From contig CAIWXX010000008.1 of assembly GCA_903916735.1 (NCBI GenBank), positions 62,001 through 126,000 of the forward strand: a stretch of 64,000 nt of DNA, in the 5' to 3' direction. The stretch comes from an uncultured Acidobacteriota bacterium. Lineage in GTDB: Bacteria > Acidobacteriota > CAIWXX01. Positions 1 through 64,000 of the stretch are shown here, piece by piece; positions within the stretch are counted from its first letter, which is position 1; each line of letters begins with the position of its first letter. The notes beneath the pieces are model-generated. The model was given only the letters and a program-made list of their open reading frames with translations, did no database searches and was not told the DNA's origin. The translations under genes and the position numbers were made by a program.

Positions 1-215
1 CGGCTGTGCTTCAGTGCCTCGGGCAGGCCCACCCTTCTACACAGGTAGGAAAAAGCTTCATTCTCGACACGTATCGCCGAGAGGCTCTTCTGTGCCTGCC
101 CGGCCGGCAGCTGTTGCGTGATCGCATCTCCGTGTTTCTCACCGGTACCAAGGGCAACTCCATCACGATCGTGATTGATCTGCAAAACGATTCACTTCAG
201 AACATCCCGCTCTAG
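1..215 (+). CDS. C-terminal end of an unknown protein (5' partial)
   Basis: The frame is open from the left edge of the window and ends in TAG at 213-215, leaving about 70 residues. The visible part mixes hydrophobic strands and charged turns (for example ISVFLTGTKGNSITIVIDL) and contains no motif I recognise. A hairpin plus T-run lies 15 bases downstream on the same strand, which supports this being the real 3' end of a gene. Family and function unknown. Confidence 0.5.
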   Translation, partial: AVLQCLGQAHPSTQVGKSFILDTYRREALLCLPGRQLLRDRISVFLTGTKGNSITIVIDLQNDSLQNIPL

Positions 216-229
216 CTTTTCTGACAGAT

Positions 230-252
230 GATCAGAAGGCTGATCCTTTTTT
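230..252 (+). terminator. Intrinsic terminator of the left-edge gene
   Basis: A perfect 6-bp stem (GATCAG at 230-235, CTGATC at 240-245) with loop AAGG is followed by C and six T residues (247-252). It ends the plus-strand gene that stops at 215 and lies just past the 3' end of the convergent sigma-54 activator gene. Confidence 0.7.
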
Positions 253-268
253 GATGAGCTGTTGCGAA

Positions 269-1576
269 CTATTCTAGAGATCCGTACTGGCGTAGCCGAT
301 CATAAAGCGTATTGCGTTCGATACCGAGAATCTCGGCCGCACGCTTTTTATTTCCTCCGGTATGATCGAGAACTTTCAAAATATGTTCTCTTTCCACATC
401 ACGCAATGAGCGCGGGATGAAATCCATGGCCGGTCCCGGCTGCGGAGCATGACGAGGATTGAGTTGCAGATCGTTGGGTGTAATGGTGGACGATTCTCCA
501 AGCAGCACGGCGCGTTCGATGCAATTCTGAAGCTCGCGGACATTGCCCGGCCAATGATGGGACATCATCGCTGCAATTGCCTCAGGGGAAAAGGATTTGA
601 TCGGTTTGTGATGGAGGGAGCCATACTTTTCCAGAAAATGACCCGCCAGCATCTCCACATCCTCAATGCGTTCCAAGAGTGGCGGAATGGCGATGTTGAT
701 GACATTGATCCGGTAGAAAAGGTCCTCTCGGAATATTTTCTCTTCGACGGCTTTTTCCAGGTCCATATTGGTGGCGGCGATGATCCGGCATTCGGAATGC
801 TCAATTTCATGGCTGCCCAGACGGCAATAAGCGCGCTCTTGGAGAACCCGCAAAATCTTGGCCTGGCATCCGACCGGCATGTCGCCAATTTCATCTAGAA
901 AAATCGTCCCTCCGTTCGCATAGTGAAATTTTCCGATGCGCGAGGCCGTGGCGCCAGTAAAGGCGCCTCGTTCATAACCAAACAATTCGCTCTCCAATAG
1001 TGACTCCGGAAGCGCAGCACAATTAACCGAAACAAAATTCCCAGCCCGTCTCGGGCTATTGTAATGCAGAGCATTAGCGACAAGCTCCTTGCCGGAACCG
1101 CTCGGCCCCGTGATCAACACCGTTGCATCTGTCGGCGCCACTTTGGAGATTGCCTCGAGCACGAGTTTGATTGCACGGCTTCGCCCGACCAGTCCGTGGG
1201 CAAGCAACTCTCTCTCGAAATCCTTCAGATTCCGATCGCTAATCTCCTTCTGAAGAACCGTTGTCATCATATGATGGGAACCGGCATCGGCTGACGTCGT
1301 GAAGAGGAGATCCGTCTCGCCGATGGAGATACGATCACCATCGGAAAGCGCCCCCTTCCTAATAGGCTTCCCATTGAGGAGCGTCGAATTCAGGCTGTTG
1401 AGGTCTTCAATTGTCCATGCCGAGCCGTCGAGGTTAATGACGCAATGCAGGCGGGATGATTTAGCATCTCGAAGTTGCACGGTGACATCGCTGGACCGCC
1501 CAATAGCATTTCGTCCGGGCGCGAGTTCCCAATCGCGACCCTGATCAACGCCTGACACCGCAACGAGCCTGAACAT
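269..1576 (-). CDS. FHA-domain sigma-54-dependent transcriptional activator
   Basis: 435 residues. An N-terminal FHA phosphothreonine-binding domain (about 1-95, with GRSS near 26 and SRLH near 41) is followed by a sigma-54-interacting AAA+ domain: Walker A GPSGSGKE at 157-164, sigma-54 contact loop GAFTGA at 204-209, Walker B GGTIFLDE. A Fis-type helix-turn-helix ends the protein (KKRAAEILGIERNTLYDRL). It should activate RpoN promoters. An FHA domain in place of a response-regulator domain suggests control by Ser/Thr phosphorylation. The frame is open further upstream, but the ATG at 1576 is preferred because it lies 1 base after the stop of the kinase gene and starts exactly at the FHA fold. 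The one-base spacing implies a kinase-activator operon. The target promoters cannot be seen. Confidence 0.93.
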   Translation of the reverse strand: MFRLVAVSGVDQGRDWELAPGRNAIGRSSDVTVQLRDAKSSRLHCVINLDGSAWTIEDLNSLNSTLLNGKPIRKGALSDGDRISIGETDLLFTTSADAGSHHMMTTVLQKEISDRNLKDFERELLAHGLVGRSRAIKLVLEAISKVAPTDATVLITGPSGSGKELVANALHYNSPRRAGNFVSVNCAALPESLLESELFGYERGAFTGATASRIGKFHYANGGTIFLDEIGDMPVGCQAKILRVLQERAYCRLGSHEIEHSECRIIAATNMDLEKAVEEKIFREDLFYRINVINIAIPPLLERIEDVEMLAGHFLEKYGSLHHKPIKSFSPEAIAAMMSHHWPGNVRELQNCIERAVLLGESSTITPNDLQLNPRHAPQPGPAMDFIPRSLRDVEREHILKVLDHTGGNKKRAAEILGIERNTLYDRLRQYGSLE

Positions 1577-1577
1577 A

Positions 1578-3434
1578 TCAGCCGCGGCCTGTAGATCTAA
1601 CAAGTGCGCGATGTGGAGGAGAGAAACCACTCGTGCGATCCCGTGCTGTCGGCTTTGGAAAATCTTCGAACTCGTTCGAACGAATCTCAACCCGATAGAT
1701 AAAAGCCTTTCCTTCAGGAACTCGCAGAGCGAGAACTCCCTCCCGATAATCGATGTCCTTCACTTCACACAGGAGAATTCCGTTACATTCGATTCTGAGG
1801 GTCTCCTTATCCACTGTACAGAGCATCTTAAATCGTCCTGACGGGCGTTCGATCACATGCTTGACCAGCGGCAGTTGCGATCCAGGGAGGATCTTGCTGA
1901 TGCCCACCTCATTTCGGCGCAACCCAAAAATATAACCCCTTTCGCGAGCACCCCACGCATAGGCAATGATGGTGAGAACACCATCCCGATCATCCGAAAA
2001 TTCCGCATCGACTTTAATCATGAGATCACCACGAACGAGTTTCTTCAAGACCATTCTGGAGTTTGGATCACTGGTGAGTCTCCCATCAGCCCATGTCCAT
2101 CCACGATCACTCGCGAATTGTCGCAAAATGAAGTTGGAGAAATTTCCTCGAACCAGTGAGATACTCCAGCCATCACGAGCGTCAGCCGCCGAGAAATCGT
2201 AGACGAGCTCCTTCATAGAAGGCGGCGAAGGCGCTGCCGGGGGAGGCGGCGGAGGAGGAGATGGTGCTGTCGGCTCTGAGCGTTGAGGCGGAGGCGATAG
2301 GGCTTGCTTCCGAGGTTGCACTACCGATTCCTGTTTTTCCGTTTCAGACTCCACCGAAGATGGTGACGTTGTCACTACGGGAGCTACCGGCGCGTACGTA
2401 GATGGCATCAGCGCCGAAGCTGCAGAAGCCGACGCAGGCGAGGCGCCGGTTTTTATTGACGATGGCGGCGGCCTGTGGAGAACGTAACCGAGCAAGGCGA
2501 TGCCGGCAATGGCGAAGAGTGCCGCGTAAAGAAACAAAAGATGGAATCGAGGACGAGTGCGTGAAGCCGTCGAAGGCATCGTCATTGCCTTGTCGATGGC
2601 CATCACCAAAGTGTCATAGTCGGGATAGCGAGCCCCCGGATCGATGGCCATCAGTCGTCTGATCAACTCCGCCGTGCTGGGTGGAAGATCAGGCCGCAGA
2701 AGCGCAGGATCAGGCTGCTTCTGGGCGTGCAGAAAAACAGCCAACTCAGCAGCGCTGTGGACATCATATGGATATCGGCCGACAAACGCACTGAACAGGG
2801 TCACTCCAAGTGAGTACATGTCGCTGCGGAAATCGCTTTTGCCTCCTTTCAAAGTCTCCGGAGCCATATAGTAGGGTGTGCCGATAATCTCGCCTGTTTG
2901 AGTCAGATGCAGATCCCGCTCAATGGACTTTGCAATGCCGAAGTCCACAAGTTTCACGAATCCTTCGCTGTCGACAAGTATGTTAGAAGGCTTGATATCG
3001 CGGTGAACAAGACCGCGACGCCAGGCTTCACGAAGTCCAAGCGTCACATTGCGAGCAACCATCAGGCCAAAAGTGTTGTCGAGTGATCCGTCCCTTTTGA
3101 TGCGCTCGCTGAGTGATTCCCCGTTGAAGTATTCCATCACAATGTAGGGCGGGGTTGATTGGACCTCGATTTTGAAAATCCGAATGACGGCCGGATGATT
3201 GACGGCAGCCGCTGAATTGGCCTCCTGAACAAATCTTTGGATAAAAATCGGATCATTCGCCAGGAAGGAGTGAAGCACTTTTACAACGACTTTGCGATCG
3301 AGCGATGGATCTTGGGCGAGGTAGACAGTGCCCATGCCTCCGCGGCCCAGCTCACTGAGAATCGTGTAAGGTCCAATGGCAACTGGAAATTGTACCGGTT
3401 GAGTCGGTACCGTCAACGGCTGATCGTCACTCAT
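1578..3434 (-). CDS. Transmembrane Ser/Thr protein kinase with C-terminal sensor-like domain
   Basis: 618 residues. The cytoplasmic Hanks-type kinase domain (about 20-290) has the glycine loop GRGGMG (30-35), ATP-anchoring K52, catalytic loop HRDIKPSN with D146, and metal-binding DFG D164. One transmembrane helix follows (about 305-330), then a Ser/Pro-rich linker with a run of prolines, then a C-terminal domain of about 190 residues that looks like a beta-sandwich LamG/DUF1080-type ligand-binding fold (assignment by texture only). That places the C-terminus in the periplasm as a likely sensor. The start at 3434 is chosen over upstream options because GGAGGT sits 6 bases before this ATG. It is immediately upstream of the FHA activator, the obvious candidate substrate. 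Confidence 0.93.
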   Translation of the reverse strand: MSDDQPLTVPTQPVQFPVAIGPYTILSELGRGGMGTVYLAQDPSLDRKVVVKVLHSFLANDPIFIQRFVQEANSAAAVNHPAVIRIFKIEVQSTPPYIVMEYFNGESLSERIKRDGSLDNTFGLMVARNVTLGLREAWRRGLVHRDIKPSNILVDSEGFVKLVDFGIAKSIERDLHLTQTGEIIGTPYYMAPETLKGGKSDFRSDMYSLGVTLFSAFVGRYPYDVHSAAELAVFLHAQKQPDPALLRPDLPPSTAELIRRLMAIDPGARYPDYDTLVMAIDKAMTMPSTASRTRPRFHLLFLYAALFAIAGIALLGYVLHRPPPSSIKTGASPASASAASALMPSTYAPVAPVVTTSPSSVESETEKQESVVQPRKQALSPPPQRSEPTAPSPPPPPPPAAPSPPSMKELVYDFSAADARDGWSISLVRGNFSNFILRQFASDRGWTWADGRLTSDPNSRMVLKKLVRGDLMIKVDAEFSDDRDGVLTIIAYAWGARERGYIFGLRRNEVGISKILPGSQLPLVKHVIERPSGRFKMLCTVDKETLRIECNGILLCEVKDIDYREGVLALRVPEGKAFIYRVEIRSNEFEDFPKPTARDRTSGFSPPHRALVRSTGRG

Positions 3435-3885
3435 TCCAATACCTCCGGGGTAGCAGAGAATGGGACCGATGGCTGTATCCTCCGTTGTGTATCCACTGTG
3501 ACGGGCATCAAGGCAGCCATTGTTTTCCCCTTTGAGGTGGAGTCTAGCAAACACTGCCATAGGTCTTCAATGCGCATCCTCATCAAACGGTGAACAAATC
3601 CCAATTCATCCTTCTCTCGTGCCGATTTTCGCAGATGGAAACGCTTTCAGATTTATTTGTTGATGATGACATCCACCCTCACGAGGTTAGCAAAAAAAGC
3701 CTTGTCATCGGATGAAGGACGCACGCAAATCCGTCGGCGAGAGCATCTTATCTCGCTCACATTCGCAATGAGGAACCCGTGCCTGCTCCCGTTCTCACCT
3801 CCGATGCGGAGAGCCTCAGATACTCTTTCGGGAACGGGCAGGGGTACGGGAACAGATTCAGACATGGCTGAGGCCACGCGACGCT

Positions 3886-3993
3886 CGACCCATGTCCGAA
3901 GGCCGGCGTTACATTTTGAGCGTCACAGGTGGCGACGCTGATCACCAGCCAATCGATGCCCTATTCCGATCCGCGGAATTCGGACATGGGTCG
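3886..3993. repeat. Perfect 15-bp inverted repeat with structured interior
   Basis: Arms CGACCCATGTCCGAA (3886-3900) and TTCGGACATGGGTCG (3979-3993) are exact reverse complements separated by 78 bases. Inside, AGCGTC and GACGCT form a further small hairpin. It could be a structured RNA, a pair of binding sites or the remnant of a small mobile element; no coding frame fits it. Confidence 0.6.
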
Positions 3994-3997
3994 TCCG

Positions 3998-4026
3998 TTG
4001 ACATGATGAAATCCATTGGCTACCAT
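3998..4026 (+). promoter_or_regulatory. Possible promoter of the zinc-ribbon protein gene
   Basis: TTGACA (3998-4003) is followed after exactly 17 bases by TACCAT (4021-4026, four of six consensus positions). The predicted start of transcription falls about 5 bases before the ATG at 4038, so the mRNA would be nearly leaderless; no Shine-Dalgarno sequence is visible before that ATG. The -35 overlaps the flank of the inverted repeat. Confidence 0.4.
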
Positions 4027-4037
4027 GGTTTGACATC

Positions 4038-4907
4038 ATGAATTATAAGGAAGTTGAGAAACGATATCAGGAGCTTGCCGCTCTTCGCAAAACCGGCAGG
4101 CTTTCTCAGAACGAATGGGAGCAACAACTGAAGGCACTTTTGCTGCAGGATGCAAAAGGCCGTTATTGGACCATCGGAGCACAGACTGGGAAATGGTATT
4201 ACTATGACGGCACGAAATGGGCGGAGGGAACACCGCAGAATTCTGTTTTCAACGACGCCATCGGAGCTCCGCCATCAGCGCCTCTGCCGACAGGGGTGAT
4301 TTGCCCTTACTGTGGATTTGAAAATCAGGGGATGCATTCGCTGTGTTCGCGCTGTGGCCGCGATCTGCGGGCAAAAGACATCAAGGCCGCTGCAACACCT
4401 CGTGAAACGGCGACATGCCCTTTTTGTGGTGTGAGGGTCGAGCCACATTCACAGCAATGCCCATCGTGCAGCAGAAATTTAAGCGACAGATCGACAAGCG
4501 CACTTTCTGCACGACCGGCTGTCGAAGAACTGGTCTTGACAAAAGGCGGGCAGCCCGAGTTCATCGAGGCGTCAACGGGATCGGGGCATTATGGAGATGA
4601 ACGGGAATTGAGAGCGGTCAACCTTGCTTCTTGCTTTCGTTTTCTGGGCGGCGCCGGCCTTATTATTGGGTTGGTCATTGGCGTCTTCCTGGGAGCCGTA
4701 CGCGAATTCGGGTTGAGTGCTTTCCAGACACTGCCGCTTATCACAGAACTTAAAGGTCGATGGCTTGGCGGCTTGGCTTTTGGCCTGGTGGGCGCCGCTT
4801 CCGGCGGATTGGTCATGGGAATTTACGGCGTGCTACTGGGCTTCCTCTATAATCTCCTGGCGATCATCTTCGGAGGTCTCCGTTTCAAAGTGCATCGTAG
4901 CAAATAA
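4038..4907 (+). CDS. Double zinc-ribbon membrane protein of unknown function
   Basis: 289 residues. The N-terminus (1-35) is a short helical segment rich in charged residues, followed by a Trp/Tyr-rich patch (GKWYYYDGTKW, near 55-65). Two zinc ribbons follow: CPYC...CSRC near 92-110 and CPFC...CPSC near 128-145. The C-terminal third carries two or three glycine-rich hydrophobic helices, so the ribbons probably sit on the cytoplasmic side of a membrane anchor. Zinc ribbons of this type often mediate protein contacts rather than catalysis; the actual role is unknown. It stands alone between a kinase pair transcribed away from it and the ileS operon. Confidence 0.85.
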   Translation: MNYKEVEKRYQELAALRKTGRLSQNEWEQQLKALLLQDAKGRYWTIGAQTGKWYYYDGTKWAEGTPQNSVFNDAIGAPPSAPLPTGVICPYCGFENQGMHSLCSRCGRDLRAKDIKAAATPRETATCPFCGVRVEPHSQQCPSCSRNLSDRSTSALSARPAVEELVLTKGGQPEFIEASTGSGHYGDERELRAVNLASCFRFLGGAGLIIGLVIGVFLGAVREFGLSAFQTLPLITELKGRWLGGLAFGLVGAASGGLVMGIYGVLLGFLYNLLAIIFGGLRFKVHRSK

Positions 4908-5295
4908 GCAATCGGGGCCGATCTCGCTTTTGCAACAGCCCCTCTACTAGCGCGCACCGACATCGCCAGATGATGTCCGGGTCTTTTTATCGAGTCTTGC
5001 TATCAAGGCATGATTCCGTTGCCAGCATGAAGTTACTCGGAGCTCATGAATTTTGCGAAACCAGTGACATGGCTCTTATGATGCGGTGGAGGAATTGAAG
5101 CGATAAGGCCCCCAGGCACATTTGCCTCCATCTGAATAAAGAATTCTCAGCGACGATCGAGATGCATCTGGAGGAGTTCGGTAACATCCGCGAGTCCTAT
5201 TCGTGGATTAGGGAATTCGGGCGAGCTCTTGACGCCCTTGTCAGATCAAGAATATGATTACTAATTTACTACGAGAGAAGAGAGATGGTTCCAAC
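4908..5295 (+). other. Intergenic region before ileS with possible decayed coding sequence
   Basis: No T-box, tRNA or clear terminator was found. The stretch 5099-5257 is one open frame of 52 codons whose C-terminal part ([20 protein letters not shown]) reads like real protein and whose TGA overlaps an ATG at 5254. An ATG at 5162 would give a 31-residue peptide, without a good ribosome-binding site. It may be a coupled small ORF or, more likely, the tail of a decayed gene. Confidence 0.35.
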
Positions 5296-8088
5296 ATGCT
5301 TGAACTGAAGCCGACGCTCAATCTCCCCCGGACGAACTTCCCGATGAAAGCCGACCTGGCTATTCGCGAGCCGAAGATATTGGAACGGTGGAGAGAAATT
5401 CATCTCTACAAGATGATTCGCGAAAAACGTCAGGGAGGACCGTCCTTTGTCCTTCATGACGGCCCACCCTATGCAAATGGCCGTATTCATCTCGGAACCG
5501 CTCTCAATAAAATTCTCAAAGATATTCTCATTAAATCTCGAACGATGTTGGGATACGACGCGCCCTATGTCCCAGGATGGGATTGCCATGGATTGCCGAT
5601 CGAACACGAGGTCGACCGCAAACTTGGCGCCCGCCGCCATTCGATGACGGCGGTTCAAATACGACATGAATGCCGCAAGTACGCGGAGAAGTTCATCGAC
5701 ATTCAACGAGAAGATTTCATCCGCCTGGGCGTTCTTGGCGAGTGGGAAAACCCTTATATCACGATGTCGCCGCATTACGAGGCGGCGATCATCAGAGAGC
5801 TGGCCGGCTTTTTTGCCAGCGGCAACATCATCAAAGGAAAACGCGCTGTCAGCTGGTGTATCACATGCCGGACCGCGCTAGCTGAAGCCGAAGTCGAGTA
5901 CAAAGATCACGAGTCCATATCAATCTATGTGAAGTTCCCGGCGCGCGTCGAGAGCCTTCATTCAGATGAGCCGCCGGAAACGGATGTCCTCATCTGGACG
6001 ACGACACCATGGACACTCCCGGCTAACAGGGCGATCGCATTGCACCCGGATTACTTCTATGGGTTTTACCCATACGAAGACCGCTACCTGCTCATTGCTG
6101 AGGAGCTCTACCGCAATTTCGCCGAGACCCTCCACCTTCATCGGGAAAAACCGGTGCTTGTCAAAAAGGGAAGCGATCTGCTTCACATCGTCTCAAAACA
6201 CCCTCTCAACGGCCGAGACACACCAATGGTCCTCGCCGACTACGTCACCCTCGAACAGGGCACAGGGTGCGTTCATACGGCTCCTGGCCATGGCTATGAC
6301 GACTATCTTACCGGTTTGAAATACAACCTCGAAATTTTCAACCCTGTGGATGCAGGCGGGACATACACGGAAGAGGCCGGAGCTTATGCTGGTATGCATA
6401 TCTATGTCGCCAACGGCAAAATTGTCGAGGACATGGAGGCCAACGGCACCCTGCTCCGGAAAGGAAAAATCGAACACTCCTACCCGCATTGCTGGAGATG
6501 CAAGAATCCGATTATTTTCCGAGCCACTGAACAGTGGTTCGTTGCAATGGACAAGAACGGGCTTCGAGAACGAGCACTCAACGCCATCAAAGGTATTTCG
6601 TGGGATCCGGCCTGGGGCGAGGAGCGCATTTCCAACATGATCACGACGCGGCCCGATTGGTGCATCTCACGCCAGCGCGTTTGGGGCGTTCCTATCCCCG
6701 CCTTTTATTGCTCCGCCTGCGGCCATCTGGAGGCCAATGAAAAAATCGCGCGCCGAATCGCCGACCTTTTTGCTCAGGAAGGATCCGACGCTTGGTTTAT
6801 CAAGCCCGTCGATGAACTGGCAGCCGGATTGGTTTGTACGGCGTGCGGATCTCGACAATTCGAGAAAGAAACCAACATCCTTGATGTGTGGTTCGAGTCC
6901 GGCGCCAGTCATGCGGCAGTGCTCGGTGAAAGACCCGATCTCCCCTGGCCGGCTGATTATTACCTCGAAGGCAACGATCAATATCGTGGATGGTTCCATA
7001 GTTCATTGCTCGTCGGAATCGGCGCACGCAACGCTTCTCCCTATCGCCGTGTTGTGACGCATGGCTGGACATTGGATGGACAAGGTCGCGCCATGCACAA
7101 ATCCCTCGGCAATACTATCGACCCGCAGGACATCTGCAAACAACGCGGAGCAGATATCATAAGGCTCTGGGTGGCGATGGTGAACTACAAGGAAGATGTC
7201 TCCTTATCCGACGAAATCCTGCAGCGATTGACGGAAGCCTATCGAAAAATCCGTAACACGTGCCGCTATCTCTTGAGCAACCTGTATGACTTCCAACCGG
7301 ACAAGCATCTGGTGCCTTCCTCAAGCCTCCTGAATGTCGACCGGTATGTATTGCACGTTTTCACACAGCTCGGCCAACGCGTCAAACAGGACTACATGGC
7401 CGATCAGTTCCATACGATTTATCAGGCAATTCATAATTACTGCGCCGTTGATCTGAGCGCGCTCTACCTCGACATCACCAAAGACCGCATGTACTGCTCG
7501 GTGGCCGGTTCTCCAGAACGTCGATCCGCTCAAACGACCATGTTCCGGATTCTTCGTGATATGACAAAACTCATCGCGCCGATCCTTTCTTTTACAGCGG
7601 ACGAAGTCTGGAGCTATCTGCCGGAGTTCACCGGCAAGGAACCATCGGTGCATCTCTCGGCGTTTCCGGGGTTCGATGAGGTGTGGATGACCCAGGAGGA
7701 TGCAGCCGAATGGGAACGCCTGATGGAAGTCAGAAGCAAAGTCTACCAGGCTTTGGAAGAAAAAAGGCAGGCGAAGAAGATCGGCAGCCCACTCGACGCG
7801 CATGTTCATATCCGATGCCTTGAAAAGGATCGTGATTTTTTTGAGAAACATCTCCTCATTCTGAAAAACTTCCTCATCGTCTCTGACGTGACGATTGCTC
7901 ACGATTTGGAAGCTGAGGATATCGAGGTTACCATCTCCAACGCACTCGGGGAAAAATGCGACCGCTGCTGGTCTTTCACGACGGAAGCATACAAAATGGA
8001 AGAGGCGACACTCTGCAGCCGATGCCGAGCCGCTGTCGAACATATTGAAAAATTCGGACTTGAAAACGGAGAAAGCATTGTCACATAG
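5296..8088 (+). CDS. ileS: Isoleucyl-tRNA synthetase
   Basis: 930 residues, the usual length for bacterial IleRS. It charges tRNA-Ile in the cytoplasm and edits misactivated valine. Visible class I signatures: [11 protein letters not shown] (HIGH region) near residue 56, the editing domain with [10 protein letters not shown] near 235, the KMSKS-loop equivalent AMHKSLGN near 598, and a C-terminal zinc finger (CDRCW...CSRC, about 886-908). The ATG at 5296 gives the family-typical N-terminus ([15 protein letters not shown]); an in-frame ATG at 5254 would add 14 atypical residues, although it overlaps an upstream stop. It opens the run with lspA, lgt and rluD, an arrangement common in several phyla. 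Confidence 0.97.
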
Positions 8089-8170
8089 GCAGGCGGATCA
8101 TGCACCGCAATCACATCATTTCCAAGTTGCGAGAACGGCAAAATCAGTCAAAGTGACCAACTGAAAGCCG

Positions 8171-8698
8171 ATGCAAATTCCGAAATCCTGCTATCTGATC
8201 ATCTCCGCAATCGTCCTCATCCTGGATCAACTGACCAAGGAGATGATTGACCGCACCCTCTTCGTCTACGAGACCGTCCCGGTCATACCAGGATGTTTCA
8301 ATCTAGTACACACGCGCAATACCGGCGCCGTTTTCGGATTATTTCAAAACGCCTCCTCGCCTCTGCTTCCCTGGCTTCTCACTCTTCTCTCAATGACAGC
8401 GCTTGTTTTCATAACCGTCTATTTCTTTCGGTTGTCCAGAGATGATCGGATGAATCTGCTGGGTATCTCAATGATCCTGGGCGGTGCGATTGGAAATATG
8501 TATGATCGCATCATCAGGCACTCGGTGGTCGACTTTCTCGAGTTCTATTTCAAGAATTATCGATGGCCGGCCTTTAATATCGCCGATTTCTCCATTTGCG
8601 TCGGCATTTTCCTTTTGATTCTGACATCGATTCGAGAGGAACGTCGACCCCTCACATCAACAAGCACTCTGCTCGATGACGGAATCGTTTCTCGCTGA
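8171..8698 (+). CDS. lspA: Lipoprotein signal peptidase (signal peptidase II)
   Basis: 175 residues with four transmembrane helices. It cleaves the signal peptide from diacylglyceryl-modified prolipoproteins in the inner membrane. The two catalytic aspartates lie in the conserved blocks GGAIGNMYDR (near 115) and FNIADF (near 137), and the NTGAVFG block is present near 51. It follows ileS by 82 bases. It precedes lgt, the enzyme acting one step earlier on the same substrates. Confidence 0.96.
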   Translation: MQIPKSCYLIISAIVLILDQLTKEMIDRTLFVYETVPVIPGCFNLVHTRNTGAVFGLFQNASSPLLPWLLTLLSMTALVFITVYFFRLSRDDRMNLLGISMILGGAIGNMYDRIIRHSVVDFLEFYFKNYRWPAFNIADFSICVGIFLLILTSIREERRPLTSTSTLLDDGIVSR

Positions 8699-8798
8699 AA
8701 TCAGCGCACGGCGGTTTGTCGGAGAACCGATGGCTTTGGATGAAACGTCAGGAGAACCCATGATGCAGGAACAGAGAAAAAAACTGGAGAAAGAATAA
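8676..8798 (+). CDS. Possible 40-residue protein between lspA and lgt
   Basis: An ATG at 8676 opens a 40-codon frame that overlaps the end of lspA by 23 bases and ends in TAA directly against the ATG of lgt at 8799. The peptide is hydrophilic and ends in a Lys/Glu-rich segment (QEQRKKLEKE). The exact fit of both ends suggests translational coupling of lgt to lspA. There is no recognisable family, and it could be merely a bridging reading frame. Confidence 0.35.
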   Translation: MTESFLAEISARRFVGEPMALDETSGEPMMQEQRKKLEKE

Positions 8799-9632
8799 AT
8801 GCACCCGCGCCTTTTCGAGATCGGACCGTTTGATATTCCCAAATTCTGGATGTTTGGTCCTTTTCATATTGATTTCACGCTCCACACATACGGGGCCATG
8901 CTGGCACTTGCCTTCATCGTTGCTGTCTTCATTGTGGTCAAAGGCGCACGACGCGAAGGCATTCCAGAAGAGAGAATTTTCGATCTTTCTGTCTATTCCA
9001 TCATATCAGCCCTCATCGGAGCCAAAGCGCTTCTGATCATCGCCGATATTAGGTACTTCATTGAGAACCCCAGCCAGCTGGTATCATCGATAACGATTCG
9101 ATCAGGCGGAGTTTTTTACGGTGGATTTCTTTTCGCAACCGTCACCTCGCTTCTGTATCTTCGCAAACACAAGCTGCCAATGTGGAAGGTGGCTGATCTG
9201 GTTGCGCCTGGAATCGCCATTGGGCAAACCATCGGCCGGATCGGATGCTTGTCGGCTGGATGCTGCTTTGGGAAGCCATCAACGCTACCATGGGCCGTGA
9301 CTTTCACGGACATCTATGCCTGCGAAAAATCGGGCACGCCTCTCGATTTGCCTCTCCACCCTGTTCAGCTTTACGAATCCCTTGCGACCTGTGCGCTTTT
9401 TCTTTTTCTGATGACGGCTCGCAGGTGGAAAAGCTTCGACGGACAGATTTTCATGTTGTACGCCTGCCTTTACTCGATCATCAGATTCAGCCTGGAATTT
9501 TTTAGAAACGATGAACGTGGCTTTGTTTTCGGGATGGTTACGATGTCGCAATTCATCGCCCTATTTATTCTTCCCCTTTCGATCTATTTCTATTTCCGAT
9601 TGAAGAAAAAGCAGCAGGCACCGCTCTCCTAG
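8799..9632 (+). CDS. lgt: Phosphatidylglycerol--prolipoprotein diacylglyceryl transferase
   Basis: 277 residues, about seven transmembrane helices. It transfers diacylglycerol from phosphatidylglycerol to the lipobox cysteine, the first step of lipoprotein maturation in the inner membrane. The Lgt signature region appears as GQTIGRIGCLSAGCCFGKP (near 146-165), with HPVQLYE near 187 and RFSLEFFRNDERG near 230, both typical. The ATG follows directly on the TAA of the small upstream frame, with GGAGA nearby as ribosome-binding site. It belongs with lspA upstream. Confidence 0.95.
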   Translation: MHPRLFEIGPFDIPKFWMFGPFHIDFTLHTYGAMLALAFIVAVFIVVKGARREGIPEERIFDLSVYSIISALIGAKALLIIADIRYFIENPSQLVSSITIRSGGVFYGGFLFATVTSLLYLRKHKLPMWKVADLVAPGIAIGQTIGRIGCLSAGCCFGKPSTLPWAVTFTDIYACEKSGTPLDLPLHPVQLYESLATCALFLFLMTARRWKSFDGQIFMLYACLYSIIRFSLEFFRNDERGFVFGMVTMSQFIALFILPLSIYFYFRLKKKQQAPLS

Positions 9633-9649
9633 CTTGCCCGGCACATCAT

Positions 9650-10636
9650 ATGCAGCAGCATCGCTTCGTGTGCGATGTGACCCGAAATGGCCGCAGGCTT
9701 GATGTATGGCTGACCGAGCAAATGGACGGCATCACGCGTTCAGCGATTCAACGGCTGATTGAAGCCGGCCGCTGTTTGGTGGATGGCAAGCCGGCACGAC
9801 CATCGCACAAGATGAAACCGGAACAGGTCGTGATTCTGACGGTGCCGGAACCGCAAACGTGGGCAATCGAAGCCGAAGATCTGCCCCTCCGCATCCTCTT
9901 TCAAGACAGCGACATAGCGATCATCGACAAGCCGACCGGGATGGTTGTCCATCCCGGCGCCGGTCACAGATCCGGAACGCTCGTTTCCGCACTCCTTCAT
10001 CATATCCCTGGATTGACCGGAGTCGGCGGAGTCGAGCGGCCTGGCATCGTACACCGGCTCGATAAGGGCACCTCCGGCGTCATGATCATCGCCAAGAACG
10101 ACCCGGCCCTCGCAGCCTTGCAACAGCAATTCAGCAGAAGGCAGATCAAGAAGACCTATGTGGCGCTCATATGGGGGCAAATCAAACAGCCCACCGGCCA
10201 AATTTCATTGGCGATCGGCCGAAGCCGCACCCATGCTAAGATGACGACTCGCGCTCACACGTCCAAGACCGCTCTGACTCGATACGAAGTCTCAGAGAGA
10301 TTCTCTCCATGGTGTGATCTGGTTTACGTCTATCCGGCAACAGGGAGGACGCATCAAATCAGAGTGCATTTCGCAGCTATCGGTCACCCGCTTATCGGAG
10401 ATCCCTCATACGGTCGACAGAAAAAGCTTCAGACCGGAGCCCCGGTGCTCATCCAGCAGCTCAATCGCCCGGCACTCCACGCCTGGAAAATCGGATTCGC
10501 ACATCCTCGAACCGGCATGCCTCTCGAATTTGAAGCACCGATGCCGCAGGATTTTCTCCAGCTGTTGGATGAACTGCGCAGACAGCGAGCAAATCGGACG
10601 TTAACCACGGCCGGGGAACTATCTGGTCGAGGGTGA
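9650..10636 (+). CDS. rluD: 23S rRNA pseudouridine synthase, RluD/RluA family
   Basis: 328 residues. An N-terminal S4 RNA-binding domain (about 10-75) precedes the pseudouridine synthase domain. The catalytic aspartate is in HRLDKGTSG (near 135), followed by family motifs RTHAKM and GRTHQIRVHF (near 240). It isomerises uridines in large-subunit rRNA; the position by RluD in helix 69 is likely but RluA/RluC-type specificity cannot be excluded from sequence alone. It lies 17 bases after lgt and probably ends the ileS operon. Confidence 0.93.
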   Translation: MQQHRFVCDVTRNGRRLDVWLTEQMDGITRSAIQRLIEAGRCLVDGKPARPSHKMKPEQVVILTVPEPQTWAIEAEDLPLRILFQDSDIAIIDKPTGMVVHPGAGHRSGTLVSALLHHIPGLTGVGGVERPGIVHRLDKGTSGVMIIAKNDPALAALQQQFSRRQIKKTYVALIWGQIKQPTGQISLAIGRSRTHAKMTTRAHTSKTALTRYEVSERFSPWCDLVYVYPATGRTHQIRVHFAAIGHPLIGDPSYGRQKKLQTGAPVLIQQLNRPALHAWKIGFAHPRTGMPLEFEAPMPQDFLQLLDELRRQRANRTLTTAGELSGRG

Positions 10637-10909
10637 AGCTGACAAATTGCACGATGCCGGAGCTCTGCGTATTCGCGGATGCCTGAGCCGTCATTTTCAC
10701 ATCACTCCTTTTTTCAACGAAGAGTCGTTAGCCGCCCAACCCACCATTTCACAATACGGCTTGTCCTGGAATTCCGGATTGAAAACGCCGAGAAAGCCGG
10801 GAATTTTTTGTCAAGATATCCGCTGAGGCAATCAAGTCGATTGACCGGGCGGCTCGTCTTGAAAACCCAAAATGGCATATGATTAAGTAGAATTTGGAGG
10901 ACGAGTGTG

Positions 10910-11923
10910 ATGTTTATTAATGAATATCAAGCAGCCAGAACGGGTGCAGCCCTGTATGACCTCTCGGATCAGGGCAAAATATATATCACAGGCAAAGACC
11001 GGATTAATTTCCTGCACAGGCTACTGACCAATGACATCCTCGCCTGTACCCCCGGACGCGGATGCCATGCGGCTCTTCTGACCTCTCAGGGTCACGTGAT
11101 ATCCTGTCTTCGCCTGAGCGCTGTGGATCATGCCATCCTGCTGGATACTCCACCATCGACGCGGACGACTGTTTATAATAAGCTCAACGAATTCCTTTTT
11201 CGTGAGGACGTGCAGATCGAGGATCAAAGCGATCCGAAGACGCTATTAGGTGTCCACGGACCCAATGCATCCACCCTCTTGTCAACAACACTTGCGATAA
11301 AGCCGGAGGTGCTGGAAGAACTGCCTGTGCTTCACAATATGAGCTGTTTCATAGAGGACTCGCCTGTGCTTCTCATTCGCGATCGATATTTTGGAGAGAG
11401 TGGGTGGGATATTTTCGGCTCTCGAAGTGTCATCAATCATCTTCGAGAAAAACTCATCAAAGCCGGCGCGACTCTGATCTCTGCTCAAACAGCGCGCGTC
11501 TTACTCATGGAAACTGGAATTCCAGCTTATCCAGAGGACTTCGATGAAAGTGTAACGCTTTTCGAAGCCGGCCTCGAAAATTGTTCCATCAGCTTCACCA
11601 AGGGCTGCTATCCCGGTCAGGAAGTGATGACGTGGATTCGAGAGAGAAACAGCAACCGCACCTCCCGCAAACTCGTGGGCCTGACCATCGATGGCTCTAC
11701 CGTTCCAGCCACTCACGATGCATTGATTCATAATGGTCTGCGCGCAGGTCATATCACGAGTGGCGTTTTTTCGGAGACTCTTCAACGCCCTATCGCGTTT
11801 GGGTATATCCGTTGGGATCTGAAGGTGGCGGGGACGGACATTCACGTCCAGCATGAAAAAGAGCTGATCAAAGCAACTGTCTGCGCACTCCCCTTTGTTC
11901 GACACGACAAACCTCAGCAATAA
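10910..11923 (+). CDS. ygfZ: YgfZ/GcvT-fold iron-sulfur cluster assembly protein
   Basis: 337 residues. A folate-binding GcvT-like protein of the YgfZ/CAF17 group, which supports 4Fe-4S enzyme maturation or repair in a tetrahydrofolate-dependent way. The diagnostic motif KGCYPGQE is present near residue 230; the N-terminal block with LHRLLTNDI near 36 is typical of the fold. GGAGG at 10896-10900 serves either the GTG at 10907 or the ATG at 10910; I chose the ATG. A -10-like TATGAT lies at 10878. The endonuclease V gene starts 5 bases after the stop, so the two are co-transcribed. Confidence 0.9.
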   Translation: MFINEYQAARTGAALYDLSDQGKIYITGKDRINFLHRLLTNDILACTPGRGCHAALLTSQGHVISCLRLSAVDHAILLDTPPSTRTTVYNKLNEFLFREDVQIEDQSDPKTLLGVHGPNASTLLSTTLAIKPEVLEELPVLHNMSCFIEDSPVLLIRDRYFGESGWDIFGSRSVINHLREKLIKAGATLISAQTARVLLMETGIPAYPEDFDESVTLFEAGLENCSISFTKGCYPGQEVMTWIRERNSNRTSRKLVGLTIDGSTVPATHDALIHNGLRAGHITSGVFSETLQRPIAFGYIRWDLKVAGTDIHVQHEKELIKATVCALPFVRHDKPQQ

Positions 11924-11928
11924 GACTC

Positions 11929-12645
11929 ATGCGCATCAGACAACTTCATGAGTGGGATCTGTCGGTTGAAGAGGCCATCGAAACCCAGCGCCGATTGGCT
12001 GATAGAATCCGCGTTCCTGCCCCGTCAAAACGAAAAATCCGGCGGATCGCAGCAGGCGATATTTCCTATGATCGGGGTAGCGATCGTATCTGGGCCGCAA
12101 TCGTCGTTTTTTCCTATCCGGAGATTGAACAGCTGGAGATCGCTCTGCACACATGCCGAGTTCACTTTCCTTACATCCCGGGACTTCTCTCTTTCCGTGA
12201 AGCCCCGCCGCTCCTCGACGGCCTCGCTCAACTCGTGACTCAGCCTGACGTTCTCCTCCTGGATGCCCATGGGCTGGCTCACCCGCGTCGTTTCGGGCTG
12301 GCCTGCCATATCGGCCTTCTGGCATCTCTGCCGTCGATCGGCTGTGCCAAAAGCCTCCTCGTCGGTGAACACGCGCGGCTCGGATCACGTCGGGGAAGCA
12401 CGACGCCGATTTACTACAATCGTAGAAAAATAGGCATCGCACTCAGAACGCGAAACAGAGTTCGCCCTGTGTATGTCTCGTGCGGCTATAAGATGAGACT
12501 TTCAGAAGCGCTGGCAATCATCCACACCTGTACGGGTCCTTTCCGCATCCCAACGCCTCTCAGAGCTGCGCACAACCTGGCCAATCGCGCTCGGCAAATG
12601 GGCAGCATCCACATCGAAAAAGTCACGTCGGGCTTAATAACATAG
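11929..12645 (+). CDS. nfi: Endonuclease V
   Basis: 238 residues, normal length. It cuts DNA one nucleotide 3' of deaminated bases, chiefly inosine, to start repair. Family motifs are clear: AAGDISYD (near 41, first catalytic Asp), FPYIPGLLSFREAP (near 79-92) with its Glu, and DAHGLAHPRRFGLACHIG (near 110-127) with the Asp-Ala-His catalytic block. It follows ygfZ by 5 bases with no visible promoter between them. Confidence 0.95.
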   Translation: MRIRQLHEWDLSVEEAIETQRRLADRIRVPAPSKRKIRRIAAGDISYDRGSDRIWAAIVVFSYPEIEQLEIALHTCRVHFPYIPGLLSFREAPPLLDGLAQLVTQPDVLLLDAHGLAHPRRFGLACHIGLLASLPSIGCAKSLLVGEHARLGSRRGSTTPIYYNRRKIGIALRTRNRVRPVYVSCGYKMRLSEALAIIHTCTGPFRIPTPLRAAHNLANRARQMGSIHIEKVTSGLIT

Positions 12646-12789
12646 TGCACCGTATCCCCCGTGGTTTTCTCAGAAGGAACATCAGCTCATCTGCGTTTCA
12701 TCCTGATGCATTAACGGGAATCGCAGAGGCCTGAGAGTCAAAGCAATGCCGAACACCATCACCCAATCCTTTTCGTCCTTCAATAGAGC

Positions 12790-12969
12790 TTACTTCGGCA
12801 CCATGCCTGAATTTTCCTTCACCGGATTCGCATCAGCTTTATAGGACCGATCCTCGGTCCTGCAAACCCGGGACGTTCAGGTGGATACTCCCATCTTCGG
12901 GAAGAGATAAAACTGGAGAAATAGATATATTCCCAATACTCCAAGGATGATCCAGTCACTCGAGTGCAT
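12790..12969 (-). CDS. Candidate membrane-anchored small selenoprotein (in-frame TGA)
   Basis: From the ATG at 12969 (AAGGA 7 bases upstream) a 30-codon frame encodes one transmembrane helix (WIILGVLGIYLFLQFYLF) ending in PKMGVST. A TGA at 12877-12879 follows. Beyond it the same frame runs 28 more codons to TAA at 12790, with charged residues and one cysteine five residues after the TGA (TSRVC). Fifteen bases after the TGA a perfect 8-bp stem with GGA loop begins, matching the published pattern for bacterial SECIS elements, and no T-run follows it. Read with selenocysteine the product is 59 residues, U31 and C36 forming a possible redox pair. If TGA simply stops, the product is a 30-residue membrane peptide. 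No sel genes lie in this window. Confidence 0.55.
12843..12861 (-). promoter_or_regulatory. SECIS-like hairpin downstream of the in-frame TGA
   Basis: Arms of 8 bp (12843-12850 and 12854-12861) pair perfectly around a three-base loop that reads GGA on the minus strand. The loop begins 23 bases after the TGA. It lies within a continuing reading frame and has no T-run on either side, so it does not look like an intrinsic terminator. Confidence 0.5.
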
Positions 12970-13002
12970 TGAACGGTCCTTTCCGATCTCAAACATGATT
13001 TG

Positions 13003-13031
13003 ATTTTAAGAGATACCCGATCAAAACTCAA
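13003..13031 (-). promoter_or_regulatory. Promoter of the candidate selenoprotein gene
   Basis: On the minus strand TTGAGT (13031-13026) and TAAAAT (13008-13003) are separated by exactly 17 bases. Predicted transcription starts near 12996, giving a leader of about 27 bases that contains the AAGGA ribosome-binding site and leads to the ATG at 12969. Confidence 0.6.
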
Positions 13032-13265
13032 TGATGCCGACGCAGCGCTCATCCATCGGGTTTACAATTATCGATGAGATTCATTGGCACCGCATAAAGG
13101 CCGTTGTGACGAAAAGCGGAGATATAGAAAGGCATGCGAACCGATGATTCTTTTCATATCAGCTCCTCTGCCGCATCCGGCATATCGTTTTATCGGCCGG
13201 CTGATGAGTCATTCAACCGAGTTATGGAAGGAAAAAGCCGGCCTGGACTTTTGGTAAAAAAAAGA

Positions 13266-14624
13266 TCAGGACCCCGAGGATTGGCCCTCTCCTTTATTTT
13301 TCCGCTTCAGTTCTTCCCATCGTTCAAATCGCTCTGCCACCGTTTTCTCGAACCCAATGAGCACCGGCCGCCAGTAAACCCGATCGCGGAGGCGATCGGG
13401 CAGGCATGACATGGTCGTGACACGATCCGGATCGTTGTGTGCATAGGCATAACCGTCACCGTAGCCGGCGTCTTTCATCAATTGAGTCGGCGCGTTTCGT
13501 ATCTGCATCGGCACGGGATCGGCAATCGACGTTTTGAGATCTTTGAGAACCGCGTCATACGCCACGTAAATGGAGTTGCTCTTCGGGCAGGACGCCAGAT
13601 AGATCGCCGCCTCAGCCAGAGCCAGATGACCCTCGGGCGGTCCAAGAAAATGAAAAGCGTCCCGTGCCGCGAGCGTGATTTCAAGCGCCCGTGGGTCCGC
13701 CAATCCGATATCCTCGGCGGCAAAACGCACCATCCGGCGCGCTATGTAAAGCGGGTCCTCGCCTCCCTCAATCATTCGGACCAGCCAGTAGAGCGCAGCC
13801 TGAGGATCCGAATTTCTGAGACTCTTGTGAAGGGCTGAAATCAGGTTGAAATGCTCCTCGCCATTTTTGTCATACAGAAGTGCCTTTTTTTGGAGAACCG
13901 TCGTTAGAAGCTCCTGTGAAATCATTCGTTTTCCGGTTTCCGGAGATTTGCCAATCATTCCGGCCGCCAGTTCCAATGCATTCAAAGCAATTCGTGCATC
14001 TCCGTTGGCAAAAGCAGTCAACAGATGAATAGCCGCAGGTTCAAAGCTCACTTCCAGAGCCTTCAGTCCATGAGGTGAGACGAGCGCGCGATCGATGATC
14101 ATTCGAAGATGTTGTTCTGTGAGCGGGTTGAGGATCAGCACCTTGATGCGCGAGAGAAGAGCTGAAGTGACTTCAAAAGAGGGGTTTTCAGTTGTGGCAC
14201 CAACTAGAACGATCGAACCGCGTTCGATAAACGGCAGAAAGGCATCCTGCTGAGCTTTATTGAACCGATGGATCTCATCGATGAAAAGCACCGTTCGACG
14301 GTTTTCCGCACGCCACTCGATCTCAGCTTCATCCATCACTGCCTTGATTTCCTTGATCCCGGAAGTGACAGCCGAAAAGGGCACGAAGCGACATTTCACC
14401 GCGCGAGCGATGATGCGAGCCAGCGTCGTCTTGCCGGTGCCGGGGGGACCCCAGAAAATCACCGAGAAAATCTCGCCTCGCTCGATCGATCGCCTCAGAA
14501 GCTTCCCCGGCCCCAACAGGTGCTCCTGACCGACAAATTCATCGACCGACGTCGGCCGTACCCTCTCGGCGAGAGGTGCAGCAGAGAAATCTTCCGGGAA
14601 AAGAGGGTTCTGATCGATCTCCAT
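13266..14624 (-). CDS. rarA: Replication-associated recombination protein RarA (MgsA)
   Basis: 452 residues, full length. A clamp-loader-related AAA+ ATPase that acts at stalled replication forks. Walker A GPPGTGKTT at 59-67, Walker B VLFIDEIHRFNK near 112-123, and sensor 1 GATTENPSF are visible; the C-terminal tetramerisation region (DPLYIARRMVRFAAEDIG, YWLVRMIEGG) is intact. Its start lies 3 bases after the stop frame of the HAD remnant, so the two were an operon. Eight T residues follow the stop codon on the minus strand (around 13256-13264) and may help termination. Confidence 0.96.
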   Translation of the reverse strand: MEIDQNPLFPEDFSAAPLAERVRPTSVDEFVGQEHLLGPGKLLRRSIERGEIFSVIFWGPPGTGKTTLARIIARAVKCRFVPFSAVTSGIKEIKAVMDEAEIEWRAENRRTVLFIDEIHRFNKAQQDAFLPFIERGSIVLVGATTENPSFEVTSALLSRIKVLILNPLTEQHLRMIIDRALVSPHGLKALEVSFEPAAIHLLTAFANGDARIALNALELAAGMIGKSPETGKRMISQELLTTVLQKKALLYDKNGEEHFNLISALHKSLRNSDPQAALYWLVRMIEGGEDPLYIARRMVRFAAEDIGLADPRALEITLAARDAFHFLGPPEGHLALAEAAIYLASCPKSNSIYVAYDAVLKDLKTSIADPVPMQIRNAPTQLMKDAGYGDGYAYAHNDPDRVTTMSCLPDRLRDRVYWRPVLIGFEKTVAERFERWEELKRKNKGEGQSSGS

Positions 14625-14627
14625 GAT

Positions 14628-14971
14628 TCAGCTCCTCAGAGTAGAGATGATCCGCAGAGGCTTATGCAGGAGTTCAAATGCAGCAAAAATATCAGGGACA
14701 ACCACATCTGCGGCCATGATTCCGCCTTCTGCTGAGCCTCCTGACCAGACTTGATCCGGATTGCCTTCACACAAAGCAGCCGGTCGATCATATTCTGTCG
14801 GCCGTGAGTATCCGCTGTCAGCAGATGCACATCCAGGCGACCCCGTAGTGCGGAGAACGAATCGGATAGGCCATCAGGTAGAATTCCATCGACAGCCAGC
14901 GTCCCGTTAACGTCGCAGACGAGATATTCCAGCTGTAATTCGCCACGTCCAGGAATTTTCACTTCAATCAT
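14628..14971 (-). pseudogene. HAD-family phosphatase gene with internal deletion
   Basis: The first part reads as a small HAD hydrolase: LVCDVNGTLAVDG holds the nucleophile motif DxNGT (near residue 20) and HLLTADT the second motif. After SGQEAQQK the frame goes wrong and runs into 28 unlike residues. The neighbouring frame, ending in TGA at 14628, resumes with a typical HAD end (MAADVVVPDIFAAFELL). Roughly 40-50 residues between, including the motif with the metal-binding Asp (usually GNGxND), are missing. The bases CAGAAGGCG at the junction suit both frames, as expected for deletion between short direct repeats. The intact version would have been about 155 residues and co-transcribed with rarA. 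An assembly error is the alternative. Confidence 0.75.
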
Positions 14972-15076
14972 GAGACATTACTATAGGAAAATCCCATGAA
15001 GGGCAATCGATGTAAAAGGACGCGAAATGATTGCCACTTGGCTGGTACGGGAAGCCTGCAAACGGAACCAAAGGAA

Positions 15077-15104
15077 GCCTCCCTCTTTGCATCAAGAGGG
15101 AGGC
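15077..15104 (-). terminator. Terminator hairpin after the tricorn-like protease gene
   Basis: A perfect 11-bp stem, GCCTCCCTCTT (15077-15087) with AAGAGGGAGGC (15094-15104), closes a 6-base loop 24 bases beyond the stop of the minus-strand protease gene. The following minus-strand sequence is only moderately T-rich (TTCCTTT). Confidence 0.65.
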
Positions 15105-15128
15105 GACTCGGATTTCAGAAAAAGCCGG

Positions 15129-18100
15129 TTACTTGGTTTTCACCGGATCGGCCGGCCGCGATGGCAGCTTGAGAGGCTTGGCATCGATCTGTTTCATGAC
15201 TTCGGCCACAGCACGTTCTAACTGCAGGTCTTTATTCTCGATGAGAGATTTCGGATCGTTTTCGACGACGATATCAGGATCAACGCCATGACCTTCGATG
15301 ACCCATTTTCCATCCGCGGAAGCGGTGGCATCCTCCGGCACAAAAACCTGCCCACCATCGATCAATGAGCCATGGCCGCTGATGCCAACCACACCGCCCC
15401 ATGTCCGTTTCCCGATAATCGGCCCCAGGCCTGCCTGGCGGAACATGTATGGGAAAATGTCACCATCGGAAGCGGACATCTCATTAATCATGCAAACCAT
15501 GTGACCGAAAAAAGTCGCGTCAGGATATGTTTCGGTGTCTTCATTGGTTCGTCCGAAACCTGTGCCCAGCAGCGCCCGGCGGAGTCGTTCGATCAGCATC
15601 TGAGAAACATTGCCGCCACCGTTGGCGCGCACATCCACGATCAGTCCCTCTTTTCGGATTTGTGGGTAATACCACTTGATGAACTCGCGGATGCCGTCTT
15701 CACCCATATCTGGAACGTGGAGGTATCCGACACGGCCATTGGTTAATTGCGCTACCATCTCCCGATTGTGCGTCACCCAATCGATGTATCGTAATTCCAC
15801 CTCGCTCGTGACCGGCTTGTACGTAATCTGCCGTGCACCTTTCAGATCAGGCTTGTCGTTGACAGTCAGTTGGACCGGGCGGTCGGCTTTGTTGAGAAGG
15901 AGGTGATATGGACTATCTGCGGCCTTCAGCTCCTGGCCGTCGATCTCCAGAACATAATCACCTTCTTTGACATTCATGCCGATTTCCATGAGTGGCGATC
16001 GGTAGCGATCCTCTTCGTTTTCACCTTTATAGATCTTGGCAATTCGATAGCGCCCTGAGGCTTTGTCGAGCTCTAAACGTGCACCCGGCAGAGCAACTTT
16101 GGGCCGCGCTGGAATTTCGAAATCACCGCCTTCGATGTAAGCATGTGAGACATTCAGCTCGGCGACCATCTCTCCAAGCACGTAGTTGAGGTCGGATCGG
16201 TGGGCAACATAAGGAAGCAGCGCGCGATACTGCTTGCCGATCGCGTCCCAATCATACCCGTGCATGTTTTTGACATAGAAGAAGTCACGGTAACGCCGCC
16301 AGACCTCGTTGAAGATTTCTTCCCACTCCTGCGCAGGAATGCGATTGACCATGAGATCCTTCGTCGCAACTGTCTTCTTCGTGTCTTTACCCTTGGCATT
16401 TGCATCGTAGAGGTTGTAATCAGAGCCCTGCTGAACGAGAACCTTCGAGAAGTCAGAGGACACTACATAGCCATCGACATCTTCAGCAAGTGTCGTCACC
16501 TTGCGATCCTTGAAAGTGAAAACCTGCAGTGCGGATTTCACATCGCCATCGTGGTTATAGTAGAAGGCGCCACTACACATGAAAATGAGATTTTCCTTCG
16601 TCGCCTTGAGGCCGTCGTAGTTGTCGGCCGGAACCGGGACAAGAGCGGTCCGCGCAGCAATGCCATCGAAGTCGATTGTGAATGGCGTCTTCTTCTCAGC
16701 GGCTTTCGCTTTGTCTTTCTCCTTGTCGGCGACGGGAGCCTTCACCTTGGACTCAGCATCCTTCTTTGGTTCTCCGGGTTTCTCGATCGTCACCTCGTCG
16801 CTCTCGGGTGGGAAGGGATTTTTCACATCTTTGCGAAGAGCCATGGCGATGATGTCGGTTGTGCGATTCCCGGCGAAATTCCATTCGATGTTGCTGATCT
16901 GCGGCACAAACTCCCGGTCACTCAGGAAGTACAGATACTTGCCATCAGGATCCCATGTTGGGCTGAACGAATTGAACAGGACATCCGTCACGCATTGAAT
17001 TTTCTTGTCGGCGGCGCTCCATATCGAGATCGTACGATAACCACTGATTGTGCTGGAAGAGAAAGCCAGGTAATTCCCATCCGGCGACCATGAATAGCCG
17101 CGCATGAAACCCCGGCGATCCTTGGCGACCTCAACCATGCTCTTATCGCCAACCGTCAGTGCATAGAGCCAGCCGTCCTTGTCGGTGAAAGCCAGGCGTT
17201 TTCCATCGGGCGACCATATCAACCCGGAACGCCGTACCTTGCCGCCGGTCGTGAGTTGTTGTGCCACGGTCTTGCCGTCCTGGTTGATCAGGTAGATTTC
17301 CTCTTCGCCGCTTTTATCCGAGATGAACGTGATCATGGTTCCATCCGGCGACCATGCGACACTCCGATCATGGGCATTGGATGTATCGGTGAGGTTTCGG
17401 GTCGGGCCTTTTTCAATCGGAGCTGTGAAGATATCTCCGCGAGCCACAAAAACAGCGCGTTCGCCCTTTGGAGAAATGTCAAATTCCTCAATGAATTTTG
17501 CCGCCGAAACGCGCGACGGCCTCATGGCGACGCCGTCATTCGGCACGAAAATTGAGATCGGCTTGTCTGAGTTGGCATTAACATCGTACACGTGCAATTC
17601 GCCGCCGAGCTCATAAACAATCTGCCCGTTGCTGCGATCGCAACTTGGCCACCGGGCATCGAAGTTTGTCGAATGAGTCAGTTCATTCACGGCTTTCGAC
17701 GCGATGTCGTAGCGGTAAAGATTGAGTGTTCCATCACGATCAGAGGCGAAGTAGACGGCATCGCCGATCCACATTGGATCTCGATCCGTGCGGGGATTAT
17801 TCGTTATGTTTTCAGCGGCATATGTCTTGAGATCAAAAATCCATAAATCCTGCGCCCAGCCTCCTTCATAGCGTTTCCATGTACGGAAATCGCGCGCCAG
17901 CGGCGAGAAGACGACTTTGGTACCGTCTGGTGAAAACGCGCCGGCACCGGAGAATCTCATGGGAAGGGGTTCCGGCAAGCCACCATCGACACTGATCGTG
18001 TAGAGTCGCGACTCGCCTAGATCCCAACCCGCATCCATCCCACGGAAAAGCACGGCTTTCCCGTCGTTGGCCCAACCATAGACTTGGTTGTCATAGCCCC

Positions 18101-18455
18101 AACGCGGATTGAGAGGCCCACGTGCAGGATAGAAAGTTAATTGTTTGGGAACACCGCCGGCTGTTGGGATGACATAAACCTGTTCATCTCCATCATACTG
18201 GCCGGTGAAAGCAACCCACCGGCCGTCCGGCGAAAATTTCGGGAACAATTCCTGTCCGGGGTGCGCTGTGAGCCGCGCGGCGGGACCGCCGGAAGATGGT
18301 GCGAGCCAAAGATCGCCTGCATAACAGAAGACAACTTTGTCGCCATGAATATCAGGGTACCGAAGGAGCTTTGTCTGAGCATTCGAAAAGGCAGCAACCA
18401 GCAAGAGTGCGGCTGCTGAAAGCGGAATAGTCATTCTTTTTACGTACTGTGGCAT
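15129..18455 (-). CDS. Secreted tricorn-like protease (S41 family)
   Basis: 1108 residues. Signal peptide MPQYVKRMTIPLSAAALLLV with cleavage near AFSNA-QT. The N-terminal half is two beta-propellers with WD40/TolB-like repeats (repeated FSPDG, WSPDG and DPDGKYLYF). A charged low-complexity insert rich in Lys/Ala/Glu follows near 590-630, then a tricorn core, a PDZ domain (near 850-930) and the S41 serine protease domain. In the last domain the nucleophile is the Ser of NEMSASDGD and the His lies in NVSHAYIEGGD. Tricorn proteases trim peptides; with a signal peptide this one works in the periplasm or outside. The start at 18455 is supported by GGGAGG just upstream; longer starts add residues that mask the signal peptide. 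Confidence 0.94.
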   Translation of the reverse strand: MPQYVKRMTIPLSAAALLLVAAFSNAQTKLLRYPDIHGDKVVFCYAGDLWLAPSSGGPAARLTAHPGQELFPKFSPDGRWVAFTGQYDGDEQVYVIPTAGGVPKQLTFYPARGPLNPRWGYDNQVYGWANDGKAVLFRGMDAGWDLGESRLYTISVDGGLPEPLPMRFSGAGAFSPDGTKVVFSPLARDFRTWKRYEGGWAQDLWIFDLKTYAAENITNNPRTDRDPMWIGDAVYFASDRDGTLNLYRYDIASKAVNELTHSTNFDARWPSCDRSNGQIVYELGGELHVYDVNANSDKPISIFVPNDGVAMRPSRVSAAKFIEEFDISPKGERAVFVARGDIFTAPIEKGPTRNLTDTSNAHDRSVAWSPDGTMITFISDKSGEEEIYLINQDGKTVAQQLTTGGKVRRSGLIWSPDGKRLAFTDKDGWLYALTVGDKSMVEVAKDRRGFMRGYSWSPDGNYLAFSSSTISGYRTISIWSAADKKIQCVTDVLFNSFSPTWDPDGKYLYFLSDREFVPQISNIEWNFAGNRTTDIIAMALRKDVKNPFPPESDEVTIEKPGEPKKDAESKVKAPVADKEKDKAKAAEKKTPFTIDFDGIAARTALVPVPADNYDGLKATKENLIFMCSGAFYYNHDGDVKSALQVFTFKDRKVTTLAEDVDGYVVSSDFSKVLVQQGSDYNLYDANAKGKDTKKTVATKDLMVNRIPAQEWEEIFNEVWRRYRDFFYVKNMHGYDWDAIGKQYRALLPYVAHRSDLNYVLGEMVAELNVSHAYIEGGDFEIPARPKVALPGARLELDKASGRYRIAKIYKGENEEDRYRSPLMEIGMNVKEGDYVLEIDGQELKAADSPYHLLLNKADRPVQLTVNDKPDLKGARQITYKPVTSEVELRYIDWVTHNREMVAQLTNGRVGYLHVPDMGEDGIREFIKWYYPQIRKEGLIVDVRANGGGNVSQMLIERLRRALLGTGFGRTNEDTETYPDATFFGHMVCMINEMSASDGDIFPYMFRQAGLGPIIGKRTWGGVVGISGHGSLIDGGQVFVPEDATASADGKWVIEGHGVDPDIVVENDPKSLIENKDLQLERAVAEVMKQIDAKPLKLPSRPADPVKTK

Positions 18456-18621
18456 AAACCCTCCCGTTGAGATTAGACGATAGAACCTACTGAAAAGTTC
18501 CAAGAAATGCATTTTCGATGAGATGTTCATACTGATTTGCAAGAGTGATCAGCAGATATCATCAGCGAACTGGATCGGTTCGGAATGATCGAGAGCGGAG
18601 TGCATTGGCGCTAAGAGTCAT

Positions 18622-18650
18622 TTGTGACCGATGGCGAGGTACCATATAAT
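18622..18650 (+). promoter_or_regulatory. Promoter of the ten-gene AAA/VWA/radical SAM operon
   Basis: TTGTGA (18622-18627) and a consensus TATAAT (18645-18650) are spaced by exactly 17 bases. Transcription would start near 18657, 24 bases before the ATG at 18681, leaving room for the GGAG ribosome-binding site. No other good promoter was noticed before 29751. Confidence 0.7.
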
Positions 18651-18680
18651 TCCGATCTCCCCTTCTCAAGTGGAGTTTAT

Positions 18681-20264
18681 ATGAAACCCCTGAAACTTTT
18701 TCAACAATTATCGCAGCCTCCCACTAATCCGCACACACAGCCGGCGCCTCAGAAGTTTGATGTCGCCGACTTGTATGAGGGTCCTGCGAGCGAAAGAGCC
18801 TTTGCGGATGATGGCGGCCTGCCGCTCGATGAGAAGCTCCGCCAAGCCTACTTCTGGATTGTCAATCATGCGATCATCAGTCCGCATTATGACATTGAAT
18901 ACCATGATGGTCCGAGTCAGAGTTACACATTCGGCGATACCAAGGCCAAGCTGAATCTGCCATCAGCACAGAGTTATTCCAGCTTTGTTCTGATGCCTCT
19001 CTTAAATTTTGCCGTGCGCCGGCGATGCCTTCTCATCGGCGGCCCTGGACGCGGCAAAACCTCCAGCGCTGTTCTCATGGGTGTTCTTGCCGGATATTCC
19101 ATTAAGGATGTGAGGCGTGCCATGCAGCATGGTCAGCCTCAAATGACTATTTCCGATCTCCTGGGCAATCCCCTCCCCGCTGATCTCATCAACGCGCAAA
19201 AAATGGAGGACATAACAATCTCGTGGAGGAAATGGCTCAGCATGCGCGTGCGGATTATCGACGAGTACAATCGGATTCCAACCCGTACACAATCGGCCCT
19301 TCTTACGGTCATGTCCGATAACTATGCGGAAATCCTCGATCACATCTATGAATGTCCGGAAGCAGCCTGGTATTTGACGGCGAACGATGATGCCGGCGGG
19401 GGAACCTATCATGTGATTGAAGCGCTACGCGACCGCATTGACATCGTCGTTGTTGCTCTGCATTTCAATACGCGCTTTCTGAACAACCTGTTGATACGGA
19501 TCGAAGAGGGAGTCCGCCCCGAAGAGGTTGTCCCGCCGCAGATTGTTTTCACCGAGGCGGAAAGCGAACGGATGTACAAAGAGGTTATGGGAATCGAGTT
19601 TCCGCCCGAACTGAGGCGTCGCCTTGAGTTCTTCGCCAGCCAATTCGAATTTTGTGAACCAGCCGCGGATCAGCTGGAATATAAGACCAAAGACACCGCC
19701 AAGCTGGCGAGCATCGATCTGCATGCCCTTTTCGCTCAAGAGACCGGCAAAGATCGACTCAAAGATATCGGCAGCCTGACAAGGAACGGGCTTTCAGTAC
19801 GCTCCTTGATGACCGTCATAACATTCGCAAAGGCTCTTGCCTACTTTCGCGGTAACGGCGAAGTAGGCATCGAAGACCTGCGTCAGATCATCCCGTTTGT
19901 CCTGCACGACAAACTGACGCCCGATCTGGAAGCACCTTGGTTCGAAGCTCCGGGCAACGCAGTATTTCGGATCGATCGTATCGGCTGGATCAGGCGACTC
20001 TTTGATCTGGCGTGTTCGGAATATGATCGACTGAATCTTGACAAGGACGACCCTGTCGGAGAACTCGACAAGCAATTCAACAGCGGGCTGGAAGGCGTCA
20101 GCGCGTCGGAGGTGCGGACGAGACTCGCAAAGATCGAGCGGCTGTTGACCGAGTGGAGCAAAGGGCGGAAACTATATGGACACATCTTTGACGACCTGCT
20201 CAAACTCAAATACCTGCACCAACGATACACCAATTACTTGATGTGGCTCGAATGGAAAGCTTGA
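18681..20264 (+). CDS. MoxR-like AAA ATPase of the AAA/VWA/radical SAM operon
   Basis: 527 residues. Walker A GGPGRGKT at 120-127, Walker B RIIDEYNRIP near 191-200 and sensor 1 WYLTANDD identify a MoxR-type AAA+ ATPase. The first 110 residues are an extra N-terminal domain and the last 150 form a helical region not typical of short MoxR proteins (about 330 residues). MoxR ATPases usually act as chaperones working with a VWA protein that binds the client; such a protein is encoded two genes downstream. The start at 18681 is chosen for GGAG 5 bases upstream and because the promoter places the transcript start after the earlier in-frame ATG at 18624. It overlaps the next gene by 13 bases. Confidence 0.88.
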   Translation: MKPLKLFQQLSQPPTNPHTQPAPQKFDVADLYEGPASERAFADDGGLPLDEKLRQAYFWIVNHAIISPHYDIEYHDGPSQSYTFGDTKAKLNLPSAQSYSSFVLMPLLNFAVRRRCLLIGGPGRGKTSSAVLMGVLAGYSIKDVRRAMQHGQPQMTISDLLGNPLPADLINAQKMEDITISWRKWLSMRVRIIDEYNRIPTRTQSALLTVMSDNYAEILDHIYECPEAAWYLTANDDAGGGTYHVIEALRDRIDIVVVALHFNTRFLNNLLIRIEEGVRPEEVVPPQIVFTEAESERMYKEVMGIEFPPELRRRLEFFASQFEFCEPAADQLEYKTKDTAKLASIDLHALFAQETGKDRLKDIGSLTRNGLSVRSLMTVITFAKALAYFRGNGEVGIEDLRQIIPFVLHDKLTPDLEAPWFEAPGNAVFRIDRIGWIRRLFDLACSEYDRLNLDKDDPVGELDKQFNSGLEGVSASEVRTRLAKIERLLTEWSKGRKLYGHIFDDLLKLKYLHQRYTNYLMWLEWKA

Positions 20265-21289
20265 TATCCGGCGCCTTCGCCAAGATACTCGAAGCCAATC
20301 GTCATTCATTCAATGTCCGATTTGCCGAGACACGTCATCAACACCCATCAGTCGATCCGGCAGCCTTCCGTGAACTTCTCTGCTCCACCATCGCTCCCAT
20401 CGTGGACGCAGTGAACAGTGTCTCTCCAGAGAGAGCTGAAGAGGTCGCTCAGATTCTCTATGACATGTCTCTCGACCTGCTGAGCCGGAATCTGCTTGGA
20501 CAAAAATCCCGCCAACCTGCCATCGCCGAAGGCTGGCGTAAACTGTACCCTCAAATCCCCCGATTCATCGCCGCTTCGCCGCAACGCACATTCACCTCGA
20601 TCACAAATGCGCTCTATCATCTTTCCGTGACCCCCGGCGCACGACCTCATGAATGGACGGACAACATGTCTCTTCTTTCTGCTGTATGCGTGGATGTAGA
20701 TTCATGGCTGCAAGCCGGGCAGATCGCAGCATGGCGAGCAGGGCTGGCGCACTATCGCAGGGGCGCACTCAATCTCTGTCGGAAGTTGGATCCCCCAGTC
20801 GCATATGTGGCACTTGGCATACCGGACAGTGCGGCTGGATCAGCCATTGATGAGGTCGTCACACGATTGGCTGCTGATCCATGGCTCTTGCCGGGACTCG
20901 CAGCGAGAAAGCCCGGCCGGAAAAATCTGACTATTGTCGCTCGTGCCGGCACTTTTCGAGGGTTAGGAGGACTGTTCGTGTCGACGCCAACCGTCACTGC
21001 CACCGGCGAGGATTTCCTTATCATAGAAGGGGACTCCAAATGGCTGCTCACCGCTGACATATTTGGAGCAACATGGCATCACGGCCAAGGCACGACTGAA
21101 TCCAAGACTCAAAGCCCGTTCAGCATTGATCAGACAGGCATTGTCAAATTTGAAAAATATCAACAAACCTTCCCGGAACTGACCGGCTTGAACAGCTTCG
21201 CGACCAACACGACAACACTCGCCGTCACCACACCTCTGTCTTTTTCTGTGTACATGGTTGCGCTTGTGGAGGAGGGAGGATCGACTTGA
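20252..21289 (+). CDS. Unknown protein linked to the MoxR-like ATPase
   Basis: 345 residues, no family recognised. The first 200 residues look alpha-helical (for example ERAEEVAQILYDMSLDLLSRNLLG). The C-terminal 130 look beta-rich (LTIVARAG, LFVSTPTVTATGEDFLIIEG). There is no signal peptide or membrane segment, so it is probably cytoplasmic. The ATG at 20252 overlaps the ATPase gene by 13 bases (a GTG at 20243 is possible), implying coupled translation and a physical partnership. In MoxR-VWA loci the third gene often encodes an adaptor; that is only an analogy here. A 105-base gap follows before the protease-VWA gene. Confidence 0.75.
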   Translation: MESLISGAFAKILEANRHSFNVRFAETRHQHPSVDPAAFRELLCSTIAPIVDAVNSVSPERAEEVAQILYDMSLDLLSRNLLGQKSRQPAIAEGWRKLYPQIPRFIAASPQRTFTSITNALYHLSVTPGARPHEWTDNMSLLSAVCVDVDSWLQAGQIAAWRAGLAHYRRGALNLCRKLDPPVAYVALGIPDSAAGSAIDEVVTRLAADPWLLPGLAARKPGRKNLTIVARAGTFRGLGGLFVSTPTVTATGEDFLIIEGDSKWLLTADIFGATWHHGQGTTESKTQSPFSIDQTGIVKFEKYQQTFPELTGLNSFATNTTTLAVTTPLSFSVYMVALVEEGGST

Positions 21290-21394
21290 ATGCGCGGTTG
21301 TATAGGTGTGAGGAGGTTCACGTCCGAACTGACAAGTCACGCATTTGACAGATGAGCCGTAGAAATCTGGGAGAACTGACAACTGGAAACTCTC

Positions 21395-23155
21395 ATGATG
21401 GAAAATCTACAAGATCTTCGCCAGATCTGGATGAAGAAATGGCCGGAAGCACTGGCACTCTGGAGTAAATTCACGCGTTTGCGGCCTCCGCTCTGGTGTC
21501 ATACACAGGATGATGCTGAGAAAGAGGGACTCGCCGGCAGTTTCGCGATGATTCGTCTGCAAGATCACGCGATCGTCATCAGCCTGCCTCTCATTCGCAA
21601 ATTTCATATTGAGCATTTTTCACTCGAGATCTTAGCACATGAGATCGGCCATCACGTTTTTTGCCCGGCGGATTTGACCGATAACGCTCGAGTGATTGCG
21701 CGTATGCGCTGGGCGTTGCCGACCAAGGAATATCTGGCAGGATTCATCTCCAACATTTATTCTGATCTGCTCATCAACGATCATCTCCAGCGCAGTGCCG
21801 GCCTGAAAATGGCCGATATTTATCGAATACTCGCTGGGGATTCCGCTGATCGCATGTGGACCTTCTACATGCGCATCTGCGAAATTCTCTGGAGCATTGA
21901 AAAAGAAAAACTTGCGAAGGGCGGGATCAAGGCTCAGATGGAAGGAGATGCACAATTAGGCGCACGACTGATCCGCTCATATGCCCGGGAGTGGATGGAA
22001 GGCGCCGGGCGTTTCGCGGCACTCTGCCTGCCCTACCTGCTCGATGACAATGCCCACGGAATTCAGAAAATCTTGCATGCATGGCGTGACACGGAACAAG
22101 CTGGATCCGGCGCCGTGCCAGACGGCTTAACCGAGATAGAAGAAGGTGAGCGCGAGGGGGCTGTTCACCCATCGCAGGATCCGGACCTGGCTGAACTCGA
22201 TGATCCCGAAGAGCAAGGAGATGTCGTCGAAAAATCTATGCCCCGACAAAAAAAATCACCCGGTGGCGCCCGCGGACAGCATCGCGAGCCGTTTCAATAT
22301 GGAGAAATCTTAAGGAGTCTCGGTCTGAATCTCAACGATCATGAAATTGCGGTTCGCTACTATAAAGAGCGAGCCGCGCCATTGCTCGTGCCTTTTCCGA
22401 GCCGCACTGTATTTGAATCCACCGAGCCGCTCCCTGAAGGTCTCGAACCGTGGGACATCGGATCACCTCTTGAGAGTGTCGATTGGATGGAAAGCGTTCT
22501 GTTGAGCCCGCGCGTCATCCCCGGAATGACCACGGTGCAACGGGTGTGGGGAACTATGGATGGCACTCAGCCTGAAAAGCTTCCACTCGACCTTGATCTC
22601 TACGTTGACTGCTCGGGATCGATGCCGAATCCGCAAGTGACCATTTCGTACCTTGCCCTCGCGGGCGCGATCATTGCCCTGTCGGCACTGCGAGCCGGCG
22701 CTCGAGTGCAGGCGACGCTCTGGAGCGGCGCACATCAGTTCGACACCACCGGCGGCTTTATCCGCGACGCGCACAAAGTTCTGGAAATCCTGACGGGTTA
22801 TTTGGGTGATGGGACGGCTTTTCCGATTCATATGCTCCGCGATACCTATTCGAATCGAAAACAACACGATCGCCCGGCGCACATCCTCATCATCTCAGAT
22901 AGTGGAGTAATAACAATGTTCGATCGGGATGAGCTCAATAATAGCGGCTGGGATATTGCCCGGATTGCATTGAGCAAAGCGCGGGGAGGCGGAACGATGG
23001 TTTTGAATCTGCCGACAACATGGGGGGGAAATAAGGAACTTGCCCGGGCACATAAGGAAGGCTGGCAGATCAGTGTCGTTCGAACATGGGAAGAGCTTGA
23101 AGAATTCGCCCGACAATTCAGTCAACTGAAATATTCCGAGCAGGAACCGGCATGA
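21395..23155 (+). CDS. Fused zinc metallopeptidase-like and VWA-domain protein
   Basis: 586 residues. The N-terminal domain carries a zinc-peptidase active site, AHEIGHH, with H82, E83 and H86. The middle (about 240-300) is an acidic, disordered linker (EIEEGEREG, DDPEEQGD). The C-terminal VWA domain has the metal-ion-dependent adhesion motif DCSGS with D405, S407 and S409. This organisation resembles the DUF2201 group of putative metal-dependent peptidases, whose VWA domains are found with MoxR ATPases. A plausible role is that the ATPase remodels a client presented by the VWA domain, with or without cleavage by the peptidase domain. The next gene starts inside its stop codon (ATGA). Confidence 0.85.
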   Translation: MMENLQDLRQIWMKKWPEALALWSKFTRLRPPLWCHTQDDAEKEGLAGSFAMIRLQDHAIVISLPLIRKFHIEHFSLEILAHEIGHHVFCPADLTDNARVIARMRWALPTKEYLAGFISNIYSDLLINDHLQRSAGLKMADIYRILAGDSADRMWTFYMRICEILWSIEKEKLAKGGIKAQMEGDAQLGARLIRSYAREWMEGAGRFAALCLPYLLDDNAHGIQKILHAWRDTEQAGSGAVPDGLTEIEEGEREGAVHPSQDPDLAELDDPEEQGDVVEKSMPRQKKSPGGARGQHREPFQYGEILRSLGLNLNDHEIAVRYYKERAAPLLVPFPSRTVFESTEPLPEGLEPWDIGSPLESVDWMESVLLSPRVIPGMTTVQRVWGTMDGTQPEKLPLDLDLYVDCSGSMPNPQVTISYLALAGAIIALSALRAGARVQATLWSGAHQFDTTGGFIRDAHKVLEILTGYLGDGTAFPIHMLRDTYSNRKQHDRPAHILIISDSGVITMFDRDELNNSGWDIARIALSKARGGGTMVLNLPTTWGGNKELARAHKEGWQISVVRTWEELEEFARQFSQLKYSEQEPA

Positions 23156-23739
23156 AGATGGAAGGCCCTCAGTTGGAAATTCTGACAAGGCGAGTGGCCG
23201 AATGCCCTGTCGATTTCCTGGCCGAGCCGCGCATCGGAGCAGCCGGATCCATTCCTGTTGCCGCAATCGTATCGGATCTCATCCGCGATCTTGGAGGCGA
23301 TCCACTCACACTCCGGCAGTCGACGGGCTTTTCCAAAGGAGACGCGAAAATAGGTCGCAATCATCTGCGTTTGGTGCTCATCACTTGCTGGCTCTTTCAT
23401 GATCCTTGGTTCCTCAATCGAAAGGAGTGTGCCAATTTACTTTATCTTTTTCTGACCGGTCCATTAACAGACCTCTCGGCAACGACAGCCGCGGAAAAAT
23501 TCGTCTCGGAACCGGATCGCCGCGAGGAGCTCGTCCGTTTCTGCCTCAAGGAGCTCGACCTGAGGCCTGCGGGGGAAACCATCGCTCAGGCACAGGATCG
23601 ACTGGCGACACTGAGCACAGCTGAGCGACGAAGGGTCATTCGCGCTGCTCGTGAGGCGGAGGAACGCGCAAGGGCGATCCGTGAAGCAATGGTACGTCGT
23701 GCTGCCGATGAAGCCGCCGCCAAGGCATCAAGAGAGTGA
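23152..23739 (+). CDS. Unknown 195-residue protein, first copy of the duplicated cassette
   Basis: The N-terminus is strongly shared with the protein at 26229-26819: EGPQLEILTRR, AECPVDFL, PRIG and IPVAAIVSDLIRDL. A second shared block is PDRREELVRFCLKEL with LRPAGE and AQAQDRL. The last 45 residues are a charged, alanine-rich helix likely to form a coiled coil (AAREAEERARAIREAM). There is no signal peptide, membrane helix or catalytic motif that I recognise. Its ATG overlaps the stop of the protease-VWA gene by four bases. By eye the two copies are somewhat over half identical. It may be an adaptor or carrier for the ligase encoded after it. Confidence 0.8.
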   Translation: MKMEGPQLEILTRRVAECPVDFLAEPRIGAAGSIPVAAIVSDLIRDLGGDPLTLRQSTGFSKGDAKIGRNHLRLVLITCWLFHDPWFLNRKECANLLYLFLTGPLTDLSATTAAEKFVSEPDRREELVRFCLKELDLRPAGETIAQAQDRLATLSTAERRRVIRAAREAEERARAIREAMVRRAADEAAAKASRE

Positions 23740-23838
23740 GATGAAAAAATGATCCTTCGCGGCAAACAGCTCTCGATTGTGGACAGCAGCACGGAATGCG
23801 CTATAAGTTGATGTGAAATCCGGAACGAGGAGCCGAGT

Positions 23839-25185
23839 GTGGTTGAAACATTAAGCGAAACCGAGCGATTTCCTCTTCTCACTGAAGAAGGCCGGCGCCT
23901 TCTCCGCCGGCTTCATGAGAATGAATTCGCTCCTCGTTATAACCACCACTGCGGCGATCGGCTAACGATTGAGGGATTACGGCGTGTCAGAGATTTTGAA
24001 ATCGAACTGAAAAGCTCAGCTCAAGATCGGCACCCCGGCGATATTCCATCGTGGCTGTTGGACTTCACAAAAACATGCTGCCGGGATGTGCCACATTACC
24101 GAGGATATAAAGCAAATCCTGCCGATTTTTTTTCGATTCCAACCTGTGACCGAAGTGATCTCAGCCGCGAACCATGGTCTTTCGTGCCCGATACACAGGA
24201 CCTCGATGACCTGATCGTCTATTGCACTTCGGGAACCACCGGGCATCCCTTGGATGTTCTTTCGCATCCGGTTGTCTCTTCCATGTATCTGCCGTTGCTT
24301 CGCACTGCAGCTGCAACTTATGGCGTGGCCTTGGAAGGGCGACAAGGGCATGTTGCAATCGTTCTTATCTGCTTCCAAAAAAGCACTCTCACATATGCTG
24401 CGATTTCTGCCTATCTCGATCAAGCCGGTCTCGTGAAGATCAATCTGAACCCTGCCGACTGGCGCCATCCTGCGGATCGGGCGCGCTTTCTTGATGCCTG
24501 CCGGCCGGAGATATATACCGGCGATCCGATATCATTTATGGAACTGGCTTCCCTGGCAATGCAATCCCGACCGAAAGCCCTTCTCTCGACCGCCATGACA
24601 TTGCCGCCAAGACTTCAAAAGTTTCTGGAACACCATTTTCAATGCCCCGTCATCGACATATACTCAATGAACGAAGCCGGGCCTGTTGCTGTCAGAGACG
24701 GCACCGGCCATGTGCCGCTCCAACGGCGCCTTTACATTGAAATTCTCGATAAAGATGGCTTGTCATGCCCTCCGGGTGAACGTGGCGAAATAACTCTCAG
24801 CGGTGGTTTCAATCCGTACCTGCCGCTATTGCGATATCGTACCGGGGATTGGGCTCGCCTTGAGTATCGAGGAACACTTCCGGTGCTCAAGGATCTCGAA
24901 GGGCGTGCTCCTGTCCTTTTTCGTGATGCTCGCGGGAATGTGGTAAACAGCATCGACATTTCCTCCGCATTAAAACCTCTCGCATTGGTTCGATTTGAGC
25001 TTCACCAGAATGCGGACGGATCTCTCCGCCTGAGAATGCAGAAAGGCGAAACAACTCCTGATCAGGTGCGCCATGCCATCCTTTCGCTGTTCGGAGATGA
25101 CCAAAAGGTCGACGTGGAAGGAATGGAATCTCCATGCGACTCTCCATTCAAAGTGATTCAATACTCCAGTGATTATGCCTTCTGA
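23839..25185 (+). CDS. PaaK-like adenylate-forming enzyme, first copy
   Basis: 448 residues, the length of phenylacetate-CoA ligase and CapK/F390-synthetase-type enzymes. AMP-binding motifs are complete: CTSGTTGHP near 129-137 (phosphate loop), YSMNEAG at 275-281, and YRTGDWA at 333-339. A lysine in SPFKVIQY near 438 matches the position of the C-terminal catalytic lysine. It should activate a carboxylate with ATP. Whether CoA, a protein thiol or an amine accepts the acyl group cannot be told. The GTG start has GAGGAG 6 bases upstream. The radical SAM gene begins inside its 3' end. The paralogue at 26822-28162 is similar over the full length. Confidence 0.85.
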   Translation: MVETLSETERFPLLTEEGRRLLRRLHENEFAPRYNHHCGDRLTIEGLRRVRDFEIELKSSAQDRHPGDIPSWLLDFTKTCCRDVPHYRGYKANPADFFSIPTCDRSDLSREPWSFVPDTQDLDDLIVYCTSGTTGHPLDVLSHPVVSSMYLPLLRTAAATYGVALEGRQGHVAIVLICFQKSTLTYAAISAYLDQAGLVKINLNPADWRHPADRARFLDACRPEIYTGDPISFMELASLAMQSRPKALLSTAMTLPPRLQKFLEHHFQCPVIDIYSMNEAGPVAVRDGTGHVPLQRRLYIEILDKDGLSCPPGERGEITLSGGFNPYLPLLRYRTGDWARLEYRGTLPVLKDLEGRAPVLFRDARGNVVNSIDISSALKPLALVRFELHQNADGSLRLRMQKGETTPDQVRHAILSLFGDDQKVDVEGMESPCDSPFKVIQYSSDYAF

Positions 25186-26221
25186 CAGATTCCGGGGAAA
25201 GAAACTGGTTATCGCTTGGCGCGTGACCGAAGCGTGCAATCTCAGTTGTCATTTCTGCGGCTATAGCTCGATAATGGAGCGGACACGCACGTATGCGTCC
25301 TCGGATTTGGCTCTTGAGTTCGGCCAGCTGCTGAGAGAATACCGCCGGCGACAAGGCCGCGATGTGCTCGTCAGCTGGATCGGCGGCGAGCCTTTTCTCT
25401 GGCCACCGCTCATGGACGTCTCCCATCATTTCAAACACCAATTCAAGCTTCATGTCTCGGTATCAACCAACGGTATAATGCCGACGTCGCAAGGACATCG
25501 CGAACGCGTCATTGAGGACTTCGATGAAATGACCTTCAGCATTGACGGCCGTGCCGAATTTCATGACGCTGTACGAAACGGTTCCGGCATCTATGAAAAG
25601 GTCCGATCCACGATCATCCGCCTCAGCGAACTCAAATCGAAGAGAGGCATCGGGCCGCTCATCAGAGTCAACACAATTCTCATGCATGACAATGTTCATC
25701 ATTTTGAACGATTGTGCCGAACAGTCGCGAAGTGGGGCGTTGAGGAACTAACCTTTAACACACTTGGCGGGCAGGACAGGCCCGAGTTTTTCCCGGCCAA
25801 CACATTGACATACGAAGACGCTGTCAGTTTTCAGCAGGAACTTCCTCGAATCAGCAAACAGATGGCCTCACTGGGGCTCAGAATTCATGGAAGTCGAAAA
25901 TACCTCGACAAAATTACGGCCTCAGCGATGGGGATGAAGACACCGATTCACAATTGCGCTCCATGCCGGAATTTTTTATTTATTGATGTCAACGGCTTTT
26001 TAGGTCCCTGCAGTGGTCTTGCCAATTCCGGCAGCGGCATCTCGGTCAGGGAGATCAAATTCCCGGAAGATCTCCAGGCGCTCAGCCCGAAGTTCAATTA
26101 TGATCGCAGCAAGAAAATGCCAGTCGCTTGCGGCGATTGCCCCAGTACCGAATTTTTCGGAAAATTTGCTGATCCGATCGAGAATCCGGAGGCAATGCTC
26201 CAATGCGTCTCAATTCAATAA
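25175..26221 (+). CDS. Radical SAM enzyme with SPASM-like C-terminus
   Basis: 348 residues. The 4Fe-4S/SAM motif CNLSCHFC places cysteines at 21, 25 and 28; GGEPFL near 66 is the usual second motif. The C-terminal part has further cysteines (CAPCRNFLF, LGPCSGL, then CGDC and a last Cys near 343), as in SPASM/twitch domains that hold auxiliary clusters. SPASM enzymes mostly modify peptides or proteins; the substrate here is unknown. It starts within the 3' end of the first PaaK-like gene (11-base overlap) and is followed after 7 bases by the second cassette. That position suggests it works with both copies. Confidence 0.88.
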   Translation: MPSDRFRGKKLVIAWRVTEACNLSCHFCGYSSIMERTRTYASSDLALEFGQLLREYRRRQGRDVLVSWIGGEPFLWPPLMDVSHHFKHQFKLHVSVSTNGIMPTSQGHRERVIEDFDEMTFSIDGRAEFHDAVRNGSGIYEKVRSTIIRLSELKSKRGIGPLIRVNTILMHDNVHHFERLCRTVAKWGVEELTFNTLGGQDRPEFFPANTLTYEDAVSFQQELPRISKQMASLGLRIHGSRKYLDKITASAMGMKTPIHNCAPCRNFLFIDVNGFLGPCSGLANSGSGISVREIKFPEDLQALSPKFNYDRSKKMPVACGDCPSTEFFGKFADPIENPEAMLQCVSIQ

Positions 26222-26228
26222 GGCTCCC

Positions 26229-26819
26229 ATGAAAGCCGAAGGTCCGCAGTTGGAAATGCTCACCCGGCGCCTGGCAGAATGCCCAACGGATTTCTTGTTG
26301 GATCCACGCATAGGCTCATCCGGGTTGATCCCGGTCGCAGCCGTTGTCTCTGATCTGATCCGTGACCTCAGCGGGAAGACTCCGACAGCGCAAGAGATGG
26401 CGACTTTTCAAAAGAGCGGGGATCGCAAGCTGTACAATTATTTAAGCACCGTCCTTGTTGTTTGCTGGCTTCTCAACGATCCGTGGTTTCGGAGCCGAAG
26501 CCAATTTGCACCAGCAGCGCTCAGATTTCTATCAAATGAACTCATTGAGATAGCGTCAACGACTCCCGTGAGGAAATTCACAAGTGATCCGGATCGTCGC
26601 GAGGAGCTGGTTCGCCGGTGCCTTAAGGAGATTGGCCTGCGCCCTTCGGGCGAGAGCATCGTACAAGCTCAGGACCGCCTGACCACACTCAACACGATTG
26701 AGCGGCAACAGGTCATTCGAGCAGCTCGTGAGGCCGAAGCGCGCGCTCAGAAAATACGTCAAGAAATGGCGGCAAAAAGAGCGGCGGCGGAATCCGATGC
26801 GAAGGCCATGAGAGAATAA
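26229..26819 (+). CDS. Unknown 196-residue protein, second copy of the duplicated cassette
   Basis: Paralogue of the protein at 23152-23739. It keeps the N-terminal block EGPQLEMLTRRLAECPTDFL, the segment DPWF, the block DPDRREELVRRCLKE with LRPSGES, and the charged alanine-rich C-terminal helix. The middle (about 50-110) has diverged most. The gene lies 7 bases after the radical SAM gene and 2 bases before the second PaaK-like gene. Retention of both copies suggests each serves its own ligase. Function unknown. Confidence 0.8.
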   Translation: MKAEGPQLEMLTRRLAECPTDFLLDPRIGSSGLIPVAAVVSDLIRDLSGKTPTAQEMATFQKSGDRKLYNYLSTVLVVCWLLNDPWFRSRSQFAPAALRFLSNELIEIASTTPVRKFTSDPDRREELVRRCLKEIGLRPSGESIVQAQDRLTTLNTIERQQVIRAAREAEARAQKIRQEMAAKRAAAESDAKAMRE

Positions 26820-26821
26820 CA

Positions 26822-28162
26822 ATGGCCGGCGGCTTTCATAATAAAAATCTCTTTCCTCTTCTGTCTGAAGAGGGTCACCGGCTGCTGCAGTGGCTGCATG
26901 AACACAAATACGCGCCGCACTATACGCACCCAGGCTGTGATCGGTTGACAGCGGAAGGGCTTGAAAAGGTCCGGGCTTTTGAAGCCGAATTGGATTCACC
27001 TCAGCAGAGCAGGCGAAATGGTGAAATGCCGGACTGGCTGAAGGAGCATGTCGAGACCTGTTACCGCGATGTCCCGTTTTATCGACGCTCCGGATCAGCG
27101 CCATCGAATTTTACATCAATCCCGACCACCAATCGGCGTGATCTCAGTCGGGAGCCATGGGCCTTCGTACCCGACTCGCAGCCTCTAAACGATCTCGTCA
27201 TCTATCAGACATCCGGCACGACCGGGCATCCACTGGATGTCCTCACCCACCCGACTCCTCTCGCCATGTATCTTCCTCTCCTGCGCACAGCATTGGCGAT
27301 GCATGGTGTGAAACTGGAAGGCCACTGCGGGCGCGTCTCAATCATTCTCGTGTGTTTTCAAAAAAGCACATACACATATGCTTCGATTTCGCCGGTACTC
27401 AACCAGGCCGGTCTCGTCAAGATCAACCTCAACCCGGCCGATTGGCGCGACATCAGTCATATGGCCAAATTTCTCGATGCATGCGATCCGGAAATCTACA
27501 CTGGGGATCCTATCTCATTCGCTGAATTGTCGCGCCTGCCACTGCAAACGCGCCCAAAGGCCATCGTCTCGACCGCGATGACACTTCTTCCGGGGCGGCG
27601 ACACCGTCTTGAACAGCATTTTGGATGTCCAGTCATTGACATCTATTCGATGAACGAGACGGGCCCGATTGCCGTGTGGCTCAGAGAAGCGCATGTCGTG
27701 CTACAGAAACGCTTATATATAGAGGTGCTCGATAGAGACGGTTTCTCATGCCCATCGGGTGTCCACGGAGAAGTCACTGTCACTGGCGGGTTCAACCCCT
27801 TTTTGCCGCTCCTGAAATATCGAACAGGTGATTGGGCACGTCTGGCTTTTCATGGAACTCAGGTGCTGCTGGAAGGCCTGGAAGGACGACCTCCGGTCAT
27901 CTTCCGAGGGCGGCGAGGCCAGCCCATCAATAACATCGACGTATCAACCGTATTGAAACCACTGCTCCTAGTCCAATATTCGCTGCATCAAAATAGAGAC
28001 GATTCACTGCATCTGCGAGTACATGGGAGGATTCAGGATCAGAATCGCCTCCGGGATATTATTATTTCACTCTTCGGTGAAGGGCAGAGATTATTCGTTG
28101 AAGAAGTCGATTCCTTACCGGCCGCCGGGAAGATTCTCCAATATTCGCGGGATGATGAATAG
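26822..28162 (+). CDS. PaaK-like adenylate-forming enzyme, second copy
   Basis: 446 residues, paralogue of 23839-25185. It keeps the motifs QTSGTTGHP near 128-136, YSMNETG near 276-282, YRTGDWA near 335-341, and a C-terminal lysine in AAGKILQY near 437. Long stretches are identical between the copies (for example LVKINLNPADWR and PEIYTGDPISF), so the active sites are probably similar. Differences around the segment after YSMNE (AVRDG versus AVWLRE) could alter substrate choice. It is followed after 9 bases by pnuC. The substrate is unknown; the name PaaK-like reflects fold only. Confidence 0.85.
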   Translation: MAGGFHNKNLFPLLSEEGHRLLQWLHEHKYAPHYTHPGCDRLTAEGLEKVRAFEAELDSPQQSRRNGEMPDWLKEHVETCYRDVPFYRRSGSAPSNFTSIPTTNRRDLSREPWAFVPDSQPLNDLVIYQTSGTTGHPLDVLTHPTPLAMYLPLLRTALAMHGVKLEGHCGRVSIILVCFQKSTYTYASISPVLNQAGLVKINLNPADWRDISHMAKFLDACDPEIYTGDPISFAELSRLPLQTRPKAIVSTAMTLLPGRRHRLEQHFGCPVIDIYSMNETGPIAVWLREAHVVLQKRLYIEVLDRDGFSCPSGVHGEVTVTGGFNPFLPLLKYRTGDWARLAFHGTQVLLEGLEGRPPVIFRGRRGQPINNIDVSTVLKPLLLVQYSLHQNRDDSLHLRVHGRIQDQNRLRDIIISLFGEGQRLFVEEVDSLPAAGKILQYSRDDE

Positions 28163-28171
28163 GGCCACTGT

Positions 28172-28762
28172 ATGATGTTTGATATTTCGCCAATGAAATG
28201 GCTGGAAATCATTGCCGTCATTCTCGCCATCCTCTGCGTCTGGCAGACAGTGAAGGAGAACATCTGGTGTTGGATCACCGGCAGCGTGAGCAACCTCCTT
28301 TTCTGTTATGCCTTTTTCACAGCCAGGCTGTATTCAGATATGGCTCTTCAACTCGTCTATGTTCTGCTCAATGCCTATGGCTGGTACCAATGGCTCCATG
28401 GCGGAAAGCGGCAGTCGTCTCTCTCCGTGACCATGACAACAATTCGAACGTGGATTGTCTTGGCGCTTGTCGCGTTAATTTTAACATCGGCACTGGGCCA
28501 ATGGCTGTCATTGCACACCAATACGGACGTGCCCTACTGGGATGCAACGACGACTGTCATGAGCCTGGTTGCTCAATTTATGCTGGCCAAGAAATTGATC
28601 GAGAACTGGTGGATATGGATCAGTGTCAACGTCATGTACATCGGCATTTATTACTATAAGATGCTGTATCTCACGAGTGGGCTGCAGATCATCTTCATCG
28701 CTCTTTCGATCATGGGGTATCTGGAATGGAAAAAATCACTGCGCGCGGCCGAAGAGGCATAA
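28172..28762 (+). CDS. pnuC: Nicotinamide riboside transporter PnuC
   Basis: 196 residues with about seven transmembrane helices. It takes up nicotinamide riboside by facilitated diffusion, trapped by later phosphorylation. Typical features are WCWITGSVSNLLF near 31 and NAYGWYQW near 67, the latter corresponding to the substrate-pore motif, and a C-terminal aromatic segment. It lies 9 bases after the second PaaK-like gene and its end overlaps nadR by 37 bases, pairing importer with kinase/adenylyltransferase. Confidence 0.93.
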   Translation: MMFDISPMKWLEIIAVILAILCVWQTVKENIWCWITGSVSNLLFCYAFFTARLYSDMALQLVYVLLNAYGWYQWLHGGKRQSSLSVTMTTIRTWIVLALVALILTSALGQWLSLHTNTDVPYWDATTTVMSLVAQFMLAKKLIENWWIWISVNVMYIGIYYYKMLYLTSGLQIIFIALSIMGYLEWKKSLRAAEEA

Positions 28763-29751
28763 TCATCGGCAAGTTCATGCCGCCGCACAATGGACATAGG
28801 CATCTGATCCAATTCGCACAGAGCCACATCGATCATCTGACAGTCATCATTTTCACGAAATCTCAGGAACCGATTCCTGGCCATCTGCGTGTTCAATGGA
28901 TGCGGGAGATCTTCCCGAACATTGAGCTCATCCACGTGACGGATGAGCATCCAGTGGATTTTCGAGACTCAACCATCTGGAGCCTCTGGATTGATTCGAT
29001 CCGCAGGGTTTGTCCGCAGACTCCTGATATCGTCTTCTCATCTGAAGACTACGGCGACGAGCTAGCTGCGCGGCTCGGAGCTCGGCATATCCTCGTTGAT
29101 AAGGCTCGATCGAGTGTCCCCGTATCGAGCAGCTTGATTCGTAACCATCCATTCGATTACTGGCATTTCCTGCCCTCCTGCGTACGACCGTATTTTCTCA
29201 AGAGGGTATGTCTTCTCGGCGCCGAATCCACCGGCAAAACAACGCTGGCGCAGGCCTTGGCGAAGCACTTTTCAACGGTATGGGTGCCCGAGTATGCCCG
29301 TGAATACCTGGAAAGCAAAAAGGGCTTTTGCGAGCTGATGGATATTATCCCGATTGCTGAGGGGCAGGTGGCTTTGGAAGACTCACTCGCTCAGCACGCA
29401 AATCGCCTGCTGATTTGCGACACGAACCTCATTGCGACAATGGTGTGGAGTGAACACTATTTCAGCTTCTGCCCGGCGGAAATTCTCGATATGGTCAATG
29501 AACGAAAATATGATTTCTATTTGGTGCCGGATATTGATCTTCCATGGATCGATGATGGATTGCGCGACTCACCAGGGCATCGTGATTGGTTTCATAACCG
29601 ATTCTTGAGCGAAGTACAGCATCGGGAGGTTCCTTACGCCATCCTTTCGGGTGCCTTCCAAAAACGATTGGATACGGCCATACAGACAATTAATGCTATT
29701 CTCAAAGTGAACCCTCAATCATCTGCCATGGCGAACGCCGCAGAGTTCTGA
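28726..29751 (+). CDS. nadR: NadR-type NMN adenylyltransferase / ribosylnicotinamide kinase
   Basis: 341 residues. The N-terminal nucleotidyltransferase domain has GKFMPPHNGH at 15-24 and the SSSLIR motif near 145. The C-terminal kinase domain has Walker A GAESTGKTT near 163. Together they phosphorylate imported nicotinamide riboside and adenylate NMN to NAD. The DNA-binding helix-turn-helix found at the N-terminus of enterobacterial NadR is absent, so this form is enzymatic only. The ATG lies within pnuC. It is the last gene of the ten-gene operon. The operon ends without a clear terminator about 90 bases before the cysK remnant. Confidence 0.93.
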   Translation: MEKITARGRRGIIIGKFMPPHNGHRHLIQFAQSHIDHLTVIIFTKSQEPIPGHLRVQWMREIFPNIELIHVTDEHPVDFRDSTIWSLWIDSIRRVCPQTPDIVFSSEDYGDELAARLGARHILVDKARSSVPVSSSLIRNHPFDYWHFLPSCVRPYFLKRVCLLGAESTGKTTLAQALAKHFSTVWVPEYAREYLESKKGFCELMDIIPIAEGQVALEDSLAQHANRLLICDTNLIATMVWSEHYFSFCPAEILDMVNERKYDFYLVPDIDLPWIDDGLRDSPGHRDWFHNRFLSEVQHREVPYAILSGAFQKRLDTAIQTINAILKVNPQSSAMANAAEF

Positions 29752-29842
29752 TGCCGCCCGAGATCCAAAAACATCGTCTCGCGGTATAATCGCCTGGTGC
29801 GGATGAGGAAAGTTTTTCGCCCTCCATATGCGGGAAGGAATC

Positions 29843-30182
29843 ATGACAAGAAGCTCAACCATTCTTTCATCGGCCATTGAAGCCATTGGCAACACTCCGC
29901 TCGTCGAGCTCTCTCGCCTGACAAGCAATTTAGGAGGCAATTGAAACGGTCCGGGCAGTCGCCCGAGAAGAAGGCATCTTTGCCGGCATTTCTTCCGGCG
30001 CGAATGTGGCGGCCGCACTAAAACTATTAAGTGGTGAATACTCGGGCAAGGTTATTGTCACAATTCTCAACGATAGTGGATTGAAATATTTGAGTACGGA
30101 CTTGCGGAAATGGAAAGTTGGCATCGGTCCCTTGTTGTCATCGTCGTCTGAATCAATCGACTCAGTGCAACAGAGACCATAG
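29843..30182 (+). pseudogene. cysK: Cysteine synthase gene with large internal deletion
   Basis: The first 33 codons read as a cysteine synthase N-terminus (AIEAIGNTPLVELSRL) and stop at TGA 29942-29944. The other frame from about 29934 continues as the cysteine synthase C-terminus: [20 protein letters not shown], then [10 protein letters not shown] and [12 protein letters not shown], up to TAG at 30180. About 200 residues between them, including the PLP-binding lysine, are gone. The junction bases GAGGCAAT fit both reading frames with family-like residues (GGN in one, EAIE in the other), which points to deletion between 8-base direct repeats. The promoter-like TATAAT at 29785 and GGAAGGA before the ATG remain. 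The next gene's ribosome-binding site overlaps its last codon. Confidence 0.85.
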
Positions 30183-30192
30183 GAGGTCATCA

Positions 30193-31473
30193 ATGGCTCA
30201 TCAGACTCTGAAATCCGGGTATCACGCACTTATCGACCGGATCAATCAATCTCCACAGGGCGCTCCCCCATCGGACCTTCTCTTTCAAATCCTCAAAGTG
30301 CTTGTCGGCGACAATGAAGCACAGCTCATCGCCCTGTTGCCGATCAGACCGTTCAAGGCCCATCGAGCAGCGACCATTTGGAAAATGGCAGACGCTGATG
30401 CCCAGAAGATTCTCGACGAGTTGGCATCGCGCGCTGTCCTCCTCGATTTCGAACATCATGGAGTCATGCACTACATCCTGCCGCCTCCCATGGCGGGTTT
30501 CTTTGAATTTTCGATGATGCGTGTCAGGAGTGATGTCGACCAGAAGCTCCTCGCCGAGCTTTTGCACCAGTATCTGAACGTAGAAGAGGATTTTATTCGT
30601 GAGCTTTTCGGCAAAGGCGATACACAAATGGGGCGCGTCTTTGTCCAGGAACCGGCCTTGCCGAAAGATGATACCCTGCACGTGCTCGATTACGAACGAG
30701 CCAGTGAGGTCATCAAGAACGCCTCGGACATCGGTATCGGACTCTGCTATTGTCGTCATAAAATGTCCCATCTTGACCGCGCCTGCGATGCGCCGATGGA
30801 CATCTGCATGACCTTCAATTCAGCAGCATCATCCCTTAACCGCCACGGGATCACACGCCACGTGGAAATGGCGGAATGTATGGACAAGCTCGATGAGGCC
30901 TATTGCCGCGGTTTAGTGCAATTCGGCGAAAATGCCCAGCGAAAAATCAGCTTCATCTGCAACTGTTGTGGATGTTGCTGTGAAGCTCTCCTTGCTGCCC
31001 GCCGCATCGGGCACCTTCGCCCGGTTCATACAACCAACTACATTCCAGCCGTCAATGCAGAAACATGCACAGGATGTGGAACATGCATCAATTCATGCCC
31101 TGTGGAAGCAATGAGCCTGGTATCAGCGAATGACCCACATCACCCCAAGAAAAGAAGGGCCAAACTTGACACTGTCATTTGCCTTGGTTGCGGCGTCTGC
31201 ATCCGCTCTTGCCCAACAACTTCTCTCACCCTACGGCGGCGCGAACAAAGCGTGATCACACCAGTGGATTCAATTCATCGAATCGTCATTATGGCGATTG
31301 AACGAGGGAAACTTCAAAACCTGATTTTTGATAGCCAGGTTTCCTTTGGGCATCGAGCGATGAGGGCGATTCTGGGATCCATCCTGAGGCTCCCACTCAT
31401 CAAGCAGACCCTGGCTCAGAAGCAGATGAATTCGCGGTATATTGAAAAATTACTCGCTTCAAAATCCGTGTAG
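30193..31473 (+). CDS. 4Fe-4S dicluster protein of unknown role
   Basis: 426 residues. The N-terminal 150 residues look like a helical, winged-helix-type region. A cysteine cluster CNCCGCCC near 257 and two classical ferredoxin motifs follow, CTGCGTCINSCP near 293 and CLGCGVCIRSCP near 331, enough for two 4Fe-4S clusters. Another conserved-looking block is CYCRHKMSHLDRAC near 187. This matches a family of uncharacterised ferredoxin-like proteins found in anaerobes, perhaps in electron transfer. No transmembrane helix is evident. The start at 30193 has AGGAGGT 5 bases upstream, overlapping the end of the cysK remnant, so it was probably once co-transcribed with cysK. Confidence 0.85.
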   Translation: MAHQTLKSGYHALIDRINQSPQGAPPSDLLFQILKVLVGDNEAQLIALLPIRPFKAHRAATIWKMADADAQKILDELASRAVLLDFEHHGVMHYILPPPMAGFFEFSMMRVRSDVDQKLLAELLHQYLNVEEDFIRELFGKGDTQMGRVFVQEPALPKDDTLHVLDYERASEVIKNASDIGIGLCYCRHKMSHLDRACDAPMDICMTFNSAASSLNRHGITRHVEMAECMDKLDEAYCRGLVQFGENAQRKISFICNCCGCCCEALLAARRIGHLRPVHTTNYIPAVNAETCTGCGTCINSCPVEAMSLVSANDPHHPKKRRAKLDTVICLGCGVCIRSCPTTSLTLRRREQSVITPVDSIHRIVIMAIERGKLQNLIFDSQVSFGHRAMRAILGSILRLPLIKQTLAQKQMNSRYIEKLLASKSV

Positions 31474-31526
31474 CGAGAGTATTCTTCTTTTCTCTTCAAC
31501 AGAAGAACTGTCACCACCGATGCGGT

Positions 31527-31769
31527 CTATTTAAAAATTTTGGCACTCTTCAAGAGAGCAATTAAGAGAGATGCTCCCAAAATGCGCACAACAAAACTGG
31601 CCACTCGACCGTAGGCCGCGATCCCGATGAAGCCCAACATGAAGAGCCCCAGCCATGATCCGACAATGCCGACGAGAATGTTGGCGATGATACCCATCTG
31701 GCGATTTGTTTTCATGAGGAGACTGGCCAGCCACCCCACAATCCCACCGATGATGATGGAATAAATCAT
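31527..31769 (-). CDS. GlsB/YeaQ/YmgE-family small membrane protein
   Basis: 80 residues, three hydrophobic helices with glycine-rich faces (IIIGGIVGWLASLL, ILVGIVGSWLGLFMLGF). This is the transglycosylase-associated (YeaQ/YmgE/GlsB) family, abundant inner-membrane proteins linked to stress responses; the biochemical role is unknown. It is convergent with the 4Fe-4S gene. The region upstream of its start carries a set of hairpins described separately. Confidence 0.88.
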   Translation of the reverse strand: MIYSIIIGGIVGWLASLLMKTNRQMGIIANILVGIVGSWLGLFMLGFIGIAAYGRVASFVVRILGASLLIALLKSAKIFK

Positions 31770-32175
31770 TTATTTTTCATCCTCTGAATTTTTTTTAACG
31801 ATCCAAGAAGATTTCACCCTCTCGGGAAACATACTAACTGAGAATGTGGTGAGAGGCAACGAAGGGGGGTGTCGGCGCGACCGACAGTGCCACTGACGGG
31901 AATCGCGTCCGATCACCCCCCGCCAGTCAACATCCTCAGCTGACTCCTCTCTCCAAACTCGGTTGATCCGAGTATTAGCCGTATTCTCTTACTGACGCTA
32001 GGATTGGACGGCTTGTCTGAGAGGAGCCAAGGAGCGAGGAGCCGCAAGCGAAGCCCATGTACGTGAGCACCGCAACGACCAAGGCGACGAAGCAGATATG
32101 CCCTTATCGCGGGATCCGGGGGTCGCTTGACGCCATGTGGAGCCGCAGCTAAAGTGAAGCCCCAGGTGGAAAAAC
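31770..32175. other. Intergenic region with structured segment and repeat-like tail
   Basis: 406 bases lie between the divergent GlsB-like and DUF2891 genes. The left half (31864-31973) folds into several hairpins. The right half (about 32010-32130) is a purine-rich sequence whose minus strand reads like intergenic repeat elements dispersed in other genomes; that resemblance is from memory only. No protein-coding frame is convincing. Confidence 0.5.
31864..31973. ncRNA. Candidate structured RNA or leader element
   Basis: GGGGGG (31864-31869) pairs with CCCCCC (31916-31921) and encloses two hairpins: GTCGG/CCGAC (31871-31875 and 31881-31885) and GACG/CGTC (31895-31898 and 31906-31909). Together they form a three-way junction. 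Immediately after come AGTCA/TGACT (31925-31929 and 31941-31945) and ACTCGG/CCGAGT (31957-31962 and 31968-31973). Either strand could be transcribed; on the minus strand it would lie in the leader of the GlsB-like gene. No known riboswitch class was recognised. Confidence 0.4.
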
Positions 32176-33285
32176 ATGAACAGAAATATGATTATTTTTC
32201 TTTGCTGCTTTCTATCAACCTCTTCTATTTTCGCAGCCACGCCGGCGAAGCCGGTCCAATTCGATGAGACCGCTGCAGCGCGATTTGCGGAACTAGCCCT
32301 GAACTGCGTCCAGAAAGAATATCCCAACAAAATAGCGCATGTCTTGAATGGCGATGAAGACGTCAAGCCGCCACGGCAGCTGACTCCCTGCTTCTTCGGT
32401 TGTTTCGACTGGCATTCGGCCGTTCACGGGCACTGGCTCCTCGTGCGACTGGCGCGCACATACCCCGACGCTGCCTTTGCGCCAAAAGCCCGTGAAGCAC
32501 TCGCCCACGACCTGACTCCTGAAAAGGTTGCAGCCGAAGTGGCTTACCTTCAGGGCAAAGGCCGCGATTCATTTGAACGCCCCTATGGTTTTGCGTGGCT
32601 ACTGCAGCTCTGCGCCGAACTTCGGGAGTGGGACGATCCGCAGGCACGCACATGGTCAACAACACTTCAGCCGCTTGAAAAGGAAGTCGTCGTCCTCCTG
32701 AAAAAGTGGCTACCAAAGCTGGCCTATCCCATTCGCGAAGGCGAACACAGCCAGACAGCCTTTGCCTTTGGACTCATCCTCGACTGGGCTCGCAACACCG
32801 GTGACAAAGAAATGGCGTCTCTACTGGAATCGCGCATCCGGGATCTGTATCTCAAGGATCGAGACTGCCCTCTTTCCTATGAACCATCAGGTCAGGATTT
32901 CCTCTCACCATGCATCGCGGAAGCGGATCTCGTACGCCGCATCCTGTCGCCTTCTGAATTCGCGACGTGGCTGACGGCATTTCTCCCCTCAATCCCGACA
33001 GATGGCAGTGCGACGTGGCTGGCGCCCGGTATCGTCACCGATCCGACAGACGGAAAGCTCATGCACCTTGACGGCCTCAATCTCAGCCGCGCCTGGATGC
33101 TTGAAGGAATCGCATCCGGGCTGCCATCCATGGACGTGCGTGTGGCGGCACTGCGAGCGGCAGCATCGACACATCGCGAAGCCGGCCTTCGAGCCGTTAC
33201 AGGGGAGCACTACGAAGGTGGTCACTGGCTCGGGAGCTTTGCCGTCTACCTGGTAACAGAAAGAGGACTCCCGACAAAGAGGTAG
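32176..33285 (+). CDS. Secreted DUF2891 family protein
   Basis: 369 residues. A signal peptide (MNRNMIIFLCCFLSTSSIFA, cleavage near AA-TPAK) precedes a single alpha-helical domain. Blocks typical of DUF2891 are HVLNGDEDVKPPRQLTPCFF near 57-76, GCFDWHSAVHGHW near 77, GEHSQTAFAFG near 189 and GGHWLGSFAVYL near 350. The many conserved His, Glu and Trp residues suggest an alpha/alpha-barrel enzyme, possibly acting on carbohydrate, but no activity is established for the family as far as I know. It is transcribed alone and converges on the M50 protease gene. Confidence 0.85.
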   Translation: MNRNMIIFLCCFLSTSSIFAATPAKPVQFDETAAARFAELALNCVQKEYPNKIAHVLNGDEDVKPPRQLTPCFFGCFDWHSAVHGHWLLVRLARTYPDAAFAPKAREALAHDLTPEKVAAEVAYLQGKGRDSFERPYGFAWLLQLCAELREWDDPQARTWSTTLQPLEKEVVVLLKKWLPKLAYPIREGEHSQTAFAFGLILDWARNTGDKEMASLLESRIRDLYLKDRDCPLSYEPSGQDFLSPCIAEADLVRRILSPSEFATWLTAFLPSIPTDGSATWLAPGIVTDPTDGKLMHLDGLNLSRAWMLEGIASGLPSMDVRVAALRAAASTHREAGLRAVTGEHYEGGHWLGSFAVYLVTERGLPTKR

Positions 33286-33315
33286 CAGACAATCACCTGT
33301 ATTTATGAATGACTA

Positions 33316-34455
33316 TTAAAACTGAGAACTCGCTTCCGCGGCACGGCGCATCTCCTGGTTTTTGACATAGGCAGAGACGAGAATCGCTTCAGCGATGTCA
33401 TCCAGGCTTATGAGGCCCAGGTATTTTTCTCCATCATAGACAGCCGCAATTCGCGTGCCTTTTCCCTGCATCAAACGGCGAACATCATCAAGAGGCATGG
33501 AGCCTTCAGCAGAGAGCACTTCTCTCTCCATGATGCCGGCGACATACACATCCTGTGTTTCCGCTGCAAGCGCTTTCAAAACATCGTTTCGTGTTACGAC
33601 GCCGAGGAGCCGCGTGCCTTGGACGACTGCAAAATCCGGCTGGTAGCTTGTCAGCAAATAATCAACGACTTGACTGACCTGATCGCCCGGCGCCAGAGTC
33701 AAAGCGTATTTGTTATAAACATCTCCGACGCGCAGTGTCGTCAACACCGTGCGCGCCTGCTCTTCAGCGCGCTCGTGTCCGGCCTCCAGGAATATGAACA
33801 GGGCGATGAGAGTTAAGAGGAGATTGCCACTCAGAATTCCGAAAAGCCCCACACCGATGGCGATGAGTTGCCCGAGCGCCGATGCGAATCTAGTCGCCCG
33901 CGGAAATCCGATGAACATGGCCAGAAGCGATCGAAAGACACGTCCCCCATCCAGCGGGAATGCGGGAATCATGTTGAAAATCGCCAGGCTGATGTTGGCG
34001 GCGATGATCCAGAGAAGCAAGGCTTCTCCAGATGGCTTCATCGGCTGTCCATCAACCAGCCCCCTCGCATTGAGACTTCCAATCCATTTCGAGGCGCCTG
34101 TCGAAAGAAGAAGAATTGTGGCGATGATGAGGTTGATAATAGGTCCTGTCACGGCGATCAGGAATTCATGAACAGGCCGTTCCGGATTTTTTTCCAGTTT
34201 TGAGACGCCCCCGATTGGAAGAAGGAGAATTTGCCGGACAGGCAGCCCGAGAATCTTCGCAACAATGCTATGACCGAGCTCATGCAAAACCACGCACGCG
34301 AACAGCAAAAGCATCAAGAGCATGCCGAAAACGGCTCCAGGCGCTCCATACTCTCCTCCCCATTGAAAAGCCCCGAGCGCCAGTATCAGGAGAAATGTAG
34401 CATGAACCTCGATATCGATTCCGAAAATTCGCGCGACCTTCACTGACCACTTCAT
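33316..34455 (-). CDS. Site-2-type M50 membrane metalloprotease with two CBS domains
   Basis: 379 residues. Six or so transmembrane helices hold the zinc site HELGH (in VVLHELGHSIVAK, near 58) and the second metal motif NMIPAFPLDGGR near 178. Two CBS domains form the last 125 residues (VTRNDVLKALA, LGLISLDDIAEA) and usually bind adenine nucleotides to regulate activity. Site-2 proteases cleave transmembrane segments of anti-sigma factors or signal-peptide remnants; the target here is unknown. I start at 34455 because MKWSVKVARIFGI is the typical N-terminus of this subfamily. An ATG 45 bases upstream is also in frame and neither has an ideal ribosome-binding site. Confidence 0.92.
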   Translation of the reverse strand: MKWSVKVARIFGIDIEVHATFLLILALGAFQWGGEYGAPGAVFGMLLMLLLFACVVLHELGHSIVAKILGLPVRQILLLPIGGVSKLEKNPERPVHEFLIAVTGPIINLIIATILLLSTGASKWIGSLNARGLVDGQPMKPSGEALLLWIIAANISLAIFNMIPAFPLDGGRVFRSLLAMFIGFPRATRFASALGQLIAIGVGLFGILSGNLLLTLIALFIFLEAGHERAEEQARTVLTTLRVGDVYNKYALTLAPGDQVSQVVDYLLTSYQPDFAVVQGTRLLGVVTRNDVLKALAAETQDVYVAGIMEREVLSAEGSMPLDDVRRLMQGKGTRIAAVYDGEKYLGLISLDDIAEAILVSAYVKNQEMRRAAEASSQF

Positions 34456-34597
34456 ATTATTAACCGCATTCCCCTTATGATCCTCTCCTCCATTATTCAT
34501 TAAAATCCGGAAATCTCAAAACAGGCTTTCAAGGTAAGCTATCTCAGATTCATCAGAATAACAGGTCGGAAGCCCCGGATGTCAGCCTTAATGAAAT

Positions 34598-34637
34598 TTG
34601 ACATGGTTGGCCATCGAGCTTATACTACACGTGTGGT
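34598..34637 (+). promoter_or_regulatory. Strong promoter with overlapping palindrome
   Basis: A consensus TTGACA (34598-34603), a 17-base spacer and TATACT (34621-34626) form the best sigma-70-type promoter in the window. The near-palindrome TACTACACGTGTGGTA (34622-34637, core ACACGTGT) covers the end of the -10 and the transcription start, as a repressor operator would. The leader of about 105 bases includes a GGCCTT/AAGGCC hairpin near 34687-34703 and AAGGAG before the ATG at 34738. Confidence 0.65.
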
Positions 34638-34737
34638 ATGGGGTGGTTTTTCTAAATGCGCCCCAGCGATTCGTATTTCTTTGACATGGCCTTCCTTCAA
34701 GGCCTCGGCAATCCAATTTTTTCTAAGGAGTTCAATC

Positions 34738-35550
34738 ATGAAAAATGCCGGATTTGCACTGCCACTGCAAGCATTCGGTCTCGGAATTTTCGCAGTCCTT
34801 CTTTTAATCGGCATGGCCCAGTTTACTGCCGCGAGCGATCTGCCTGTGATCAATCTCGGTGATGAAGGCGCGGCGTTGAATGCCAACGCTCCTGCTCCAC
34901 CACCGTTCATCTGCGACAGCACTGATATCATCTGCGATCCAGTCCCTGGATCAACTCAGGACACTCAAATCTATGCCAGAGGCGCCAAGATCATAGTCAA
35001 CGGATCTGTACAGAAAATGACCGGGGGCAATGCCTTTTATGGAGATATCCAACTCTTTTTTCCAACCATTACATCGGGTGTCTTCACGATGGAAGTCAGA
35101 GGATTGACTGATGATAATCGCATAACAATCCCCTACTTTATTCAGTTCAATAACGGCAAAGGTTCTTTTGACAAGACAGAATGGCAGACAACACTCAGAA
35201 AAGGCATGAAAGCCCGGATGGAATTGGCCTGGTATGGATGCTGTGAGGCTGCGAACTACCAAGGACCTCGTGCGCCGGTTATGGATGCGGCAGGAGGCTT
35301 CTATACGCTCACATACAAGTGGGATAGCGCCAATGTTTATTTGTACCAGGGACGTGGCACAGCGATCAGCGCCATTCATAGCTTGCCGAATAGGCTGGGT
35401 TCTTTTATGCCCTCTGACTGGAAAAACGGCTGCAAATCTCGGGCAACCAAGGGCTCGATCATTCCCTTGAAGATTGAACTGCCTGAACGCCACTATGGTC
35501 TGGCATTCAAATATTGGTTCCGTAACTTCAAGTTAACAAAGATCAAGTAG
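34738..35550 (+). CDS. Secreted protein of unknown function
   Basis: 270 residues. An N-terminal signal sequence (MKNAGFALPLQAFGLGIFAV and a further hydrophobic stretch to about residue 30) is followed by a proline-rich region. A probable beta-sandwich domain follows: GDIQLFFPTITSGVFTMEVR and FYTLTYKWDSANVYLYQG alternate like strands of a LamG or concanavalin-type fold. Two cysteine pairs (ICDSTDIICD, WYGCCEAA) could form disulfides. No catalytic motif is visible. AAGGAG lies 7 bases before this ATG, which rules out the longer frame starting at 34579. A strong promoter upstream and an ideal terminator downstream show a single-gene unit that may be highly expressed. Confidence 0.8.
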   Translation: MKNAGFALPLQAFGLGIFAVLLLIGMAQFTAASDLPVINLGDEGAALNANAPAPPPFICDSTDIICDPVPGSTQDTQIYARGAKIIVNGSVQKMTGGNAFYGDIQLFFPTITSGVFTMEVRGLTDDNRITIPYFIQFNNGKGSFDKTEWQTTLRKGMKARMELAWYGCCEAANYQGPRAPVMDAAGGFYTLTYKWDSANVYLYQGRGTAISAIHSLPNRLGSFMPSDWKNGCKSRATKGSIIPLKIELPERHYGLAFKYWFRNFKLTKIK

Positions 35551-35567
35551 CTCGCACTCTTTCACAG

Positions 35568-35600
35568 GACCCACTCCACGTGGCGCGGAGTGGGTCTTTT
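35568..35600 (+). terminator. Intrinsic terminator after the secreted protein gene
   Basis: A perfect 10-bp stem, GACCCACTCC (35568-35577) with GGAGTGGGTC (35587-35596), closes a 9-base loop and is followed directly by TTTT (35597-35600). It lies 18 bases after the stop codon. Confidence 0.93.
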
Positions 35601-35789
35601 CTGTGTACAGGACTCTGAGCAAAATGATACGCACTCATGGATCCATTCATTCCTGCCTGTAGAAATAGAATCATGAATTAAGGAGAGCAGGCCAAAAGTC
35701 GCTTGATCCATCCGCGCTTAAGTCTTAAGTCTGGACTCAGCCGTCAATCCCCTGTTGTGTGATATCCTAATCACTTTGTTGAGAAGATC

Positions 35790-37289
35790 ATGAAGAAGAG
35801 AGCATCACTAAGCAAAACGTTGTATCAGCAAATGCAGGCGATGCCGCCCTTGGATCCGTCATCGATTCCAGAACAGTCGCTGGCTGTCTCTCTTCTGATA
35901 CCCGCAAAGAGGTCGGGTCATGCACTTGAGAACACCGTCATCGAGGCTCATCGATTCCTGAGTCAGCGATATCCTGGTGATTTCGAAATCGTCCTCATTC
36001 CAAATCCTGATCCCGGGGATCCGACCGATGTCTCCATTGAAATTTCTGAAGCTTTGGCCCGCCGGTTTGCGGAGGTAGTGGTCGTCCCCCACACCAGCCC
36101 TGCCGGGAAAGGTGCGGCCATAAGAACCGGGTTTTTCGGGAGTCGCGGTCGATGGATTTTCATGACCGATGCCGACCTCCCTTATGATCTCGAATTTTTC
36201 GATCGCGCCGCGAACAAGCTTCGAAGCGGTTATGATTTCGTGACTGGAAACCGTCGATTGCCCGCTAGCGTTTTTGATGTGCCGATGGACATGTTATCTC
36301 ATGCGTACAAGCGCCATCGCCTGGGCATCTGGTTTAATCGAGTCGTCCGATTCATCCTGCCTATCTGCACGATCGATACACAATCAGGACTCAAGGCTTT
36401 TACTCGAGAACTGGCGGTGCTTGCATTTTCCATCCAGATTTGCCCGGGGTTCTTCTTCGACCTTGAGCTCTTTCTTGCCTCGTATGGCCATGGATTCCAT
36501 CATGTCGATATTCCAGCCACTCTCTATCTCAATAGCCAAGAGAGCACGGTTTGGATATTACGCGAATCGATCCTGGCGGTTTTCTGGCTGTCAAAAATCA
36601 CGTGCAGGCAATGGAGAGGCGTCTATGGCCGGCATTCCGTCAGGAAATCGAAAATCCTCAAACGATTCCGAGGGAGCCCCATAGGAACACGTCTATTCCT
36701 GCTTTTTCGCTGGCATCTAACCCCATATGACATCATGGCATCGAGAATGCCACCCAAAGGGAAGGTCATGGATCTCGGATGCGGGCACGGCCTCCTGACG
36801 CTGGCGATTGCGTTGAGTAACGCCGACCGCCAGGTCCTCGGTGTCGACCACGATGCCATGCGAATTGAGACAGCCAGCCGAGCTGTCCGTGAACTCACCA
36901 ATATCACCTTTCTCAAAGGAAGCATGCTTGCCTATCCGGAAGCAGGACCGTTTGCCGGAATCGCCCTCATTGATTGCATGCATTATTTTAATCCGGAATC
37001 TCAGGAAAAAATTATTCGCGATGCATACAAGCACCTTGAACCCGGCGGCACACTTCTCATCAGAGAGGTCGACCCCAAGGGTGGGGTCATCGCATCGTGG
37101 AACCGCCTCTACGAGAAAATCGCCACGCGAATCGGCTTCACAAGGACGGATGAGAAGGGTTTGTTCTTTCGGACTCCCATTGAGTGGGAGTACTTTATCG
37201 AAAAAACCGGGTTCAAAGTGGCAACTGAACCCTGCAGCAGCGCACTGTTTTCAGATATTCTTTTTGTCTGTGAGCGATCACGAAAATGA
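35790..37289 (+). CDS. Fusion of family 2 glycosyltransferase and SAM-dependent methyltransferase
   Basis: 499 residues. The first about 285 residues are a GT-A glycosyltransferase of the dolichyl-phosphate-sugar-synthase type: VSLLIPAKRSGHALENT near 32, AGKGAAIRTGF near 110 and the metal-binding DAD of FMTDADLPYD near 127. The rest is a class I methyltransferase with the SAM motif VMDLGCGHGLLTLA near 327, followed by GVDHD. There is no transmembrane segment beyond a hydrophobic stretch near 255. Such glycosyltransferases often build polyprenyl-phosphate sugars; the methyltransferase may modify the same glycan or lipid. The stop overlaps the start of the next gene, a glycosyltransferase paralogue, by four bases. 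Confidence 0.88.
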   Translation: MKKRASLSKTLYQQMQAMPPLDPSSIPEQSLAVSLLIPAKRSGHALENTVIEAHRFLSQRYPGDFEIVLIPNPDPGDPTDVSIEISEALARRFAEVVVVPHTSPAGKGAAIRTGFFGSRGRWIFMTDADLPYDLEFFDRAANKLRSGYDFVTGNRRLPASVFDVPMDMLSHAYKRHRLGIWFNRVVRFILPICTIDTQSGLKAFTRELAVLAFSIQICPGFFFDLELFLASYGHGFHHVDIPATLYLNSQESTVWILRESILAVFWLSKITCRQWRGVYGRHSVRKSKILKRFRGSPIGTRLFLLFRWHLTPYDIMASRMPPKGKVMDLGCGHGLLTLAIALSNADRQVLGVDHDAMRIETASRAVRELTNITFLKGSMLAYPEAGPFAGIALIDCMHYFNPESQEKIIRDAYKHLEPGGTLLIREVDPKGGVIASWNRLYEKIATRIGFTRTDEKGLFFRTPIEWEYFIEKTGFKVATEPCSSALFSDILFVCERSRK

Positions 37290-38128
37290 CCCAGCAGCAA
37301 ACAGCATCGACTCCCACCAACATCTTCATATCCTTTCTGCTGCCTTTCCCACTTCTTCCTTATCCTGAATTGCACCCAAGATTTATTCGAAGAATCGTGG
37401 AGGATTCAATCGTTCACCTGGAAAAGATGAAAAGCAGCGCAACCTATGAAGTCCTCCTGATCCCCTATGGAGAAGATGTCGAGAAAGCATCGATGCTGAT
37501 GGAAGAGGCCAAACGGCTTGCCAAGGAAAACAACGGCGTCACGTTGTTACCGGCGCATGTGTCACGGTTGCGTGGGGCAGCCATACTAGAAGCTTTCTCT
37601 CTCTCTCAGGGACATCTGATTTTGATCGGCCATTCACTCCAACCATGCGATTTTTCATTTTTCGTGGAAGCGCTCCCGTTGTTAAATTCCGGGGTTGATC
37701 TGGTCCGTGCGAATCGTCGGCTTCCTCAAACGCGCTTCAGAATACCCGTCCGTCTTCTGCCCTATGTTTATCGTCGTCATCGATTGGGACTTCGCTTCAA
37801 TCGCCTCGTCAAGCGGTTTCTGCCGATCACGACGACGGATACGCATTCAGGAAACCTATGCGTGACCCGCCGTCTGGCGGTTGAGGCCTTCGCCCGTCGA
37901 CCGGCGTCGGATTTTCTCATTGACCTTGAAATCAGCCTGACGGCCATCGCTCACGGATACAAGGATCAGGATCTGCCGGTGAAGCTTCATCTCGATCATG
38001 AAAAGAATATTCGCCGGATGCTGATTGAGACAATCGATATCATGAAAGGCCTTCCCATCATGGCTTACCGCTATCGCAGTGGTTACTATGGACCAGTGGA
38101 CGAAAGTGCACAGCCAAAGAAAAATTAA
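37286..38128 (+). CDS. Glycosyltransferase paralogue lacking the DXD motif
   Basis: 280 residues, clearly related to the glycosyltransferase half of the preceding protein. Shared segments are ANRRLPQTRF against GNRRLPASVF and YRRHRLGLRFNRLVKRFLPI against YKRHRLGIWFNRVVRFILPI, together with the following TxDTxSG. Two catalytic stretches differ: the partner's AGKGAAIRTGF is RLRGAAILEAF here, and its metal-binding TDADLP is IGHSLQP. Without the acidic pair the protein probably cannot bind metal-UDP- or GDP-sugar in the usual way. It may be a non-catalytic partner of the fusion enzyme. Translation is coupled through an ATGA overlap. Confidence 0.82.
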   Translation: MTQQQTASTPTNIFISFLLPFPLLPYPELHPRFIRRIVEDSIVHLEKMKSSATYEVLLIPYGEDVEKASMLMEEAKRLAKENNGVTLLPAHVSRLRGAAILEAFSLSQGHLILIGHSLQPCDFSFFVEALPLLNSGVDLVRANRRLPQTRFRIPVRLLPYVYRRHRLGLRFNRLVKRFLPITTTDTHSGNLCVTRRLAVEAFARRPASDFLIDLEISLTAIAHGYKDQDLPVKLHLDHEKNIRRMLIETIDIMKGLPIMAYRYRSGYYGPVDESAQPKKN

Positions 38129-38187
38129 GTTGATCTTGTCAGGACAGCGCCACGCGTGAGTCCTTCAGAGAAGTTGCGAGAGACGGT

Positions 38188-40170
38188 GTGAGAGCGCCAG
38201 CCATATTTGATCGCACGACGATTTACGGGGCAATCATCCTCGTTGGATTGATCCTGCATGGAGTGCAAGCTCATCGATTCGGTTTCTATTGGAGCGATGA
38301 TGTCATGTACTTCTCGCTAGGCTATCAGCAGGCGGGCTGCAGTGCTATGAAGTACATCCTCAGCGATACAGCCATCGCACTCAATTCAGACCGACCTGTT
38401 TCGTATGTCGCCTGGGCACTCGCCCGCGCTGCATACGCGATCAATCTGCCCACGCTTCACTGGTTACTGGTTTTGCTGGTGATTTCAAATGCCGTCATAA
38501 CGGCTGTCCTCGCGAGGCGAATCTTCAATGAAGAGTGGTTCGCATTTGCAGTGGGAATCCTTTTCCTGACATACCCGATTTCACCTCTGGAGGCGATCTG
38601 GGGAGCCACAATACATTATCTCGTGGCGACTCTCCTGGCCACCGTCGTCATGCTCTTCTCCCTTAACGGCTTGGAGAGCAGTGGAAAGCGCCGGAGGAAC
38701 TGGTTCATTATTTCGACAATGACTTTTCTGGCGCTCCTCCTGACGCATGAAGCCTACGCTCTTCTGCCACCGGCTTTCATCTGTTGTTATGCCGTCAGCC
38801 GTCGTCATGGTTTTCCGGAAAATCCGGATTGGATCAGATTCGGCTCTTTCTGGTATCGCAAGCCGGCTCTTTTCAACCTGGTGCAATTCATCGTCGTCAT
38901 GTTCATCTACGGCCTCTGGCGGCTCTTCATCCTTCCCTCGTATGGTGTCTTCAGTTACCCAAATAGCGATGTTGTATTAGGCATCGGCCGCCTGGTCTCG
39001 AAATTTGCCACCGGTCTCTATATTCTGATTCTTCCTTGGGCTAAAGCCTTGGATGGCGTCTTCTACCCCCCGCCAACAATCTATATCATCATCTCTCTTT
39101 GCCTGGGCCTCATCACATTTCTCCTTAACAACTGGTTCATGTTCAAATCCAATTCGCGGGAAAGGATACCGAGAGAAAGTGAACAAAGAGATCATTTGCT
39201 GAGTCGATGGATGTGGATTGCATTCATCGGCATGATTCTGATTGTGGCCACGGATGCGGTCATCAGCATTTCGGCAATTGGAATTAAGCATATCAACGGA
39301 TTTCCATCACGAGCCAATTATATTGCCCTTACCGGACTGGCACTTTTCCTACCGGCAACGATATGGCTACTAATTCGTTTCAGCTTTCGATACAAAATAT
39401 TCGGGTGCATTTTTTGTCTTCTGGGAATGAGCTGGTACAAGTTTTTCCGGATTGATGTGACTGGGAAATTCCCTTCAATTTCATTCACTTTTCCACCTCT
39501 CTTTCATCTGCATAACATCACTCACACGGTCCTCGACTTTGTGTGTATCGGGATCACCATTGTTCTTATTGCATTCTTGCTCATCTCCACCACGTGTAGA
39601 ATACTCAGACGTAAAATGCCATTTCAAAAAGATGACACCATCTATTGCGAAACGACGAAAATATTCAGGAACACCCTGTCAGGAGCGATCGCGTTGATCG
39701 TTCTGGCCGGCAGCCTCTTTCAATTCTCCATAAAGGAAGGAATGATTGATCGGTGGAACCTGACGCGACGGATGTATCAACAGATGAAGATGGACATTCC
39801 TAATATTAAGGATGGAACCTTCGTGATTTTTTATACATCAGATCGTGGAAATCGCGAAGGCGCACATTACGAGATCAGTTACTTTCTGCAGGTGCTTTAT
39901 AACAATCCATCGCTCATGGGTAACCTCTACGGCGGCGTCGAATATCAGGCGGATAAGATCATTTCGCAGGGATTTGGTCGGGAGACAGCGGTCGAGATTC
40001 CATACGACAGGCTTCTTTTCATCAATTACGATGATAGGGCCATCAGCCCTCCGCAACAAAAAGCGATCCGAATTAGAGGCATGGGGATGAGGAGCGTTAA
40101 GAGCCATGTAGAAAGGATCATCAAGGGAAATCCTGTAGAATCTCCAGCATGGGATCATATGATGAAATAG
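38188..40170 (+). CDS. Large polytopic membrane protein of unknown function
   Basis: 660 residues with about ten to twelve transmembrane helices and a C-terminal soluble region of about 140 residues. An Asp pair early in the first external loop (YWSDDVMYFS near 32) resembles the acidic motif of GT-C glycosyltransferases that use polyprenyl-phosphate sugars, which would suit the two glycosyltransferase genes just upstream. The overall sequence does not match a family I can name. GTG at 38188 is the start with the best fit; the ribosome-binding site is poor. It closes the glycosyltransferase cluster. Confidence 0.75.
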   Translation: MRAPAIFDRTTIYGAIILVGLILHGVQAHRFGFYWSDDVMYFSLGYQQAGCSAMKYILSDTAIALNSDRPVSYVAWALARAAYAINLPTLHWLLVLLVISNAVITAVLARRIFNEEWFAFAVGILFLTYPISPLEAIWGATIHYLVATLLATVVMLFSLNGLESSGKRRRNWFIISTMTFLALLLTHEAYALLPPAFICCYAVSRRHGFPENPDWIRFGSFWYRKPALFNLVQFIVVMFIYGLWRLFILPSYGVFSYPNSDVVLGIGRLVSKFATGLYILILPWAKALDGVFYPPPTIYIIISLCLGLITFLLNNWFMFKSNSRERIPRESEQRDHLLSRWMWIAFIGMILIVATDAVISISAIGIKHINGFPSRANYIALTGLALFLPATIWLLIRFSFRYKIFGCIFCLLGMSWYKFFRIDVTGKFPSISFTFPPLFHLHNITHTVLDFVCIGITIVLIAFLLISTTCRILRRKMPFQKDDTIYCETTKIFRNTLSGAIALIVLAGSLFQFSIKEGMIDRWNLTRRMYQQMKMDIPNIKDGTFVIFYTSDRGNREGAHYEISYFLQVLYNNPSLMGNLYGGVEYQADKIISQGFGRETAVEIPYDRLLFINYDDRAISPPQQKAIRIRGMGMRSVKSHVERIIKGNPVESPAWDHMMK

Positions 40171-40373
40171 TCGCCCTGAAAGCCCGGCGCCGATGAGCTA
40201 CCCACGAAGGATCTGCGACAGCGACATTATCAGGGAATCATCTGAATCCCATTCGCAACATGTTGGTTCCTTCTGGATTCCATCCACTGGCAGTCAGATG
40301 ATTGAAAGAATGATGAAGAGCCATTTGTTCTACATAAGTAGTAAAAATTCCATTGATATTTTGTCCTCTATGA

Positions 40374-40379
40374 TATAAT
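40374..40379 (+). promoter_or_regulatory. -10 element of rnj (likely leaderless mRNA)
   Basis: A perfect TATAAT at 40374-40379 sits 9 bases before the ATG of rnj at 40389, with TTGATA at 40353 (15-base spacer, slightly short). Transcription from it would begin 2-4 bases before the ATG, and no Shine-Dalgarno sequence is present. Confidence 0.5.
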
Positions 40380-40388
40380 TCCGCTCCG

Positions 40389-42038
40389 ATGGAAACAAAG
40401 ATCATCCCGCTTGGCGGACTCGGTGAATTCGGCATGAATTGTACCGTCGTCGAATCCGGCGATGACATCATCGTCATCGACGCCGGGCTGATGTTTCCTG
40501 ACGAAAGTGCGCCCGGTGTTGACGTCGTCATCCCGGATCTCACCTATCTTTTTGAACGGCGGGAAAAAATCCGGGCCATCCTCCTGACGCACGGACATGA
40601 AGACCATATTGGCGCATTGCCCTACCTTCTGCGTGACATCGATGCACCGGTCTATGGGGCCCCTTTGACCCTCGCCTTCATCAAATCCAAACTGAAAGAA
40701 CACGGCATCGACGAAAATCATCCGATTGAGAGCGTCACTGCTCGTCAGAGAAAGGCGATTGGGTGTTTTGATGTAGAGTTTCTGCAGGTCTCGCATTCGA
40801 TCGCCGACGCCCTGGGACTGGCCATCGAGACACCGGCCGGCATCATCGTCCATACGGGTGATTTCAAAATCGATTCGACACCATTTCTCGATCAGGCGAC
40901 CGATCTGCAACGGTTTGGATGGTATGGTGAAAAGGGCGTTCTGGCACTGCTATCGGATTCAACGAACTCCGAAATTTCCGGATACACCCCATCAGAAAAT
41001 TCAATCACCAGTCGCTTCATAGAAATTTTTTCAAAAGCGCAAAAAAAAATATTTGTCACATGCTTCGCAACGAGCATATCGCGCATCCAGCAGTTCCTGG
41101 CGCTTGCGGCGCGCATCGACCGTCGCGTCGTTATCCTCGGACGCTCCATGAATGAGAACGTGGAGATCGCTCACAAACTCGGCTATATCGATCTGCCCGA
41201 AGGGTTGCTTCTCAAGCGCGAAGATGCTCGCACCGTTCCGCCTGACAAGCTGTTTGTCATCGCGACCGGAAGCCAGGGGGAACCACTTTCAGCGATCAAC
41301 CGGATCAGCATGCACGATTACCCTCATATGGCGGTCGAAGAGGGCGATACGGTTCTGATTTCCGCGCGCATTATTCCGGGCAACGCCAAGAGTGTTTCCC
41401 GCATCATCAACCGGATGGTGAGAAGCGGCGCCCATGTTTTTCATCAGGGCATTGCGGATGTTCACGTCTCAGGGCATGGGAGCCAGGAGGAGCTCAAGCT
41501 TTTTCTCAGGCTTTTGCATCCTCGCTTTTTCATCCCTGTTCATGGTGAGTTCCGCCAGCTGTATGCTCATGCCGATCTGGCCCGTCAAGCCGGAATCCCT
41601 GACTCCAACATCCTCATCGCCGAAACAGGAGACATCATCAGCCTCATGCCGGATTCGGCCAAACTTGCAGGCCGTGTTGACGTGGGACGCGTCTTCATCG
41701 ATGTGGGCGGCATCGAGGAGGTGGAAGAAGCCGTGCTCCACGACCGCAAGCATCTGTCGGCTGACGGCTTTTTCGTGATCGTGATCGCCATTAACAAATC
41801 GGATGGATCATTAGAAGGCGAACCGGAGGTCATTACGCGAGGGTTCCTTGATATCGAGGGCAGCGATTTCATCAAGGAAGCCCAGGAAATATGCGCCGGT
41901 GTCATTTCGCAGAGTACGGTCGAAGAAAAACAGGATTGGGCAGCCGTCAAGGAAAAGATTCGCCGGGAAGTCCGCCGATTCCTCTACAAACGTACGATGA
42001 AGCGCCCAATTATCATTCCGGTTATCATGGAAGTGTAG
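40389..42038 (+). CDS. rnj: Ribonuclease J
   Basis: 549 residues, full length. A metallo-beta-lactamase/beta-CASP nuclease with 5'-3' exonuclease and endonuclease activity on mRNA and rRNA precursors. The zinc site HGHEDHIGALPY is near 76-87, further ligands follow at HTGDFKID near 156, beta-CASP motifs at CFATSISRIQQ near 224 and ATGSQGEP near 293, and HVSGHGSQEE plus PVHGEFRQLYAH mark the substrate-binding part near 360-395. Presence of RNase J in a Gram-negative suggests a mode of RNA decay unlike that of E. coli. It is followed after 65 bases by ftsK. Confidence 0.96.
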   Translation: METKIIPLGGLGEFGMNCTVVESGDDIIVIDAGLMFPDESAPGVDVVIPDLTYLFERREKIRAILLTHGHEDHIGALPYLLRDIDAPVYGAPLTLAFIKSKLKEHGIDENHPIESVTARQRKAIGCFDVEFLQVSHSIADALGLAIETPAGIIVHTGDFKIDSTPFLDQATDLQRFGWYGEKGVLALLSDSTNSEISGYTPSENSITSRFIEIFSKAQKKIFVTCFATSISRIQQFLALAARIDRRVVILGRSMNENVEIAHKLGYIDLPEGLLLKREDARTVPPDKLFVIATGSQGEPLSAINRISMHDYPHMAVEEGDTVLISARIIPGNAKSVSRIINRMVRSGAHVFHQGIADVHVSGHGSQEELKLFLRLLHPRFFIPVHGEFRQLYAHADLARQAGIPDSNILIAETGDIISLMPDSAKLAGRVDVGRVFIDVGGIEEVEEAVLHDRKHLSADGFFVIVIAINKSDGSLEGEPEVITRGFLDIEGSDFIKEAQEICAGVISQSTVEEKQDWAAVKEKIRREVRRFLYKRTMKRPIIIPVIMEV

Positions 42039-42050
42039 TTGGGGAAAAAG

Positions 42051-42078
42051 GGACTAGGGGCTAGGGATCAGGGACTGA
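42051..42078 (+). repeat. Short degenerate tandem repeat between rnj and ftsK
   Basis: Four imperfect copies of a GGGACTAG-like unit (GGGACTAG, GGGCTAG, GGATCAG, GGACT) occupy this spacer. Similar low-complexity tracts are common between genes in many bacteria. No function is implied. Confidence 0.55.
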
Positions 42079-42103
42079 AAAAAAAGAGCAAAGGATAAAC
42101 TGG

Positions 42104-44380
42104 ATGGCGACGCCGTGGATGGGTAAGAGAATCCTGGAAATTGGAGGGATTCTCATCATCCTCCTCTCATTGCTCATCTTTCTCAGCCTTTACACCTACT
42201 CGCCCCTCGATCCGTCGCTCAACAGCTCGGGGATTTCTCCTGAGTTCCCAATCCAGAATCGTGTGGGAGCTGTCGGCGGATATGTTTCCGACTTTCTTCT
42301 GCAGGCCATCGGATATTCTTCCTTCCTTCTTCCACTGATCGGTATTCTGATCGGAGCGCGTTTCATTCTGCATCTTAAGATCTCCAACTTTCTTTTCAGG
42401 CTGATTGGATTCATCTTCATTCTTCTCACGATCTCAACCATGATTCGCATTATCCGGCCGGACTTGCGCTATGAGAATCTCCTGGGTGGAGGGGTTTTCG
42501 GTGAGAAGGCGGGAGCTTTTCTTCTGGCCAAGTTTGGGATTCAGGGAGGGCTTCTCATCTGCGCAGCCCTCATTCTCATCTCCTCGCTTTTAATGCTGCA
42601 GCTCTTCCTGATCGAAATGGTAAAGAGGGCCTGGTTGGCCTTGACCGGACGATTCAATGATTTGTCATCAGCAATGGGGTCGAAATACAGGAAGAAGGTG
42701 CAGGAGCATGAGCGGGAGCAACTCAGGAGAGAAATGCTGGAGAAACACCGTGCTCATCGAGAGGCGACCCCAACATCTATCCCCGTCGAATCTTCATCGA
42801 GTGAACCATCAGAGTCCGAGCTTCCGGCCCGCAACGCCCCACCAATCACAAAAGGCGGCATCGGACCACGGCGGGCGATACAAGAAGAATTGCCGTTTCC
42901 CGAGCTTCGGAAGATTTCTGGATTCAAACTTCCACCATTAACACTGCTCGACAATCCACCCAAGGGCAACGCGATCGATGAAAAAGAAATCCAAGCAAAA
43001 GCGCGCCTGATCGAATCGAAGTTCGCGGAGTTTGGAATCGAGGGCGCTGTCTGTGCCATGCATCCCGGTCCTGTGATCACAATCTATGAGTATCAACCGA
43101 GTGCGGGCGTGAAATTCAGCCGTGTTCAGGGCATGTCCGATGATCTTTCACTGGCATTGAAAGCGGAATCTGTGAGGATCGATAAAATCCCAGGACAATC
43201 CACAGTTGGACTGGAAGTGCCGAATGCCAAACGCGAGATGATTTACTTGCGGGAAATCCTCAATTCCGTTCATTTCAACACGTCTCATTCCATGCTCTCC
43301 TTGGCTCTCGGCAAAGATGCGACGGGTGAACCATTCGTCGCTGATCTCGCCCGGATGCCTCATCTCCTTATTGCCGGGGCGACCGGCATGGGGAAATCGG
43401 TTTCTCTTCATGCGATGATCTGCTCGATTCTCTACAAATCAACCCCCGAGGATGTGCGTCTGATTTTGATCGATCCGAAGCGGGTCGAACTTGGGGTCTA
43501 TGCCGACATCCCTCATCTTTACTGTGAAGTCATCGTCGAGCCGAAGAAGGCCGTCACTGCCCTCAAGAACGCAAAGGCGGAAATGGACAAGCGCTATCGC
43601 ACTCTGGTTCGTTTCTCCGCGCGTAATATTGATCAGTACAACCAGAAGGTCCATCGCCGGGATTTCACGTTGGCGGCAGGGGAAGAACCCCCGGCTCCTC
43701 TGCCCTATCTCGTCATCATCATCGACGAATTGGCAGATCTTATGGCTGAGCTTTCAGGCGAAGTTGAGCATCAAATCGGCCGGCTCGCACAGATGGCCCG
43801 TGCCGTGGGCATTCACCTGATCCTGGCCACGCAACGCCCATCAGTTGACATTATTACAGGGACAATTAAAAACAACCTGCCGGCGCGCATTTCATTCAGG
43901 GTGACGCAAAAAATCGATTCCCGCACCATCCTGGATGCTTCTGGCGCCGATCAGCTCCTCGGCAACGGCGATATGCTGTTCATGGCACCTGGAACGAGCC
44001 GTTTGAAACGAATTCATGGCGCGTATGTCAGCGAAGAAGAGGTCATGCGTATCATCACGCACCTCAAACGGGAGGGCAAACCGGATTATAATCAGGCCTT
44101 CCTTAAAGAACAGGATAAGGAAGAAGGAGCTCTGACGGGCGAGATGCAAGACGAACTGTTCCGGCAAGCCGTCGAACTCGTGCTCAGCTCCGGACAAGCT
44201 TCGGCATCGCACCTCCAGCGCCGGCTCAAGCTCGGCTATAACCGTGCCGCTCGCCTCATCGATATCATGGAAGAACAAGGAATCGTCGGGCCTCCAGCCG
44301 GCCCCAACAAGAGTCGAGAAATTCTTGTCAAACCCGATTTCCTCGATAACATCTCCCCTTCGAAATCCGCAGAAGACTGA
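42104..44380 (+). CDS. ftsK: DNA translocase FtsK/SpoIIIE
   Basis: 758 residues. Four or five N-terminal transmembrane helices (to about 185) anchor it at the septum. A linker with acidic and Ser-rich stretches (about 185-270) leads to the motor domain, with Walker A GATGMGKS near 425 and Walker B IIIDELADLM near 544. A C-terminal gamma winged-helix domain (about 690-750, SASHLQRRLKLGYNRAARLID) reads KOPS sequences. It pumps chromosome DNA during division. PBP1b starts 1 base after its stop, linking chromosome segregation and wall synthesis genes in one transcript. Confidence 0.96.
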   Translation: MATPWMGKRILEIGGILIILLSLLIFLSLYTYSPLDPSLNSSGISPEFPIQNRVGAVGGYVSDFLLQAIGYSSFLLPLIGILIGARFILHLKISNFLFRLIGFIFILLTISTMIRIIRPDLRYENLLGGGVFGEKAGAFLLAKFGIQGGLLICAALILISSLLMLQLFLIEMVKRAWLALTGRFNDLSSAMGSKYRKKVQEHEREQLRREMLEKHRAHREATPTSIPVESSSSEPSESELPARNAPPITKGGIGPRRAIQEELPFPELRKISGFKLPPLTLLDNPPKGNAIDEKEIQAKARLIESKFAEFGIEGAVCAMHPGPVITIYEYQPSAGVKFSRVQGMSDDLSLALKAESVRIDKIPGQSTVGLEVPNAKREMIYLREILNSVHFNTSHSMLSLALGKDATGEPFVADLARMPHLLIAGATGMGKSVSLHAMICSILYKSTPEDVRLILIDPKRVELGVYADIPHLYCEVIVEPKKAVTALKNAKAEMDKRYRTLVRFSARNIDQYNQKVHRRDFTLAAGEEPPAPLPYLVIIIDELADLMAELSGEVEHQIGRLAQMARAVGIHLILATQRPSVDIITGTIKNNLPARISFRVTQKIDSRTILDASGADQLLGNGDMLFMAPGTSRLKRIHGAYVSEEEVMRIITHLKREGKPDYNQAFLKEQDKEEGALTGEMQDELFRQAVELVLSSGQASASHLQRRLKLGYNRAARLIDIMEEQGIVGPPAGPNKSREILVKPDFLDNISPSKSAED

Positions 44381-44381
44381 T

Positions 44382-46646
44382 ATGCAACCTCAACTCAAAA
44401 AGAAACTCGAGATCGGAGCGATCATCGCCGCTGGAGTTTTGGTGCTGGGAACAATTTTCGGGTTCTTTCTGCTTGAACGACACTATGCAAAGCTCATCGC
44501 CCAAAAGCTGGCGGGGCATCGATGGGATTTGAGCTCAAAACTGTATGCAGAACCCTACTCGTTACGCCCGGGAATTCTCATGCACCAGGAACGCCTCGCC
44601 GGAATACTTGCCGACCTGGACTATCGGCGCATTGATGGGTCGCCAACCATCGAGGGCGAGTACTCGATCAAGAAAAATTTCCTTGATCTCTACCCTCGCG
44701 CGTTTCCAGTTCTTGGAAACCAGAAGCTGCCCGGGCCGGTTCGTCTCACATTTAACGGGAGCCGCATTCTGGACATGAAGCAGATCCAGGACGGTTCCAG
44801 CATCTATTCGTTGGCCATCGAGCCTCAGCTCATTACGGAATATTACTCAAGCGCCCGCGAAACCCGCGAAGTCGTCGGACTCAACCGGTTGCCGAAGAAT
44901 CTCATCGACGCCATTCTCTCAGCAGAAGATCAAAGATTCTTTGCGCACCCTGGATTCGATCTCCTTGCTATGTTCAGAGCGCTTCTCATGGATATTTTCA
45001 CGACGCGCATGCAGGGAGGGAGCACTCTGACTCAGCAACTTGTCAAAAACTACTTCCTGACACCCGAACGCACGGTCAAGCGAAAGCTCCAGGAACTCTT
45101 CATGGCCTGGTGCCTGGAAAGGCACGCGACCAAGCAGGAGATCATGGAGATGTATGTCAATGAAATCTATCTCGGGCAACGCGGAACAATCAGCATCAAC
45201 GGATTTGCTCGAGCCGCGCGTCTCTACTTTCGAAAAAGTGTCAGCGATCTCTCGCTTGAAGAGTGCGCGCTGCTCGCCGGCATCATCAAGGCGCCCAATA
45301 CCTATTCCCCATATCATTCACCCGAGAAAGCGCTGGAAAGGCGTAACTGGGTGCTGGAGAGGATGTGTGAGGAGAAATTCATCGCACGAGAAGCGGCCGA
45401 TACGGCCAAGAAGCTGCCGCTTCGAGTGGAGCCGTTAACGAAGGAGGTCAATCAGGCGCCCTACTTTGCGGATTGGGTCCGAGTGTCGCTGAGCGAGCAC
45501 TTCGACGACAAAACGCTGCATACACGAAATCTCTCGATCTTTACTACGATCGACCCAGCCATGCAGGAAATCGCCCAGCAAGTCCTTCGTGATCAACTCG
45601 ATCGCCTCCAACGCACCTATGCAAAACGATATGGTAAGAGGCGGCTCGAAGGATGCCTGATCGCCGTTGATCCACGGACAGGCGCCATTCGAGCCATGGC
45701 GGGCGGGAGGAACTACGCTGAAAGCCAGTTCAACCGAGCCGCGGATGCTCATCGCCAGCCCGGGTCAGCATTCAAGCCGGTTGTTTTTGCTGCAGCATTT
45801 GCAGCCGGTGGGGATCATCCGGTCACACAGGCCACAATGATCGAAGATGAACCGACAACTTTTTATTATCATGGGAAAGAATGGAGTCCTTCGGATTTTG
45901 AGGATTATAAAGGATCGGTGAATGTCAGGCGCACGATCGCTGAATCGCTCAATGTCCCAACGGCCAAGATCGCCATGCAAACGGGCATCGATCGGGTCGC
46001 ACAAATGGCCCGGCGACTCGGGTTTGGTACAAAAATCCCTCTCTTCCCAGCGATTTCACTCGGCGGTTTTGAAGTCACGCCCATCGAAGTTGCCGAAGCG
46101 TTCTCGACAATCGCCAACGGAGGTGTTCATATTCCGCTGCACGGAGTACAACAGATCAGGGATGACACTGGCAAGATCCTCTGGCAACCGGACCTCAAGG
46201 CCGATCGAGCCCTCTCATCGGCTGCTGATTATCTTCTGATCGATATGATGAAATCTGTCATTGATGAAGGCACAGCCGTTAGTGTCAGGTCCTATGGGTT
46301 CAGTCGTCAGGCCGCCGGTAAAACGGGAACAACAAACGATATGCGGGATTGTTGGTTCGCCGGATTTGTTCCTCAGCTTCTGGCGGTAGTCTGGGTCGGA
46401 TTCGACGACAACTCCGCTACAGGCCTTACGGGCGCTCATGCAGCTGTCCCGATCTGGACTGAGTTCATGATGAAAGCCCTGGCTGGAACACCGGAGGAAG
46501 ATTTCTTTATTCCGCAGGGGATCGTTTTCCGGGCTATCGATCCGATTAATGGATACCTGGCCACAACATATTGTGAGCCGATTGAAATCGTTCCTTTCAT
46601 CGAAGGAACTGAACCAACAGAATTCTGCCCACAGCACCAGTTATGA
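44382..46646 (+). CDS. Bifunctional penicillin-binding protein 1B-type
   Basis: 754 residues. One N-terminal transmembrane helix (about 10-30) and a UB2H-like regulatory domain (about 60-140) are followed by the glycosyltransferase family 51 domain, with catalytic Glu in SAEDQRFFAHPGFD near 183-196 and GGSTLTQQLVKN near 217. The transpeptidase domain has the active-site Ser in GSAFKP near 462, SLN near 523, and KTGTT near 645. It polymerises and cross-links peptidoglycan. The UB2H domain marks it as PBP1b rather than PBP1a. The start at 44382 is used; an earlier in-frame GTG/ATG would lie inside ftsK. Confidence 0.94.
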   Translation: MQPQLKKKLEIGAIIAAGVLVLGTIFGFFLLERHYAKLIAQKLAGHRWDLSSKLYAEPYSLRPGILMHQERLAGILADLDYRRIDGSPTIEGEYSIKKNFLDLYPRAFPVLGNQKLPGPVRLTFNGSRILDMKQIQDGSSIYSLAIEPQLITEYYSSARETREVVGLNRLPKNLIDAILSAEDQRFFAHPGFDLLAMFRALLMDIFTTRMQGGSTLTQQLVKNYFLTPERTVKRKLQELFMAWCLERHATKQEIMEMYVNEIYLGQRGTISINGFARAARLYFRKSVSDLSLEECALLAGIIKAPNTYSPYHSPEKALERRNWVLERMCEEKFIAREAADTAKKLPLRVEPLTKEVNQAPYFADWVRVSLSEHFDDKTLHTRNLSIFTTIDPAMQEIAQQVLRDQLDRLQRTYAKRYGKRRLEGCLIAVDPRTGAIRAMAGGRNYAESQFNRAADAHRQPGSAFKPVVFAAAFAAGGDHPVTQATMIEDEPTTFYYHGKEWSPSDFEDYKGSVNVRRTIAESLNVPTAKIAMQTGIDRVAQMARRLGFGTKIPLFPAISLGGFEVTPIEVAEAFSTIANGGVHIPLHGVQQIRDDTGKILWQPDLKADRALSSAADYLLIDMMKSVIDEGTAVSVRSYGFSRQAAGKTGTTNDMRDCWFAGFVPQLLAVVWVGFDDNSATGLTGAHAAVPIWTEFMMKALAGTPEEDFFIPQGIVFRAIDPINGYLATTYCEPIEIVPFIEGTEPTEFCPQHQL

Positions 46647-47351
46647 GCCGGGACTGAGCTCGTTTCGGTCCCAATTTGAATGTGAACTGTGGATTTAGGA
46701 AGTTGCCAGTCCGGCATGCTTATCCAATTTAAGGCAAAGAAACGCAGTGCCTCAGCATGTTTTTTCTGATTAGTTCTCTGGTGGGAATCCCTTTGGATGG
46801 AGCAAGACGGCTGCCTGCACAATTGACACTGCACAGAGCATGAGGCGGAATATCGCCTGGGAAGTATTGTTGACGAAAAATCCAGGAATGCTAAAACCGT
46901 CTGAATAGTGCGCCCGGTTCGCGTCGCGAATTTCAGCATTTAGTTCGAGATTCCAATCTCATACGATACTGGTGGACAGGGCTGGAAATCGGCAATTGCA
47001 AGGTGCAAAATTCTCTGACAATCTTTCAAGCTCGACCCCTATCCGCGAGTAAGCACACGCCTATTGCGACAAAATGGCTTCGGAGCCTCTGCGGCACGGC
47101 TCGCGAGGATGCCGAGCCCTCCCCACGTATATCAAGCATTCCCCTGATCGATGGTTAGGGAGGGCGAGGCTCCTGCCGAGCCGTCATGCCGGGTCTATCA
47201 AGACTATCTAATGGCTTGCCGCCATTCCTTATCCACGGATTTCGGCTCGATTTTCCGGATTGCAACTTGACATCATCCTCATCCTCATCCTATCGTTCCA
47301 GCTGCTGGCCCTGAGAAAAGCGTTCATGTAGGTCAGAAGAAGGAGAATGGA
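46647..47351. other. Intergenic region with terminator-like hairpin, remnant frame and inverted repeat
   Basis: A hairpin (GGGACTGA at 46650, TCGGTCCC at 46665) just after the PBP gene may end its transcript, although no T-run follows. On the minus strand 46770-46958 is an open frame without start codon whose product is partly hydrophobic (LMLCAVSIVQAAVLLHPKG); it looks like the tail of a lost gene. An imperfect inverted repeat at 47097-47183 follows. No complete gene was found. Confidence 0.5.
47097..47183. repeat. Imperfect inverted repeat (REP-like)
   Basis: Arms at 47097-47123 and 47158-47183 pair as CGGCTCG...CCCTCCC with few mismatches around a 34-base spacer. Similar G+C-rich palindromic elements occur dispersed between genes in several phyla; whether this one is repeated elsewhere in this genome cannot be seen here. 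Confidence 0.5.
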
Positions 47352-48098
47352 ATGGCGGGACAACTCGACGGAAAAGTGGCATTCGTGACAGGGGCGGCGA
47401 CTGGCATCGGAGCGGTCTGCGCCCGACGTTTCGCTCGAGAAGGAGCGATCGTGGCCTGCACCTCGCGGCCTCAGGATCCCTATCAGGAGGTTGTTGATGG
47501 CATTGTGGCGGCAGGAGGCCGAGCCATCGGCATTCCACTGGATGTCACGAATCCGGAATCCGCCCAGGAAGTCACCGACCGGGTCATAAAGGAATTCGGG
47601 GCCATCCACATCCTCTTAAATAACGCGGGCATCACCGATGACCAGCTCATTATGCGGATGAAACCGGAGTCATGGCGACGCGTTCTTTCCGTCAACCTCG
47701 ATGGCGCCTATAACGTGACACATGCAATCGTGCGTCATATGATTAAGCAGCGAGAAGGACGCATCGTCAGCATCTCATCGGTAATCGGGATGATGGGTAA
47801 TGCCGGACAAGCCAACTATGCAGCATCTAAAGCAGGCCTCATAGGATTCACGAAATCGTTGGCCCGCGAGCTCGGTAGCCGTAATATCACCGTGAACGCC
47901 ATCGCTCCCGGCTATATTCAAACGCCGATGACTGAGAAGCTCAGCGAACAACAGCGGCAGGCATTGATCGAAAATCTTGCCATCCAACGCCTCGGAACCC
48001 CGGATGACATCGCAGAAGCAGTGCTATTTCTGATCGGTCCAGGAAGCACATATATCACCGGCACAGTTCTCAACGTGTCTGGCGGGCTTTATATGTAG
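47352..48098 (+). CDS. fabG: 3-oxoacyl-[acyl-carrier-protein] reductase-like SDR
   Basis: 248 residues, classical short-chain dehydrogenase. Cofactor motif TGAATGIG near 13-20, NNAGI near 91, catalytic Ser in SISSVIG near 141, and YAASK with Tyr/Lys near 156-160. NAIAPGYIQTPMT is typical of FabG, which reduces beta-ketoacyl-ACP with NADPH in fatty acid synthesis. It stands alone rather than in a fab cluster, so a role in another pathway is possible. AGAAGGAG lies 6 bases before the ATG. Confidence 0.88.
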   Translation: MAGQLDGKVAFVTGAATGIGAVCARRFAREGAIVACTSRPQDPYQEVVDGIVAAGGRAIGIPLDVTNPESAQEVTDRVIKEFGAIHILLNNAGITDDQLIMRMKPESWRRVLSVNLDGAYNVTHAIVRHMIKQREGRIVSISSVIGMMGNAGQANYAASKAGLIGFTKSLARELGSRNITVNAIAPGYIQTPMTEKLSEQQRQALIENLAIQRLGTPDDIAEAVLFLIGPGSTYITGTVLNVSGGLYM

Positions 48099-48155
48099 GA
48101 GCTCCGCGTTTCCTTTATGATGTGCTCATCGAAGAACACATCAAAGGGCACGCCG

Positions 48156-49274
48156 TCAAGAGCGAGACCATCCCTTAAACCATGAACGGAAGATCTGCTC
48201 AACGCCGATTCCCGCGCAAACACACAAGGGCGGTAGAACCAGAAGAGTATATTGAGGCCATTTTGTCGGCCAGAAGATAAGAAATAGCAACCCAAAGCCC
48301 GCCCAGGCGACCCAAATAGGTCGCCGGCGAATTGCCCAGGGGATTCCGATGATGCCCAATGGAAGAATGATGATATCCACTATTCCAGTCGGGAAAACAC
48401 CGGGATGCCACTCTGTGGGTGACGCGTGCGTCAGATGGTAAAAGGGCGAATACCATGGCATGCCTGATGAAACTACATGCTGGCTATGTGAATAGTCCCA
48501 ATGGTACATGACCGACTCCCACAATCTGGCCGGGGGATTTGGCCAGAGAAAAGGATCGGCCAGAATGAAAACGGCGAGAGCCACCAATGGAAATAACAGC
48601 AGCTGTCGAAAACGCACACGACGGCCGATAAGAAACCCCAACATGACGGGACCAACCATTCCATAAATATATTTCCCAGCTCCGGCAAGCCCGAGAAAAA
48701 CAGCCGAGAAAATGAGGGGCATCCAGTGGACGGGCTCAGCAGGAGAAGAGTTTTTCTTTCGACGTATAGCCAACTCAAAAATCGAGACGGCCAACACCGC
48801 CAGCAGCCCCGGCAAGCCCTCGAGATAGACCTGTGCACTGTATTTAATATGGTAGGAATCCAATGCCAGCAGCAATCCACCGATCGGATGGATGAGAGCT
48901 ATGATCACGACCTGCAACACGCCTGCATAAGCCGAGAGCTTGCGCGGCCCAAAGAAAGCAGTTTGATCGGATGGCGGGATCGACATCGGAACGTCAAGCT
49001 TCTTCCAGTCGGGCTCCTGAGCTCGACTTGCCATCAGCCGCCCTGCGAAGACAAGTTTGTTCAATGGCGGATGTTCAAGGTTCTCTCGGAAATACAGGAT
49101 CTCTTTCCACCGCCCGTTCGTCATCATGTCGCGATAGCGGAAAGCCATGGGAAGATACGTCATCTCGTCAAAATCGATCGGCAACCGATAGACGGCATTG
49201 AGCCGCAGGCGGATCGCCAAAAACGCGATCACAACAACGAACGGGAGTAGCAACAACCAACGCCACCGATTCAT
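48156..49274 (-). CDS. GT-C-fold membrane glycosyltransferase-like protein
   Basis: 372 residues, about nine transmembrane helices. The first periplasmic loop has the acidic motif DFDEMTY near 34 and further on EHPPLNKL near 67, as in the PMT/ArnT (family 39/83) enzymes that transfer sugars from polyprenyl phosphates. A second signature region is GKYIYGMVGP near 200. Compared with ArnT (about 550 residues) it is short and lacks the C-terminal domain. Substrates are unknown. The start at 49274 is the ATG of MNRWRW; a GTG nine bases upstream is possible. It converges on fabG and follows the porin gene in the opposite orientation along the map, both on the minus strand. Confidence 0.8.
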   Translation of the reverse strand: MNRWRWLLLLPFVVVIAFLAIRLRLNAVYRLPIDFDEMTYLPMAFRYRDMMTNGRWKEILYFRENLEHPPLNKLVFAGRLMASRAQEPDWKKLDVPMSIPPSDQTAFFGPRKLSAYAGVLQVVIIALIHPIGGLLLALDSYHIKYSAQVYLEGLPGLLAVLAVSIFELAIRRKKNSSPAEPVHWMPLIFSAVFLGLAGAGKYIYGMVGPVMLGFLIGRRVRFRQLLLFPLVALAVFILADPFLWPNPPARLWESVMYHWDYSHSQHVVSSGMPWYSPFYHLTHASPTEWHPGVFPTGIVDIIILPLGIIGIPWAIRRRPIWVAWAGFGLLFLIFWPTKWPQYTLLVLPPLCVCAGIGVEQIFRSWFKGWSRS

Positions 49275-49319
49275 ACTAATCACCGACTCTCGAATTCTTC
49301 AATGCTTCCCTTCACCTGA

Positions 49320-50411
49320 TCAGAATTGGAAGACTTGAACCTGTAATTGGACCTGAATCCGATTTGGAGATCCTTGCTTCCGGAGACTGGTGACGGCAAA
49401 CTTGATGTTCATGTTATGGCCGTTGGGCCAATATGAGATACCGCCCTGGTAGCGGTTTTCGTCATGCTGCCCCGGCTGTTTGAATTCCAGCCCATTATAT
49501 TGTACATACGGTGTGATTTTTATTTTGCTGAAGTAATAGCCTGCTTCGACGAGCCATGCATCCTGTCGAGGCAGCTGAGTGAAAGTGTGACCTCCATCGT
49601 AGCGAATCCAATCCGTCTGGAAAGTGATCGCATCGTGTCCAAAAATCGGTAGATCGGTGAAAAAATCCATATCGACGGACTGATAATCCTGTTGATGGTC
49701 GACACCCGCTCCGATACTCACGATTTTTTTCTGACCAAATCCGGTGCCGAAATAGTATATACCGGTTTGAGCTTCCAACGGCCATATAGCCACACGCCCT
49801 GCCCAGCGCAACGGCATCGTTGAATCCTTGCCTCGGGCGCCTTGAAATGCTCCGACGCGGTATTCGACGTGCTTTTTCATCACGTAACCTCGCGCCTGGA
49901 AGCCATAGTCACGGTTCACACGCGCACCCGTTGGGCTCGACGACAAATATGAAAAAGAAGCCAAATCAAGAGTCAGCGGATTGGCTGCACTCTGAAGAGT
50001 GTTGTAAGAGTTCGGAACCAGGAAGAGCCCTCCATCTAGCATGAATTCATCCCGAAAAGTATATGTCACGAACATATCCTGGATGTAGATGCTCGAATCG
50101 TTTTTCTTGCCATCACTGTCACTCTTGCCGAGGTTGGGACAATCTGTGTCGAGAAAGAAAGAGAGGTGTTCATTAGCCTTTCCGCCGAGGATGAAGCGCA
50201 GGCGCCGAAAATAGATATTGGTCGACGTCCGCTTGGCGTCAGTTGTGTCAATCGATTCGGCCTGAAGCTGTGCAAGAAAACCAATCTTAATCTGAGATTT
50301 CCCATCGGCCGAAGCAATCTTCCACTCGGCATGGGCCTGGCGGCCAATACCAAAAGCGAAAAAAACAGCCGACATCAGAAAGATGATAGTACGCCGGGTC
50401 TTTGCATTCAT
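49320..50411 (-). CDS. Outer-membrane porin, OprO/OprP-like
   Basis: 363 residues. A signal peptide (MNAKTRRTIIFLMSAVFFAF, cleavage at QAHA-EW) is followed by alternating amphipathic strands and a final phenylalanine (QVQVFQF), as expected for a trimeric beta-barrel. N-terminal KIGFLAQLQ and INIYFRR-like strands and DTDCPNLG resemble phosphate-selective porins O and P. Specificity for phosphate or polyphosphate is not certain, since many members carry other anions. AAGGAG four bases upstream fixes the start at 50411; longer frames would mask the signal peptide. Confidence 0.85.
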   Translation of the reverse strand: MNAKTRRTIIFLMSAVFFAFGIGRQAHAEWKIASADGKSQIKIGFLAQLQAESIDTTDAKRTSTNIYFRRLRFILGGKANEHLSFFLDTDCPNLGKSDSDGKKNDSSIYIQDMFVTYTFRDEFMLDGGLFLVPNSYNTLQSAANPLTLDLASFSYLSSSPTGARVNRDYGFQARGYVMKKHVEYRVGAFQGARGKDSTMPLRWAGRVAIWPLEAQTGIYYFGTGFGQKKIVSIGAGVDHQQDYQSVDMDFFTDLPIFGHDAITFQTDWIRYDGGHTFTQLPRQDAWLVEAGYYFSKIKITPYVQYNGLEFKQPGQHDENRYQGGISYWPNGHNMNIKFAVTSLRKQGSPNRIQVQLQVQVFQF

Positions 50412-50967
50412 GGATCTCCTTTCAGTTCCGAATGGGTGCCCTACTAATTGTTTGCAGCTCATCATATCTTAATCCGAGTCGAATTAATGGACAATACAAA
50501 TCTCCCTCATTAACTTAACGCGGCATAGCCGCACCCAATCAAGCCGGCTTTGACAACCATCGCACCCGAACCTCTCAGGAATTCAGGAAGAGAAGAAAGC
50601 AGGAACGGATTTTTATGTTGACCAGCAGCGGTGGTTTCATAAGCCGTTCCTGCATTCCTTTCTTCCTGGCTTCCTGAGAGGAATTCACGAGTATGCCCTA
50701 TCACAGGTCTTGCCATTTTGTGCACAGATTTCACCGATCAGATACTAAGGTTATTGGCTGTGTCGTACCGAAGTGAATCGGGCTTATCAATTCCAGACCG
50801 GTGAAGTATCGGATCAATATGCAATTTCTGCATGCCTGAATCTCTGAAATATGAATCGACACGAATACGGCGGGACTTTAGCGAAAAAATCCACTTCGGC
50901 CTTATTATTGCTGCTATACTCGAAAAATGATTATCTGCGCGCGGATCATTTTCAGGGAGCAATCGCC
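50412..50967. other. Intergenic region between divergent porin and phosphodiesterase genes
   Basis: It holds the porin's leader, a long near-palindrome (50572-50680) and, near the right end, a -10-like TATACT at 50915 with an 8-bp inverted repeat AAAATGAT/ATCATTTT just downstream (about 50924-50952). No protein-coding gene is convincing apart from the 12-codon leader frame listed next. Confidence 0.5.
50572..50680. repeat. Long near-palindrome with 37-base arms
   Basis: Arms at 50572-50608 and 50644-50680 are reverse complements at about 32 of 37 positions, separated by 35 bases. Outer ends CTCTCAGGA/TCCTGAGAG and inner ends CAGGAACGG/CCGTTCCTG match exactly. It could be a MITE-like element, a dispersed intergenic repeat or a bidirectional terminator for neighbouring transcripts. 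Confidence 0.65.
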
Positions 50968-51006
50968 ATGAGATTGTCCGGCGCATCAATTTCAATCGGT
51001 TGCTGA
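50968..51006 (+). CDS. Possible 12-residue leader peptide coupled to the phosphodiesterase gene
   Basis: ATG at 50968, preceded by GGGAG 8 bases upstream, opens the frame MRLSGASISIGC. Its TGA (51004-51006) shares a base with the ATG of the next gene (TGATG). That ATG has no ribosome-binding site of its own, so translation may depend on ribosomes finishing the leader. No regulatory amino-acid run is present. Confidence 0.4.
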   Translation: MRLSGASISIGC

Positions 51007-52364
51007 TGGAACAGCGTTTCGAATTCCAAGATCAACAGTCGAAAGGAAAGCGTTTGCCGATGGCATTGCTCTGCCTTTCAGGGCTCTTCGCCATCGCTGA
51101 CCTGTCGTGTCGGATGCCGGTGTCACAAACGTCGACAACGGTGGTGCTCCTCGGAGTCGATGGTTACTCGTGGCCGCTCCTTCTGAGATACATACGGCAA
51201 GGTCAAATGCCAGCCACAGCGGCGCTCATAAATCGCGGTGTTACCGGGCGACTTGTCACAAACAGCGCCCTGATCTCCCCCATTATTTGGACGACAATTG
51301 CGACCGGACAGCCCATGGAGCGCCATGGCATTTCAGGCCACCTTATTAACGGGAATCCGCCAACAAGCTCAATGCGGCATGTCCGAGCCGTCTGGAATAT
51401 TGTGAGCGACCATAACAAGAGTGTCGTCGTGCTCGGCTATATGGCAACGTGGCCCGCCGAAAAGGTTCGGGGAGTCATGGTGAGCGATTATTTCATGGCA
51501 GAAGATATGACCGATCGCATCTATCCACCGCATCTAACAAACGATCCGGTTCTGAAGCCTGCCTGGTACCCTTATGATCCCGCTGAGACCTGGAGACTTC
51601 GTCATTTCACGGATTTTACATTTGATCCAACTCAACAGTTCGATCCTGCAGGCGGCCCGATGTCCCTCGCCGGCAAACCACCGGACGTTCTTGACAACTT
51701 CCTCATCGGCAACAACCTCACATGGCCCTATATGAGGGATGAGACGATTTTTCGCGCAACGATCAAATATCTGGATCGACGTCGACCTGATTTGATGATC
51801 ACATACTTTCGAGGCATCGACTATGTCTCACATGGGTTTTGGAAATTCATGGATCGCAAGGACTTTCCTGATGTTCCAGAAAAATCCCGACAATCATTTG
51901 GAATGATCATCGAGAAATACTATCGCTACATGGATCACATCATCGGCAGGATTGTTGAAACAGCAGGCCCCGATGCACACATCCTCCTTGTTTCAGATCA
52001 TGGACATGGCCCGGCAATCGGCCAATATCGGCCCGAAAAGGATCTCTGGTACGTCTCAGGGAGACATCGGCCTGGAGGTGTCTTCATCATGACAGGTCCT
52101 GGGATCGGTCGTCATCGTTGGATCGGCAATGTCGATGCACTCGATATCTGTCCGACAATGCTCGCCTTGATGGGAATTCCTATCGCACGAGACATGCCCG
52201 GGTTGGTCAGGCGGGATTTTCTGGCCGATGGTGGCACGGATCTAATGATTCAGTATGTTCCGACCTATGAAAAGCAATTCAATCCATCACCTGTCATCCA
52301 AAAATCACCTGCTGCCGATGAAGAAATAAGGGCGCAGCTGAGTGCTCTCGGCTATATCAATTGA
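51006..52364 (+). CDS. Type I phosphodiesterase / nucleotide pyrophosphatase family protein
   Basis: 452 residues, alkaline-phosphatase superfamily. Metal ligands and nucleophile appear as LLGVDGYSW near 47 (Asp), SPIIWTTIATGQ near 90 (Thr nucleophile region), GIDYVSHGFW near 275 and VSDHGHG near 325. A hydrophobic N-terminal segment (ALLCLSGLFAIADLSC) indicates export, but the sequence before the cysteine is not a proper lipobox. The C-terminal tail (AQLSALGYI) is common in this group. Likely substrates are nucleotide or lipid-linked phosphodiesters outside the cytoplasm. It is preceded by the coupled leader frame. Confidence 0.88.
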   Translation: MEQRFEFQDQQSKGKRLPMALLCLSGLFAIADLSCRMPVSQTSTTVVLLGVDGYSWPLLLRYIRQGQMPATAALINRGVTGRLVTNSALISPIIWTTIATGQPMERHGISGHLINGNPPTSSMRHVRAVWNIVSDHNKSVVVLGYMATWPAEKVRGVMVSDYFMAEDMTDRIYPPHLTNDPVLKPAWYPYDPAETWRLRHFTDFTFDPTQQFDPAGGPMSLAGKPPDVLDNFLIGNNLTWPYMRDETIFRATIKYLDRRRPDLMITYFRGIDYVSHGFWKFMDRKDFPDVPEKSRQSFGMIIEKYYRYMDHIIGRIVETAGPDAHILLVSDHGHGPAIGQYRPEKDLWYVSGRHRPGGVFIMTGPGIGRHRWIGNVDALDICPTMLALMGIPIARDMPGLVRRDFLADGGTDLMIQYVPTYEKQFNPSPVIQKSPAADEEIRAQLSALGYIN

Positions 52365-52394
52365 TCGATAGAAGCCGAGGAAAAGAGCAGCAGG

Positions 52395-53777
52395 CTACTT
52401 CATCTCAAGATATTTGCGGATCTTATTGGCCAGGATTCCGGCATCGATTGGTTTCATGACGATATCATTGATGCCGCCGGCCTTGAGTTTGACGATGGCA
52501 GCCGGATCCAGAGAACGGCCAAAGATGATGATCGGCGTTTTCAACGCCGTCTTCTGCTCGCGCAACATTTGAACAAATTGCATGGCAGGCATGTCGGAAA
52601 GATCCAAGCCGAGGAGTACGAGGTTGCAGTTATATTCCAGAAAGCACTGTATAGCTTCATCACCGCCCTCAGCATCGTAAACATTCTGAAACCCCTGGCC
52701 GTGCAAAATTGTTCTGAGCTGAGAGCGCGAGAGGGATGTATCTCCTACAATCAGGATACCAGGCGGGGTTGGTTCTTTGAAAACCTCTGGATTGGGACCT
52801 TTTTCGACTGCCACCGCGACAGGCGGCGGAGGTGCAGCCGGCTCAATCTCGGGCTTTTCGGTAGGAGCCGTCATGGTTTTTGAATTTTTGATCAAGGACG
52901 GCGATGGACGCTCTTCCGACAACGGCTCGGGCTTTTGTGGTCTGAGCTCAATTGGCGAATCATCCTGCACCCTGGGAGGCTCTCTTACTTGATCACGCTC
53001 GTATTGCTCATCGGGGAACATCGGGCCGGTGAGAGAGCGCCTGACGAAACGGCCCTCCAGAATACGCTCCACGTGATCCAAATCCGACGATTCAATTCTG
53101 TCGAATTCCATGGCAACGTAGAGATTCGGATTGAACCCCCACGAACGGCGGGAAATAGCCGAGAATTCACTCTCGCGTGCAGCTCCCGGTAACTTCACTC
53201 GAGCCACCGCAAATGCTTTGCCGGCCGTAAAGTAAATTGATGTCACCGAAAGAACCTGCTGCGAACCAATATCGACGATTCTCTGAGGACGGAAACAAAA
53301 GCCCGTCATCGAGAGCTCGGTGACGGGGCCAGAGGCAGCTGCTCCTTGGAAGAGGCTTGCGATAGCGGCGATCGGAACCATTTCATTCTTCCGGAGGCGC
53401 ACGCGCGGGGCCGCCCTTCGCTCATTATCTCTCAGAATGTTCGGCATCGAACAGAGGACCCAGTGATCATCCTGTTGTTTATCTACAGTTGTAGTAAAAG
53501 AGTAGCGCCAGTCGGATGATTCGAAGGAGACCTGGAAAGTGGAGCCTGATTCGAACGAAGTCAATTGATAAAACCGTATTAGTAGACGATCCTGTTTTCC
53601 AGATTCAATTCCGATGATTTTCCCTTCCTCCGATGGACTCTCCTCGGGAGAACTGGCGGAAATGAGGCAACCGTCATCAATGGCTCGTTGGATCGCCTTA
53701 ATGATCTCCTCGGAATTGACGACATCATGCTCAGATTCCTTTTTCGGCTTGTCCTTATTTCGGCTAAAAAGACCCAT
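52395..53777 (-). CDS. PilZ-type protein with degenerate receiver domain
   Basis: 460 residues. A YcgR-like N-terminal beta domain and a PilZ-like segment (RRAAPRVRLR near 120, LSMTGFCFRP near 155) suggest c-di-GMP binding, although the second PilZ motif (normally D/NxSxxG) reads ELSMTG. A long Pro/Glu-rich linker (about 250-335) leads to a receiver-like domain (about 340-460). There the usual DD pair reads GD (ILIVGDTSLSRSQ) and the phosphoacceptor position in LVLLGLDLSDMP is Gly instead of Asp, while the Lys of MKPID remains. It therefore cannot be phosphorylated in the normal way. The start at 53777 (MGLFSRNK) is preferred; an ATG seven codons upstream is possible. Confidence 0.85.
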   Translation of the reverse strand: MGLFSRNKDKPKKESEHDVVNSEEIIKAIQRAIDDGCLISASSPEESPSEEGKIIGIESGKQDRLLIRFYQLTSFESGSTFQVSFESSDWRYSFTTTVDKQQDDHWVLCSMPNILRDNERRAAPRVRLRKNEMVPIAAIASLFQGAAASGPVTELSMTGFCFRPQRIVDIGSQQVLSVTSIYFTAGKAFAVARVKLPGAARESEFSAISRRSWGFNPNLYVAMEFDRIESSDLDHVERILEGRFVRRSLTGPMFPDEQYERDQVREPPRVQDDSPIELRPQKPEPLSEERPSPSLIKNSKTMTAPTEKPEIEPAAPPPPVAVAVEKGPNPEVFKEPTPPGILIVGDTSLSRSQLRTILHGQGFQNVYDAEGGDEAIQCFLEYNCNLVLLGLDLSDMPAMQFVQMLREQKTALKTPIIIFGRSLDPAAIVKLKAGGINDIVMKPIDAGILANKIRKYLEMK

Positions 53778-54017
53778 AATGTCTACTACTCTACCCATAG
53801 AATACCACAGACCTGCTTTCCATGCCCCTTAAAATTACGATTGAATTTATCTTGTGGAATATGGTGAGCCGATTCGCCGGGATATCCAATGTCCAAGCGG
53901 GCTCGCACCAGGAGCCAACACAGCATGCTGATAAGGCCTCTTGCTGACCGGCAATCCTAAAGGCAATTCTGCTCGATAACCCTTCAAACCGGCGCCTCTA
54001 TGATAAACTCGACACTT

Positions 54018-55406
54018 ATGAAATATCATCTGCTCGGAATCGGCGGAACCGCAATGGCTCACCTGGCACTTCTCTTGCGAGAGTGCGGACATGATGTCCG
54101 TGGTTCAGATCAAGAAATCTATTCTCCAATGAGGGAGCTCCTCGAGGTGAGTGGAATATCCTTCGCCACGCACTATCATCCATCCAATATCTCCGATCCT
54201 GATGTTGTCATTATCGGCAATGCAATCGGTCGCGGGAATGCTGAGCTCGAAGCGGTGCTGGACCGGCGGATTCCTTTCCGCAGCCAGGCGGAAATTCTAA
54301 AGGAAGTGATCCTCGAAAAGCGCCGCCCGATTGTCGTCGCCGGAACACACGGCAAGACAACCTGCACGGCGCTCCTCGCATGGCTTCTCCAGGATTTAAA
54401 CCCCGGATTTCTCGTCGGCGGCATCCCTTGCAACAGCCCAAGCGGCTCTCGATTGGGAGCCGGCGACCCATTTATCGTGGAAGGCGACGAATACGACACA
54501 GCCTTTTTCGATAAGGGGCCTAAATTCCTGCATTACCGGCCATGGCAGGTTCTTTTGAATAACGTCGAATTCGATCATGCCGATATCTATAAAGACTTCG
54601 ATGCCTATGTGCTTTCCTTCGAACGCCTCATCAATGTCATTCCCGCCGCAGGGCATCTTGTGATGTACAGCTGCGGATCCGGCATCGATCGGATACGCGC
54701 TCGTGCCCGCTGCACTGTATCAACATTCGGCCCTTGTAAGGCGGATTATCAGCCTGTGGATATTCGCATTGAGTCCAATGGAAGGAGATCTTTCAGCATA
54801 TGCGGTATTGAGGGTCGCTTTGATACATCATTGATCGGCCGGCACAATGTTATGAACGCTACCGGCTGCATACTGTCAGCCCGCCATGTCGGGATCTCGA
54901 TCGAGCGTATCGCATATCATTTACAGAGTTTTGCCGGCGTGCGGCGCCGGCAAGAGCTCGTCTTGGATGGCAGCACGTCGCGCGGAGTCCTGCTTTATGA
55001 CGACTTCGCGCACCATCCGACGGCCATTGCTGAAACCTTGCGTGCATTCCGCGAATGTTTCCCCGGGCGGCGGCTGTGGGCGCTGTTTGAACCCCGGAGT
55101 TGGTCGATGCGGAAAAACGTATTTCAGAGTGCTCTTCCAGCGGCATTTTCGCAGACCGATCGGGTCATCATCGGACCAGTCTTCCGGAAGGATCTCGTAA
55201 AGGATTCTCTTGAACCGGTTTCGGTTGCAGACGCGATTATTGCAGCAGGAAGCCGTGCCGCATATATTGATTCGATTGATACAATTGTCGAGACAGTGAT
55301 CGCGGACACTCATGATGGAGATGTTGTTATTGTTCTTTCGAACGGCTCCTTTGGAGGCCTTGTTGAGAAGCTCAAGAAAGCACTCGTTGATAATGCACAC
55401 GCGTGA
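54018..55406 (+). CDS. mpl: UDP-N-acetylmuramate:L-Ala-gamma-D-Glu-meso-DAP ligase
   Basis: 462 residues. Mur-ligase fold with nucleotide-binding start LGIGGTAMAHLA near 5, ATP loop VVAGTHGKTTC near 106, and VEGDEYDTAFFDK near 152, the last typical of Mpl rather than MurC. Further on, DDFAHHPTAI near 331 and FEPRSWSMRKN near 357 fit the family. It rejoins recycled murein tripeptide to UDP-MurNAc. It implies meso-DAP in the wall. A -10-like TATGAT at 53999 would start transcription only a few bases before the ATG. An ATG at 54000 is in frame but overlaps that element. Confidence 0.94.
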   Translation: MKYHLLGIGGTAMAHLALLLRECGHDVRGSDQEIYSPMRELLEVSGISFATHYHPSNISDPDVVIIGNAIGRGNAELEAVLDRRIPFRSQAEILKEVILEKRRPIVVAGTHGKTTCTALLAWLLQDLNPGFLVGGIPCNSPSGSRLGAGDPFIVEGDEYDTAFFDKGPKFLHYRPWQVLLNNVEFDHADIYKDFDAYVLSFERLINVIPAAGHLVMYSCGSGIDRIRARARCTVSTFGPCKADYQPVDIRIESNGRRSFSICGIEGRFDTSLIGRHNVMNATGCILSARHVGISIERIAYHLQSFAGVRRRQELVLDGSTSRGVLLYDDFAHHPTAIAETLRAFRECFPGRRLWALFEPRSWSMRKNVFQSALPAAFSQTDRVIIGPVFRKDLVKDSLEPVSVADAIIAAGSRAAYIDSIDTIVETVIADTHDGDVVIVLSNGSFGGLVEKLKKALVDNAHA

Positions 55407-55556
55407 CTGTCACATGAGCTTCAAATCCATCATCCAAAGAGACTTCATCATCGTCATCCCATGCAACAAGGATTAATCCGCGATTTGGATGTCAGAGTCG
55501 AACTCCGAATTCACGCAAAGACTCAATTGTGATATTGTAATCCCCTGGAGGTGTTG

Positions 55557-56033
55557 ATGGCGAAGACACAGGAGCAAAAAAAGATCACCAATGATCTCGT
55601 TCATACGATCGAGACATTACAGGCGATGACCGAAGGGCTGGGCGAGGTTCAATTGCGCACCCGTCCGGAAGAGAATAAATGGTCAATCAAGGAGATTGTG
55701 GCGCATCTTGCGGCTTTTGAACGGGTCATGGTCGCCCGCCTCAAGGCCATGCTCACAACGGACAACCCGGCTATCGAACGATATGACACACTTGCATGGG
55801 CTGCCGTGGATCATATCGAAGAGGATATCGACGAAAATCTTCAGAAGTTCATCATCGCCCGGAAAAAAACAACAGATCTTCTGAAAAAGCTCAAGGACAA
55901 GGATTGGCTTCGGACTGGACGGCACTCTGAGTATCAGAACTACACCATCCAGAAAGCTGCAGAGCTCCTGGACGCTCACGACAGAAACCATCTCAAGCAG
56001 ATCGAAAACATCAAGAAGAGATTCGGTTCCTGA
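55557..56033 (+). CDS. DinB-superfamily protein
   Basis: 158 residues, a four-helix bundle of the DinB/YfiT type. The histidines that bind a divalent metal in this family appear in EIVAHLAAFE near 52 and in DAHDRNHLKQI near 143. Members include thiol-dependent transferases for bacillithiol or mycothiol and many of unknown role. The ATG at 55557 has GGAGG 5 bases upstream. It converges on alaS and seems to be a single-gene unit. Confidence 0.88.
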   Translation: MAKTQEQKKITNDLVHTIETLQAMTEGLGEVQLRTRPEENKWSIKEIVAHLAAFERVMVARLKAMLTTDNPAIERYDTLAWAAVDHIEEDIDENLQKFIIARKKTTDLLKKLKDKDWLRTGRHSEYQNYTIQKAAELLDAHDRNHLKQIENIKKRFGS

Positions 56034-56105
56034 CGCATCCGACCATCAGAAATCGATACATGGAAGTGGCAATTGACTAATGGCTGAGCGCCGTCTCAGA
56101 TAGAT

Positions 56106-58727
56106 CTACCGGCTTGCTTCGCCGAGAGCCTCCAGGATGGATCCAAGCATCTTATCGATGCTTCCAGGTTCTTTTCCGCCGGCCTCTGCAAGATCCGGTC
56201 GACCTCCTCCGCTTCCCCCAATAAAGCCTGCCAGCTTCTTGACGATCTTGCCGGCGTGAAATCGCTTCGTCAGGTCCTTTGTCACACCAACGAGCAATAG
56301 GGCTTTGTCATCTGACTGTGACGCAAGTACGATAATGCCTGAGCCGATTTGTTCGCGCCATCGATCCATGACTGTCCGGAGTGCGGGCATATCACAACCG
56401 TCGAGTCGTTTGTTGACGACTCGTGTGCCGTCGATCATTTGCGATGTTCCTTCGGCCAGATCAATCGTGGATAGGGTTTTCTGCTTGAGGCGATTAAGTT
56501 CCCGATCTTTGTGTTTGAGCGTCTCCTGCAGGCGTGCAACGGCAGCCGATAGATCCTCGCGTGTGGTCCGAAGCGTCTGTTCGATATCGCGGAGTGTGGC
56601 TCGGTCACGCTGGTGGGATTGGAACGCCGGAGCGCCGGCACGCGCTGTGATACGACGAATTCCGGATGCAACACTTCCTTCTGATTCGATGTGAAAAAGC
56701 CCGATCTGACCGGTCGCCTTGAGATGAGTGCCACCGCACAGCTCCATGGAAAAATCGCCGACACGGATAACCCGCACGTGGCTGCCGTACTTATCACCGA
56801 AAAACGCCAGCGCCCCGGCCTTCAGGGCGTCCTCGATTGGCAGCGTCTTTATCTGCACCTGTTCATTTCGCCGAATTTCCATGTTGACCAGCTCTTCGAT
56901 ATCGGCGAGCTCCCGGTCTTTGAGCGGCGCGTAATGGCTGAAGTCGAAGCGTAGATGATGAGGATCGACGAGAGATCCCGATTGCTTGACATGGGGGCCG
57001 ATAACTTCCCGGAGAGCCGCATTCAGGAGATGTGTGGCTGTGTGATGAATGGATGTATCCTGCCGTGCTGTGACATCAACGGCGGCATCCACCTCCTGAC
57101 CGGGCTCCAGGCTGCCCTGCGCAATCAAGATATCCAGAAGCGGGTAGACTCTCCCATGATAAGAAGTCATCTGAACAACGGCGCGCCCGGTTTCAGCAAG
57201 GAGCATACCCCGATCCCCGATCTGCCCACCCGATTCAGCATAGAAGGGATTAGGATCGATAAGAATTCGCCCCACTTCTCCCTCCTTGAGTCGATCAACT
57301 GACCGGCCGTCGCGAAAAACTGCGATGATCCGAGAATTTGTCGAACGGAGGGTTTCATAGCCGATAAAAGCAGGTCGCGGGTATTCCTTGAGGAGAGCGC
57401 TCTCTTCACTGTCCTCCTCTTCAATCCGTGCAGCGGCCCGAGCTCTTTCGCGTTGATGATCAAGTTCCCGATTGAATCCGGCCTCATCGATTCGTACGCC
57501 GCGTTCTTCGCAGTAATCACGGGCCAGGTCAAGTGGAAAACCGTATGTGTCATAGAGTTTGAAGAGCTCTCCGCCCGCGACGACATCCCGTGATTCATTG
57601 CAAACTTTTTCTAGCATTTTGAGGCCGAGAGTCAGTGTGGAGGCAAACCGCTCCTCTTCTCCCTGGATAATCCGAGCGGCGTGGTCACGGTTGCCGACCA
57701 ATTCCGGATAAGCATCCCCCATGATTTCAATGACAGTCCCGACAAGCTTGTAAAGGAACGGCTCTTCAAGTCCCAGCTTCCTTCCATATCGCATGGCCCG
57801 ACGTAGAATTTTTCGTAAGACAAAACCGCGCCCTTCATTTGACGGTAGCGCTCCATCTGAAATGACAAATGTCGATGCCCGAATATGATCCGCGACGACG
57901 CGCATGGCTGCGCCGGCATCGCTCGCAGCATCATACTCAACACCAGAAGTCTCGCTCACTTCGCGGATGATCGGCAGGAAAAGATCCGTGTGAAAATTGG
58001 ATGTGGCGCCTTGAAGGACCGCGGTGATTCTTTCAAGGCCGGCGCCTGTGTCGATGCACGGAGATGGAAGCGGCGTCACCCGACCGGAGGTATCGCGTTC
58101 GAATTGCATGAAAACGAGGTTCCATAGTTCCAGATAGCGATCGCAGAAACAGCCAGGGCCGCAGGTCGGCCTGCGACAACCGACGTCAGGCCCCTGATCA
58201 TAGAGGATCTCAGAACAGGGCCCGCATGGTCCCGTTTCGCCCATCGCCCAGAAGTTATCCTTCTCGTCAAACCGTAGAATTCGGTTTTCCGGAACTCCGA
58301 TCTTGCGATGCCAAATCTCCCAGGCCTGGTCATCATCTCGGAAGACTGTTGCATACAGCCGGTTCGAAGGAAGGCCGAGATGGGCCGTCATCAGATCCCA
58401 GGCCATGGCGATCGCATCCTCTTTGAAGTAATCGCCAAATGAAAAATTCCCAAGCATTTCGAAAAAAGTATGATGACGGTTCGTGTGACCGACATTATCG
58501 AGGTCATTATGCTTGCCACCCGCTCTCAGACACTTCTGGACACTTGCAGCCCTTTTTATGGCTCGCTTTTCGTTACCCAGAAAAACGTCCTTGAACTGGT
58601 TCATGCCGGCATTGGCAAAGAGGAGTGTCGGGTCGCTTTGAGGGATCAATGATGAACTCTTCACGATCTCATGGCCTCTTTCCCTGAAAAAGCCGAGAAA
58701 CCGGGTCCGTATCTCCTGCGCCTTCAT
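56106..58727 (-). CDS. alaS: Alanyl-tRNA synthetase
   Basis: 873 residues, full length. Class II catalytic domain with FANAGMNQFKDVFLG near 38-52, RHHTFFEMLGNFSFGDYFK near 83-101 and motif 3 DTGAGLERI. The editing domain has the zinc ligands HHTATH near 557 and CGGTH near 659, and a C-terminal oligomerisation domain ends with GGSGGGRPDLAEAGGK. It charges tRNA-Ala and clears Ser/Gly. A cysteine-rich insert in the catalytic domain (CRRPTCGPGCFCD near 183) is a normal subgroup feature. A perfect 11-bp inverted repeat lies about 105-140 bases upstream. Confidence 0.97.
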   Translation of the reverse strand: MKAQEIRTRFLGFFRERGHEIVKSSSLIPQSDPTLLFANAGMNQFKDVFLGNEKRAIKRAASVQKCLRAGGKHNDLDNVGHTNRHHTFFEMLGNFSFGDYFKEDAIAMAWDLMTAHLGLPSNRLYATVFRDDDQAWEIWHRKIGVPENRILRFDEKDNFWAMGETGPCGPCSEILYDQGPDVGCRRPTCGPGCFCDRYLELWNLVFMQFERDTSGRVTPLPSPCIDTGAGLERITAVLQGATSNFHTDLFLPIIREVSETSGVEYDAASDAGAAMRVVADHIRASTFVISDGALPSNEGRGFVLRKILRRAMRYGRKLGLEEPFLYKLVGTVIEIMGDAYPELVGNRDHAARIIQGEEERFASTLTLGLKMLEKVCNESRDVVAGGELFKLYDTYGFPLDLARDYCEERGVRIDEAGFNRELDHQRERARAAARIEEEDSEESALLKEYPRPAFIGYETLRSTNSRIIAVFRDGRSVDRLKEGEVGRILIDPNPFYAESGGQIGDRGMLLAETGRAVVQMTSYHGRVYPLLDILIAQGSLEPGQEVDAAVDVTARQDTSIHHTATHLLNAALREVIGPHVKQSGSLVDPHHLRFDFSHYAPLKDRELADIEELVNMEIRRNEQVQIKTLPIEDALKAGALAFFGDKYGSHVRVIRVGDFSMELCGGTHLKATGQIGLFHIESEGSVASGIRRITARAGAPAFQSHQRDRATLRDIEQTLRTTREDLSAAVARLQETLKHKDRELNRLKQKTLSTIDLAEGTSQMIDGTRVVNKRLDGCDMPALRTVMDRWREQIGSGIIVLASQSDDKALLLVGVTKDLTKRFHAGKIVKKLAGFIGGSGGGRPDLAEAGGKEPGSIDKMLGSILEALGEASR

Positions 58728-58831
58728 TCCGATTATTCCGCCTTTCGCATATTCTCTGAAGATGCAATGATAACGGCCGGCACATCATCATTGCAAGGCC
58801 GGGCTCGGCGCTCAAATGCCAGTGTCAGCTT

Positions 58832-58867
58832 CATTATTAAGAGAAAGGAGCTGTCATCTTAATAATG
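58832..58867. repeat. Perfect 11-bp inverted repeat upstream of alaS
   Basis: CATTATTAAGA (58832-58842) and TCTTAATAATG (58857-58867) are exact reverse complements with a 14-base spacer. The position, between the end of the TPR gene and the start of alaS on the same strand, suits an operator or a weak terminator. The A+T-rich arms and lack of a T-run favour a protein-binding site. Confidence 0.5.
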
Positions 58868-58924
58868 GCACGGACGACGATCTTGAGAAAATAACGAAGA
58901 GTTAATACCTGAAAACCGGTGGCT

Positions 58925-59614
58925 CTACCAATCCTTGCCGCTCACGCTCACCGATCGTTTTTTCGATTTCAACTTCTTCATGTCCTCGCGCTCTTTTTCC
59001 TTGAGATAATCAAGCATCGAGTTCATCTGTTTCTGATCCATGTCCTGTTGCGGCGGCGGAGGAGGCTCGTCCTTCTGCTTATCAGGTGGTTTTTTATCCG
59101 GTGGAGGAGGCTTCTGCTGCTCCTTTTCCTGTTCCTGTTTTTGGCGAAGCGCCAATTCGAGATTGATCTTCGCCTGCCGATCATCCGGATTGAGATGGAG
59201 AGCGCGGACATAGGCATCGATAGCGTTCTCCAGATCTCCCGCCTGCATGAAAGAGTTCCCCAGATTATAGGTCGCCCATTCTCTTTTCCGTGGGTCCGGA
59301 ATCGCGAATGCCTCACGGAAGAGCTTCGCAGCTTCTTTTTGTTTTCCCAGTTTATATAGGGCATTCGCTTCGTTGTATTTCAACTCCGATAAATCCGGCC
59401 GCGCTGTCTGCGCTTCAGAATATTTTTTGAAAGCTTCATCGTATTTCTGATCGGCATAAAGCGCATTGCCCGCCTTGTTGCTGCGATAAGCAGAGACGGC
59501 TCGGCAAGGTTGTGAAATGAAGAGCACTGCTGTCACGAACGCCGCAACAAACCTCATTGTGTGCGCGAAGCGTTTCGAACCGGCAAAAAGATGCGACTGA
59601 GGCAGCGAATTCAC
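58925..59614 (-). CDS. BatC-like TPR protein
   Basis: 229 residues. A hydrophobic export signal (near 20-40, FVAAFVTAVLFISQPCRA) precedes three or four tetratricopeptide repeats (about 45-150; for example AGNALYADQKYDEAFKKYSEA). A Lys/Pro-rich tail (KPPPPDKKPPDKQKDEPPPP) and a charged end (EKEREDMKKLKSKK) follow. This is the usual third member of Bacteroides aerotolerance (Bat) operons, thought to scaffold the VWA proteins at the membrane. The GTG start overlaps the batB stop by four bases and has GGAGGG 5 bases upstream, which decides against the ATG 19 codons later. Confidence 0.85.
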   Translation of the reverse strand: MNSLPQSHLFAGSKRFAHTMRFVAAFVTAVLFISQPCRAVSAYRSNKAGNALYADQKYDEAFKKYSEAQTARPDLSELKYNEANALYKLGKQKEAAKLFREAFAIPDPRKREWATYNLGNSFMQAGDLENAIDAYVRALHLNPDDRQAKINLELALRQKQEQEKEQQKPPPPDKKPPDKQKDEPPPPPQQDMDQKQMNSMLDYLKEKEREDMKKLKSKKRSVSVSGKDW

Positions 59615-60651
59615 AGCGTCCCTCCACCTTTCTGAGTTGACGTGTTAGATATCGTGACGGATCGGCCTGGGAGTGCGCCGGTTCCACAAAGCAGCGCTAA
59701 AGCCGGAAGCAGGAACCATTGAAATCGCTCCTCGTATGTTGTCTGCAACTTGGCATGAACTTCCTTTTTATCCATGGAGGCGATCTCTTCGGCAATTCTT
59801 TTCAACTCGCCGCCCCCGGTTGTAATTGCAAAGAATTTGCCGCCTGTTGTGACGGCAATCTGCTGCAAAGTCGCGGCATCGAGGCGGCTCTGAACAACCT
59901 GGCCTTGTTCATCCTTTTTCCATTCGCGAAATTGCCCATCCTGGTTTCGCACTGGCACCAACTCGCCATTCGTTGTCCCAATGCCGATTGTATAAATAAT
60001 GAGCCCCTCTTCGCGCGCTTTGCTCGCTGCTTCCTCAACTTTTCCTTCATGATCTTCGCCATCAGTGAGGAGCACGACAACCTTAAATCGTCTTTCCGAA
60101 GAGTTGAATGATTTCAATGCCAGATCTATGGCGCCGGCAATCGCTGTCCCAGGCCGTGAAATTGTGGATGTATCGACGGAATCGAGGAAGATCCTGAGGG
60201 CGGAATAGTCGAGGGTTAGTGGGCACGTCAGCGCCGGCTCGCCGGCAAAGCAGATGAGGCCGACGCGGTCGGTTTCGAGTAGATCGAGAAAAGCGGTGAT
60301 CTCGCCGTGAGCCGCCTCTAGACGAGTCGGTTTGATATCGGCTGCATCCATGCTGGCCGACACATCCAGGACGATAAAAATATCTAGCCCCTTGCGTCGC
60401 ACCTCTTCCATCTTCTCTCCCCACTGAGGTCGCGCGAGCGTCAGGATGAGCAGAGTCAGAGCCAAAAGAAGAAATACTCTTCTCGTGCGCCTGACCCAGA
60501 ATGGTATCGCCTGACGTCCGGGCTCGAGGAGACGATCATCGCCGAAACGAAAAAGCGCTTGCCGGGCTCTCCTGTCCCAGTATATGAACAGCAGCTGCAC
60601 GAAAGGGATCAGAAACAGGAGGTAAAGGAAATGAAAATGAAGAAATCGCAT
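59611..60651 (-). CDS. BatB-like VWA membrane protein
   Basis: 346 residues. Two transmembrane helices near the N-terminus (about 8-25 and 55-75) and one near 312-330 enclose a VWA domain with intact metal site DVSASM near 96, TCPLTLDY near 142 and LLTDGEDHEG near 200. It is paired with batA upstream and overlaps the TPR gene, the order BatA-BatB-BatC found in many phyla. Bat proteins are associated with stress tolerance and MoxR ATPases, with no known enzyme activity. Confidence 0.88.
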   Translation of the reverse strand: MRFLHFHFLYLLFLIPFVQLLFIYWDRRARQALFRFGDDRLLEPGRQAIPFWVRRTRRVFLLLALTLLILTLARPQWGEKMEEVRRKGLDIFIVLDVSASMDAADIKPTRLEAAHGEITAFLDLLETDRVGLICFAGEPALTCPLTLDYSALRIFLDSVDTSTISRPGTAIAGAIDLALKSFNSSERRFKVVVLLTDGEDHEGKVEEAASKAREEGLIIYTIGIGTTNGELVPVRNQDGQFREWKKDEQGQVVQSRLDAATLQQIAVTTGGKFFAITTGGGELKRIAEEIASMDKKEVHAKLQTTYEERFQWFLLPALALLCGTGALPGRSVTISNTSTQKGGGTL

Positions 60652-60752
60652 TTCTGATCAGGCTCGAATATGAGTGTTAATCCCGTGTCTCGGGGCCACA
60701 GCGACAGAGCGGCTGCTCGATGGAAAAGAATTGCAGGCTGATTGCCCGTTCA

Positions 60753-61733
60753 TCAGGATAGCCTCCTGAGATATGTCTCCCCGGCGATGAGTGCGACGAG
60801 GAGTAGAAACAGCCCACTCCAGATAATCGGAACAAAAAGTTCCTCATGGTTCTTGTATGTTTTGCTTTCGATCTTGCTTCGTTCAAGCTTATCGATCTGA
60901 GAGTAAATTTGATCGAGCGATTGTTTGTCGGTGGCTCGAAAATAGAGCCCACCAGTCTTGGAAGCAATGGCCCGCAAAAGATCCTCGTCCAGTTCCACTG
61001 GCAACATCGTATAGGTCCGGCCAAGGACTGGGTCGTCTATGGGATATGGGGCTAGCCCGGTCGTGCCGGCTCCGATCGTATAGACTTTGATTTTCAAGGT
61101 GCGTGCGACGTCAGCGGCATCAAGCGGGCTGATCTCGCCTCGGTTGTTTACCCCGTCGGTCAGGAGAATAATCACTTTGCTTTTCACCTTGCTGTTACGC
61201 AGTCGATTAGCGCAGTTGGCAAGTGCATTGCCGATCGCAGTCCCATCTTCAAGCTCTCCCATAGCAACTGACATGAGAAGAGACCGGAGCACGACATAAT
61301 CGGTTGTCAGCGGACATTTGGTAATGCTGATGCCGGCGAATATGATGAGCCCGATCCGATCGCCTCGACGCCCGGCAATAAAGTCGACGACGACATCTTT
61401 GGCGACAGAGAGCCTGTTTTTGGGCTTGAAATCCTCGGCCGCCATGCTGCCGGAAACATCGATCGCCAGGATAATATCAATTCCTTCGCTTGTAATCTCA
61501 TCGTAACTCTGAATGAGCTGCGGTCGAGCCATGGCGAAGGCGAGTAGTGCGATGACGGCGAGCCGCATCCAATAGAGGTTTTTAGCGAGCCAAGCGCGGT
61601 GCGTTAATGGCGTCCCGAGTGTGGCGGAATAAAGAAGCGATCCTCGCCCCATTCGCTCCTGCAAGCGCTCCAGGTAAAAAAGCACAGGGCAGGCAAGCAA
61701 GAGAAGAAGGAAATATGGAGAAGCCAGCCGCAT
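60753..61733 (-). CDS. BatA-like VWA membrane protein
   Basis: 326 residues, same layout as the downstream protein: two N-terminal transmembrane helices, VWA domain with DVSGSM near 92, TKCPLTTDY near 137 and LLTDGVNNRGEISP near 190, and a final transmembrane helix (about 302-320). The spacing of 101 bases to batB contains no gene. The usual operon partners upstream of batA, a MoxR ATPase and a DUF58 protein, are not present here; the preceding gene is an aminotransferase 119 bases away. Confidence 0.88.
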   Translation of the reverse strand: MRLASPYFLLLLLACPVLFYLERLQERMGRGSLLYSATLGTPLTHRAWLAKNLYWMRLAVIALLAFAMARPQLIQSYDEITSEGIDIILAIDVSGSMAAEDFKPKNRLSVAKDVVVDFIAGRRGDRIGLIIFAGISITKCPLTTDYVVLRSLLMSVAMGELEDGTAIGNALANCANRLRNSKVKSKVIILLTDGVNNRGEISPLDAADVARTLKIKVYTIGAGTTGLAPYPIDDPVLGRTYTMLPVELDEDLLRAIASKTGGLYFRATDKQSLDQIYSQIDKLERSKIESKTYKNHEELFVPIIWSGLFLLLVALIAGETYLRRLS

Positions 61734-61852
61734 TTAAGAAAAGGAAAAAGAAGAGGAGCGGTTGCTTTTGATCATAGACTAGTTAGCCTTAAGGTTTCTC
61801 TTTTCGCTCTAATGTTTCTGTTCATTGAAGCCATCATCAATTGAGAGTTGAA

Positions 61853-62974
61853 TTATGGCAGGATTGTAACAACCCGATCAATTTCTTCTTCAATGAGATA
61901 GTAATGAGGTGAAAGTCGGATATTGCCCATCCTTTCGCTGCACAAGACGGAGTTAGAGAGAAGACCCTTGACGATATCAGAAGCCTCAATTTTAGGATGT
62001 CGGAATGTCACGATTCCACTCCCCTCGCCTTCTCCTCGCGGACTCAACAGGCGGTAGCCGCGTCGGTGAAGTCCGTCACAGAGCCGATTTGTGAGAAAAA
62101 GAATGCGATCCGATATTGCCGGGATGCCGATTTCAAGGACCAATTCGAGTGCCGCGACAAGGCCATGGATTCCGGCGGTATTAAGGCTTCCTGGTTCAAA
62201 GCGGAGAGCGCCGTCCGGATAAACGATCTTGTGCGCATCATAGTCGCCCGGATTCTTTACAGACATCCACCCGTGTTCAGTAACATCCAGTTGTGAGATC
62301 GCTTTCTTTGAGCAGTAGAGAAATCCTGCGGATTCCGGACCAAGCAGCCATTTCTTTGAATCCGCGGCCAATGCATCGATCCGGCTGGATTGAACATCGA
62401 TGGGAAAGGCGCCGAGTCCCTGAATGGCGTCAACAAAAAAGAACACTGAGAATTCTTCGCACATCCTGCCGATCTCGATAAGATCGTTGCGAAAGCCACT
62501 CAGGAATTCGACAAAACTGAGCGCCAGGACTCTGGGCCGACGGCGGAGAGCTTTCCGAATTTCTTCAAGCGGAAGGCGGCCGTTTTTTTCCCGAAGCCAT
62601 ATCAATCGGACGCCGCGCTTTTCAAGCGCCATCCATGGATAAATGTTGGAAGGAAACTCCGGTTCCGCGACAACAACCCGATCGCCCTTTCCAAGACGCA
62701 GGCCGTTCGCCACGATGCTGACGCCTTCTGATGTGTTCTTGACAAAGGCCATTTCGTCAGCGTGCCCATTGATGAGGCGCGCCAGTAATGACCGGGCGTG
62801 AGCATATGTCTCGTACCAGTTCTTCCAGTTATAAACTCCATTTTCCAACTGATCACGCAGGAAGGCGTTTGTTGCGGCGACGACTCGTGTCGACAGTGGC
62901 GCCACAGCCGCATGATTCATGTAGATCCACCGCTTTGTGACCGGGAACAGCTTGCGAATTTTTTGCACGTTCAT
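61853..62974 (-). CDS. Class V aminotransferase (PLP-dependent)
   Basis: 373 residues, fold type I PLP enzyme of the SufS/NifS/isopenicillin-N-epimerase group. The N-terminus YMNHAAVAPLS is typical, FVKNTSEGVSIVANGL near 77 binds the cofactor phosphate, FVDAIQGLGAFPIDV near 176 holds the PLP-binding Asp and Gln, and the Schiff-base lysine is in AADSKKWLLGPESAGFLY near 205. No cysteine-bearing loop like that of cysteine desulfurases is evident near residue 330, so an epimerase or selenocysteine-lyase-like activity is as likely as desulfuration. Substrate not assignable. It is the gene before batA on the same strand. Confidence 0.88.
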   Translation of the reverse strand: MNVQKIRKLFPVTKRWIYMNHAAVAPLSTRVVAATNAFLRDQLENGVYNWKNWYETYAHARSLLARLINGHADEMAFVKNTSEGVSIVANGLRLGKGDRVVVAEPEFPSNIYPWMALEKRGVRLIWLREKNGRLPLEEIRKALRRRPRVLALSFVEFLSGFRNDLIEIGRMCEEFSVFFFVDAIQGLGAFPIDVQSSRIDALAADSKKWLLGPESAGFLYCSKKAISQLDVTEHGWMSVKNPGDYDAHKIVYPDGALRFEPGSLNTAGIHGLVAALELVLEIGIPAISDRILFLTNRLCDGLHRRGYRLLSPRGEGEGSGIVTFRHPKIEASDIVKGLLSNSVLCSERMGNIRLSPHYYLIEEEIDRVVTILP

Positions 62975-63007
62975 AAGATGTGTAGTCTTTAATACAGCAT
63001 TAAAAAT

Positions 63008-63544
63008 CTATGCATTACAATCTGATGTGACCAAATTTGTGACCATCGCGTCTCCTCTGGAATCCTCATTATGCAATACTTGCCATTGCCGTTCCAAAAC
63101 GGTGACGGCATCGCGAAGTTCGTTGAGTTGAATATGCGTATAACTTCTGAGAATAGTGCCCCGCACGGAGTGCCCAACGAGCATTGCCACGGGCCCAATT
63201 GGAATACATGCCCAATGCAACCGAGAAATTACAGTGTGGCGCAACGTATGGAATGTAACGAAAATTTCGGTCCAAAAATCGAGTTGATGTCGGACACTTT
63301 TTAGGTATCCGCCTGTTTCCTCGTTTTCGAGTTTTCTTCGATGCATTTTTGCGACATCCGAAAATATTTGCCCGTTCCCGTCACTGAGCCCTCGGAGCCC
63401 GAGCAAAATTTTTGCATGTTCATCACGAGCGATTTTTTCGGCAACTCGCTTATCTGCTGTCCCCGTCGTACCACGATACAATTTCCCGCGGAGCATAAAC
63501 CGGTACCACCAGTTTTCCACGCCGTTGCGTTTATGAAGTCCCAT
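63008..63544 (-). pseudogene. Tyrosine recombinase (integrase) with the core deleted
   Basis: 178 codons are open, but an intact enzyme would be about 350-400 residues. The N-terminal part (GLHKRNGVENWWYRFMLRGK, then KRVAEKIARDEHAK) is the arm-binding domain of phage or island integrases. The C-terminal part has the catalytic HTLRHT, LVGHS and a Tyr in RSYTHI. The core-binding domain and the first catalytic arginine between them are missing, with the join near residue 95. The reading frame survives the deletion, but the protein cannot recombine DNA alone. It marks the edge of a former integrated element lying to the right. Confidence 0.82.
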
Positions 63545-64000
63545 CTTTCGCGAGATATTATCTCAAATCGTGGAGTTTTTGTCATCTGGCACTCGTTGGA
63601 TCTCCGGTTAGGGGACTCGAAATCCCGTGGTACTTAGGTACCATGAAAGTTAGATCCTCTACTCCGGCACCATGTTTTCAATAACTTACAGCCCCACTGA
63701 AAATTCACAAAAACTTAGTGTGGCCAAAGTGTGACCTTCGTGCGCGAATTCAGGAATTGTTTTTTTTCCACCTCCCACCGATTCTGCGCAGCTCGAGCAG
63801 GTTTTGGTGCTAATGTAAAGATTTCGAGTGAGTCAACAAAAACCAGGTTCGGACAGCACTGACGCATGACCCGCATTTCGGCGCTCGGCGGCCTGGCAGC
63901 CTGGGCCTTTCGCAAGCGGCGTGGGGGGGATGCCGGGAGTCCGATGGTGACACGGCAATGCCCGCTATCCCTGCATTCATCGGCCGCCTGGACGTGTTGG
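63545..64000. other. Right-edge region, probable mobile-element remnant
   Basis: No gene is supported. A minus-strand frame at 63715-63915 has no recognisable product, but its 3' end (63719-63740) resembles the last bases of the integrase gene (around 63026-63048) with a few changes and one indel, suggesting a second, further decayed integrase end. The sequence around 63608-63625 looks a little like a tRNA T-arm but no tRNA folds around it. Confidence 0.35.

Follow-up and report, generated by a model that had tools for sequence, protein, structure and literature searches.

Does the run of ten adjoining genes in a 64,000-nucleotide stretch of DNA from an uncultured Acidobacteriota bacterium (the window) encode one system, and what might that system do? 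The sequence-only reading of this DNA described ten plus-strand genes with short gaps behind a promoter, TTGTGA-17-TATAAT; the genes, their short gaps and the promoter-like site are all present. The genes, which overlap or are closely spaced, occupy 18681-29751 of the + strand (Table 1), with the widest intergenic gap, 105 bases, at the B/C boundary. D1-E1 and D2-E2 form a duplicated pair flanking the radical SAM gene, with about 59% identity for both proteins.

The promoter-like site scores 10/12, joint top among the 14 such sites in the region, with shuffled sequences averaging 8.4; judged from its letters, it is a plausible but not proven promoter. The AAA gene A most likely starts at ATG 18681 rather than at the mechanically called GTG 18624, because the latter would overlap the promoter and a matching start is found in relatives. 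Comparison of upstream regions for a regulator site revealed merely a short stretch common to close relatives: TGCAATAATTTC is conserved 5' of the AAA gene in Janthinobacterium loci (L030, L034, L045 and others), where the remaining upstream region differs, and it is possibly a promoter or regulator site.

Table 1. Features of the ten-gene operon in the window
Feature	Position	Strand	Basis
Promoter-like site TTGTGA-17-TATAAT	18622..18650	+	Consensus match only
A: MoxR-like AAA+ ATPase, 527 aa	18681..20264	+	AAA_3 and AAA_lid_2 above cut-off
B: 348 aa, no family	20243..21289	+	No Pfam family; AlphaFold model
C: HExxH metallopeptidase-like domain and vWA domain, 586 aa	21395..23155	+	HEIGHH, MIDAS; VWA_2 weak
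D1: helical protein, 195 aa, no family	23152..23739	+	No Pfam family; AlphaFold model
E1: PaaK-like adenylate-forming enzyme, 448 aa	23839..25185	+	PF00501 above cut-off; adenylation motifs intact
R1 (F): radical SAM enzyme	25169..26221	+	PF04055 above cut-off; CxxxCxxC and further invariant cysteines
D2: second D copy	26229..26819	+	59% identity to D1
E2: second E copy	26822..28162	+	59% identity to E1; motifs intact by inspection
PnuC: nicotinamide riboside importer	28172..28762	+	TIGR01528 99.6 bits, cut-off 42.45
NadR: nicotinamide riboside kinase / NMN adenylyltransferase	28726..29751	+	TIGR01526 253.2 bits; motifs intact

Distribution and joint inheritance of the cassette

Using C as the query against about 85,000 genomes, we found at least 80 loci in at least 10 phyla, the phylum ranks being read from the titles of the records, of which many are metagenome bins. 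The matches listed include loci of Pseudomonadota, Acidobacteriota, Planctomycetota, Verrucomicrobiota, Spirochaetota, Chloroflexota, Actinomycetota, Myxococcota, Cyanobacteriota/Melainabacteria, Nitrospinota and Bacteroidota. Annotation by envelopes located B in 76 of the 80 listed loci, A in 70, D in 69, E in 62, NadR in 37 and PnuC in 17. The prevailing gene order in these loci is A-B-C-(R)-D-E-(PnuC)-NadR, and its recurrence in many phyla places the arrangement far beyond chance; no other conserved neighbour of the cassette recurs. The expectation that the ATPase, peptidase-vWA, ligase and radical SAM genes would stay together in distant phyla holds for A-B-C-D-E, but not for the radical SAM gene, which is present in only 21 of the 80 loci.

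E is absent from 18 of the listed loci, 6 of which are on short contigs or run out close to the cassette. For each of the other 12, a strong E is encoded at another place in the genome (best matches 1e-75 to 1e-176); in several of them the relocated gene sits beside D, the radical SAM gene or NadR, and the detached blocks are intact as R1-D-E, D-E, D-E-NadR or E-NadR-PnuC. C occurs in 4 of 60 genomes (that of the window plus 59 relatives) and full-length E (>500 bits) in the same 4, with the next best ligase at 111 bits. Across the window's phylum (396 genomes), C and E are both found in exactly the same 8, an overlap expected once in 1.4e16 by random draw if shared ancestry is ignored, and in 4 of these 8 the two genes are unlinked, lying on different contigs or 33 kb apart. 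In the genus of Janthinobacterium, too, the two genes occur in one identical set of genomes (32 of 40), as they do among 151 genomes from its class (2, the centre genome included). For 29 non-redundant loci, the matrices of pairwise identity of A, B, C, D and E correlated with one another at r 0.76-0.89; the highest value among 500 permutations was 0.40.

Such co-occurrence and correlated divergence show joint inheritance, not contact. They also bear on whether the locus is two or three unrelated operons (AAA/vWA, ligase/radical SAM and NAD salvage) that happen to adjoin, as the separation of the A-B-C and D-E parts in some genomes might suggest. This explanation is scarcely credible, with C and E co-occurring perfectly even when apart, gene order conserved across phyla and the genes diverging in step, and co-occurrence and divergence in step led us to reject it for A-B-C-D-E. 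These five genes almost certainly constitute one system, from which NadR is possibly partly separate. The proposal that the AAA/vWA-peptidase part and the ligase part belong together is thus borne out by their presence together in distant phyla and their perfect co-occurrence where unlinked; the opposite pattern, relatives in which the two parts never meet, is not what we observed, the parts being together across phyla. Since the AAA+ machine is always inherited with the activating enzyme and with B and D, they very likely form one working machine. The A-B-C-D-E core is obligate, and two of its proteins, B and D, are without a known fold.

The sequence-only reading knew of no named pathway with this composition, and we likewise found no match in family libraries or the open-licence PMC literature, nor any description of the cassette there or in PADLOC. 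The cassette is undescribed yet widespread among bacteria.

The AAA+ ATPase, B and the vWA protein

Analysis of A, the most conserved part of the cassette, revealed Walker A/B, sensor (sensor 1) and Arg-finger residues that are invariant among relatives; its sole PDB relative is 2r44. In C, the HEIGHH motif and N120/D124/N128 are invariant among relatives, as are the MIDAS residues D405-S407-S409 and D502 in 46 sequences, while the Pfam assignment of its vWA domain is weak (VWA_2, best 1.6e-4 among members). A and C have the sequence features of a MoxR/vWA chaperone pair, namely AAA+ motifs and an adjoining vWA domain with MIDAS DxSxS.

B belongs to no Pfam family and has no convincing match by PDB sequence search. 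Its AlphaFold model (pLDDT 95.4, pTM 0.92) consists of a helical N-terminal part and a beta-rich C-terminal part, and Foldseek searches of the model against PDB and a viral library returned zero matches at E 0.001.

The putative adenylating pair D-E

D is likewise without a Pfam family or anything convincing by PDB sequence, and its AlphaFold model (pLDDT 95.2, pTM 0.85) gave zero Foldseek matches in PDB at E 0.001; B and D are thus both without a solved relative by fold. D has four invariant acidic residues, D42, E125, E126 and E142, the last of which sits between two helices in the AlphaFold model and is a candidate MIDAS ligand.

E falls within the ANL superfamily as a PaaK-like enzyme, with the A3, A5 and A7 motifs and the A10 lysine. 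The match to PF00501 (AMP-binding; cut-off 29.9) is 40.1 bits for E1 and 28.6 bits, just below, for E2. G132, E279, D337 and R356 are invariant, and the A10 lysine is present in 58 of 64 sequences. The A8 segment reads GRxPV in E instead of the GRxDD of PaaK, so that the full reaction of E is unsure and its second half-reaction may be changed. Both E copies score far below the PaaK equivalog TIGR02155 (25.0 and 32.5 bits, cut-off 646) and the DVU_1553 family AMP-dependent CoA ligase NF045666 (69.0 and 73.9 bits, cut-off 300). In the window, L013 and L020, D and E have been duplicated together, and this duplication, together with its relocation as a unit, suggests that D and E form a complex.

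Radical SAM genes

R1 matches PF04055 (Radical_SAM) with 58.2 bits (cut-off 29.5) and contains CxxxCxxC, its invariant cysteines being C23, C27, C30, C263, C281, C321 and C324. A search for a named SPASM/twitch subfamily gave TIGR04053 as the best NCBIfam match, at 65.4 bits (cut-off 395), and the relatives of R1 are likewise below cut-off. In a set of 49 genomes, most of them without R1 at the locus, the only copies of R1 were those of the window and of two detached R1-(D)-E blocks, and R1 is therefore optional. In L015, L020, L028, L061, L079 and L085, R1 is replaced within the cassette by different radical SAM genes, R2b and/or R2a; R2a, R2b and R1 all fail to reach the cut-off of any named NCBIfam subfamily. 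The radical SAM gene is thus optional yet cassette-specific. In L015, L028, L061 and L085, R2b and R2a, which do not resemble R1, adjoin E as a pair; R2a and R2b match each other's neighbours, not any named family.

NAD salvage genes

The ten genes counted from the sequence included PnuC and NadR, which are indeed present; they had been given no role, yet they recur in the cassette. PnuC scores above its equivalog cut-off (Table 1). NadR is below that of TIGR01526 (341.15), with both domains and nearly the whole protein covered, and the cassette copies have invariant K16, H21, H24, R139, G170 and K171 with intact HxGH adenylyltransferase and P-loop kinase motifs.

Of the phylum's 53 good genomes, the 4 with C all have full-length NadR, versus 2 of the 49 without C (chance ~5e-5, shared ancestry ignored), and the NadR identity matrix correlates with those of the cassette proteins at r 0.78-0.90 over 15 loci. 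Where NadR is absent from the locus of C-bearing genomes (n=27), it is found elsewhere in 19 and was not found anywhere in 8, making it a frequent, not strict, cassette partner. In L033, L066, L070, L081 and L087, NadR or PnuC precedes A or sits on the opposite strand, and this varied placement suggests repeated association with the cassette. PnuC and NadR belong to the cassette, in which they recur and with which NadR diverges in step.

A proposed mechanism

In NorQ/NorD, the vWA domain docks in the AAA+ pore, the MIDAS binds an acidic residue of the client, and the client is remodelled through ATP hydrolysis (PMC9976466). We consider it quite possible, though by no means assured, that A and C form a MoxR-vWA remodelling machine whose client is a D-E adenylating complex in an NAD-consuming pathway. 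A, as the MoxR AAA+ ring, C, with its vWA and metallopeptidase-like domains, and B, as a third dedicated subunit, would together make an ATP-driven machine of the MoxR-vWA type acting on the D-E pair. E, with its PaaK fold, would turn a carboxylate into an adenylate, with D as its obligate partner or adaptor, and the MIDAS of C would probably grip D through a conserved acidic residue, for which E142 is the candidate. In some cassettes the radical SAM enzyme would act further on the substrate or on the product. Nicotinamide riboside would be turned into NAD by NadR, which PnuC often accompanies as importer, and both may be in the cassette because the pathway uses up NAD or NMN.

The gene order, the co-occurrence and divergence in step, the intact AAA, MIDAS, HExxH, adenylation and NadR motifs and the movement and duplication of D-E as a unit support this mechanism; the physical contacts, the role of D-E as client and the consumption of NAD are what we infer. 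The division of labour proposed earlier, in which one part of the operon activates or modifies a substrate and the other matures, loads or degrades a protein component, would also agree with the motifs. With NadR not found in 8 of the 27 C-bearing genomes that lack it at the locus, and the radical SAM gene missing from most cassettes, NAD use and radical chemistry would not be strictly required.

The client could also be a protein encoded elsewhere. If that protein were a metalloenzyme, the cassette would be a maturation machine like CoxD/CoxE or NorQ/NorD, with D, E and the radical SAM enzyme making or delivering part of the cofactor. The MoxR-vWA pairs already characterized act by inserting metals or by remodelling enzymes (PMC9976466, PMC3471820), and E is distantly related to the DVU_1553 family, but none of the locus groups has a candidate client gene linked to its cassette, and we find this explanation doubtful. 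It is distinctly improbable, if conceivable, that the cassette encodes a new kind of pathway with NAD or NMN as a building block, the product of which A-B-C loads onto or into a protein. E would then adenylate a carboxylate, a further step would fall to the radical SAM enzyme or its replacements, NadR/PnuC would supply the pyridine nucleotide, and A-B-C would act as a chelatase-like delivery machine for an undescribed NAD-derived cofactor or protein modification.

Comparison with NorQ/NorD, CbbQ/CbbO, CoxD/CoxE and RavA/ViaA revealed the same combination of a MoxR-type AAA+ protein and a vWA partner with an intact MIDAS. The cassette differs in the N-terminal HExxH domain of its vWA protein, in the intervening B, and in the inheritance of the pair with D, E and usually NadR rather than with a known client enzyme. 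E has its fold and adenylation motifs in common with PaaK-like ligases and the DVU_1553 family, whereas it lies far below the family cut-offs, has an altered A8 segment, and is accompanied by its obligate partner D and by MoxR-vWA genes. Nicotinamide riboside salvage by NadR/PnuC resembles the cassette in its importer and bifunctional kinase/adenylyltransferase, with intact motifs, but the cassette versions are built into, and diverge with, the MoxR-vWA-ligase cassette. In the cassette, a machine of known kind (MoxR-vWA) has a partner set that is new and constant.

MoxR-vWA machines are widespread and few of their clients are known. Under the mechanism that we favour, perfect co-occurrence singles out E, a dedicated adenylating enzyme, and its partner D as the probable client of this machine. 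The regular association with NAD-salvage genes hints at chemistry in which NAD may serve as a material, and two cassette proteins have no solved relative by fold. Because the cassette is found in culturable Janthinobacterium, Massilia, Stenotrophomonas and Sphingomonas, its role is directly testable.

Possible transfer between phyla and relation to conflict systems

In the tree of C (a quick tree with moderate support), the window copy is nearest to that of the Chloroflexota locus L013 and one further bacterium, and the same-family relative G001 stands apart from it, among Myxococcota and others. L013 has the window order A-B-C-D-E-R1-D-E-PnuC-NadR, with additional genes inserted. This proximity and the common order point to transfer of the whole cassette between phyla.

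The sparse distribution and apparent transfer between phyla would suit a role in conflict or stress response. The cassette would then be one more class of system centred on MoxR-vWA: A and C would set a threshold, B would sense, D-E (with the radical SAM enzyme) would provide an effector molecule, and NadR/PnuC would refill NAD. MoxR-vWA conflict systems do exist, some with a radical SAM enzyme (PMC7159879), and a Nuc_deoxyrib_tr (TIR-like superfamily) gene lies between A and B in two Planctomycetota loci. We nevertheless regard such a role as rather unlikely, if far from negligible: there is no PADLOC match, the plasmids, phages and viral contigs searched carry no copies, extra neighbours do not recur, the components are constant instead of hypervariable, and 32 of the 40 species genomes in one genus have the cassette. 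Identity with a known anti-phage defence system was rejected, PADLOC giving nothing beyond generic similarity to radical SAM (viperin-like) proteins and a single weak AAA match, as was cargo of a plasmid, phage or virus, for which the search matched nothing.

The ternary conflict systems (Kaur et al. 2020; PMC7159879) resemble the cassette in combining MoxR, vWA and a dedicated third protein, sometimes with a radical SAM gene. The four defining third components (VMAP, iSTAND, double FtsH and the vWA-fused beta-propeller) are all lacking from the cassette, which has constant ligase and NAD-salvage partners in place of varied effectors. By Pfam, neither B nor D falls in such a family; C carries an HExxH domain and not a propeller, and none of the third components recurs among cassette neighbours; we rejected the identification.

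Several loci carry further genes within the cassette. In L013, apparent oxidoreductase and pyridoxamine-phosphate-oxidase-like genes are inserted between cassette genes (L013:8631-9974 and L013:14621-15304), and in L014 a YhcG-type (DUF1016) PDDEXK nuclease gene lies at the B/C boundary (L014:8846-9955). The extra gene between A and B in Planctomycetota (L028:7888-8901, L062:7907-8929) matches Nuc_deoxyrib_tr in its C-terminal part, a possible nucleotide- or NAD-processing domain.
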